36,662 nt of DNA from Candidatus Yanofskybacteria bacterium RIFCSPHIGHO2_01_FULL_41_26 (GTDB lineage: Bacteria > Patescibacteriota > Minisyncoccia > 2-02-FULL-40-12 > GWA2-44-9): NCBI GenBank assembly GCA_001794055.1, contig MGJB01000011.1:1-36662 (forward strand), in the 5' to 3' direction. This document shows, piece after piece, positions 1 to 36,662 of this stretch; positions within the stretch are counted from its first letter, which is position 1, and every line of letters starts with the position of its first letter. The notes beneath the pieces were generated by a model that saw only the letters and a list, made by a program, of their open reading frames with translations, had not been told where the DNA came from and ran no database searches. The position numbers and the translations under genes were made by a program.

Positions 1-1
1 G

Positions 2-1057
2 GCGTTTGTAGACCTCTCTTACTGGGCGCCGAGCGTCGATGCGGTCGCGGGTTCAGCAAATGATGGAACCGCATCGAGCAGTCCGCAAGTCGTTGTTTCT
101 TCTTCTGGCTCGCCGACAGGCATTTTGGTCGCTCTTGCCGATGCCGTCCTGATCCGCGTTCAGAATATCTGGGCGAGCGGGGATATCATTGCTCAGGGCA
201 TCAAAAAAACATATTTCAGCATTGCTGAAACGGTTCAATCCCAGTTTGGCGACATGTCTTTTGACATGGGTACCATGGTAAGTAATTGGCTGTCCCGGGA
301 TATTGCGGTTTCTCCCAATATTCCCGACAGTGAAAGGGCAATATTCCAAAGCAACAATGTCCAGGCCGCCGACCAGTCTAAAGTTGACTTGGCTGAAAAC
401 GGTTCGTATCTGGCCACATACGGCGTTGATTCTACGAGAGGGGAAATAGCTTTGTCGGGGTCATCGCAAATAACGGGCGGAGAGGCGAGGATATTCTTCG
501 ATTTCTCCTTCACTTCCGTCATTTCCGAAAAAATTCCGATTCGGGTCATCATTACGCCGACAACCGCAGTTCAGGGTCAGCTCTACGTTGATGCTAAAAC
601 ACCTTATGGCTTTGTCGTCAAATCCGTGAATGGCTCTGGAGAGGCATCGTTTGATTGGCTGGTTATTGCCCGCCGAAAGGGATTCGAGGGAACTGACGTA
701 TTCGGTTCGACATCTTCATCATCTTTCTCGTCGCCAAGCGACTCAGGATCTGCGGTGACTTCGTCACCGACCCCTTCTCCTTCGTCGTCTGACGACTCCT
801 CAGGATCTACGGTGACTCCGTCACCTACAACATCGCCTACGACAACACCTGAAACCAGCCCGGAACCTACACCAGAAACGACTGCGTCGCCGACACCAGC
901 CCCGTCGGAATCCCCATCGCCTGTTCCTGAATTAACGCCGGAGGCTACGCCGAGCCCCACCCCGACCACGACCCCGACCCCGGATGCTACACCAGAACCC
1001 ACTCCGATGCCGTCGGACACACCTGCTCCAACGCCTGATGCAACCCCGAGCCCTTAA
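2..1057 (+). CDS. Surface-type protein with Thr/Pro/Ser-rich tail, 5' end missing
   Basis: The reading frame is open from base 2, so the gene begins before the window; about 351 codons are visible. The first ~230 residues are an ordinary mixed-composition domain containing the stretch [15 protein letters not shown] and, further on, [16 protein letters not shown] and [14 protein letters not shown]. The last ~120 residues are a low-complexity tail of Thr, Pro, Ser and Glu with SPTP, TPEP and TPTP repeats, which looks like a stalk or linker. Similar domain pairs are remembered from large secreted or repeat-rich CPR proteins, but no enzymatic motif is visible. No membrane anchor follows the tail, and the stop lies directly against the first RAYT hairpin. 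A cell-surface or secreted role is an inference from composition only. Confidence 0.6.
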
Positions 1058-1104
1058 TACAATGGGGGTCTTTGTATTGACCCTATACAAAGACCCCCAT
1101 TGTA
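1058..1104. repeat. REP-like hairpin, left copy
   Basis: Two perfect 20-base arms (1058-1077 and 1085-1104) flank a 7-base loop. The arm reads TACAATGGGGGTCTTTGTAT. The same arm core recurs at 1743-1790, on the other side of the transposase gene. No T-tract follows, so it is not a typical intrinsic terminator, although it could block readthrough from the upstream gene. Confidence 0.8.
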
Positions 1105-1119
1105 TGGTAATAAAGATAA

Positions 1120-1743
1120 ATGAACACAAGAGATTACAAAGAATGTGCACCCGGCAAGTATTACCATATTTTTAATCGTGGCAATGGAAAACAAAATATT
1201 TTTTATAACCCCGAAGATTATGCATTCTTTATTTCTCGTCTTAAATCTAATTTATATCCTTCAGACGATGACTCAAGTAGAATTCAAAAACTTCCCCCCG
1301 ATTCTTTTTCGCTAATCGCATATTGTTTGATGCCTAACCATTATCATTTATTAATTAGGCAAAATAAAGATATCCCTACGAGTAAACTTGTTTCAAAGGT
1401 TTGTACTAGTTATGGTAAATTCTTAAATAAAAAATATGACAAAGTTGGTCATTTGTTCCAAGATCATTTCAAACAAATTAATGTTTCAGATAATAAATAT
1501 TTGATTTGGCTTTCTTGTTATATCCATGATAATCCAAAATCTGCGGGACTCGTGAACAAGCTGTATAATTATGAGTGGAGTAGTTTTAGGTTTTATATGA
1601 GTGGAAGAGGGAATTTGCCTTGTGATAATAAGGTAATTTTAGATCAGTTCAAAAATGTTAGTGAGTATGAAAAGTTAGTTGAAGAGAGCCACTTGTTAAT
1701 TAAAAATAATAAAGAGTTACCGGGTGACTTACTTTTAGACTGA
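1120..1743 (+). CDS. REP-associated tyrosine transposase (RAYT, Y1/IS200-like)
   Basis: This 207-residue protein carries the Y1 HUH signature. The N-terminal YYHIFNRGNGKQNIF is the conserved strand, CLMPNHYHLLI near residue 70 holds the metal-binding HxH pair, and CYIHDNPKSAGLV near residue 140 is the helix that carries the nucleophilic tyrosine in the family. YEWSSFRFYM follows, as in most RAYTs. RAYTs cut single-stranded DNA at REP hairpins and are usually single-copy domesticated relatives of IS200. Its length is normal and the frame is intact. The two hairpins around it are the likely recognition sites. The start at 1120 is chosen because the conserved domain begins soon after it and the hairpin ends just upstream. 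Confidence 0.9.
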   Translation: MNTRDYKECAPGKYYHIFNRGNGKQNIFYNPEDYAFFISRLKSNLYPSDDDSSRIQKLPPDSFSLIAYCLMPNHYHLLIRQNKDIPTSKLVSKVCTSYGKFLNKKYDKVGHLFQDHFKQINVSDNKYLIWLSCYIHDNPKSAGLVNKLYNYEWSSFRFYMSGRGNLPCDNKVILDQFKNVSEYEKLVEESHLLIKNNKELPGDLLLD

Positions 1744-1790
1744 CATTTACAATGGGGGTCTTTGTATACAAAGACCCCCATTGTAAATGT
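1743..1790. repeat. REP-like perfect palindrome, right copy
   Basis: A 48-base perfect palindrome with 24-base arms and no loop. Its inner part is the same arm core as the left copy. It begins on the last base of the transposase stop codon. Confidence 0.85.
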
Positions 1791-1863
1791 CCACATTGAT
1801 AAAGTCGTGTTGATTGGGTAAAATTAATACAGTAAAAAAGGTTTAATTAAATACTTAAATCTT

Positions 1864-1909
1864 TAAATATTTGGTCCGCCAGCCGGCGGAGGAATGCCTA
1901 AATATTTGG
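1864..1909. repeat. Palindrome TCCGCC/GGCGGA between 11-bp direct repeats
   Basis: The direct repeat TAAATATTTGG occurs at 1864-1874 and 1899-1909. Between the copies lies a short hairpin with arms TCCGCC and GGCGGA (1875-1890). It lies in the gap before the O-antigen-ligase-like gene. The layout resembles an insertion with duplicated flanks, but the element is very short. Confidence 0.5.
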
Positions 1910-1933
1910 AGGGGTTAAGTGTTTTAAGTAAAA

Positions 1934-4387
1934 ATGGATGCCAATTTTTTGGACGGTAGGGAGGTCGATATCAAGACAGTTTCTTACGACAACCCCGACG
2001 AAACTGTGGAACTTTCAGAAGCCGGATTTCTGGAAACAAAAGAGACAATTTATAGCAGGACGAGCCGTTGGTTTTTGTGTGTCGGTATCTTTGTTTTACC
2101 GCTCTTCTTTTTGCCGTGGACGACAAGTTTTTTGGAGTTTAACAAACAGATGCTTTTATTAGTTTTGGCAGGAGTGGTTTTAATTCTGTGGCTTTTGCAT
2201 GTAGTTATTTCCGGGCAATTATCTTGGAGGGCTAATTCTTTAGACAAAGGAGTGGTGGCGTTACTTTTTGCTATTTTTCTTTCAACTGTTTTTTCTCTGG
2301 CCAGGTTTAAGAGCTTATTCGGGTTAACGGGAAGCTTGAGCGACGCGCTTGTTACTGTCATTGCTCTTTCGGTATTTTATTTTGGAATAGTAAATCTTTT
2401 TGACGATAAAGGAAGAAAGGCGCGCGCTATTCTCGAGTACTCTTTGTTTGTTGTTCTTCTTTACGGCGTTTTAAATATGTTTGGGATCTCGGTATTTCGA
2501 TATATCGATATATCGAAATTTCAATTCGCGGCTTCCAAAACATTCAACACTGTCGGATCAATTAATGCTCTGGGCATGATTGCGGCGGCGGCCTTGCCGT
2601 TATTCTACAAGAGCAATCTCTCAATATTTCGATATTTCAATATTTCGAGAATCGGGATGATTCTTGCCTTGGTTATATTGGTAGTTCTCAATTGGTGGGT
2701 ACTTTGGGCTGTAGCCATAGCTGGAATGGCAACGATTATAGCCCTGGACAGCTTAAATCATGAATCAGGAATGGTAAATCGGGAGTCAAAATTCAGAATG
2801 TCCAGGTTCCTGCTACCAATGACGGTAATTGTTCTGGGAGTTTTCCTTATGGTTGTTGGTTTTAATTTAAATTTTCTAAAGAAAGACTTTCCGATTGAAG
2901 TGGCGCCGTCCTTCGGTTTGTCGACTAATATTGCTGAATCAGTGTTGAAAAAGAGCGTAGCTTTCGGCTACGGACCGGAAAATTTTTCTTTGGCTTTTGA
3001 TCAATATGGCGCCGCAACTCTTGCCAATACAACCTTGTCAAGCGCAAAGTTTTTTGACTCTACGTCCCAGGTTCTTAATTGGGCCGTTGACGGAGGGTTG
3101 ATTGTGCTTGCCGCCTTCGCTTTTCTCTTGTGGCTTATTATTAAAAACATATCAAAACATCTGTCTGTCCGGCAGGCGGGTCGAAATATAAACATGTCGA
3201 GTGAAGACATCGGTGTTTTCTCGGTACTTGTAGCTTTAATCACGGGGATGTTCTTGTATCCATTCAATCTCACCCTCATGTTCGTCGCTTATGTAGCGAT
3301 GGGTCTGGTCGCCGTATCTTTGTGGGGAGACAACAAAAAGTCATTTAATGTCGAAGAGAGAGCTTCTACTTCTCTTGTTTCTTCGCTCGGCTTCATTGGC
3401 GGGCTAATTCTTGTTCTTGTCGGTTTTTATTTCGGAACGGTTTTATATATTTCTGACATAAAGTATGCCCAGGCTCTATCCAGCCAGGACATTAATAAAG
3501 CAGCCAGTCTTCTCGGCGAAGCTGTTAATTGGAACGGTCAGGATGACAGGTATTACAGAACATCTTCCCAGGTCGTATTGTCCTTGCTTTCAATGGAATT
3601 AAACAAAAAAGCCGGTGATGTTGATAAAACAAAAGTCCAGAATTATTTAGCTTCCGTCATAAATTTATCCAAGAATGCCACCGACGTGGTTCCGAGAGAA
3701 TCAAACAATTGGTCAAATTTGGGCAACACATACCAGAGTTTAATAGGAATTGTGGACGGAGTAGAAAAGCTTGCCGAGGATTCATATTTGAAGGCGGCCG
3801 AGCTTCGGCCGGGAGATGCGTCTTTTTATAACAAAATCGGAAGCATGTATCTGGCAAAATCAGATCTGGCCCGCCAATTAGCTGCCAGTGGAGGAACTAA
3901 TGCGGCGCGGTTCCAACAAGAAGTGGTTCCGGATTTGAATAAGGCCCAGGAAAATTTCCAGAAAGCTATAAATATTTCGAGCAGTTTCGGGTTGGCTATA
4001 TATAACTTGGGAGTCGTATATGACAGGATGGGCAAAGTACCGGAGGCCATTGCGCAGCTCGAAAAAATAGCGCCGTATAACAGCGATCAGCCGTCATTGG
4101 CTTTTGAACTTGGTCTTCTTTACTATCGTAACAATCAGAAAGACAAGGCCTTTTCTCAATTACAAAATGCGGTTCTTTTGTCTCCCGATTTTGCCAATGC
4201 CCGCTGGTATTTGGGATTACTGTTTGAAGAAAGACAAGATATTCCTAATGCAATGGACCAGATGCGAAAGATCTTAAGTGTTGACGCCAACAAGGATAAC
4301 CAGACGGTATTAACCAAACTAGATGAACTTCAACGCGGAAAGAAAACAATTCCTCCCAAAAAAGTATTGGACCAAAAGCCTCTCTGA
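1934..4387 (+). CDS. O-antigen ligase-like membrane protein with TPR domain
   Basis: This 817-residue protein has an N-terminal half dominated by about a dozen hydrophobic segments, beginning near residues 45-65 and 72-95. It ends in a soluble region (about 570-800) made of tetratricopeptide-like helices, with phrases such as LGNTYQSL, YNLGVVYDRMGKVPEAIAQL and LGLLYYRNNQKDKAF. That combination is common in CPR proteins annotated as O-antigen ligase/Wzy-like plus TPR. The family polymerises or transfers glycan chains on the outer face of the membrane; the exact substrate cannot be read here. Two stretches, FRYIDISKFQ and FRYFNISRIG, are encoded by the dispersed ATATCGAAAT-type palindrome and look like in-frame insertions. 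It overlaps mltG by 65 bases. Confidence 0.75.
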   Translation: MDANFLDGREVDIKTVSYDNPDETVELSEAGFLETKETIYSRTSRWFLCVGIFVLPLFFLPWTTSFLEFNKQMLLLVLAGVVLILWLLHVVISGQLSWRANSLDKGVVALLFAIFLSTVFSLARFKSLFGLTGSLSDALVTVIALSVFYFGIVNLFDDKGRKARAILEYSLFVVLLYGVLNMFGISVFRYIDISKFQFAASKTFNTVGSINALGMIAAAALPLFYKSNLSIFRYFNISRIGMILALVILVVLNWWVLWAVAIAGMATIIALDSLNHESGMVNRESKFRMSRFLLPMTVIVLGVFLMVVGFNLNFLKKDFPIEVAPSFGLSTNIAESVLKKSVAFGYGPENFSLAFDQYGAATLANTTLSSAKFFDSTSQVLNWAVDGGLIVLAAFAFLLWLIIKNISKHLSVRQAGRNINMSSEDIGVFSVLVALITGMFLYPFNLTLMFVAYVAMGLVAVSLWGDNKKSFNVEERASTSLVSSLGFIGGLILVLVGFYFGTVLYISDIKYAQALSSQDINKAASLLGEAVNWNGQDDRYYRTSSQVVLSLLSMELNKKAGDVDKTKVQNYLASVINLSKNATDVVPRESNNWSNLGNTYQSLIGIVDGVEKLAEDSYLKAAELRPGDASFYNKIGSMYLAKSDLARQLAASGGTNAARFQQEVVPDLNKAQENFQKAINISSSFGLAIYNLGVVYDRMGKVPEAIAQLEKIAPYNSDQPSLAFELGLLYYRNNQKDKAFSQLQNAVLLSPDFANARWYLGLLFEERQDIPNAMDQMRKILSVDANKDNQTVLTKLDELQRGKKTIPPKKVLDQKPL
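2494..2519. repeat. Dispersed AT palindrome, copy inside O-antigen-ligase-like gene
   Basis: A perfect 26-base palindrome with arm ATTTCGATATATC, lying within the coding region. Related copies are at 2622-2647, 5083-5112, 5467-5482 and 5739-5754. Confidence 0.7.
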
Positions 4388-5366
4388 TTTAAAGATATTT
4401 TTCAAGGAACATAAAACACGCTTAGTTGCTCTGGTGGCGGTAAGTGTGTTTTTGGCATGGATGGCAGCGGGAATTTTCCGGTCTCCCCTTAATGAACCGA
4501 AAGTGGTTGTAATAAAAGGCGGAGTAGGCGCTTATGCCATAGCCGAAATCTTGAAACAAGAAGGGATAATAACAAATAAATTTTTATTTGTTGCTTATAC
4601 GTTTATAACCGGGAACGAAAAAAAGCTCCAAGCCGGAAATTATTTATTTAAACCGGGAGTTACCGTTCCGGACATAATCAATTCTGTTTCAAATGGTCTT
4701 GCCGAATCCGATGATATTATTGTAACCATACCGGAAGGGTTTAATGTGTGGGAGATTGATAAAAGATTGGCCAGTTTTGGGTTGATTGTTGAAGGAGAAT
4801 TTGCCAGAAAATATCAACCGCAAGAAGGGGAATTCTTCCCAGACACCTATCGTTTTAGTAAAGAAGGAGAAACAGTCGATACGATTGCTGAAAAGATGAA
4901 GAATAATTTGGATAGAAACATTTTAACGATCGCATCTATTCTGGAAAAAGAGGCTCGGGAGGAAGAAGATATGCGATTGGTGGCTGGGGTTATCAGAAAC
5001 CGCCTTGCCAAAAAGACGCCTTTGGCAATCGATGCTACTGTTTCTTACGGTGCCTGCCTTAGAGATTTACAAGTCCGACTTGTAAATATATCGAAATATC
5101 AAAATATCAAATATAAAAATTGCGATGTAACTCAAGTAGGAGTCGGAGCGGAAATAAAAATCGACGGTCCTTACAATACTTACACTAGGCAGGGATTGCC
5201 ACCCGGGCCGATATCAAATCCGGGGATTAAATCAATATCCGCCGCCTTAAATCCCGCCACCACTCCCTACTTTTATTATCTCTCCACCCGTGACGGCAGT
5301 CAGATTATTTTCTCCAAAACCGCTGCTGAACATGCGGCAAACCGCCGCAAATATTTGGGGCTTTGA
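4323..5366 (+). CDS. mltG: Endolytic murein transglycosylase MltG
   Basis: A 347-residue protein with one N-terminal transmembrane segment (about 33-52) and a YceG-like domain. The catalytic glutamate is E208 in ASILEKEA, followed by the conserved AGVIRNRL, IDATVSYG, GPYNTYTRQGLPPGPISNPG and PYFYYL blocks. MltG cleaves nascent peptidoglycan glycan strands at the outer face of the membrane and sets strand length. Between SYGACLRDL and GPYNTY there are some 20 more residues than usual. That stretch is encoded by two short palindromes (5065-5087 and 5083-5112) and gives VNISKYQNIKY. The start lies inside the previous gene, and no later start codon precedes the membrane segment. Confidence 0.93.
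   Translation: MNFNAERKQFLPKKYWTKSLSDLKIFFKEHKTRLVALVAVSVFLAWMAAGIFRSPLNEPKVVVIKGGVGAYAIAEILKQEGIITNKFLFVAYTFITGNEKKLQAGNYLFKPGVTVPDIINSVSNGLAESDDIIVTIPEGFNVWEIDKRLASFGLIVEGEFARKYQPQEGEFFPDTYRFSKEGETVDTIAEKMKNNLDRNILTIASILEKEAREEEDMRLVAGVIRNRLAKKTPLAIDATVSYGACLRDLQVRLVNISKYQNIKYKNCDVTQVGVGAEIKIDGPYNTYTRQGLPPGPISNPGIKSISAALNPATTPYFYYLSTRDGSQIIFSKTAAEHAANRRKYLGL
5065..5112. repeat. Tandem palindromic insertions inside mltG
   Basis: Arms ATTTACAAGT (5065-5074) and ACTTGTAAAT (5078-5087) form a hairpin. It runs straight into the ATATCGAAATAT-type palindrome. The frame stays open, and the encoded peptide is extra relative to the MltG family. The first palindrome resembles the ACCGACTT/AAGTCGGT hairpin upstream of mraZ. 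Confidence 0.65.
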
Positions 5367-5391
5367 CATTTAAAATAGATTTTGCTAGTAT
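5363..5391 (+). promoter_or_regulatory. Promoter of the rplJ-rplL operon
   Basis: TTGACA (5363-5368), a 17-base spacer and TAGTAT (5386-5391). The -35 box overlaps the mltG stop codon. Transcription would start near 5398, at the beginning of the L10 leader. Confidence 0.8.
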
Positions 5392-5397
5392 TTTCTA

Positions 5398-5522
5398 ATC
5401 CTCCTTCGCTAAAGAAAGCTTCGGAGGACAAAGCCGTAGACAGCGTGATGAACGCCGAGGTGACAAGATATTTCGAAATATCGATTATCGGTTGTCATCT
5501 ACGGAAAAACCGTAGTTTTTTT
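5398..5522 (+). ncRNA. Ribosomal protein L10 leader
   Basis: This is the 5' untranslated region of rplJ, folded as the known L10-binding leader. A first hairpin forms from CCTCC and GGAGG. Then GCCGTAGACAGC and the GCCGAGGTGAC element follow, and TCTACGG can pair back to CCGTAGA. It ends with a second hairpin CTACGG-AAAAA-CCGTAG (5499-5515) followed by seven T. In other bacteria L10(L12)4 binds this leader to repress its own operon. A 16-base palindrome GATATTTCGAAATATC (5467-5482) sits in a peripheral stem, the same element that invades neighbouring genes. Confidence 0.75.
5499..5522 (+). terminator. Terminator hairpin in the L10 leader
   Basis: Six-base-pair stem CTACGG/CCGTAG with a five-A loop and a T7 tail, ending directly before the rplJ start. 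Its 5' arm overlaps sequence that can also pair with CCGTAGA upstream, so it is probably a regulated terminator. Confidence 0.7.
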
Positions 5523-6044
5523 ATGAAAAATAAAACCCAAAAAAAAGAAGAACTGAAGAAGCTTAAAGAAAAACTTCCGAAGTCCACAATAACGGTATTT
5601 ACCACCTTTTCAAGAGCAGGCGAGAAGGGGCTTTCTGTGGCCCAGATGTCGGAATTGAAAAAGGTGTTAAGAGCAATTGATGCCGAGCTTTTTGTGACCA
5701 AGAAAACATTAATGGATTTAGCGTTGAGACAATATGTTGATATATCGAAATATCCTGGTTTAGATATATACGGCATGGATGGTTCTGTCGGATTAGTATT
5801 AGGAGGCGGAGAAGGTTATGCGATTTCAAAAAAACTTTACGAATTTGCCAAGAAGAACAAGGCCCTGCAGTTTTTCGGAGCTATTTTTGAAAATAATTTT
5901 ATAGGCAAAGACGGATTTTTAGAAATGGCCAAAATGCCGTCCAGGGAAACATTACTGGCAAGATTATTTGGAATGATGAAATATCCGATTTCAGGATTAG
6001 CAATTGTTTTAAGCGAGGTAGCAAAACTAAAACCTGAAGCGTAA
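5523..6044 (+). CDS. rplJ: 50S ribosomal protein L10
   Basis: The true start is the ATG at 5523 (MKNKTQKKEELKKLKEKL), because the upstream codons belong to the leader RNA. The protein has 173 residues. It shows the L10 pattern of an N-terminal helix, a strand with FTTFSRAGEKGLSVAQMSELKK, FVTKKTLMDLAL and a C-terminal helix that binds L7/L12. L10 anchors the L12 stalk on the large subunit. Residues YVDISKYPGLDIYG are encoded across the dispersed palindrome at 5739-5754 and are extra compared with common L10 sequences. The gene is the first of the operon, with rplL following after 62 bases. Confidence 0.92.
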   Translation: MKNKTQKKEELKKLKEKLPKSTITVFTTFSRAGEKGLSVAQMSELKKVLRAIDAELFVTKKTLMDLALRQYVDISKYPGLDIYGMDGSVGLVLGGGEGYAISKKLYEFAKKNKALQFFGAIFENNFIGKDGFLEMAKMPSRETLLARLFGMMKYPISGLAIVLSEVAKLKPEA

Positions 6045-6106
6045 AACGTGAAACGTGAAACGTCTGAATGATGATTCACGATTCATGCTTCACGATTCAA
6101 GAAGTT

Positions 6107-6484
6107 ATGGAAAAAAATCAATTTATCGAATCAGTGGAAAAAATGTCCGTGGCCGAATTGAATGATTTGGTTAAAGCACTGGAAGAAAAGTTCGGCGTAT
6201 CGGCCGCTGCCTTCGCCGCTGGCGCGGCTTCGGCAAGTCCAAGCGGCGCTGATGCTGAAGCTGGCGAAGAAAAGGACAGTTTTACAGTTGTCTTAAAAGA
6301 TGCCGGTTCAGCTAAAATTCAAGTTATTAAAGTTCTTCGAGAATTGACTGGTCTGGGATTAAAAGAAGTTAAAGATATTACCGATAAAGTTCCGGCTAAT
6401 GTCAAAGAAGGCGTCAAAAAAGCTGATGCTGAAGAAATGAAAGCAAAACTGGAATCCGCCGGGGCCGTAATCGAACTTAAATAG
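6107..6484 (+). CDS. rplL: 50S ribosomal protein L7/L12
   Basis: The protein is 125 residues from the ATG at 6107 ([18 protein letters not shown]), which matches the family start; a longer frame from 6068 adds 13 codons of repeat DNA. The N-terminal dimerisation helix, an Ala/Gly/Ser hinge (about 33-52) and the C-terminal domain with [19 protein letters not shown] are all complete. L12 recruits translation factors on the stalk. The gap from rplJ holds ACGTGAA and TTCACG copies that form a weak hairpin. The end overlaps the convergent minus-strand gene by eight bases, so no separate terminator fits between them. Confidence 0.95.
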
Positions 6485-8285
6485 AGTACGGCATTACTTT
6501 CCAGATCTTTCCGTCTTTACCAACGAGATATACTGCTTCATCTTGGTCAAGATAAGCATTTGTGAATGCCTCTTGACTTGAAACTTTGAGAGTCTTGAAC
6601 AAGGTTCCGTTTGCCTTGCTTAACAGATAAATTCTGCCCATATTTTTGTTAATCAAATAAAGATATTGTGAATTTTTGGTTGTTGCCAATAAACTTGAAT
6701 CATCTGGAAAAACGAGAGTGTTTGTTTCGTTTTCTTTTTTGCCCTTGTAATATGTAGCAAGGAGGCCTGATTTATTTAAAACATAAACCTTTCCGTCAAC
6801 AGCTATCAACAATGATTCGGGAAGTAATGCTTCGCTTTTGAGCCATTGAACGGCATCTTTAGGCTTGTTGGAAATGTCGGAAATCTTAGAAATTCCGTCA
6901 GCACCAATAAAATAAAGATTATCTTCATAAATATCTAAACCAGTTGCGCCTGTTCTTGTTTTTTCAGAAGCAAGCAGAGCTGCTTTATCGCTTACGCTCT
7001 TCGGTAATGTTTCGGTAAGGATGGGAGATGATTCCACGGCTTGATCCAGATTATCTAAAAGCTTAACTATTTCACTTTTGGCATCGTCTGTTTTTTTTGA
7101 AGAAACTGCTAAGTTGATACTGGCAATGGAACCGAGTAAAAGTTTTCTTGCGCTTAAAAAGTCGTTTTGGTTAATTTTGGTCTTGGCAAGTTTTATATTG
7201 TTTTGAGCTTCATTAATCGCACTAGATGTCTGTTTTTGTTCCGGACTGACGAAAAAGAATGTCTTGGCGGTCCAAGCTCCGATTAGGATCAAGATTCCTA
7301 ATGACGTAAAAAATACTACTTTGTTTTGTCTTTTTGGTAAAAACATTTTTATTTTTCCGAGGACGGTTATAAAGGGATTATTTTTTTTGCCTAATGCGAA
7401 CTCAGATCTTATTATTCTCGGAAGTTCCGGTTCGGGGATTATATATTCAGATTGTTTATCGCCTTCTTTAGGTGGTTTTTTCTCGTCAATTTCGGATACT
7501 GTGATTGGAGAAGGGATAACTTTTGCTGCTTTGGGAATAACTGCCGGCTCTTTGACCTTATCGAGGTTAATATACAAAGCAGCATAAGTAAAGTCAACTT
7601 TTTCTCCTTTTATCTCTCCTATCTTTTCAAGGAACTGTTTGGCGTTGAGCTTAAGAAAATTTTCTTTGATGGCCTTCTCTTTTATAGCGGCCAATCGGCT
7701 GGGGCAAAAAGCCAACACTTTATCTCCGTGAGCAATTCTGCCGGAGACGATATGGGAAAATTCCTTTTCTTCCACTTTTTCTTTTGTGAAGAGATCTATG
7801 TTGTTAAGAATGTCTATTGTTTTATTGTCGCGAGCAAGAAGTATTTTGAATTTGCCTAATTTGGATATGTTTATATTTTCTCCGGTAAGAGCAAAAATAC
7901 CGATATTGATCTTGGCGTCCTTATTAATGAAAAATTCATCAACGACATCGTTGATTTTCCTTAGTGTTGCCGAAAATGCTTCTTTTGGAGAAAGATCGGG
8001 ATTTGAGTAATATTCACGTTTGGCTAGTGAGGCGACAAGATTGGTGGCGTAAGCGACATCGGACTCTTCCGTATTGTCTTTTGAGCTTGAATCTTTATGG
8101 GTATCGAAGCTCCGTTGAATATTCCCAACAACATATAAGTTACCCAAACTTCTCTTGCTTTCATCGGCATGGTAATCATATGAGAAAATATCGAAGTGTC
8201 CTTCTTTTGGTGACCCTTTGATAAGTATTTCTGTTTGAGTTGGTTTTAGGAAAATTTTTTCCACGTTTGTAGTTGCAATCTGCAA
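6477..8285 (-). CDS. PP2C-like membrane protein with C-terminal beta-propeller
   Basis: A 602-residue protein of a type common in CPR genomes. The N-terminal ~240 residues have the length and layout of a PP2C-type phosphatase ([27 protein letters not shown], then [17 protein letters not shown]). The acidic metal-binding residues of active PP2C enzymes are not obvious, so it may be a pseudophosphatase. A proline-rich linker, one transmembrane helix (about 321-341), a helical spacer and a C-terminal region of repeated strand motifs ([43 protein letters not shown]) follow. The repeats suggest an outward-facing beta-propeller. Signalling or envelope sensing is plausible but unproven. Confidence 0.6.
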
Positions 8286-8330
8286 TAAATTAATTTATCT
8301 TATATTCATTCTAATTCACTTTTAATATAA

Positions 8331-8918
8331 ATGTCAAAGGATACTCTTGATAACATGTTTGGTTCGAAGATTAGGGTTAAGGTCCTGAAGTTCTTATTCC
8401 GGAATTATCCCGGAGAATTTTCTGTAGGAGAACTATCTGGAAAGTTGCAAGAAACAAATTTAGCGCTAAAGCGGGAACTAGAAGCTCTTGCTAAATTTTA
8501 TTTAATTAAAAAAAAGAAAACAATCAAAATTAAGTACTATTTGAATTCCAATTTTGAGTTTTTCGAGGAATTAAAAGCCCTTATTCTGAAAGCCTCTCCA
8601 GCGGAAAATAATAAAATGGTCGCTAAAATTTTAAAACTTGGCAGAGTAAAACTGGCTGTAGTTTCCGGGGTTTTTTTGAACGGCAACGGCGGCGCCAGTG
8701 ATAATTCCATAGCCGATCTTTTTATTGTTGGAGATGATATAAACAAAGATAAATTGAGAAAGTTTTTAAAAGCGCTTGAAGCGGAAGTTGGCAAGGAAAT
8801 AAAATTAAGCATTATGGACAAAGAAGAGTTTGATTATCGGTACGGCATGTTTGACAGATTTGTCAGGGTACTATTGGAATCTCCTCACGAAAAAATAATA
8901 AATAAGCTCGGACTATAG
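8331..8918 (+). CDS. Winged-helix protein with nucleotidyltransferase-like C-terminal half
   Basis: The protein has 195 residues. Residues 1-70 look like a winged helix (MFGSKIRVKVLKFLFRNYPGEF, then GELSGKLQETNLALKRELEAL and a wing of basic residues KKKKTIKIKYYLN). The second half has VVSGVFLNGNGGASDNSIADLFIVGDDINKDKLRKFL, which resembles the GS-x-D-x-D core of a minimal nucleotidyltransferase. Proteins of this kind are frequent in CPR and are annotated as transcriptional regulators. DNA binding is the safer call, and catalytic activity is doubtful. It is divergent from the PP2C-like gene with a 45-base gap, so the two probably share a promoter region. Confidence 0.6.
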   Translation: MSKDTLDNMFGSKIRVKVLKFLFRNYPGEFSVGELSGKLQETNLALKRELEALAKFYLIKKKKTIKIKYYLNSNFEFFEELKALILKASPAENNKMVAKILKLGRVKLAVVSGVFLNGNGGASDNSIADLFIVGDDINKDKLRKFLKALEAEVGKEIKLSIMDKEEFDYRYGMFDRFVRVLLESPHEKIINKLGL

Positions 8919-8924
8919 AACATT

Positions 8925-8997
<73 letters not shown>

Positions 8998-9033
8998 AAT
9001 CTGATTTTCTGCAAATTTACCGACTATGCAAGT

Positions 9034-9063
9034 TTGACATTTGCCCTCTTTTCCTGTTATAAA
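9034..9063 (+). promoter_or_regulatory. Promoter of the guanylate-kinase-like gene
   Basis: TTGACA (9034-9039), an 18-base spacer and TATAAA (9058-9063). The start codon is about 25 bases after the predicted start of transcription. Confidence 0.65.
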
Positions 9064-9094
9064 AACACCAGCTGCTCATTAAAAAGACGGATAT

Positions 9095-9700
9095 ATGATC
9101 CTAACTCTGACCGGCGCCTCCGGCGCCGGCAAGACAACCATTGCCAAGAAACTTCTGAAAAACCTTACCATTGATGCACAGATGGTTCCCAGCTACACTA
9201 TCCGTAAATTCCGCAAGCCGAGGCCTACCGACATACCCGGTGAGTATAAATATGTAACCAGACTCTGGTTCTGGTTCCTAGAAAAAATCGGGGCTTTCCT
9301 TTGGACAGTTCATGTTCATGGCAACAGTTATGGCACCACAAAACGCTGGGTAGTCAGAGGATTACGGGATGACAATACGATTCATATTATGATTTTATTG
9401 TCCGATGCGATAAAAACCCTGAGAGAGTTTGCTGAAGAAAAGGGTCTTTTAGATCAGGTCTACTCTTTTTATATCTGTTCTCCGCCACAGGAGGTTTTAA
9501 GAGTAAGATTGGAAAAGCGGGGAGATAGTCAGGGAGAAGTAAAGAAGCGTTTGGCGGATTGCCTTAAATGGGACCAGAATGCTTTAAGTTCGGGTATCTC
9601 ATATGAATTCGTCAAAAACGATGGAGAAATTCGAGAAGCCGTAGTAGAAATAAAGGATCGTTTTCTTTTGAAATTTGAAGCCTCTGAAAGTTTATTCTAA
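9095..9700 (+). CDS. Guanylate kinase-like protein
   Basis: A 201-residue P-loop kinase. GASGAGKTT (7-15) is the Walker A loop. SYTIRKFRKPRPTDIPGEYKYV matches the guanylate-kinase GMP-binding block S-T-T-R-x-P-R-x-x-E, and HGNSYGTTK corresponds to the family motif hGnxYGT. SPPQEVLRVRLEKRG is the lid-like region. GMK phosphorylates GMP to GDP. The GMP-binding block is altered (IRKFRKPRP) and there is an inserted aromatic stretch (RLWFWFLEKIGAFLW), so the substrate could have drifted. It has its own promoter upstream and a terminator downstream, so it is a single-gene unit before the dcw cluster. Confidence 0.75.
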   Translation: MILTLTGASGAGKTTIAKKLLKNLTIDAQMVPSYTIRKFRKPRPTDIPGEYKYVTRLWFWFLEKIGAFLWTVHVHGNSYGTTKRWVVRGLRDDNTIHIMILLSDAIKTLREFAEEKGLLDQVYSFYICSPPQEVLRVRLEKRGDSQGEVKKRLADCLKWDQNALSSGISYEFVKNDGEIREAVVEIKDRFLLKFEASESLF

Positions 9701-9703
9701 TTC

Positions 9704-9724
9704 CCACCCAAAAGGTGGATTTTT
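9704..9724 (+). terminator. Intrinsic terminator after the guanylate-kinase-like gene
   Basis: Stem CCACC/GGTGG with loop CAAAA, followed by ATTTTT. Confidence 0.7.
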
Positions 9725-9753
9725 AATTTTAAAGCATTCCAAGTTATGCACAC

Positions 9754-9781
9754 TTGCATGGAGTCGAGGCAGTGCTATACT
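9754..9781 (+). promoter_or_regulatory. Promoter of the dcw cluster (mraZ)
   Basis: TTGCAT (9754-9759), a 16-base spacer and TATACT (9776-9781). Transcription would start near 9788, which leaves a ~95-base untranslated region before mraZ. Confidence 0.7.
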
Positions 9782-9790
9782 TAATCTTGT

Positions 9791-9820
9791 AAGTGGAGGA
9801 AAGTGGATAAGAGTGTTAAT
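9791..9820 (+). promoter_or_regulatory. Putative MraZ operator, three 10-bp direct repeats
   Basis: AAGTGGAGGA, AAGTGGATAA and GAGTGTTAAT stand in direct succession with a strict 10-base period, right at the predicted transcription start. MraZ is known to bind direct repeats of a GTGG/AAAGTG-type box spaced 10 bp apart upstream of its own gene, so autorepression is expected. Confidence 0.75.
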
Positions 9821-9833
9821 AATTAACATTTCT

Positions 9834-9880
9834 TGTGGATAACCGACTTGCGAAGTCGGTAAGATCAAAATTGTGGATAA
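9834..9880. promoter_or_regulatory. Two DnaA-box matches around a hairpin in the mraZ leader
   Basis: TGTGGATAA, the complement of the consensus DnaA box TTATCCACA, occurs at 9834-9842 and 9872-9880. Between them lies the hairpin ACCGACTT-GCG-AAGTCGGT (9842-9860). Both boxes are downstream of the promoter and upstream of the start codon. Confidence 0.5.
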
Positions 9881-9882
9881 CT

Positions 9883-10317
9883 ATGTTAATTGGCGAATAT
9901 CAACACAATCTGGATCCCAAAAAAAGGCTCGCTATCCCGTCAAAATTCAGGAAAGAGCTTGGGGATGGAGCTGTTCTAACCAAGGGTCTTGATGGCTGTT
10001 TATTCATTTTTCCTTTAAAGAATTGGTCGCCGTTTGCAGAGATGCTGGGAGGATTATCTATTGGTAAACAGGACACGAGGTCGTTTGCCCGCCTATTTCT
10101 TTCAGGTGCTGTAGATGTGGAGTTTGATTCATTGGGGAGGATATTGGTACCGGATAATTTAAAAAAATACGCAAATTTAAACAAAAAAATCATAATAGCA
10201 GGATTGTTTAATAGGTTAGAAATCTGGGATGAAGAAAAGTGGAGTATGTACAAGGATAATTTAGAAAAAAATTCAGATAAAACAGCCGAGAAGTTGGGGG
10301 AACTCGGATTGATATGA
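9883..10317 (+). CDS. mraZ: Transcriptional regulator MraZ
   Basis: A 144-residue protein with two SpoVT/AbrB-type repeats. LIGEYQHNLDPKKRLAIPSKFRKEL begins the first and VEFDSLGRILVPDNLKKYA the second, both typical of MraZ. The ATG at 9883 is preferred over an upstream TTG because the family begins with M-x-GEY. MraZ forms rings and represses the division and cell-wall (dcw) cluster from repeats upstream of its own gene; such repeats are present at 9791-9820. rsmH starts four bases after the stop. Confidence 0.95.
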   Translation: MLIGEYQHNLDPKKRLAIPSKFRKELGDGAVLTKGLDGCLFIFPLKNWSPFAEMLGGLSIGKQDTRSFARLFLSGAVDVEFDSLGRILVPDNLKKYANLNKKIIIAGLFNRLEIWDEEKWSMYKDNLEKNSDKTAEKLGELGLI

Positions 10318-10321
10318 GTAT

Positions 10322-11191
10322 ATGGTTCACAAGCCTGTTCTTGTAAATGAAGTTATTGAGTATCTGAGCCTGGAGCCAGGAAATAAGGTGATTGATGCCA
10401 CCCTGGACGGAGGAGGACACGCTTTAGCAATTTTAGAAAAATTTAAAGACATAAAAATTTTAGGAATAGAATGGGATCCGGAACTGTTTAAAAATTTAAA
10501 AATAACAGATAGCAGATTAATAAAGATTAATGATAGTTATGTAAACTTAAAAAAAGTAGTAAAAGATTACAAGTTTGAACCAGATGGTATATTGTTTGAT
10601 CTTGGGTTGTCGTCATGGCATTACGAAGAAAGCGGCAGAGGATTTTCTTTCAAGAAAAATGAAACGTTGGACATGAGGTTTAACCAAGAAATTCAAACCG
10701 AAAGCGCTCTTGATATTGTGAATAAATCAAGCGAGGAGGAATTAAGGGAGCTGATAAGTTCTTTGGGCGAGGAACAGTTTGCCGGAAACATAGCCAAGAA
10801 TATTGTCCGAATCAGACGCGAAAAACCGATTGTGATGACAGGGGAGTTGGTAAGCGTGATAAACCAGTCGGTTCCTGATTGGTATAAGCATCGAAAGATA
10901 CACTTTGCGACCAAAACATTTCAAGCTTTGAGAGTTTCGGTAAACGATGAACTTGTAAATATCAGAAAAGGACTAATGGCAGCCATAGAGGTGTTAAAGC
11001 CTAAAGGAAGATTGGCGATGATAGCGTTTCAAGGATTGGAAAATAAAGTAGCCAAGGAAATTTTTAGAGAAAAGAAGAAAAATGGAGTCATAGAATTTGT
11101 GGTGAAAGGTGCGGTTAAACCTTCTTGGGAAGAACAAAAATCTAATCCGAGAGCGAGGAGTGCCAAGATGAAGGTTATACAGAAAATTTAA
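10322..11191 (+). CDS. rsmH: 16S rRNA (cytosine(1402)-N(4))-methyltransferase RsmH
   Basis: 289 residues. HKPVLVNEVIEYL is the canonical N-terminus, DATLDGGGHALAIL (25-38) is the SAM-binding loop, and GILFDLGLSSWHYEESGRGFSF and LDMRFNQE are RsmH signatures. HFATKTFQALRVSVNDEL is the conserved C-terminal block. The enzyme methylates N4 of C1402 in the 30S decoding centre. It sits in the usual place between mraZ and an ftsL-like gene. Confidence 0.96.
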   Translation: MVHKPVLVNEVIEYLSLEPGNKVIDATLDGGGHALAILEKFKDIKILGIEWDPELFKNLKITDSRLIKINDSYVNLKKVVKDYKFEPDGILFDLGLSSWHYEESGRGFSFKKNETLDMRFNQEIQTESALDIVNKSSEEELRELISSLGEEQFAGNIAKNIVRIRREKPIVMTGELVSVINQSVPDWYKHRKIHFATKTFQALRVSVNDELVNIRKGLMAAIEVLKPKGRLAMIAFQGLENKVAKEIFREKKKNGVIEFVVKGAVKPSWEEQKSNPRARSAKMKVIQKI

Positions 11192-11225
11192 ACGGGATGG
11201 GAAGGAATGCCCTAGCCCTAAAAAA

Positions 11226-11579
11226 GTGACAGTAACCAAACATGCGGCCATGCCTATCGGCAGGCAGGTAGCTAAAGAGTTAAACCATAATTCAGTAAGT
11301 ACGGTTTTCCTGATAAACACAATTGTATTGTTAACTGTGGGACTCCTGGCGGTTTATTATGTAATTCAGGCCAACATAATTGCGGCCGGCAGTTATAAAA
11401 TAGACGTGTTAAACCAAAAACTCCAGTCTCTAAATGAGACTCACAGTTATTTGGCTGCCCAAGAGCTGTCAATGGAAGATCCGACGAGGGTTCTTAATTT
11501 TGCTTTAAGCAAAAACATGGTTGAAGCAAAAGATGCTGTTTATTTGTTTGAAAATGGAGAGGTGGCTTTGAGGCCATAA
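11226..11579 (+). CDS. FtsL-like division protein
   Basis: 117 residues with one transmembrane helix (about 25-52, VFLINTIVLLTVGLLAVYYVIQANI), followed by a short coiled-coil-like stretch (IDVLNQKLQSLNETHSYLAAQ). Small bitopic proteins at this position, between rsmH and ftsI, are normally FtsL, a partner of FtsB/FtsQ in the divisome. Sequence similarity to FtsL is always weak, so the call rests on topology and context. The N-terminus contains AMPIGRQV, encoded by a GCCTATCGGCAGGC palindrome, an insertion also seen in hrcA. The gene ends one base before ftsI. Confidence 0.7.
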   Translation: MTVTKHAAMPIGRQVAKELNHNSVSTVFLINTIVLLTVGLLAVYYVIQANIIAAGSYKIDVLNQKLQSLNETHSYLAAQELSMEDPTRVLNFALSKNMVEAKDAVYLFENGEVALRP

Positions 11580-11580
11580 T

Positions 11581-13317
11581 ATGAAATTGCATGATAATTT
11601 ACGCATAAATATATTTTTTATTCTTGTCTTGATTGTTTCAAGCCTGATTTTATACAGGCTTTTTATTTTATCTTATATCCGACATTCGGTTTATTCCCGT
11701 ACTGCGACGGCTCAAAAAGATAATGTCACTAACATTTTGGCCCGGGGTAATATATACATGAATGATCCGGCATCAAATAGCTTATTTCTTGCCGCTACCA
11801 ATAAAAAGTTTCCCTTGGCTTACGTTGTTCCTACTAAGGTTGACTGGGCAAACGATGAGGAAAAGACGACCCAAGCAGCAGATATTTTAAAAGTTGACAA
11901 AAATTTAATTCTAAACACAATCCAATCAGGGCAGAATTATTCTAAAGTTTTGGCAAGAAGGCTTGATGCGAGTCAGGTTGAGGGTATAAAAAATTTAAAC
12001 TTAAGAGGACTAGGGATTTCATATGAAACTGACAGATTTTATCCTGGACAAAAATTGGCGGCTAATGTTTTGGGTTTTTTGGGATATGATTTGAACGGTC
12101 GTTCGGGACAATATGGGATTGAATCTTATTATGATGACGATCTTTTTGGCAGGGCAGGAGTAAAATCATCGACCGCGACAGGAATGTTTAGTTTTATTAA
12201 AAATATTGTTTATCGCAATAAGAAAAGTTCGCTGGCTGGTGAAAACGATGCATTCAACCGTCCGTCGGATGTTGTTTTGACTATAGACAAAAATATTCAG
12301 GCTTATGCAGAAGACAAGCTTGAAAATGTGCTGAAAAAATGGAATGCCCAAGGGGGGACAATTATTGTTCAGGACCCCAATACCGGCAAAATATTAGCTA
12401 TGGCCGATAAGCCGTCATTTGATCCTAATAATTATAGTGATTATCAATCCGGCTTGTTTTTGAATAAAGGCGTGCAAGAAGTCTTTGAGCCCGGTTCGTC
12501 TTTCAAACCCATAACGATGTCTATGGGACTAGATCTCGGCAGAGTTTCTTCTCAAACGACATTTACCGATGTTGGTTTTGTTCAAGCCGCTGAATATACA
12601 ATACATAATTTCAGCAACAAAATTTTCGGTTCTCAAACGATGTCTCAAGTATTGGAAAAATCCATAAATACCGGAGCCATGTTTGTCGAAAATCTTGTGG
12701 GTGATGAAAACTTTCTTAACTATGCCATCAACACCGGATTCGGACAAAGAACAGGCATAGATCTACCGGGCGAGGTAAACGGAGATATAACTAATTTATA
12801 CAGTGGGAGAAAAATTAATTATCTGACGGCATCGTTCGGCCAGGGAATTGCGGTTACGTCCATACAGCTTATTAATGCTTACTCGGCTATTGCAAATGGG
12901 GGCAAGCTTATGAAACCTTATGTTGTTGAAAAGATAATCAAAGAAGGAGGAGAAGAAGTGATTACCAAGCCGGAGATAATAAGCATTCCATTTTCAAAAA
13001 AAACATCAGACAAATTGAAGTCGATGCTGATTGGGGTGGTAGATAACGGCTTTGATAAAGCCAAGATTAAGGGGTATGATATAGCCGGTAAAACCGGGAC
13101 TGCGCAAATACCTGACGGGAAAGGCGGTTACGACAAAACGGAATTTATTCACGATTTTATGGGGTTTGCGCCGGCTTATGATCCTAAGTTTGTAATTTTG
13201 ATAAAAATGGACCGGCCCAAAGGTATTCAATTTGCCGCCGACAGTTTGTCTCCGACGTTCAGAGAAATGGCGCAGTTTTTAATTAATTATTACAAAATTC
13301 CACCTACTAGAAAGTAA
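11581..13317 (+). CDS. ftsI: Peptidoglycan transpeptidase, FtsI/PBP2 class
   Basis: 578 residues with an N-terminal membrane anchor (about 9-31), a pedestal domain with GLGISYETDRFYPGQKLAANVLGFLGYD and a transpeptidase domain. The active-site motifs are S306-S-F-K309 (in EPGSSFKP), S361-I-N363 and K504-T-G506. The enzyme cross-links septal peptidoglycan and is the target of beta-lactams. Its place between the FtsL-like gene and murF supports a division-specific role. All three motifs are intact and the length is normal. Confidence 0.95.
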   Translation: MKLHDNLRINIFFILVLIVSSLILYRLFILSYIRHSVYSRTATAQKDNVTNILARGNIYMNDPASNSLFLAATNKKFPLAYVVPTKVDWANDEEKTTQAADILKVDKNLILNTIQSGQNYSKVLARRLDASQVEGIKNLNLRGLGISYETDRFYPGQKLAANVLGFLGYDLNGRSGQYGIESYYDDDLFGRAGVKSSTATGMFSFIKNIVYRNKKSSLAGENDAFNRPSDVVLTIDKNIQAYAEDKLENVLKKWNAQGGTIIVQDPNTGKILAMADKPSFDPNNYSDYQSGLFLNKGVQEVFEPGSSFKPITMSMGLDLGRVSSQTTFTDVGFVQAAEYTIHNFSNKIFGSQTMSQVLEKSINTGAMFVENLVGDENFLNYAINTGFGQRTGIDLPGEVNGDITNLYSGRKINYLTASFGQGIAVTSIQLINAYSAIANGGKLMKPYVVEKIIKEGGEEVITKPEIISIPFSKKTSDKLKSMLIGVVDNGFDKAKIKGYDIAGKTGTAQIPDGKGGYDKTEFIHDFMGFAPAYDPKFVILIKMDRPKGIQFAADSLSPTFREMAQFLINYYKIPPTRK

Positions 13318-13321
13318 ATCC

Positions 13322-14647
13322 ATGTATAAATTATCCCAAATCATTGTAGAAATACTAGCTAAAATATATTTGTGGCGTTTTGACCCGAAAATTATTGGAG
13401 TTACCGGAAATGTCGGAAAGACATCCGCAAAAGAAGCAATCGGCTTGGTTGTAAGTAAAATTAAAAAAGTCAGAGTCGGTGGGGGAAATTTAAATAATGA
13501 AATTGGTCTGCCTTTTAATATTATTAGCGATTCAGTTGATGAATATTATGAGAAAGGCGGCAGTCTAATTTTTGGAATAAAATCTTTTTTTAAAGCAATT
13601 TTAGGCCTTCTCGGTTCTAACTATCCCGAAGTGCTTGTTTTGGAGTACGGAGCTGACAGACCGGGAGATATAAAAAAGTTATCTAAAAAATATAAACCGC
13701 ATGTTGGTGTAGTTACTGCGGTTGGGGAAGTGCCGGTTCATGTGGAATTTTTTTCTGGACCGGAGGGGGTGGCTCGTGAGAAAGGTCGACTGATTGAAGC
13801 ACTTTCAATTTCCGATTTTGCGGTTTTGAATTTTGACGATCTGGCGGTTCTTGAAATGAAAGAAAAAACAAAGGCTAAAACATTAACATATGGATTTGGT
13901 GAAGGGGCAACGGTACGAATCTCTAATCTTGAGCCATGGACAGAGAGCGGAATTCCTGAAGGAGTAAATTTTAAAATGAATTATAACGACACTCTCCATG
14001 GTGGCGGACAGGGTTTTGTGCCATTTAAACTAAGCGGTTCGTTGGGCAAATCCCAGGGTTATGCTGCTGCGGCCGCGGCCGCAGTCGGCTCAATTTTTGG
14101 CATGAATCTTGTTGATATAAGCGAAACTCTTTCCGAATATCAGGGACCGAAAGGGAGATTAAAAATATTGAAAGGAATTAAAAACTCCACAATTATAGAC
14201 GATACATATAATGCATCGCCTTTATCAACCCATCTTGCCCTAGAAACACTTAGAGATCTGCCTGCTGGCGAGGTGGGTTTACCGGGAACTCGGAAGATTG
14301 CCATGTTAGGTGATATGCTTGAATTGGGGAAATATACTATTCAGGCTCATCAGGAAATCGGCAATATGGCCGGAAGTTTTATTGACTTGCTTGTTTGTGT
14401 GGGTTCAAGGGCGAAATTTATCGCTGACAGTGCTTTTAATCAGATGCCCAAAGAAAATATTTACAGATTTGATACATCAGACGAAACAAAATTAAAAGTT
14501 AACGAATTAATTAATGAAGGGGATTTAGTTTTAGTGAAAGGTTCGCAGGGGATGCGCATGGAGAAAATTGTCGAAGAGATAATGGCCGAACCGGACAAAA
14601 AGAAAGAACTGCTCGTTCGCCAATCCGCTAAATGGCTCAAGAGATGA
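13322..14647 (+). CDS. murF: UDP-N-acetylmuramoyl-tripeptide--D-alanyl-D-alanine ligase
   Basis: 441 residues of the Mur ligase fold. GVTGNVGKTS (26-35) is the ATP-binding loop, GGGNLNNEIGLPFNII is the conserved substrate-side block, LEYGADRPGDI the central one, and DDTYNASPLSTHLALETL and MLGDMLELG the C-terminal ones. MurF adds D-Ala-D-Ala to the UDP-MurNAc-tripeptide in the cytoplasm. LPAGEVGLPGTRK is an unusually long loop before IAMLGDML and is encoded by a GCCTGCTGGCGAGG stretch like the other short repeats in this window. It is the last gene of the dcw cluster here. Four bases separate it from ftsI. Confidence 0.93.
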   Translation: MYKLSQIIVEILAKIYLWRFDPKIIGVTGNVGKTSAKEAIGLVVSKIKKVRVGGGNLNNEIGLPFNIISDSVDEYYEKGGSLIFGIKSFFKAILGLLGSNYPEVLVLEYGADRPGDIKKLSKKYKPHVGVVTAVGEVPVHVEFFSGPEGVAREKGRLIEALSISDFAVLNFDDLAVLEMKEKTKAKTLTYGFGEGATVRISNLEPWTESGIPEGVNFKMNYNDTLHGGGQGFVPFKLSGSLGKSQGYAAAAAAAVGSIFGMNLVDISETLSEYQGPKGRLKILKGIKNSTIIDDTYNASPLSTHLALETLRDLPAGEVGLPGTRKIAMLGDMLELGKYTIQAHQEIGNMAGSFIDLLVCVGSRAKFIADSAFNQMPKENIYRFDTSDETKLKVNELINEGDLVLVKGSQGMRMEKIVEEIMAEPDKKKELLVRQSAKWLKR

Positions 14648-14690
14648 AGTTTTTATAAAGGTATCCTACGAGCCACTTATAAAAACTTTT
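14647..14690. terminator. Stem-loop at the end of the dcw cluster
   Basis: Perfect 12-base arms AAGTTTTTATAA (14647-14658) and TTATAAAAACTT (14677-14688) enclose an 18-base loop. The sequence begins on the last base of the murF stop codon and could stop transcription from either side. Confidence 0.55.
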
Positions 14691-14702
14691 GTTCTGGTAA
14701 AC

Positions 14703-14724
14703 AAAAAACCCCGATGTTCTGGGG
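14703..14724 (-). terminator. Terminator of the 43-codon minus-strand gene
   Basis: Read on the minus strand, CCCC and GGGG arms enclose an eight-base loop and are followed by six T. Confidence 0.5.
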
Positions 14725-14747
14725 CTTTGGGGGTTAATTGCCTATGG

Positions 14748-14879
14748 TCACTTCTTATTGAGGATATCTCGGATTTCTTTGAGCGTGTCAACTATGTTAG
14801 AAAGATAAAACAAAATCCAACATGCGATTATTAATACTATAACACCGAAAGCCCGAAATAACGCAGTAAGCTCATCCAT
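14748..14879 (-). CDS. Small single-pass membrane protein, 43 residues
   Basis: An open frame too short for usual gene calling. It starts with ATG at 14879, preceded by GGAGGGAG five bases upstream, the strongest ribosome-binding site in this part of the window. The product has a hydrophobic helix, VIVLIIACWILFYL, then a charged amphipathic end, DTLKEIRDILNKK. A hairpin with a T-tract follows the stop. Upstream on the minus strand, TTGACA and TAAAGT are spaced by 18 bases. The family is not recognised. Membrane insertion is predicted from composition only. Confidence 0.6.
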   Translation of the reverse strand: MDELTALFRAFGVIVLIIACWILFYLSNIVDTLKEIRDILNKK

Positions 14880-14951
14880 CTTTCTCCCTCCACTTGTGGA
14901 AAGAATTTACTAAAAAGAACGTAAAAATACTTTAACATATCGCTAGACTAT

Positions 14952-14980
14952 TTGTCAAATTAGGAAAATTAAGTTAAAAT
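14952..14980 (+). promoter_or_regulatory. Promoter of tRNA-Glu
   Basis: TTGTCA (14952-14957), a 17-base spacer and TAAAAT (14975-14980), 13 bases before the mature tRNA end. Confidence 0.6.
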
Positions 14981-14993
14981 ATCCTAATTAAAT

Positions 14994-15068
14994 GGCGCCA
15001 TCGTCTATCGGTTAGGACACATGCTTCTCAAGCATGGAAGCGGAGTTCGATTCTCCGTGGCGCTGCCA
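14994..15068 (+). tRNA. tRNA-Glu (anticodon CTC), CCA encoded
   Basis: Acceptor arms GGCGCCA and TGGCGCT pair, with one G-T. The anticodon stem CATGC/GCATG encloses TTCTCAA, so the anticodon is CTC. The T loop is TTCGATT. Discriminator G is followed by CCA, in contrast to tRNA-Val in the same window, which lacks it. Confidence 0.95.
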
Positions 15069-15145
15069 TTATGGAAAATTGGTCTTTCGGCGACTAAGTT
15101 GAACGGCTTTTTCCATACTAGGGTTAGATTACTTCCATCCCAGAT

Positions 15146-15173
15146 AAAGTTTTCCAATGTTCTCTATCGGCCC
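15146..15173. repeat. 28-bp dispersed repeat, copy 1
   Basis: Begins AAAGTTTTCCAATGTTCTCT and ends CGGCCC. It lies 41 bases before the PemK/MazF-like gene. Copies at 15803-15830 and 16638-16665 differ at one or two positions. Confidence 0.75.
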
Positions 15174-15213
15174 AATCTGGTAATTTCTGCCGGTTTTTGT
15201 TTTAATAATTTTT

Positions 15214-15603
15214 ATGAATAAAGATTTTAAGAAATGGCACGACAAGAAAGCCCATCTTCATGATAAGGGTTCTCGAGTATTCTTTCATGAGCGTGAAGTT
15301 TGGTGGTGTTCAATAGGTTTGAATATCGGTTTTGAACAAGATGGCAAAGGATTTAATTTTGCTCGTCCAGTTTTAGTTTTCAAGAAATTCAACAACGAAA
15401 CGTTCTGGGCGATTCCTCTAACCACCAAAGTAAAAACTGGGAAATATTGGTTTCCTGTTAATTTCGAAGATGGTGTAAAGAGAACTGCCGTTCTTTCTCA
15501 AGTTCGTTTGGTTGATGCCAAGCGGCTGTATCAAAAAATTGGAGTATTAGATAAAGCCGATTATCAAAAATTAACCGAAGAATTCGTTAAGCTTTGTAAG
15601 TAA
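15214..15603 (+). CDS. PemK/MazF-like toxin
   Basis: A 129-residue protein with the PemK/MazF barrel pattern. REVWWCSIGLNIGFEQDG is the first strand region, RPVLVFKKF the core strand, FWAIPLTTKVKTGKYW the conserved P-L-T block, and AVLSQVRLVDAKRL the S-Q-x-R-x-x-D-x-x-R-L block. MazF toxins are sequence-specific endoribonucleases. No convincing antitoxin gene is adjacent. CPR members of this family often stand alone beside a small coiled-coil gene like the one at 16724. A truncated relative lies at 33146-33298. The start codon has no clear ribosome-binding site and follows a TAATAATTT stretch closely. Confidence 0.75.
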   Translation: MNKDFKKWHDKKAHLHDKGSRVFFHEREVWWCSIGLNIGFEQDGKGFNFARPVLVFKKFNNETFWAIPLTTKVKTGKYWFPVNFEDGVKRTAVLSQVRLVDAKRLYQKIGVLDKADYQKLTEEFVKLCK

Positions 15604-15947
15604 AATAAGTGTGTATATAGTCAGAAACACCCTTGCAGGTGTTTCGAGGCCGAAGCCGTATAGGCTTTAAATGTATCATACGGCTTATAAAAAGTCAATG
15701 AGTTGTCAACATACCAGCATAACCAACATTTTTTAGATAGCCAGACAAGAATCAGGAATTAATAAGGGTTCACTGATAAAACTTTGATAGATATTTCTCA
15801 ACAAAGTTTTCCAATGTTCTCTATTGGCCCTGCCATTAGTGGAATGAGGCAAGCTTTTTAAGCCAGTAATCATTAGGGAATCTGGGTTACTGAGGGTTTG
15901 CCTCATCCCTGTTTTTCTCGACCCCCAAGGGGAATGGAAAACTTTGG
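15604..15947. other. Non-coding stretch with two hairpins and a repeat copy
   Basis: No gene is seen. Two hairpins follow the toxin gene: GAAACACC/GGTGTTTC (15624-15645) and AAGCCGTAT/ATACGGCTT (15653-15686). The second 28-bp repeat copy follows, and near the end is an inverted piece of it (TGGAAAACTTTG at 15936-15947). Confidence 0.5.
15803..15830. repeat. 28-bp dispersed repeat, copy 2
   Basis: Same as copy 1 except T for C at one position. It is followed by TGCCATTAGTGGAA, which resembles the sequence after copy 3. Confidence 0.75.
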
Positions 15948-15976
15948 TTGACAAATAAATAAATCTTAAGTAAAAT
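15948..15976 (+). promoter_or_regulatory. Promoter of the unknown gene at 16005
   Basis: TTGACA (15948-15953), exactly 17 bases, then TAAAAT (15971-15976). Confidence 0.75.
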
Positions 15977-16004
15977 CACAGCAGAACTTTCAAAGGATTT
16001 ACCG

Positions 16005-16541
16005 ATGATTAGAAAAATAATGTCAATTTTTGAGAGATTCAAAAAAACACCCGAAGAATATAGCGAAGAATATTTCCGCAAGGCACAGGAAGAGGCTAGA
16101 AAATCAGTAGAAAAATTTGAGAGAGAACGAAGCGAAAAGATCGAAGCCATTAGGAATACTAAGGGCTTTGGGGAAGGTGTAATTTCAACTTGTGCTAAGT
16201 TGGAAATTTCACAAGAAGAAGCTGAAAAGATGACTGACGATGTGAGCTTGTATGATTATGAAAGGAAGAAGTTCTATATAAAAGCCAATATTGATCAAAT
16301 TAGAAAGTACGTTAATTCTGAACATCCGAAGGAAATAATTTATACGAATATTAGATCTGACGATCTTGCCCAATTTGGTGATTATGTTATCGATGTGGGT
16401 AATAATGTCATGATAAGATATGACGGTTATGCACAATATCCCGGTTCTCGGGATATGGCTTCTTTTAATTTCATTCCGATGGAATACAAATCAGAATCAC
16501 TGGGAGGATATTTTTCTAAAACCAGATTTTTTCTAAAGTAG
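16005..16541 (+). CDS. Unknown protein, 178 residues, charged helical N-terminus
   Basis: Not recognised. Residues ~8-50 are a highly charged probable coiled coil (FERFKKTPEEYSEEYFRKAQ and on through ERERSEKIEAIR). The rest is a mixed domain with YTNIRSDDLAQFGDYVIDVG and MIRYDGYAQYPGSRD, without cysteines in a metal pattern or any known catalytic motif. A consensus promoter lies upstream, AAAGGA stands eight bases before the ATG at 16005, and a clean terminator follows, so it is an independent expressed unit. A second ATG at 16020 is possible. No membrane segment is visible. Confidence 0.65.
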   Translation: MIRKIMSIFERFKKTPEEYSEEYFRKAQEEARKSVEKFERERSEKIEAIRNTKGFGEGVISTCAKLEISQEEAEKMTDDVSLYDYERKKFYIKANIDQIRKYVNSEHPKEIIYTNIRSDDLAQFGDYVIDVGNNVMIRYDGYAQYPGSRDMASFNFIPMEYKSESLGGYFSKTRFFLK

Positions 16542-16546
16542 TTTTA

Positions 16547-16567
16547 GGAGCCTGAAGGCTCCCTTTT
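16547..16567 (+). terminator. Intrinsic terminator
   Basis: Perfect stem GGAGCC/GGCTCC with TGAA loop and CTTTT tail, just after the gene ending at 16541. Confidence 0.85.
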
Positions 16568-16637
16568 AATTACTCAAACCGTAAATTCTGGAATATTTAC
16601 TGGGTTTTTAATAAAATAACCATAGATTTCATTGAAC

Positions 16638-16665
16638 AAAGTTTTCCAACGTTCTCTATTGGCCC
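16638..16665. repeat. 28-bp dispersed repeat, copy 3
   Basis: Differs from copy 2 by one base (C for T in the middle). It is followed by TGCCAAAGTTGTGGAA. Confidence 0.75.
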
Positions 16666-16723
16666 TGCCAAAGTTGTGGAAGTTTGGTGCGGGGTCAAGC
16701 ACGGAAGCAGAATTAGATAAAAA

Positions 16724-16882
16724 ATGAATAGCTTAACCGAGAGAGTGGGTAATGTCATAGATGTGGTTGGAGCCATGAAAGATGATGTGGAAGTTATAAA
16801 GATGGATATAGAATTTATTAAACATGACCTAAAGAGTAAGGTGGCAAGAGGTGTAGGTGGGAAATTGTCTAATGAATTTTGA
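16724..16882 (+). CDS. Small charged coiled-coil protein, 52 residues
   Basis: An open frame MNSLTERVGNVIDVVG, then MKDDVEVIKMDIEFIKHDLK, then a short Gly-rich end. The heptad-like spacing suggests a coiled coil. Short proteins with this DDV-x-x-IK-x-DIEFIK pattern occur near PemK-like genes in CPR genomes, from memory, and longer family members continue further, so this may be a truncated copy. The stop overlaps the -35 box of the rplU promoter. Function unknown. Confidence 0.4.
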   Translation: MNSLTERVGNVIDVVGAMKDDVEVIKMDIEFIKHDLKSKVARGVGGKLSNEF

Positions 16883-16907
16883 CAAAATATGTATAATCGG
16901 CTAATAT
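16879..16907 (+). promoter_or_regulatory. Promoter of rplU
   Basis: TTGACA (16879-16884), a 17-base spacer and TAATAT (16902-16907). The ATG is only nine bases after the -10 box, so the mRNA would be leaderless or nearly so. Confidence 0.65.
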
Positions 16908-16916
16908 ATACAAACA

Positions 16917-17249
16917 ATGACTTTTGCGGTTATTAAAACAGGTGGCAAGCAATATAAGGTCGCCGAAGGCGACGTTTTAAGGGTTGAAAAACTTGCATCC
17001 ATAGACGGGTCTGCCTCCGGCGGAGAGGGTGGCGATGTCGTTTTTGAGGATGTTCTGTTGGTGGTTAATGGTGAAGTGAGGCTTGGAAAACCGATTGTTT
17101 CAGGAGCCAAGGTTACAGCTAAGATTTTAGAAGAAGGAAAGAGCAAAAAGAAAATGGTTTTCAAATATAAATCCAAAACTCGCCAGCACAAGAAAAAAGG
17201 CCACCGTCAGCCATACACCAAAATTCAAATAACAAAAATCATTGCTTAG
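16917..17249 (+). CDS. rplU: 50S ribosomal protein L21
   Basis: 110 residues. [24 protein letters not shown] is the L21 start, [21 protein letters not shown] the middle, and [26 protein letters not shown] the basic rRNA-binding C-terminus. L21 binds 23S rRNA with L20. Between EKL and VVFEDVLL the protein carries about ten extra residues rich in Gly and Ser ([10 protein letters not shown]), encoded by GTCTGCCTCCGGCGGAGA, another GC-rich short palindrome. rpmA does not follow. Confidence 0.95.
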
Positions 17250-17263
17250 AGCAATGATTTTTT
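17235..17263 (+). terminator. Intrinsic terminator of rplU
   Basis: Stem AAAATCATTGC/GCAATGATTTT with loop TTAGA that includes the stop codon, followed by T residues. Confidence 0.85.
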
Positions 17264-17285
17264 GGTTATGCTATGATTATTTTAT

Positions 17286-17627
17286 ATGACAATCAATTAT
17301 GACGACTTTGAAAAAATTGATATACGCATGGGTAAAATTATTGATGTCCAAGATTTCCCCGAAGCGAAAAAACCAGCTTTCAAATTGAAAATAGATTTCG
17401 GTTCGGAGCTCGGGGTCAAATCTTCAAGTGTTCAGGCGGTCGGGGCACACACAAAAGAAGAGCTTTTGGGCATGTTGGTCTGTTGTGTCGTTAACTTTCT
17501 TCCGAAAAGAATCGGCCCGTTTACCTCGGAAGTTCTTACGTTGGGATTCAGGAATACTAACGGCATCGGCTGGGTTTTGATAACTCCGTCGAAAGATTCG
17601 GTTAAGATGGGGGATAAATTAGCTTGA
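17286..17627 (+). CDS. csaA: CsaA-like tRNA-binding-domain protein
   Basis: 113 residues, a single EMAP/tRNA-binding OB fold. FEKIDIRMGKIIDVQDFPEAKKPAFKLKIDFG, SSVQAVGAHTKEELLGM, VVNFLPKRIGPFTSEVLTLGF and the end with LITPSKDSVKMGDKL match CsaA. CsaA is a secretion-associated chaperone in Bacillus, and related domains bind tRNA. It has no helper genes beside it. A TATGAT -10-like box ends nine bases before the start codon, so the message may be leaderless. Confidence 0.9.
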   Translation: MTINYDDFEKIDIRMGKIIDVQDFPEAKKPAFKLKIDFGSELGVKSSSVQAVGAHTKEELLGMLVCCVVNFLPKRIGPFTSEVLTLGFRNTNGIGWVLITPSKDSVKMGDKLA

Positions 17628-17652
17628 CAACATATAGACTTTGAATTAAGAT
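17624..17652 (+). promoter_or_regulatory. Promoter of ligase unit 1
   Basis: TTGACA (17624-17629), a 17-base spacer and TAAGAT (17647-17652). The -35 box overlaps the csaA stop. Transcription would start near 17659, five bases before the leader-peptide ATG. The layout matches that of unit 2 base for base (40 versus 39 bases from -35 to ATG). Confidence 0.7.
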
Positions 17653-17663
17653 ATATTATCAAA

Positions 17664-17732
17664 ATGAATATAAGGTTCAGCACAAATTGGCATTATTACT
17701 CAACATTCTCTCGTGAAAGAGGGTTGAGTTAA
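17664..17732 (+). CDS. Aromatic leader peptide 1 (22 codons)
   Basis: The short frame starts almost at the predicted transcription start and has no ribosome-binding site. It encodes MNIRFSTNWHYYSTF, then SRERGLS and stop. Trp-His-Tyr-Tyr codons lie at 17688-17699, immediately before hairpin 1:2, where a stalled ribosome would release the antiterminator. It aligns with leader peptide 2: both begin MN and carry a Thr-Asn followed by an aromatic run, then Ser-Arg-x-Arg/Gly encoded by the hairpin. trpL peptides of alpha-proteobacteria and actinobacteria are also leaderless. Sensing of aromatic aminoacyl-tRNA is the inferred role. Confidence 0.75.
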   Translation: MNIRFSTNWHYYSTFSRERGLS

Positions 17733-17793
17733 TGTCTTTACTTCCTAATTTTTGACATGAATTTAGCCCCCTCTCACGAGGGGGCTTTCGTTT
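17699..17793 (+). promoter_or_regulatory. Attenuator of ligase unit 1
   Basis: Hairpin 1:2 pairs CTCAAC (17699-17704) with GTTGAG (17723-17728), with CTCT/AGAG inside. Terminator 3:4 has a nine-base perfect stem AGCCCCCTC (17765-17773)/GAGGGGGCT (17778-17786) with a TCAC loop and a T-rich tail. The alternative 2:3 pairs 17710-17723 with 17769-17780 over 12 base pairs with a two-base bulge, and would prevent the terminator. The ligase gene's AGGAGG (17814-17819) lies beyond it. Confidence 0.75.
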
Positions 17794-17829
17794 GGGAAGC
17801 CCAGTTCTTTCAAAGGAGGACAATATCAG

Positions 17830-18810
17830 ATGAGTAACCTAGAAAAGCTGATTAGGTATCTTTCTGACGGGATAGTCTCTCAACCGATTGGAGCAACCAT
17901 CGGCGTTGAAGTAGAGACGTCATTCGTAGATGAAAAAGGTGAACCCATTACAGTAGGAAAGTCTCAGGAGGTATTGAGGCTCATGTGTGATGAGAATGGT
18001 TGGAAAATTAGCAAAGTTAAAGGTGAGTTGGTAGCTGAGATTGTAGATTCTTTTGGAAATAGAATCTTATACGAGTTGGGAAGGCAGAATCTTGAATTCG
18101 CTGCGGCGCCATCAGATAGAAGTGGCGTGTATCTCCTGGGGGATTTATTAAAAGAATTATACAAGTCAGCTCAAAAAGCCGCAGCATTTCCAGTATTTAA
18201 GCCAGTATTGGAAACAAGAGATGATCTATTGATAATCCCAGATCAACGGGATGCAACCTGGCTGGAGCTGGATGGCCGCGAGGCATTAGAGCTACTGGCA
18301 AGAATTTCGGCGGTGCAGTTTACTATTTCTGTTCCGAGCCCGGGATCTGCTATCGGATGCTTAAATATGCTCGGAGAAAATATTGGCAAATTCTTGAGAC
18401 TCTATCCCCAAGAAGAGTATTGGAGAAGATACATTAACGAATCTAAGGCCAACTATCACGCACTTAGGTATGGAGGGCCACTGTTTTTCAAAGACTTGAA
18501 AGACTACTGCGAACAGCTTGCCAAACATGATGTAGTCGTTGGACCGAAACTTGTCCCGTTCGAAGAAGTTGAAAATCTGGATATCCCTCTTTTCTTACGC
18601 TCTATCTGGTGGTACTTTAGACTAAAGCGTTACGGTGACAATCTTTGTATTGAAGTCCGGCCGCTTGGGCGTTGGGATGACAGGAGTATTACTTATTATT
18701 TGTGGTATATAGTGCTGGATACATTGAAGGTGGTAGATTGGGGATACTCAGAATACTCAAGTTGTAATTGTAATCACTTGCCAGACCCGAAGCGTCCCGA
18801 AAGTTACTAA
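17830..18810 (+). CDS. Glutamate-cysteine-ligase-like (GCS2 fold) protein A
   Basis: 326 residues. GVEVE (25-29) corresponds to the metal/glutamate-binding G-x-E-x-E of the GCS2/YbdK/EgtA family. YELGRQNLEFAAAPSD matches the second family block, AVQFTISVPSPG the third, and GDNLCIEVRPLG near residue 275 the ExR block. The family joins an amino group to the gamma-carboxylate of glutamate using ATP. The amino acid partner cannot be read from the sequence and need not be cysteine. It is first in unit 1 behind an aromatic attenuator, with AGGAGG ten bases before the ATG. It differs strongly from the two other ligase-like proteins downstream. The C-terminus carries a CNCNH cluster. Confidence 0.75.
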   Translation: MSNLEKLIRYLSDGIVSQPIGATIGVEVETSFVDEKGEPITVGKSQEVLRLMCDENGWKISKVKGELVAEIVDSFGNRILYELGRQNLEFAAAPSDRSGVYLLGDLLKELYKSAQKAAAFPVFKPVLETRDDLLIIPDQRDATWLELDGREALELLARISAVQFTISVPSPGSAIGCLNMLGENIGKFLRLYPQEEYWRRYINESKANYHALRYGGPLFFKDLKDYCEQLAKHDVVVGPKLVPFEEVENLDIPLFLRSIWWYFRLKRYGDNLCIEVRPLGRWDDRSITYYLWYIVLDTLKVVDWGYSEYSSCNCNHLPDPKRPESY

Positions 18811-18831
18811 CGTGAGAGGATAATTAGCCAA

Positions 18832-18863
18832 TCTCGTCATACTACGATCGTAGTATGACGAGA
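18832..18863. repeat. Perfect 32-bp palindrome between ligase A and the amidotransferase
   Basis: Arms TCTCGTCATACTACGA (18832-18847) and its exact complement (18848-18863), with no spacer. No T-tract follows. It could be an mRNA hairpin adjusting relative expression or a protein-binding dyad. Confidence 0.8.
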
Positions 18864-18879
18864 CTATATAAAAATAAGT

Positions 18880-19653
18880 ATGAAAAAGAAAAAATTAAAG
18901 ATTCTGTTTCTCGATATTTTGACTGATAATAAATATCTAAGAAAGGATATTGAGGAAAAGGTATATAACGGGAGCACCTATGCCGAAGAAATGAGAAAGG
19001 CTTTAGGTTTGAAAAAGAACCAATTTGTTTCCAAAGATGCTTCAAAAGGAAAACTGCCTAATCCTAACAATTACTCGGCTATTGTTATTGGTGGGTCGGT
19101 TAAGGATCCAGTTAAAGGTCAGGAAAAGCCATGGATGTTTAGGGTCTATAAGGTTATAAGATCCGTCCAGAAAGAAGGCATACCGCTTTTGGGCATTTGT
19201 GGCGGTTTGCAATTTGCAGTTAAGGCTCTGGGTGGGGAGGTTGTATATAATTCCAAAGGCAGAAATTTTGGAAGCGCTCCGACCAAGCTTACTAAAGATG
19301 GCCAAAAAGATCCGTTGTTTAGGGATTTGCCATCAAGCATTGTTGTTCAATCAAGCCACAAATGTATTGCTAAGGGGTTACTTCCGGATTGGAGGTTGTT
19401 AGCTCGATCTGATAAGTCGCCATTCGATGGGATTGCAATAGGTGATAATATAAGGTTATTACAGTTTCACCCGGAGATGAGTGTGGGTATTGCCAGGGGA
19501 ATAGCAAACATGAGGAAGGAGTCTTTCGTTGGTGAGGGATTTGTAAGTAAAGATAACTTCCCCAAACTAGTTAAGTCTTTAAAAGATACAACTAGGGGTG
19601 GCAAAAAGATTCTGAATAACTTTTTGAAGTATTATGTTAAGCTAAGCAATTGA
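18880..19653 (+). CDS. Class I glutamine amidotransferase-like protein
   Basis: 257 residues. The nucleophile elbow is GICGG with C107, and the rest of the triad is H197 and E199 in LLQFHPEMS. Supporting motifs are AIVIGGSVKDP (the oxyanion strand) and QSSHKCIAKGL. Class I GATases release ammonia from glutamine for a partner enzyme, and some hydrolyse gamma-glutamyl bonds. Because it is cotranscribed with gamma-glutamyl-ligase-like genes, either supply of ammonia or trimming of gamma-glutamyl products would fit. It is not GuaA or PurQ, since no synthetase domain follows. The ribosome-binding site is weak, so translation may depend on the upstream gene. Confidence 0.8.
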   Translation: MKKKKLKILFLDILTDNKYLRKDIEEKVYNGSTYAEEMRKALGLKKNQFVSKDASKGKLPNPNNYSAIVIGGSVKDPVKGQEKPWMFRVYKVIRSVQKEGIPLLGICGGLQFAVKALGGEVVYNSKGRNFGSAPTKLTKDGQKDPLFRDLPSSIVVQSSHKCIAKGLLPDWRLLARSDKSPFDGIAIGDNIRLLQFHPEMSVGIARGIANMRKESFVGEGFVSKDNFPKLVKSLKDTTRGGKKILNNFLKYYVKLSN

Positions 19654-19660
19654 TTGAAGG

Positions 19661-19689
19661 TTGACCCTAGTTATGACTTATAGTAATAT
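19661..19689 (+). promoter_or_regulatory. Promoter of ligase unit 2
   Basis: TTGACC (19661-19666), a 17-base spacer and TAATAT (19684-19689). Predicted transcription start near 19696, four bases before the leader ATG, as in unit 1. Confidence 0.65.
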
Positions 19690-19699
19690 CAACTTAACC

Positions 19700-19774
19700 A
19701 TGAATTTATTCAAAAACACCAACGTTAACTTTTATTGGTTTACCGAAAGCCTCTCTCGAGGAAGGTGTTTTTGA
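19700..19774 (+). CDS. Aromatic leader peptide 2 (24 codons)
   Basis: Encodes MNLFKNTNVNFYWFTE, then SLSRGRCF and stop. Phe-Tyr-Trp-Phe codons lie at 19730-19741. Like leader 1 it is nearly leaderless and ends inside the first hairpin. Resemblance of the two peptides despite different downstream genes supports selection on the peptide. A ribosome paused at the aromatic run would cover strand 1 and free strand 2 for antitermination. Confidence 0.75.
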   Translation: MNLFKNTNVNFYWFTESLSRGRCF

Positions 19775-19828
19775 TGCTCTAAGTCTTTTCTAAATCAAAA
19801 GCCTCTTCCTCGGAAGGGGCTTTTTGAT
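19712..19828 (+). promoter_or_regulatory. Attenuator of ligase unit 2
   Basis: Hairpin 1:2 pairs AAAAACACC (19712-19720) with GGTGTTTTT (19764-19772). Terminator 3:4 has a 12-base-pair stem, 19797-19808 with 19813-19824, loop CTCG and a T run. The alternative 2:3 pairs CGAGGAAG (19757-19764) with CTTCCTCG (19805-19812), plus a wobble pair at each end. The ligase gene's AAGGAGG (19874-19880) is downstream. Confidence 0.75.
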
Positions 19829-19883
19829 ACTCGACCTTGCTCAGTATCACCTTTCCGAATTCGGCACCTTAACAAGGAGGCAG

Positions 19884-20666
19884 ATGAAAGAACAAAACGA
19901 GCTAAGTTTGTTTTTATCCAAATTTAATTTTCGGCCGGAATTAGAGGGCTTTATTGGAGTTGAAAGAGAGTACTTTTTAGTTTACGGAGGGGGATTAGCC
20001 TCTGGCACGTATGCTCCGCACGCTAAACGATTCTTGAAGGCTATAGGCGACGCAAGATGGACCTATGAACTTTCTGCATATCAAGTTGAGTCGAGGACCA
20101 ACCCCCAATTAGATTTATCTGCCATTAAGCTAGAAATATTGGAAAATGAAAATTTGGGCGGTCAGACAGCGAGAGGCTTGGTTCTAAGATTGGTAAATAA
20201 AGAAGTGGCTAGTTTGTTGTATCCATTGGAAATATATCCGGATCCAAGGTATTTAGAAATTTCTAAAAATATCTCTAGAGAAAAACTCGATGCTGCTAGC
20301 CGGGTTACTGGAACTCATATTCACATTGGCACAAAAAATATAGACCAAGCTATAGCTGTAAATAATTCCCTCATTGACCATCTTGATAGGTTTTGTGTTT
20401 TGGGAGACCACTCTGGCGGAGAAAGGTTGAGGTTATATAGGGTAATAGCTGAAAATTGGCAGCCTATTGTGTATCAGAACCCAGAACACTTGTTTGAAAT
20501 TGCTAGATCAGAAAGATTTATCGATAACCCCAGAAATTGCTGGAAGCTCATAAGGATTAGCGTTCATGGTACTGTTGAATTAAGAATGTTTGGTTCAACC
20601 GATAACGTTGATGAGATACTAGAATGGGTCTCGATTGTTAAATCCGTCACGGAGGAGGTGCTCTAG
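19884..20666 (+). CDS. Glutamate-cysteine-ligase-like (GCS2 fold) protein B
   Basis: 260 residues from ATG 19884, chosen because AAGGAGG stands three bases upstream; a longer frame from 19824 runs through the terminator. GVERE (25-29) is the first family motif, YELSAYQVESRTNPQLDLSAI the second, GTHIHIGT the third (His-x-His, as in YbdK-type ligases) and HGTVELRMFGSTDNVDEILEW the fourth. It is shorter than typical members (about 370 residues), but all four motifs are present. The role is probably ATP-dependent ligation to glutamate or a related carboxylate; partner unknown. It overlaps protein C by one base, so the two are translationally coupled and perhaps form one complex. Confidence 0.75.
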   Translation: MKEQNELSLFLSKFNFRPELEGFIGVEREYFLVYGGGLASGTYAPHAKRFLKAIGDARWTYELSAYQVESRTNPQLDLSAIKLEILENENLGGQTARGLVLRLVNKEVASLLYPLEIYPDPRYLEISKNISREKLDAASRVTGTHIHIGTKNIDQAIAVNNSLIDHLDRFCVLGDHSGGERLRLYRVIAENWQPIVYQNPEHLFEIARSERFIDNPRNCWKLIRISVHGTVELRMFGSTDNVDEILEWVSIVKSVTEEVL

Positions 20667-22084
20667 TGTCACAGCTGGATTCAAATTCTTCACCACAAGC
20701 AGAAAAAGAAATGTTCGAATCGTTTGAGCTGCAAGTCAAAGATCTATTAGCATCGCGGGAAAGATTTGTTAGGAATCACCAAGACTTAAAAATTGGTTTG
20801 GAATCAGAAATTGCCATTCATGCCCGATTAGACAATACTGATCTAGTTCAAAAAAGAGATGCAATTATCTCTGAGAATTCGGATTTTACGGATATAGAAC
20901 TTGGTGCCAGCCAGATAGAAATCAGGACTCCACCGGTGGATATTATTTCCAGTAGCGGTTTAGCTAGCTTGACGGAAATATATAAGCAGAGATTCAATAG
21001 TGTTTTGCAGTCAGCACGAAAACATGGAGTTAAGTTACTCCGTGTAGGTGCAAATCCGTTTTTGCCAACGATAAATACTCCTAGAACTGATAAGCCGAAG
21101 TATCGTTTGGTGCCCGACTTTTACAATCGGCATAGGAATCCTAGCTTGGACACAGTGATTGGTCTTGGTCCGCATAGGGTAGATATCGGGGATGCTGCGG
21201 TTGTTTCTCTATTTCAATCATTCCAGGTAAACCTTGAGGCCAAGTCTCTGGAAGATGCTTGCGACAAGATGAACAGATCTCTGGCTATTGTTCCTTATCT
21301 TTTGGCTCTTTCTGGTAACGCCAGGTATCTCAATTGTCAGGATACTCGGATTCAAGACTCACGGATGATGAGTTGGGAAGCCAGCCATGATACAAGAGTT
21401 TTCTGTGATACTAAATTTCAAGATTTAAGAATTATATCTTGGGAAAAGAGTTTTGATGTCAGGCCGGGAAAAACAGAAAATTGGCAAAACGAGTTAAGAG
21501 TAGGATTGCCAGGACGTTATTTTAGGGATTTAGCTGATTATCTTGAAAGAGCAGGGACTTTTCCATTTATATTGCACAACCCAGAGGCGGCTCTAGCAAT
21601 CTCTATAGGTATGACGTGGCTGGATGCGAGAACTAAATTTATTGGAGATTCTGCAATTGTGGAGCTGAGACTGCTTTCTACGCAGCCGACTATTGAGGAG
21701 GAAATTCTGCTAACCCTCTTATACGTTGGCAGACTCTATCATTCTCAGCAGAGCAAGGAAAATCTTATGCCTATAAACATGGTTAGAGAAAATAGGCTTT
21801 CCGCGATGCTTCAGGGTATTAAAAGACCCATGTGGTTTTTAGACAAGAATGGTAACCCTATCAAATTGCCGACTAATCTTGGATTGGAGTTAGAAATTGA
21901 AAAGGCTAAGATTGGACTTAATCAGCTAGGATTGTTGCCCTCTCTTGATATAGGTGTTCTGAGATCAACATTAGAAAATGGTTCGCCGTCAGATAGACTG
22001 GCGAGGGCTTTAGGTTCAAAAGATCTAATTTCGATTACTGATATGGAAGAGGCCCTTACTTTCTGTAATCTAGAGCGTGTTTGA
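20666..22084 (+). CDS. Glutamate-cysteine-ligase-like (GCS2 fold) protein C
   Basis: 472 residues. It starts with GTG overlapping the stop of protein B, with GGAGGAGG seven bases upstream. GLESE (44-48), DIELGASQIEIRTPPVDI, FQSFQVNLEAKSLEDACDKMNR and AIVELRLLSTQPTIEEEIL match the four GCS2/EgtA blocks; of the three it is closest to canonical YbdK/EgtA layout. PYLLALSGNARYLNCQDTRIQDSRMMSWE is the substrate-side region, repeated in part by FCDTKFQDLRIISWE soon after (an internal duplication). The last ~80 residues are an extra helical end. It is the final gene of unit 2 and overlaps recR tail-to-tail by 29 bases. Confidence 0.75.
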   Translation: MSQLDSNSSPQAEKEMFESFELQVKDLLASRERFVRNHQDLKIGLESEIAIHARLDNTDLVQKRDAIISENSDFTDIELGASQIEIRTPPVDIISSSGLASLTEIYKQRFNSVLQSARKHGVKLLRVGANPFLPTINTPRTDKPKYRLVPDFYNRHRNPSLDTVIGLGPHRVDIGDAAVVSLFQSFQVNLEAKSLEDACDKMNRSLAIVPYLLALSGNARYLNCQDTRIQDSRMMSWEASHDTRVFCDTKFQDLRIISWEKSFDVRPGKTENWQNELRVGLPGRYFRDLADYLERAGTFPFILHNPEAALAISIGMTWLDARTKFIGDSAIVELRLLSTQPTIEEEILLTLLYVGRLYHSQQSKENLMPINMVRENRLSAMLQGIKRPMWFLDKNGNPIKLPTNLGLELEIEKAKIGLNQLGLLPSLDIGVLRSTLENGSPSDRLARALGSKDLISITDMEEALTFCNLERV

Positions 22085-22649
22085 GAGTTATCTCGTCAGC
22101 ATACTCCAGGTGGGAACCAGAGGAGAGGCCACGGGCAAGGCGTGTGATATACACGCCTTTTTTGTTTTTGAAAAGGTCGCGGAGGTAGTGAGAGGTAGTT
22201 TCACCGGCGGTATTGGGATTGGTGGCGATGATCAATTCAACATTTTTGCCTGCTAAGTTATCCATGCGCTTTCCCAGCTCTTCTAAGCGGAGCATTTCGG
22301 GATTAAGGCCATCAAGAGGATTTATTGCTCCCCCAAGAACATGATAGAGACCCTTGTAAAGCCCAGTTCGTTCTATAGAATCCAAGTCGGTAATCTTTTC
22401 TACCACTAAGAGTTTTGTCTGATCTCTTTTCTTGTCTAAACATACTGCGCACAATCCGTTATTGGATATATTAAAACACACAGGACAAAACGAAATTTCT
22501 TTGTGGAGGTTTGCCACAGCATTGCCGAATTCCTGGAGTTCTTCTTCCGGCTTATTCATTAAAGCAATAACAAACCTGGCTGCTTGTCTTGGCCCGACGC
22601 CGGGAAGTTTTTGGAATAATTTTACTATTTCTTTAAATTTCGTGTTCAT
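22056..22649 (-). CDS. recR: Recombination protein RecR
   Basis: 197 residues. A helix-hairpin-helix motif (LPGVGPRQAARFV, 15-27), a four-cysteine zinc site (C55, C58, C67, C70 in CPVC and CAVC) and a TOPRIM domain (LLVVEKITDLDSIERTG, later ELIIATNPNTAGETTSHYL) are in the expected order. RecR works with RecO/RecF to load RecA at gaps. It lies three bases downstream of dnaB on the same strand, so cotranscription is likely. Confidence 0.96.
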   Translation of the reverse strand: MNTKFKEIVKLFQKLPGVGPRQAARFVIALMNKPEEELQEFGNAVANLHKEISFCPVCFNISNNGLCAVCLDKKRDQTKLLVVEKITDLDSIERTGLYKGLYHVLGGAINPLDGLNPEMLRLEELGKRMDNLAGKNVELIIATNPNTAGETTSHYLRDLFKNKKGVYITRLARGLSSGSHLEYADEITLKHALDYRK

Positions 22650-22652
22650 GTT

Positions 22653-24080
22653 TTACAAATAATTTTCACCGTCGTTTACTACTCCCAGGTCGCCATGAAT
22701 TTTATCCAATTCCAAGAACCTTAAACTGTCGGGATTAATTTTGAAATCAATTTCTCCGGTAGGGCCATTTCTATGCTTGGCGATAATTAGCTGGGCAGTG
22801 TTAATCTGGTCAGGATTTAATTTATCTCTATCTTTAGTTTTGTCTTCTCGGTGAATAAACATAACTAAGTCTGCGTCTTGTTCTATACTGCCAGAATCTC
22901 TCAAATCAGACAGTTTGGGCCGGTGGCCGTCTCTTTGTTCTACGGCACGGGACAATTGGGAGATGGCGATTATCGGAATATTTAATTCTTTGGCTAAACC
23001 TTTAAGTCCGCGGGATATTTCCGTAACTTGCTGGACGGAGCTATCATAATTTCGGCGAGCGGACATTAACTGCAAATAATCAACGACCAAAAGACCCAAG
23101 TTTCCATGTTCAGATTGCAGTCTTCTGGCCATGGCTCTCATTTGAAGTATGTTTGGCGATGGGGAGTCATCTATAAACAGAGGTAAATTTTTCAATTCTT
23201 CACAAGCGCGGGTTGTTTCCTGAAGTTCTTCTCCGAGTTTACCGGTTCTCATTTTCCACAAACTTACTCCTGATTGAGCGGCGATAAGACGGTCAACAAT
23301 TTGATCAAGCGACATTTCCATACTGAATATTCCCACAGGGACGTTATCTTTAGCCACATTTAAAGCAAGATTTATGGCAAATGCTGTTTTACCGACTGAC
23401 GGCCTCGCCGCAAGTACTATCAAGTCGGATTTCTGAAGCCCACCCAGCTTGTCGTCTAATCCTGCGAAATATGTTCTTTGGCCTCTGATATTGCCATCAC
23501 CTTGATTAAGAATTCTGTTCATTGCGTCGTCCAGAGTATTTCCGAGCCGTAAGAAATTTTTGGTGAGAGATTTTTGGGAAACGGAAAAAAGCTTCTTCTC
23601 GGCCTCGTCCAGAAGATCTTCGACGTCATTTTCTTCATTGGCGCTGATGCCAATGATGTGGTGCGCGGCATCGATCAGGTCTCTCAACATTTTTTTACGC
23701 TGGACTATTTTTGCATAAGAGAGAATGTGGGCCGAAGTTCCCACAGAACCAGCCAAAGAGGTGAGGTAGGCCATTCCGCCTATATCTTCAAAGTGACCCA
23801 TCTCTTCCAACTTGTTGGACAAACTTAAAAGATCAAGAGGTTCGTGTTTGTCGAATAGAGAAATTACCGCCTGATAAATGATCTGGTGGTTTCTTTGATA
23901 AAAATCCTCGGGCCTTAGAAGGTCGGTAACTTTATTTATTGCTTCTTTATCAATCAAAAGGGAACCAAGAAGAGTTTTCTCAACTTCCAGCGCTTGTGGC
24001 GGCAACTTGTCGGCAGAAATTTTGTTCACGATGCATACATTATCATGGATTAAAAAAAGATAATCAAGTTTTTTGTGCAT
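22653..24080 (-). CDS. dnaB: Replicative DNA helicase DnaB
   Basis: 475 residues. LPPQALEVEKTLLGSLLID starts the N-terminal primase-interacting domain, AARPSVGKTAFAINLAL is Walker A, LLVVDYLQLMSA Walker B, and EISRGLKGLAKELNIPIIAISQLSRAVEQR and RDSGSIEQDADLVMFIHRE are RecA-fold motifs H3 and H4. It unwinds DNA ahead of the replisome. The ATG start gives some 25 residues before the conserved LPPQ, so a GTG at 24032 (VNKISADKLPPQ) is a realistic alternative. No intein or deletion is visible. Confidence 0.95.
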   Translation of the reverse strand: MHKKLDYLFLIHDNVCIVNKISADKLPPQALEVEKTLLGSLLIDKEAINKVTDLLRPEDFYQRNHQIIYQAVISLFDKHEPLDLLSLSNKLEEMGHFEDIGGMAYLTSLAGSVGTSAHILSYAKIVQRKKMLRDLIDAAHHIIGISANEENDVEDLLDEAEKKLFSVSQKSLTKNFLRLGNTLDDAMNRILNQGDGNIRGQRTYFAGLDDKLGGLQKSDLIVLAARPSVGKTAFAINLALNVAKDNVPVGIFSMEMSLDQIVDRLIAAQSGVSLWKMRTGKLGEELQETTRACEELKNLPLFIDDSPSPNILQMRAMARRLQSEHGNLGLLVVDYLQLMSARRNYDSSVQQVTEISRGLKGLAKELNIPIIAISQLSRAVEQRDGHRPKLSDLRDSGSIEQDADLVMFIHREDKTKDRDKLNPDQINTAQLIIAKHRNGPTGEIDFKINPDSLRFLELDKIHGDLGVVNDGENYL

Positions 24081-24107
24081 TAACTGTTAGTAAAAATAAA
24101 TTTATCA

Positions 24108-24136
24108 TTGACAAATCAATAAAATAGGTGTAAATA
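24108..24136 (+). promoter_or_regulatory. Possible promoter of the small membrane protein gene
   Basis: TTGACA (24108-24113), a 17-base spacer, then TAAATA. The -35 box is perfect and the -10 box weak. Confidence 0.4.
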
Positions 24137-24166
24137 TGAGAAATTATGGTTCTTTGATGGGGACAA

Positions 24167-24457
24167 ATGGAAATCTTGGCCTTGGTTATGTTGGGAAGTC
24201 TTTTTTCGGCTGGAATTTTGTTCTTTTGCGGTCTTTATTACAGTATTTTGGGTAACATAAAATCTGCAAAGTTAATGGCGCTTGCTTTGCTGAATCTAGC
24301 TATTTCATGCACAGTTCTTCTTTACTATGCCGGAAATCTGATCCCTTTAGTTTTGATAAATTATTTGAGAATGTCCTCATTTATTTTTCTCGGCTTATCA
24401 GCGTTTTTTTACTGGTCTTATCAGCTTAATAAAAATAAGGATGGCCAGAGGGGGTGA
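24167..24457 (+). CDS. Small membrane protein, 96 residues, three helices
   Basis: Not recognised. Three hydrophobic segments are visible (about 3-27, 35-56 and 62-85), separated by short polar turns (GNIKSAK, RMS) and a charged C-terminus (NKNKDGQRG). GATGGGGA upstream may serve for ribosome binding. It is the only plus-strand gene among recR, dnaB, cysS and the transporter, and ends directly against the cysS stop. The hydrophobicity pattern is not a byproduct of the other strand, because no gene lies there. Confidence 0.6.
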   Translation: MEILALVMLGSLFSAGILFFCGLYYSILGNIKSAKLMALALLNLAISCTVLLYYAGNLIPLVLINYLRMSSFIFLGLSAFFYWSYQLNKNKDGQRG

Positions 24458-25849
24458 TTATTTCTTAGTTACCAGAGATCCGTAGACAGTATCGTCAACC
24501 TGATAGCCCCGATCTTCGATCTGGGCTCTTATTTTATCCGCTTCCTCGTAATTATTTTCCTGACGCAATTCTTCTCGCTTTTGAATAAGTTTAGTGATAC
24601 TGTCCGGGATTTTTTCTTGTTTGGCGGGTATAATTCCTAGGACGGAGTTTATGTTTTGAAGAAATTTTCTTATCTTTTTTGCACTGTTTCGGTTTAAGGA
24701 ATTATCGACAAGCATCGAATTTACCTTGCGTGTTAAATCAAATATTAGTGCAATAACACGCGCGGTATTAAAGTCGTCATCCATAGCTTCCTCGAATTTT
24801 CGGCGGTAGTCTGAAATTTCAAAATCATTATTTCCGTTTGCAAGAGACAGTTTTTGAATAAATTCTGCTATTCTTTGAACTGCCGCTTGAGATTGGTTGA
24901 CAACACTATCATTATAATCCAACGGTGAGCGGTAATAATTAGAAAGAACCATAAATCGGATTGTTTCAGGAGAATAGTTTTTTAAAGCATCCTTGATGGT
25001 TATGAAATTTCCTAATGATTTGGACATTTTTTGTTCTTTCACGGTAAGAAATCCCGGATGCAGCCAGTATTTAACGAACGGTTTTTTACCCGAAGCAGAT
25101 TCTTGCTGGGCAATCTCGGCTTCATGGTGGGGGAACACGAGATCTACTGCTCCGCCGTGCAAATCGTACTGTGAGCCGAAATGATAGTCGGTAATGGCGG
25201 TGTCCTCAATGTGCCAGCCAGGACGGCCGGTTCCCAAGGATGACTTCCATGACGGTTCATTTGGTTTTGAAAACTTCCACAAGGTGAAATCGCCTTTATT
25301 TTTTTTGTTCACGCTTTCATCGATGCGAGAGATTGCGTCTTCCGCCTGGTTGGCGGTACGGTGGGCGAGCTTGCCGTAGTCAGGAAATGTAGAAAGATCA
25401 AAGTAGTATCCATCACCATCTATTTTGTATGCATGACCTTTTTCCAATAATGTCTCGACTTGTTTGACGATTTGCTTAATATAACCGGTTGCACGAGTAT
25501 ATTTGTTTACGCTGTCTATTTTGAGCGCTTTGGTATCTTCTAAAAATGACTTTTCAAATATTCTTACTAATTCTTTGACTGATTTTCCATCTCTCTGGGC
25601 TCGATCGATTATCCTGTCCTCTATATCGGTAATGTTCATTAGGTATGTGACCTTGTATCCGCGATATCGTAAATATTTCGCCACGACATCAAAAAACACA
25701 TATGTTCTTGCGTGGCCTATGTGGGAATGATCGTATACCGTCGGACCGCAGACAAACATTTGGACTTTTTTGCCTGCTGGATCACGCGGTTTAAACTCCT
25801 CTTTTGTTTTTGTTAACGTATTATAAATTTTCATCGAAACTTTGGACAC
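24458..25849 (-). CDS. cysS: Cysteinyl-tRNA synthetase
   Basis: 463 residues. FVCGPTVYDHSHIGHARTYVFFD holds the zinc cysteine and the HIGH motif. HPGFLTVKEQKMSKSLGNF contains KMSKS, with GWHIEDTA and DLVFPHHEAEIAQ (zinc ligands His-His-Glu) between. It charges tRNA-Cys in the cytoplasm. Length is normal. The ATG at residue 6 (MKIYNT) may be the real start, as the family often begins there. A long hairpin stands between it and the upstream transporter gene. Confidence 0.97.
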   Translation of the reverse strand: MSKVSMKIYNTLTKTKEEFKPRDPAGKKVQMFVCGPTVYDHSHIGHARTYVFFDVVAKYLRYRGYKVTYLMNITDIEDRIIDRAQRDGKSVKELVRIFEKSFLEDTKALKIDSVNKYTRATGYIKQIVKQVETLLEKGHAYKIDGDGYYFDLSTFPDYGKLAHRTANQAEDAISRIDESVNKKNKGDFTLWKFSKPNEPSWKSSLGTGRPGWHIEDTAITDYHFGSQYDLHGGAVDLVFPHHEAEIAQQESASGKKPFVKYWLHPGFLTVKEQKMSKSLGNFITIKDALKNYSPETIRFMVLSNYYRSPLDYNDSVVNQSQAAVQRIAEFIQKLSLANGNNDFEISDYRRKFEEAMDDDFNTARVIALIFDLTRKVNSMLVDNSLNRNSAKKIRKFLQNINSVLGIIPAKQEKIPDSITKLIQKREELRQENNYEEADKIRAQIEDRGYQVDDTVYGSLVTKK

Positions 25850-25891
25850 CCCCCTGTTTATGCATAGGCATAAACAGGGGGGTGTCTTTTT
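25845..25891. repeat. Long G-tract hairpin before cysS
   Basis: Perfect 19-base arms (GACACCCCCCTGTTTATGC at 25845-25863, complement at 25868-25886) with an ATAG loop, and five T on the plus side. It lies between the transporter stop and the cysS start. No plus-strand gene ends here, so the T-tract is on the wrong strand for a terminator of the transporter. Its G-run and GTCTTT end recall the RAYT hairpins at 1 kb. Confidence 0.6.
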
Positions 25892-27149
25892 AGAATAGAA
25901 AAAATATCAGTATTGAACAAATGGACATAATCCAAAATGTGATATAGCCGAACCAATTTAAGCGCTTGCTGTTTACATAGTTGCCCATGATCTTTCTGTT
26001 GTTAGCCATATGGAGGACCATTATTATTAATATCGGGGATATCACGGCATAAAGAAGAGAAGTATAGAAAAGCGCTTTAATTGGATGAAATCCCAAAAGC
26101 GGAATAGCCAAACCGATAACCGTGGACGCGATTATAATAATATAAAACTCTTTTGCTTTCATGAAGCTTTTATTGAATCCTTCTGTCCATCCGAAAACTT
26201 CGGCAATGACATAAGCAGCTGAACCGGCAAGGACAGGAATGGCCAAAAAACCGGAACTTAAAATTCCGATAGCGAATAATGAATAAGCATAATTACCGGC
26301 AAGCGGTCTTAACGCTTCGGCGGCGTCCCGGAGTGTCTCTATGTTAGTGATTCCTGACCTAAAAAGGGTAGCAGCTGTTAGTGTAATAATGAAGAAAGTT
26401 ATCAGGTTTGAGAAACTCATTCCTATTCTGGTATCTTTGTCCATGGCCCGCATTTCTTCCGGAGTAGAAGGGCGAAGCCGGCAAATATGTCCGGGCTTGC
26501 ATTGTTCGATTATTTTTTCTTCAACTTCCTGATTGGCTTGCCAGAAAAATAAATACGGCGAGAGGGTCGTTCCCATAAACGCTATTAAAATTACCAGATA
26601 TTCTTTATTAAAAACAATATTGGGAACAAAGAGGTGATAAAATACTTTTGGCCAATCTTGATGGACGGTAAAAGAAGCGAAGACATAGGCGAACAAAGTC
26701 AGGGCGAGCCATTTGAAAACAGTAAAAATCTTTTGGTAAGGGAATATGAGAATTGACCCTAGTATCAAGAGAGTAATGGCGATGGCGGTAAGTTTTTCCG
26801 GCAAAGGGGCAATCATGGCTACGGCTTGGGCCATTCCAGACATGTCAGCCCCTATATTAATTGTGTTTGCTCCGACTATCAAAACAGCTATTGTTATCAT
26901 TACCCACTTTGGATAATGCTTTTTCATATTACCGGCTAAACCTTTGTTGGAAATTCTGCCGATGCGAGCACTCATTTCCTGAATAGTAACCATCAAGGGT
27001 AGAGAAAACAAAGCTACCCAGAGCATTGAATAACCAAACTTTGCTCCGGCTATAGAGTAAGTTGCGATTGCGGACGGTTCGTCATCCGAAGCACCGGTAA
27101 CAAGTCCAGGCCCGAGGGATTTCCAAAGTTTTTTTATTTTATTAGACAT
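25890..27149 (-). CDS. Nramp-related divalent metal transporter
   Basis: 419 residues with about eleven hydrophobic helices. The start, LWKSLGPGLVTGASDDEPSAIATYS, lines up with Nramp helix 1, but the DPGN metal motif reads DDEPSA, and helix 6 has MGTTLSPYLFFWQ instead of the usual MPH. Both changes are typical of the Nramp-related branch (NRMT and relatives), for some of which magnesium transport is known, rather than of Mn/Fe transporters. Substrate is therefore open. A soluble loop with CKPGHICRLRPSTPEEMRAMDKD carries two cysteines. Its start is 103 bases from the divergent gene at 27253. Confidence 0.8.
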   Translation of the reverse strand: MSNKIKKLWKSLGPGLVTGASDDEPSAIATYSIAGAKFGYSMLWVALFSLPLMVTIQEMSARIGRISNKGLAGNMKKHYPKWVMITIAVLIVGANTINIGADMSGMAQAVAMIAPLPEKLTAIAITLLILGSILIFPYQKIFTVFKWLALTLFAYVFASFTVHQDWPKVFYHLFVPNIVFNKEYLVILIAFMGTTLSPYLFFWQANQEVEEKIIEQCKPGHICRLRPSTPEEMRAMDKDTRIGMSFSNLITFFIITLTAATLFRSGITNIETLRDAAEALRPLAGNYAYSLFAIGILSSGFLAIPVLAGSAAYVIAEVFGWTEGFNKSFMKAKEFYIIIIASTVIGLAIPLLGFHPIKALFYTSLLYAVISPILIIMVLHMANNRKIMGNYVNSKRLNWFGYITFWIMSICSILIFFLF

Positions 27150-27252
27150 GAGTTAATTATCTGGCCAAGACATTTTAATTTTACCATTGAAATTAACATT
27201 TTGACATGGTAGTATGCTTTACACGTTGTTTTACAAAGAAAAGAAGGTCAAG

Positions 27253-27738
27253 ATGTCCAAGTTGGATCTAATCATTGTCGGCAATATTGTAATTTATCCG
27301 GCCTTAGCTAAGTTTTTAAAAAGATCTCATTATTACATGAAGTATGATCAAGAGGAAGAGAGAATAACGTTTTCTGTTAATGATGGTGACGGTGGTAGGT
27401 GTTTATTTGAAGTTCGGAATGCTTCTCATGAGAATGCACTTAAGCTTGCCAAAGAATTGGGCTTGAAATCTTTAGACAGAGATCCCGAGCATGCGTGTTT
27501 CTGGTCAAAATATTATGAGGTGTTGCACTTATTTCATGATGGAAGTGAAGAGGCCGAATGGTTGAGGATAGAAATATTCAAACTCGGGATTGCTTGCCGG
27601 GTTAGGAAAACTTCCAGAATATGGGCACTGCATATGGGCCAGTACTCTTATGGCCCAACGATGTGGACTGCTGCGCAAGCGCTAGAAGAGATTAAGAGAT
27701 ATAATCACGAAGAACCGACTTTAGACGTAGTATTTTAA
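27253..27738 (+). CDS. Unknown protein, about 161 residues
   Basis: Not recognised. It is soluble and mixed, with a conserved-looking core: ITFSVNDGDGGRCLFEVRNAS, HACFWSKYYEVLHLFHDGSEEAEWL and LHMGQYSYGPTMWTAAQALEEI. The start is put at 27253 because AAGAAGG lies just upstream, while an earlier ATG at 27214 is within the spacer behind a TTGACA box at 27201-27206. A good terminator ends the gene, so it is a monocistronic unit. The nearby genes give no hint of function. Confidence 0.6.
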   Translation: MSKLDLIIVGNIVIYPALAKFLKRSHYYMKYDQEEERITFSVNDGDGGRCLFEVRNASHENALKLAKELGLKSLDRDPEHACFWSKYYEVLHLFHDGSEEAEWLRIEIFKLGIACRVRKTSRIWALHMGQYSYGPTMWTAAQALEEIKRYNHEEPTLDVVF

Positions 27739-27756
27739 CCCCGAGTAGGGGTTTTT
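27737..27756 (+). terminator. Intrinsic terminator
   Basis: Stem AACCCC/GGGGTT with GAGTA loop and T tail, overlapping the stop codon of the gene before it. Confidence 0.85.
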
Positions 27757-27770
27757 GTTTATCCACATAA

Positions 27771-27797
27771 TTAGCAGTCTTGACATGTGATTGCCAG
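27771..27797 (+). promoter_or_regulatory. Degenerate CIRCE operator
   Basis: TTAGCAGTC, nine bases, then GATTGCCAG. The left half differs from the CIRCE consensus TTAGCACTC at one base; the right half matches GAGTGCTAA at six of nine. HrcA, encoded just downstream, binds CIRCE, and the -35 box is inside the element. Confidence 0.55.
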
Positions 27798-27809
27798 TTT
27801 TGATATTAT
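27780..27809 (+). promoter_or_regulatory. Promoter of hrcA-grpE-dnaK
   Basis: TTGACA (27780-27785), an 18-base spacer and TATTAT (27804-27809). The hrcA ATG follows after six bases, so the transcript should be leaderless. Confidence 0.7.
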
Positions 27810-27815
27810 TTTAAT

Positions 27816-28589
27816 ATGTTAAGGAATAGACAGGCTATGCCTACCGGCAGGCAAATAAAGCTGCTGGACTTCATAATAAGAGAGCATGTAAAAACCGCAA
27901 AACCGGTAGGGTCTGTTTTGATAGCCAAAAAAGCAGGTTTTAAGGTTAGTTCGGCCACTTTAAGAAATGAGATGGGGGCACTGGAGAAAGCTGGCTATTT
28001 GGCTCAGCTCCACACATCCGGCGGGAGGGTGCCAACAGACAAAGCTTACCGATACTATGTAAATTCTTTATTGGAGACCAAGAAAAATCTAAACCTTGAA
28101 ACGGGACATAAAAATAAAATCAAAGATGCGCTTAATGGGACACCTCCCGATCCAAGAGAAATAAATAAAGTTGTCGCCAGAGTATTGTCTAATCTTTCGG
28201 AAAATCTGGTAATAACTGGTATTTCACAGGATCAAGATTTTTTTAAAAAAGGGCTAGTAAGTTTATTTGAAAATCCGGAGTTTAAAGAATTTGGTGAAGC
28301 ATTTCAACTGGCCAAATTTTTTGAAGAGTTTGAGGGGATGTTTCAATTTATTGAAAGAGAATTCTTTAACACATTGGGAGCTCCACGAGGTGTGCCGGTT
28401 CAGATAATGATAGGCAAGGAGAGTCCTTTTAAGCAAATTCAACACGAAACAGTTATGTGTGCCAAATATGGCCTTCCGGGAAACTGTGTCGGTTCATTGA
28501 CACTAGTTGGGCCTACGAGAATGGATTATGAGAAAAATATCGCTTTAATCAAATTTATGACTGAAGAATTAAATAAATTAATTAAATAA
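27816..28589 (+). CDS. hrcA: Heat-inducible transcription repressor HrcA
   Basis: 257 residues, shorter than the usual ~340. The N-terminal winged helix is clear: IKLLDFIIREHVKTAKPVGS, SSATLRNEMGALEKAGYL and HTSGGRVPTDKAYRYYV. The central effector domain is reduced, and the C-terminus with ENIALIKFMTEELNKLI-like sequence is kept. HrcA represses heat-shock genes through CIRCE until GroEL fails to keep it folded. The family N-terminus L-x-x-RQ-x-I is interrupted after RNRQ by the seven residues AMPTGRQ, encoded by a CTACCGGCAGG palindrome. grpE follows after nine bases. Confidence 0.9.
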   Translation: MLRNRQAMPTGRQIKLLDFIIREHVKTAKPVGSVLIAKKAGFKVSSATLRNEMGALEKAGYLAQLHTSGGRVPTDKAYRYYVNSLLETKKNLNLETGHKNKIKDALNGTPPDPREINKVVARVLSNLSENLVITGISQDQDFFKKGLVSLFENPEFKEFGEAFQLAKFFEEFEGMFQFIEREFFNTLGAPRGVPVQIMIGKESPFKQIQHETVMCAKYGLPGNCVGSLTLVGPTRMDYEKNIALIKFMTEELNKLIK

Positions 28590-28598
28590 CTTAAAATT

Positions 28599-29033
28599 AT
28601 GGATGAACCAAATAAACAACAAGGGGTTGACATCGAAACAGTGACACAGAACAAAGAAGAAGAGTACCTGAATAACTGGAAACGAGAACGAGCTGATTTT
28701 TTGAATTATAAAAAGGACGAGTCGCGGCGTATGGAGGAATTTGTGAAATTCGCCAACGAGGACCTAGTTCTTGAGATGATGGAACTGGTGGATGATCTAG
28801 AGATTGTGGCAAAAGAAATTCCCGGTGTCGGTCTGGAACATATAAGTAAAAGATTCAGTGAATTATTTAAAAAGTATGGCGTGGAGAGAATTAGTGTAGA
28901 TGGCCAGTTTAATCCCGCTCTACACGAAGCAGTAGAAACGGAAAAAGAAGGGACAAAAATGGTAGAAGTCAGGGCGGGATATACAATGCACGGCAAAGTT
29001 ATCCGGCCGGCAAGAGTAAGGTTAACAAAATAA
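28599..29033 (+). CDS. grpE: Nucleotide exchange factor GrpE
   Basis: 144 residues. A long charged N-terminal helix (LNNWKRERADFLNYKKDESRRMEEF) leads into the compact beta domain with GVERISVDGQFNPALHEAVETE and VRAGYTMHGKVIRPARVRLTK, the GrpE signature. It dimerises and releases ADP from DnaK. It lies second in the hrcA-grpE-dnaK operon. The gap to dnaK (142 bases) is filled by a folded GC-rich element. Confidence 0.95.
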   Translation: MDEPNKQQGVDIETVTQNKEEEYLNNWKRERADFLNYKKDESRRMEEFVKFANEDLVLEMMELVDDLEIVAKEIPGVGLEHISKRFSELFKKYGVERISVDGQFNPALHEAVETEKEGTKMVEVRAGYTMHGKVIRPARVRLTK

Positions 29034-29035
29034 TC

Positions 29036-29162
29036 GAGGCTCGTATAACATCTTTGCAGTGACCGTTCGTCCACCCCTGCGGCGGACTCACTAGTGCTCG
29101 GTCTGACGCAGATCCAAGCCGTCAGACCTGTGCAGTCACTTTAAAGACATTATTCTCGCCTC
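29036..29162. other. Folded intergenic element A, grpE-dnaK
   Basis: The whole gap is one imperfect hairpin. Outer arms 29036-29063 and 29135-29162 pair at about 20 of 28 positions, and the apex contains the perfect nine-base stem GGTCTGACG (29100-29108)/CGTCAGACC (29120-29128). It is markedly richer in G and C than the flanking genes. Within an operon it would be transcribed and could shape the ratio of GrpE to DnaK. Confidence 0.6.
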
Positions 29163-29175
29163 TAACAAATTTTTT

Positions 29176-31059
29176 ATGAGTAAGATTTTAGGAATAGACT
29201 TAGGAACAACTAATTCGGCGATGGCAATAGTGGAAGTAGGTCAACCGAGAATATTGGAAAACAAAGAAGGAATGAGAACTACTCCATCTGTTGTCGCCAT
29301 GGGTAAAAATGGCGAAAGATATGTCGGTGTAACCGCCAAGAGGCAAGCCGTAACTAATCCGCAGAATACTATTTTTTCAGTAAAACGGCTTATTGGCCGC
29401 CGATTTTCAGATACCGAAGTTCAAAAGGATAAAAAACTTCTTCCATACGAACTGAAAACTGGCGCTCATGATGATATTGAGATAAAAATGGGCGATATGT
29501 GGCTTAAACCGGCTGAAGTATCGGCAATGATCCTTCAGAAATTAAAAGCAGATGCCGAAGACAGATTGGGAGAAAAAATAACAGATGCAATTATTACCGT
29601 TCCGGCATATTTTGACGACTCTCAAAGAAAAGCAACCAAAGATGCAGGAGAAATTGCCGGGTTGAATGTTAAAAGAGTTATTAACGAACCGACTGCCGCT
29701 GCACTTGCTTACGGATTAAACAAAAAGAAGGACGAAAAGATTGTCGTCTATGATTTTGGCGGAGGAACATTTGATGTTTCTGTGCTGGAAATCGGAGACG
29801 ACACCATTGAGGTTAGAGGAACTGGCGGAGATACGCATTTGGGTGGAGATGACATAGACCAGAGGATCATCAACTATTTCATAGAAGAATACAAAAAAGA
29901 GCATGGGGTAGATATTTCCAAAGACCAATTGGCCGTCCAACGTTTAAAAGATGCCGCCGAGAAAGCTAAGCATGAGCTTTCCAGCACTTTGCAGACGGAA
30001 GTAAGCATCCCCTTCATTTCTGCCGACGCTTCTGGCGCAAAACATTTCTCTGTTATTTTTACCAGAGCTAAACTTGAAGAACTGGTTAAGGATTTGGTGG
30101 ACAAATCAATTCAACTTACAAAAAAAACTTTGAACGAAAGCGGATTTAAAATTAGCGATATCAACGAGATCATTATGGTTGGCGGACAGACGAGGATGCC
30201 TTTGATAGTTGAGGAAGTGAAGAAATTATTTGGAAAAGATCCTCACAAAGACATAAACCCAGATGAAGTGGTTGCTTTAGGGGCAGCGGTGCAGGGAGGA
30301 ATTATGCAGGGCGAAATTCGTGATGTGTTATTGCTTGATGTGACGCCATTATCGCTGGGAATTGAAACTCTTGGACAGGTGTTTACTAAAATGATAGAAA
30401 AAAATACCACTGTTCCGGTTTCTAAATCCCAAATATTCTCAACCGCTGCTGACAACCAGCCATCGGTAGAGATTCATGTATTGCAGGGAGAAAGAGCGAT
30501 GGCGCATGACAACAAAACTCTTGGAAGATTCATTCTTGACGGCATTCCTCCGGCGCCAAGGGGTATTCCTCAAGTTGAGGTTAGTTTCGACATAGATGCT
30601 AATGGAATCCTCAATGTAAAAGCCAAAGACAAGGCTACTGGTAAAGAACAGTCGGTAAAGATAGAGGGCTCTTCCGGTCTGACAGAAGACGAAAAGAAAA
30701 GAATGATGGCTGATGCCGAAAAGCATGCCACTGAAGATGCCAAAAAGAAAGAATTGGTTGAAATCAAGAATATAGCAGAAGCACTTGTCTATACTTCGGA
30801 GAAGATGCTTCGCGAAAATGGTGCTAAAATAAAAGATGAGGACAAAGAGGAGCTAAAAGCTAAAAGCGAAAAGCTAAAAGTTGAATTGAGATCAGAAAGT
30901 GTTGAGGAAATCAAAAAAGCCACCGAAGAATTATCCAAAGTGGTACAAAGAGTCGGGGGAGAATTGTATAAATCCGGCCAAGCAGAACCGCAACCGACAC
31001 CGCCAACACCAGAGAATGAAATTCCTAAGGAAGACCCTAAAGAAAAACCTAAAAACTAA
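29176..31059 (+). CDS. dnaK: Chaperone DnaK (Hsp70)
   Basis: 627 residues, complete. [15 protein letters not shown] is the phosphate-1 loop, [32 protein letters not shown] and [15 protein letters not shown] are Hsp70 signatures, and [13 protein letters not shown] and GAAVQGGI are in the ATPase domain. [16 protein letters not shown] starts the substrate domain, and a Pro-rich charged tail closes the protein. It binds unfolded peptides with DnaJ and GrpE. The linker is [10 protein letters not shown], as usual. It is last in the operon. dnaJ is not adjacent but 2.7 kb away. Confidence 0.97.
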
Positions 31060-31289
31060 TGCTCGTCTCACCTCCTATCTTCGCGGGAGTTCCTCATGGA
31101 ACAGTAGCGATTCACTCCTAATTTTTCTGACCATTTGGGGATAACCCCGACCCGGCCATGCGGATCGGCCAAAATCCCGACCGAGCCGGGTCACCCCAAA
31201 CAGGTACCTAGAAAAATAGCGTCGTTCATCTGCTACTGTTATCTATTCGTCTCATGCGATTCGAGGAAGTGTGACTCGCTTCATAAGTC
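31060..31289. other. Folded intergenic element B, after dnaK
   Basis: No gene is present. The core is TTTGGGG (31134-31140)/CCCCAAA (31194-31200), with GACCCGGC (31149-31156)/GCCGGGTC (31185-31192) inside. Further out AACAGTAGC (31100-31108) pairs perfectly with GCTACTGTT (31232-31240), and weaker pairing continues to both ends. GC-rich centre. It lacks an obvious T-tract. Confidence 0.6.
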
Positions 31290-31625
31290 ATGGTTACTAT
31301 AATTTTTGAATCTCATGGCACTACGACCGACAATGAAAAACATTTAGCCTCAGGTTGGGCTGATGTTGAATTATCTGAACTTGGAATTCGACAATCAAAA
31401 GAAATGGGTCAGAGATATGCTAATGATAACTTTGATGCTATATTTTGTTCTGATTTACGAAGGTCGTATGAAAGTGCTCAAGTAGGTTTTGGTGGCAAGT
31501 TTCCTGTCATCAGAGATGTCCGATTAAACGAATGTAATTACATTGAAAGATTATATCTTGGAGTCAGACATTTAACGCGTGGCCTGTTGCTGATTTTGTC
31601 ACTTGACGAGGTGATATTACTTTAG
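31290..31625 (+). pseudogene. Histidine-phosphatase-like protein, C-terminally truncated
   Basis: The first ~85 residues match the histidine phosphatase (phosphoglycerate mutase) superfamily: FESHGTTTDNEKHLASGWADVELSELGIRQSKEMGQRY, then FDAIFCSDLRRSYESA and RLNECNY. The catalytic R-H-G reads S-H-G, which also occurs in a subgroup of these proteins. After NECNY the expected GD-(F/L)-T block and the second half with the catalytic His are absent and replaced by 27 unrelated residues. It is probably a broken copy cut by the neighbouring hairpin element. If expressed it should be inactive. Confidence 0.6.
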
Positions 31626-31800
31626 AGCGACCCAGCCACATACTCCCAGGGAGAACTTGCGCAGGCCCCAAAGCTTGGTGCTTGGTGAGGGGCCGAGCAT
31701 GTAGATGGCCGAGGCTCGCAGGAAGCCGAGGACTATCGGTCGAATCGGGGGTATGTGGCTAGAGAGCGAATCAGAAAAGTGATGGAGTTAAGATATTATT
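31626..31800. other. Folded intergenic element C
   Basis: AGCCACATAC (31634-31643) pairs perfectly with GTATGTGGCT (31751-31760). Inside are GGCCCC (31664-31669)/GGGGCC (31689-31694) and two smaller stems. No coding frame is visible. It is GC-rich and begins at the stop codon of the truncated phosphatase gene. Confidence 0.6.
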
Positions 31801-31872
31801 ATGAAAACTCTGAAATTTAAAGATTTTAAGGCGAAGTGGATTTTGGAAGATAAATTGGGATACAATAGTTAA
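31801..31872 (+). pseudogene. 23-codon remnant resembling an ASCH-domain N-terminus
   Basis: MKTLKFKDFKAKWILE and a short end, then a stop. The K-T-L-K-F opening and length recall the start of ASCH-domain proteins, but everything after the first helix is missing. It is followed by an 11-codon frame (31874-31909). Both look like debris of deleted genes. Confidence 0.3.
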
Positions 31873-31901
31873 AATGATTAGATTCAAGTTGTTAAAACCC
31901 A

Positions 31902-32360
31902 ATGACTGATGTGAGTAATAAAAAAGAATCCATTCTGTTTTACGAAAGAGAGTTTTATGTTTTTTCAAATTTTTCTTCTTTCGCTATTGAGTGGGATGGG
32001 AAATTATACATGACGTCAGAACACGTATATCACTCGGAGAAATTTCAAGATGAAGAGATGAAGGAGCTGATAAGAAAAACAAGATCGGCACATGATGCGT
32101 TTAAACTTGCTCATGCTAACGAAGATAAATATCGGCCCGATTGGAACGATGTGAGGATTGGCATAATGAAAAAGATCCTACATGTAAAAGTTTCTCAACA
32201 CCCCTATGTTAAAAAGAAACTTCTCCAATCTGGAGACAGAGAATTGATAGAAGATTCTTGGAGAGACAATTTTTGGGGTTGGGGCCCGGATAAAGATGGA
32301 GCAAATCACCTTGGAAAGTTGTGGATGGAAGTTCGTGCCGAAGTAATAAATAATGAATAA
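31902..32360 (+). CDS. NADAR-family protein (YbiA/RibX-like)
   Basis: 152 residues. FYVFSNFSSFAIEWDGKLYMTSEHVYHSEKF is the NADAR opening, with the S-N-F and the E-H-x-Y-x-x-x-K-F core. RPDWNDVRIGIMKKILHVKVSQHP and DSWRDNFWGWGPDKDGANHLGKLWMEVR complete the fold. Known members cleave N-glycosidic bonds of riboflavin intermediates or reverse ADP-ribosylation of guanine in DNA. Which applies here is not visible. The conserved E and W-G residues are intact. It overlaps the next gene by eight bases. Confidence 0.85.
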   Translation: MTDVSNKKESILFYEREFYVFSNFSSFAIEWDGKLYMTSEHVYHSEKFQDEEMKELIRKTRSAHDAFKLAHANEDKYRPDWNDVRIGIMKKILHVKVSQHPYVKKKLLQSGDRELIEDSWRDNFWGWGPDKDGANHLGKLWMEVRAEVINNE

Positions 32361-33144
32361 ACTTAAATTAAAACTAATTGTCTGGCATGGGGCGGTGTTG
32401 GTTTTGTCATGGGAGTTTTGGAGGTATTTGAGCTATTTATTTAATAATAGTTCTAAACCAGACTTTGAGCCGGTGGGAGTAATTAATTTTATAGTCCTGT
32501 CTTCGGTCTTGGCTTTGGGACTCATGCTTTTTAGGAGGAAGTGGCATGCGTTGTCATTTGGTGCGACTCATGGATTATTTTATCTCGTTTATTTCGGTTT
32601 CAATGCCATTAATTTATTGGGCGTTGCTATTCTGGCGGGGCTATTATTTCTTTCCAGGTTAAGTATTAATTCTGAGCTGAATGAAAGATTTAAGATAAAT
32701 TCAAAGACGATTTTAAGGCGCGGATTGATGAGCGTGGTTCTCGGAATTTTTGTTCTGATATCATTTGCCGCTTACCAAAGCCCATTGGCAAAAGAAATTG
32801 AAAGTTCTAAAAAACTTCCGTCAGGGACAGAAGTTTTTATTCGTGATATTGTTGCAAACACAATAGGTTCAAGAGTTGATACTGTAAATGAGGCAGAGAA
32901 ACAAAATATAATTTCCCAAATTACCAATGAGACATTTGGAGAAATAAACACCTTTTTAAAGCCGTATTTTCAATATGCCCCACCTTTGCTGGCCTTTGGT
33001 TTATTTTTGATATTGTGGGGGCTTAGCTGGATTTTTATATGGTTGAGTGTGTTGTTGGGTATGCTGATTTTTTGGGTGCTTAAAAAAACTGATGTGATTA
33101 AGATAGAAGAACGTGATATTAAGGCCGAAGTACTGATTATTTAA
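32353..33144 (+). CDS. Unknown membrane protein, 263 residues
   Basis: Not recognised. About six hydrophobic segments are present: two or three near 10-100, one near 128-148, then an outside or inside loop of about 60 residues (SPLAKEIESSKKLPSGTEVF, later NTIGSRVDTVNEAEKQ) and two strongly hydrophobic helices at about 210-250. It ends with a charged tail (KKTDVIKIEERDIKAE). The overlap with the NADAR gene suggests cotranscription but not a shared function. Confidence 0.6.
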   Translation: MNKLKLKLIVWHGAVLVLSWEFWRYLSYLFNNSSKPDFEPVGVINFIVLSSVLALGLMLFRRKWHALSFGATHGLFYLVYFGFNAINLLGVAILAGLLFLSRLSINSELNERFKINSKTILRRGLMSVVLGIFVLISFAAYQSPLAKEIESSKKLPSGTEVFIRDIVANTIGSRVDTVNEAEKQNIISQITNETFGEINTFLKPYFQYAPPLLAFGLFLILWGLSWIFIWLSVLLGMLIFWVLKKTDVIKIEERDIKAEVLII

Positions 33145-33145
33145 C

Positions 33146-33298
33146 ATGACTAAAGAAATATTTGAAAAATTTATAAATTGGGCAAAATTCAAATTTAACA
33201 TCTTTATATTGTGGGCCATTCCTCTAACCAGCAAAAATAAGACCGGGAAATATTATTATCAATTGTGGATAAATAAAGATAGAGGAATAATTGGGTGA
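33146..33298 (+). pseudogene. Internally deleted PemK/MazF-like remnant
   Basis: A 50-codon frame. Its start, MTKEIFEKFINWAKFK, corresponds to the N-terminal helix of PemK-like proteins such as the one at 15214. It then jumps to LWAIPLTSKNKTGKYYYQL, which is nearly the FWAIPLTTKVKTGKYW block of that protein. The ~45 residues between, and everything after, are missing. A TGTGGATAA DnaA-box match lies at 33264-33272. Confidence 0.55.
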
Positions 33299-33314
33299 TA
33301 ATTGTTTTTGAAAA

Positions 33315-33373
33315 GAAAAAACCTTCCAGTGCTACTCAATACTGCACCTTGCAGACGAGTAATTAATGGAAGG
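33315..33373 (-). terminator. Terminator of the candidate ncRNA
   Basis: Stem of CCTTCC with GGAAGG (33368-33373 and 33322-33327), TACTC/GAGTA inside, followed on the minus strand by six T, C, four T. Confidence 0.75.
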
Positions 33374-33690
33374 TCGGTGCCGGAGACGGCCACCCTGGAA
33401 TGTCGCGTCTCCGGCGATTTTCGCAGAAGTTAGCTGGTCGACGGAGTCACCGCCGGCTGCTAATTCTGGCCAGGTATCGGAACGGTGTTCGTGAGTGAGG
33501 TCGCCCGTGACGCGCGAGTCCGGGTCACTCCTCAAGCTACGTAGGCGCTCTGCCCGGCCACCCGTCCCGAATTTCGAAAGAACGTTGAAACCGATTTTTT
33601 CAAATGTAGCGGACCGCGGTCCGCCAGAGCAGCTGGGTTAAGGGTCCACAACCGGTTCCCCAAAAGTCCCTTCCCAAGCTCTGATAAATC
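33315..33690 (-). ncRNA. Candidate structured ncRNA, about 370 nt, unknown family
   Basis: On the minus strand a perfect-consensus promoter is followed by a GC-rich region of successive hairpins and an intrinsic terminator. From the 5' end: CAGAGC/GCTCTG with TTGGG/CCCA(G) and AAGGG/CCCTT nested inside; a palindrome GCGGACCGCGGTCCGC; GAGTGA/TCACTC with CCCG/CGGG; a stem of CAGAATTAGC with GCTAACTTCTG; a perfect GCCGGAGACG/CGTCTCCGGC; then the terminator. No conserved RNase P, tmRNA, SRP or 6S signature is found on either strand. It is divergent from dnaJ. Confidence 0.65.
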
Positions 33691-33691
33691 C

Positions 33692-33721
33692 ATTATAGCA
33701 TACCTTGATATGAAATGTCAA
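33692..33721 (-). promoter_or_regulatory. Perfect-consensus promoter of the candidate ncRNA
   Basis: Minus strand TTGACA (33716-33721), an 18-base spacer and TATAAT (33692-33697). Both boxes match the sigma-70 consensus exactly, which no other promoter seen in this window does. Confidence 0.85.
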
Positions 33722-33733
33722 GTAGTGTAAAAT
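33705..33733 (+). promoter_or_regulatory. Promoter of dnaJ
   Basis: TTGATA (33705-33710), a 17-base spacer and TAAAAT (33728-33733). It overlaps the minus-strand ncRNA promoter, so the two are likely to compete. Confidence 0.7.
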
Positions 33734-33755
33734 ATTAAGTAAATAAGCTATTTTT

Positions 33756-34559
33756 ATGCCAAATAAAGATTATTATAATATATTGGGTGTTCAAAGGAAT
33801 GCTTCGGAAGAGGAGATTAAGAAAGCGTTTCGTAAGCTGGCTCATGAGCATCATCCCGATAAGAAAACAGGAAATGAAGCCAAGTTTAAGGAGATAAACG
33901 AGGCCTATCAAATTTTGTCTGATCCAAAGAAGAGGTCAAATTATGACAACTTTGGTTTTGGTTACAATGACGGTGGGTATCAGCAGGGTGGATATGACTT
34001 TGGCGGACAAGGTGGAAATTTCTGGGATTTTTTTGGCGGTTCACAGGGGCGCACTGGCGGGGTTGAAGATTTGTTTGATATGTTTTCTGACACGTTTGGT
34101 GGATTTCGCCAACCTCAGCAGGAAGAAAGTTCAAAGGGAGAGGACTTATACTTGGAATTGACTATAAATAAAAAAGATTTGGGAACGATTAAAACGGTAG
34201 AATACGAAGCATTCGGAGTATGTGATGATTGTTCCGGTCATGGGGTTGCAAAAGGACACAAAATTATAAATTGCAGCACATGTCACGGTACCGGCCAGAT
34301 AAGATATACTTCAAGAACTGCAATAGGAATGTTTACTCGGATAGGGGTTTGCAACACTTGCAAAGGCAAAGGAAGAATTCCGGAAAAAGAATGTACCAAA
34401 TGCAGAGGAGTCGGTAGGATTAAAGCTAAACAAAAGTTAGAAATTCGTATTCCGGAAAATCTAGAAAATAATTATAATATCGTTATTCCCAAAGGCGGAA
34501 ACTCGGGTAAGGTTGGGAAACCATCAGGTGATCTGGTGTTGAATATAAGGATTAAGTAG
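33756..34559 (+). CDS. dnaJ: Chaperone DnaJ, short form
   Basis: 267 residues instead of ~370. The J domain (1-68) has [10 protein letters not shown] with the HPD motif. A Gly/Phe/Gln-rich linker follows (about 70-125, [15 protein letters not shown]). Then come the four zinc repeats [24 protein letters not shown] and CTKCRGVG, and a first C-terminal beta domain ([22 protein letters not shown]) that ends at VLNIRIK. The second C-terminal domain and dimerisation tail are missing. It could still stimulate DnaK ATPase. It has its own promoter and is separate from hrcA-grpE-dnaK. Confidence 0.93.
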
Positions 34560-34567
34560 GATTTTCA

Positions 34568-34720
34568 ACCCCTACCCATTTGTCGGCCTATTGGTTACGT
34601 CCCCCGGATCTTCTTCTGACAAACAATTAAATTAACCTTCAATTTGGTTAATAAATTTTTTGATTAATTTAATGGTTGTGTTGCTAGAAGAAACCAAACG
34701 GCCTAAAATAGGGATGGGGT
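34568..34720. other. Folded intergenic element F, after dnaJ
   Basis: Outer arms 34568-34588 and 34700-34720 pair at most positions (ACCCC with GGGGT, GGCC with GGCC), and an inner pair of about 25 bases matches TTCTTCTGAC with the region ending AGAAG. The centre is AT-rich, unlike elements A-C. No gene is visible. Confidence 0.5.
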
Positions 34721-34796
34721 CTCGCTTGTGGTTTACTTGCAACTTGTTTTAATATTTGGTAAAAGTTATCAGCCTCTTGAAATAAAAGGATCAGGA

Positions 34797-35132
34797 ATGA
34801 CAAATGAAAAGCTGTTTGAATTTGCAGCGGAGAAGGGCTGGGATAAGTTTTTAGAAGCAGCTTATAATATTCATACCTTACCAGAACTTGCAACTAAACT
34901 TGGCAAGAAGGAAAGCCATCTAAATATTGAAATTCGAGCAATGTGTGCTTTGGGTTTACTAGGACTGCTTCCAAAACTAGGGGGAGGCTATAGATGTGCG
35001 CCTACGGTTTTAGGAGCGAAATTTATACAGGCACAAAATGTTAAAAAAGGTAAAACTTTTTCATGCCAGCTGTGCGGAACTACCACGGGCCTTCCCCATG
35101 TTTGCCCAGCATTTTATCCTGAATTTGGGTAA
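34797..35132 (+). CDS. Small wHTH/zinc-ribbon-like protein, 111 residues
   Basis: The start is at ATG 34797, with AAAAGGATCAGGA before it. Residues ~18-70 look like a winged helix of the kind found at the N-terminus of methyltransferase and MarR-type proteins (LPELATKLGKKESHLNIEIRAM, then LGLLGLLPKLGGGYRCAPTVLG). The C-terminus has CQLCGTTTGLPHVC, a possible zinc site of two C-x-x-C-like pairs with a His. Family not recognised. A terminator follows nine bases after the stop. A regulator role is only inferred. Confidence 0.55.
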   Translation: MTNEKLFEFAAEKGWDKFLEAAYNIHTLPELATKLGKKESHLNIEIRAMCALGLLGLLPKLGGGYRCAPTVLGAKFIQAQNVKKGKTFSCQLCGTTTGLPHVCPAFYPEFG

Positions 35133-35139
35133 TGATATC

Positions 35140-35167
35140 GCCGATAATCAACATCGGCCTTTTGTTT
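35140..35167 (+). terminator. Intrinsic terminator
   Basis: GCCGAT (35140-35145)/ATCGGC (35153-35158) with AATCAAC loop, then CTTTTGTTT. Confidence 0.75.
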
Positions 35168-35169
35168 AT

Positions 35170-35365
35170 TTGTGTTCCACTCCCATCCAACCCCCATCTT
35201 CATCACATCTTCGCGATACGACAAAAGAGCTGACGGATGTACGGAAATTACCATGAGCACTTCGCTATAATGGTAATTTCCTATCCGTCAGCTTCTTTAT
35301 GTTACCGTATCGCTGCGAGGAGTGATTCGGACAGGGATATGGCTGGGAGCTTTCGAGTGAAGCAA
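35170..35365. other. Folded intergenic element E
   Basis: A very stable nested hairpin. GCTGACGGAT (35229-35238) pairs with ATCCGTCAGC (35283-35292) and encloses GGAAATTACCAT (35243-35254)/ATGGTAATTTCC (35270-35281), all perfect. Outside it GCGATACG (35213-35220) pairs with CGTATCGC (35306-35313), and a weaker outer part runs from CACTCCCA to TGGGAG. No gene is visible. Confidence 0.65.
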
Positions 35366-35374
35366 GAAGCGGAA

Positions 35375-35616
35375 GCCACTCACTTTCTGACATACCCGCA
35401 GGCAAGTCATGAACTGAAAGACGGACAATAAATAGCACTAAAATAATAGGTCGAGCGTCGAACGATAGTGGGGAGGCAAGCGAGGGTTACCTGTTATTTT
35501 AGATGCTCTTTAGAGACGTCTTGAGGTGAATGACGCAGACGTCGCGGAGTGGTTTCCTGACCGTGCTTTAGCCGGTCAAGGAATTCTGTAGGACTGGATG
35601 GAAGAAGGTGAGTGGC
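35375..35616. other. Folded intergenic element E2
   Basis: GCCACTCAC (35375-35383) pairs with GTGAGTGGC (35608-35616). Inside, 35434-35451 pairs with 35489-35507 over some 17 positions (TAAAATAA with TTATTTTA), and GACGTC occurs twice further on. No coding frame looks real. It continues straight from element E. Confidence 0.55.
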
Positions 35617-35652
35617 TGGAGCTGATTAAGGCGCAATGATATACTTAAACTA

Positions 35653-36198
35653 GTGGAGAAATATATTCCAAATTTTGATTTTGTGGCTATTTCCGGATTT
35701 AACTTTAATTTTGGGCCGTCGGGGCTGTTTGCTATTCTGGGCCTGATATTTTTATTACTTTACGGATTGAGTTTGGGCCGAACGCGGGCGCTGGTATCTC
35801 TTCTGGGGATTTATATTGCTTACGCAATCATGTCGGTGTTTCCTTATCTTGACCGCTTGCATGATCTCATCGGAATCTCGCCGGAGTTGTATATTACGCG
35901 CGTGGGATTATTCCTGTTTGTTTACATAATAGTGTTTGCCGTGCTTAACGGTTCTCTTGTTAAAAGCCGTCTAACCATAAAAGATTCCTCGTTTTTTTCA
36001 GTTTCAATAATTAGTTTTTTACAATTAGGTCTTTTAATTACAATAATCACAAACATAGTTTCGATTAGCGCTCTCAAAACGCCAGAAAACCTTTCTTATT
36101 TTGCTGAATATTTTTCTACAAACGAAGCATTGTTCTATTGGTTCTTGGCACCTATTGTGGTTGTTTTATTTATGAGAAGGGATAGAAATCAGAGATAA
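35653..36198 (+). CDS. Membrane protein, 181 residues, CvpA-like layout
   Basis: It starts with GTG at 35653. Four to five hydrophobic segments follow (about 20-38, 45-62, 83-100, 115-138 and 160-176). FAILGLIFLLLYGLSLGRTRALVSLLGIYIAYAIM recalls the N-terminal half of CvpA-type membrane proteins, which have two early helices with a Gly/Arg-rich turn, but the match is weak. The end is basic (MRRDRNQR). No terminator is evident; the next feature is the convergent transposase remnant. Function is not assigned. Confidence 0.6.
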   Translation: MEKYIPNFDFVAISGFNFNFGPSGLFAILGLIFLLLYGLSLGRTRALVSLLGIYIAYAIMSVFPYLDRLHDLIGISPELYITRVGLFLFVYIIVFAVLNGSLVKSRLTIKDSSFFSVSIISFLQLGLLITIITNIVSISALKTPENLSYFAEYFSTNEALFYWFLAPIVVVLFMRRDRNQR

Positions 36199-36234
36199 TA
36201 GGCTCTGACATTTTTTCGTCACCCCGAATAGCGG

Positions 36235-36662
36235 TCAATAGCTTCGCAACACTTCTGCTGGTGTCTTGAAATTAATTCCCATATGCAATCTCTCTGTATT
36301 GTAATATTTCAGATACAGTGGGATTGCTTTTTTTGAATGATTGGATTGATTGAACAATCTGATCTAAACACTCTTCCTGTATTGTCCGATTGAATCTCTC
36401 GATGTGGGCATTGTCATTTGATTGTCGTACTCTGGAATGTCTGTGCTTGATACCCACCCGCTTCAATTCATGGGTAAACCAAATGCTAAATTCTGGCCCA
36501 TGATCCGTTTGCGCCATCTCAAATTGAAATGGCGCTTTTTCTTGAGCATGTTTAACAAACAATACGCTCTGGCTTGCTCCGATCTTTTCTACTACTTCTG
36601 CATATGCCCAGCGTGAATACAGGTCAATGATGGTATACACATATATCCTTGACCCATCCGGA
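36235..36662 (-). pseudogene. IS3-type transposase (DDE integrase core), frameshifted, cut by window edge
   Basis: Minus strand, open to the window end. YTIIDLYSRWAYAEVV carries the first Asp of the integrase core, AQTDHGPEFS the second, and NDNAHIERFNRTIQEECL the Glu region. After SIQSFKK in this frame the protein ends quickly (stop at 36272-36274). In the +1 frame the expected end appears (AIPLYLKYYNTERLHMGINFKTPAEVL) and runs to a stop at 36235. The shift point is a run of seven A (seven T on plus, around 36328-36334). It is either a decayed copy or a read error. The N-terminal part and any upstream orfA lie outside the window. Confidence 0.8.

Follow-up and report, generated by a model that had tools for sequence, protein, structure and literature searches.

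A copy of an uncatalogued three-armed repeat family in the grpE-dnaK gap of a Candidatus Yanofskybacteria genome

Introduction

In Candidatus Yanofskybacteria bacterium RIFCSPHIGHO2_01_FULL_41_26, the gap between grpE and dnaK is filled by a structured element, and the question that this locus raises is whether the element serves the heat-shock genes on either side of it or came there as something else. We examine it within the window, by which we mean the whole analysed stretch of 36,662 nucleotides (contig MGJB01000011.1 of assembly GCA_001794055.1). The original prediction, made from the letters of the DNA, was that of a hairpin transcribed with the operon and acting as an RNA thermometer-like or processing element that tunes the output of DnaK. 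Small and streamlined as the genomes of Patescibacteria are, there is in them a structured repeat, patchy in its distribution, whose base pairs covary very strongly and which Rfam lacks, and we will argue that the element is a copy of it. We consider it probable that this repeat is a non-autonomous palindrome, dispersed in Paceibacteria (Ca. Yanofskybacteria and relatives), which spread as DNA and left one of its copies between grpE and dnaK, where that copy would act after insertion as a partition of the mRNA, with no sensing of temperature.

Structure and setting of the element

The features of the region are the following:

27780..27809, + strand, promoter-like site 5' of hrcA (TTGACA-18-TATTAT), 11/12 match
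27816..28589, + strand, hrcA-like ORF 5' of grpE (ORF list; named from its sequence only)
28599..29033, + strand, grpE (ORF list; homologues in 28/28 family genomes)
29022..29049, + strand, possible promoter-like site TTAACA-16-TATAAC, overlapping the end of grpE and the P1 5' arm
29036..29162, + strand, whole three-way-junction repeat, from the fold (covariance-model match at 29039-29154, model R2, 57.2 bits, E 4e-13)
29036..29063, + strand, P1 outer stem, 5' arm (GAGGCTCG...CAGTGAC), from the fold and arm complementarity
29069..29087, + strand, P2 hairpin GUCCaCC[CCUGC]GGcGGAC, its loop fitting the family consensus UCCAGCG/UCCUGCG
29095..29134, + strand, P3 hairpin, stem 29100-29108/29120-29128, from the loop pattern and R2
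29109-29119, + strand, P3 loop CAGATCCAAGC (family loop NAGANCCAAGC)
29135..29162, + strand, P1 outer stem, 3' arm (GTCAC...CTCGCCTC), from the fold and arm complementarity
29163..29175, + strand, A/U-rich 13-nt spacer TAACAAATTTTTT, directly followed by the dnaK ATG
29176..31059, + strand, dnaK (ORF list; GIDLGTTNS motif)
31634..31765, - strand, second family copy, 3' of dnaK (R2, 103.7 bits, E 1e-26)

The segment 29000-29180 is predicted to fold at -53.5 kcal/mol, against a mean of -40.4 for shuffled sequences (z -3.7, with 0/200 shuffles as good), and the gap alone (29034-29175) at -50.4 kcal/mol, with a z of about -5.7 to -6.4. This bears out the original prediction of a real structure in the gap, and also of its end at 29162, 13 nt before the dnaK ATG at 29176. 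A stable fold thus fills the gap as had been proposed, but it is no plain hairpin: the predicted structure is a three-way junction, made of the P1 outer stem and the two inner hairpins P2 and P3. The arms of P1 (29036-29063 and 29135-29162) are 28 nt each and 75% complementary; the loop of P2 is CCUGC, and that of P3 can also be written CAGAUCCAAGC. This genome has many strong hairpins that fill gaps: 61 of its 137 co-directional gaps of 45-260 nt reach z <= -2, against 3/33 divergent ones.

No Shine-Dalgarno-like run is visible in the spacer 29163-29175 ahead of the dnaK ATG, and a search of the window for the CIRCE operator (TTAGCACTC-N9-GAGTGCTAA), allowing up to 3 mismatches, gave 0 matches. 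Just 3' of dnaK lies a histidine phosphatase fragment of 111 aa (31290-31625, + strand), which matches the domain over its first part only. No match to ribosomal protein L1 (PF00687) turns up in the taxonomic family (28 genomes), while all 14 control genomes have one.

A dispersed repeat family

A plain DNA search with the gap, in its own genome and in the order, returned only the gap itself and short weak matches. The first lead was one weak match of 40 bases (L156:10486-10525) in which the P3 loop is kept and both sides of the stem are changed, and a search with the loop pattern then gave further copies in the source genome of the window (G000) and in a congener (G012). The consensus of 12 copies has 28 pairs, with compensatory changes in 21 of them. 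A first covariance model, R1, found 10 copies in the source genome and 23 in the congener, and it has matches in 23/45 genomes of the order and 40/286 of the class. Because the window copy was among the sequences behind R1, we made a further model, R2, on 41 copies that include neither window copy; its alignment was fitted using R1, so that a slight dependence stays. R2 has matches in 22/28 genomes of the taxonomic family; the tally of about 147 copies in those 22 includes three weaker copies besides the R2 set.

In the alignment of 41 copies, 92.2% of the cells are paired and two-sided changes are seen at 27/28 modelled pairs, while the covariation score is 0.795, compared with 0.202 for shuffled alignments and at most 0.15 for slid ones. 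Against Rfam, nothing but tRNAs rises above the gathering threshold in the window, the L156 copy has no relevant match, and we found nothing in the literature on such repeats in these bacteria. From its sequence, then, the window element is identified as one copy of a dispersed, previously uncatalogued three-armed repeat family without Rfam entry.

The design of the family combines a long P1 of almost free sequence with inner hairpins, P2 and P3, whose loops are conserved. Many copies also carry short tags at their ends: CGCTC stands at the 5' end in 19/42 copies, where 0.96 would be expected, and the 3' end has either CGCTT or CGCTC in 15/42 (2.4 expected). These tags are direct (CGCTC...CGCTY), and the outer arms are inverted repeats that vary between copies.

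Pairing kept at the DNA level

Comparison of divergent copies gives 1481 two-sided differences and 26 one-sided ones. G-U pairs make up 1.4% of the pairs without two special positions and 6.8% with them, the tRNAs of the same genomes having 4.7%. Since G-U pairs are few and differences are two-sided, pairing at the DNA level fits better than selection on a single RNA strand, and we infer that the pairing is kept as DNA. A bolder version of this idea, to which we give little credence, is that three-way-junction DNA elements move throughout the class as folded single strands whose arms are rewritten together, and that such elements and other palindromes have been repeatedly recruited as grpE-dnaK spacers that set the stoichiometry of the chaperones. 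During such rewriting, one arm of a stem would template the other, which would explain why the arms differ almost only by two-sided Watson-Crick changes.

Dispersal, orientation and mobility

Of the 24 mapped copies, 23 overlap no called gene, and the genes beside the copies are ordinary ones (HtrA-like protease, H+-PPase, SecD, MurB, EF-G). The copies in co-directional gaps are evenly split, with 9 in the sense orientation and 9 in the antisense one. Pairs of copies less than 3 kb apart are mostly convergent, with 11 pairs in the order + then - and 1 in the order - then + (p 0.006). Between sortase and secD, the congener has a (+) copy, an ORF and a (-) copy, where the orthologues of the source genome lie about 33 nt apart; the element is thus present in one congener and absent in the other at this interval, with no exact empty-site junction seen. 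The dispersal of copies, their occurrence on either strand and this presence and absence between congeners are best read as the signs of a non-autonomous mobile palindrome. Its spread would have been at the DNA level, with insertion into intergenic gaps in both orientations, presumably by means of an enzyme acting in trans. In one relative (G030), a family copy lies in the grpE-dnaK gap on the strand opposite to that of the window copy, so this gap was probably entered independently in the two genomes.

No clean target-site duplication was seen at the sites inspected, and neither an autonomous partner nor a mobilising enzyme was found. A RAYT/Y1 transposase as mobiliser is not supported, as the 30 Y1 loci tested hold 0 family copies and several copy-bearing genomes have no Y1 gene.

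Some individual copies deserve description. In the congener, two inverted copies surround a 352-aa ORF (L142:10463-12112); this ORF (L142:10740-11798) has no match in Pfam or NCBIfam and was rejected as a candidate transposase for want of any family match. In both congeners a family copy separates dnaK from an ASCH-domain gene (window 31634-31765 and L150:17902-18031), in opposite orientations relative to dnaK, and the ASCH gene of the window (31801 onward) looks truncated. A small palindrome, CCCACACTCATGCATGAGTGTGGG, lies within the P3 loop of L116:12603-12764 (- strand), with AAGC on each side, and also beside the copy at L142, at about 11881-11912; judged from its sequence, its occurrence in the L116 copy is a nested insertion.

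Hairpins in the same gap of relatives

Among the 26 family genomes in which the gap could be measured, 22 have a grpE-dnaK hairpin with z <= -2. These hairpins are mostly of unrelated sequence (the gap of the congener holds an unrelated 71-nt hairpin), and most of them end 6-15 nt before the dnaK ATG. Comparison of the gap in relatives had been proposed with the original prediction, and it thus finds the strong hairpin to recur and the sequence mostly not to. The background was taken from 20-kb stretches of 20 of these genomes: of the gaps sized 45-260 nt, 40/72 have a strong hairpin (Fisher p 3e-4), and the figure is 40/181 when every co-directional gap is counted (p 8e-10). The rpsB-tsf control gap has one in 7/25. 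These counts come from related genomes and are not fully independent, a simple script served to call the gene starts, and rpsB-tsf is the one control pair completed. With these limits, the counts suggest, and do not prove, that a hairpin in the grpE-dnaK gap is useful. Exceptions are found in G027, G028, G029 and G024, where the gap is of 19-23 nt or has no strong hairpin, and the distance from hairpin to next start is alike at other genes. At four loci (L052-L055, of G020, G026, G024 and G025), the grpE-dnaK gap is of 516-681 nt and holds, by eye, an apparent small heat-shock-protein-like ORF.

What the copy may do in the operon

A thermometer in this position would hide the start of dnaK translation when the cell is cool and melt upon heat shock, and its site just 5' of dnaK in a heat-shock operon is what speaks for it. 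RNA thermometers work by keeping the ribosome binding site hidden while the temperature is low (PMC3669281), but the predicted structures leave the AUG largely unpaired at 30-42 C, outside the fold, and show it partly paired at 10-20 C with pairing partners that the model does not tell apart. In the model, the hairpin has a mean pairing of 0.67 at 45 C, which falls to 0.61 at 65 C, so that it stays mostly paired beyond 60 C; there is no Shine-Dalgarno-like run to be hidden, the sequence is that of a dispersed repeat, and unrelated hairpins take its place in relatives. We thus abandon the thermometer of the original prediction as extremely improbable. A riboswitch or small RNA acting from the sense strand would account for the very strong covariation and the conserved loops, but it sits badly with the even orientation of the copies, their unrelated neighbour genes, the scarcity of G-U pairs and the lack of an Rfam match, and we hold it to be highly unlikely. 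Only slightly less so is a terminator followed by a separate dnaK promoter. The candidate promoter at 29022-29049 would favour it, but 13 promoter-like sites are found in 4.5 kb and 8.9 in shuffles, so matches of this kind are expected by chance and the site is only a possible promoter, from which a start would cut into the 5' arm. No terminator-like site was found in the gap, which has no GC stem with an immediate U tract (the U run near the element begins several nt past the stem), and the gaps of relatives are often too short for both signals. As the best promoter-like match nearby is the one upstream of hrcA and the gap has no terminator-like site, the claimed transcription of the element with the operon is plausible.

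Two readings of the copy as part of such an mRNA carry more weight. Selection may favour any strong hairpin in this gap, as an mRNA processing or stability element that separates the levels of grpE and dnaK mRNA, the mobile repeat having merely supplied one. This is a serious possibility, for which the recurrence of mostly unrelated hairpins, their position before the ATG and their excess over background and control gaps all argue, and there is precedent in the ERIC repeats, which change mRNA stability when co-transcribed between genes (PMC2229807), so that a mobile palindrome can have such an effect. Against it stand the four genomes in exception, the similar spacing at other genes, the relatedness of the genomes and the single control pair. 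The palindrome may also be neutral, sitting in a gap that tolerates it and leaving expression unaffected, though this is somewhat doubtful: gap-filling hairpins are common and the copies lie beside unrelated genes on both strands, but hairpins are over-represented in the grpE-dnaK gap. The window copy is divergent and the arms of its outer stem reach no more than 75% complementarity, so that it may be old and inert.

We return to the reading of a mobile repeat that acts after insertion, which the enrichment of hairpins at grpE-dnaK supports. The copy in the gap would be co-transcribed and would partition the mRNA, as a nuclease barrier or a cleavage site, and the hrcA-grpE and dnaK parts could then decay separately. 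Of the processing role in the original prediction, it is only the generic form, a partition or processing of the operon mRNA, that is possible in the light of the relatives; the element is not a heat sensor specific to dnaK. The element shows how palindromic mobile DNA can fill operon gaps, and the recurrent unrelated hairpins at grpE-dnaK make it possible to ask, as in an experiment of nature, whether such insertions come to be used for setting the ratios of the chaperones. The case also calls for caution, as covariation and the neighbourhood of a heat-shock gene do not, on their own, indicate a riboregulator.

Comparison with known systems

Among the closest known systems are the ERIC/IRU/RU-1 and NEMIS (Correia) repeats, which are of about 105-155 bp, intergenic, palindromic and non-autonomous, and which can be co-transcribed with their neighbours with an effect on mRNA stability or RNase cleavage (PMC2229807). 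The Paceibacteria element differs from them in sequence and phylum, in its three-way junction, where the inner loops are conserved and the outer stem is of almost free sequence, and in that no TIR/TA insertion signature was found for it. The CIR repeats of Caulobacter are also structured intergenic repeats with more than one arm (PMC2229807), but their lineage and sequence differ, and no GANTC-loop design is seen here. ROSE-type RNA thermometers share a structured leader adjoining a heat-shock gene, whereas the window element does not cover a ribosome binding site and no melting is predicted in the physiological range.

REP/REPIN sequences with their RAYT (Y1) transposases are likewise dispersed intergenic palindromes, comparable to the mostly convergent close pairs of the Paceibacteria element. 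The REPs are, however, of 20-40 bp (PMC3733652), unlike the Paceibacteria element, which is moreover absent from every Y1 locus tested. The window has a RAYT-like Y1 transposase gene of its own (1120-1743, + strand), though it is flanked by a different palindrome, ACAATGGGGGTCTTTGTA...TACAAAGACCCCCATTGT, at about 1058-1105 and 1747-1788, which recurs in the genome at L121:1721 and L163:3778.

Another group of repeats, with the sequence GCTCTCTCTCGGC...GCCTCCGAACGTTCTTCTTTGGG, is found at L174:19730-19832, L124:11916-12018, L121:13056-13159 and L164:16352-16450. They match R2 weakly (E 0.0008-0.05) and are possibly a distant subfamily of the three-way-junction repeat.
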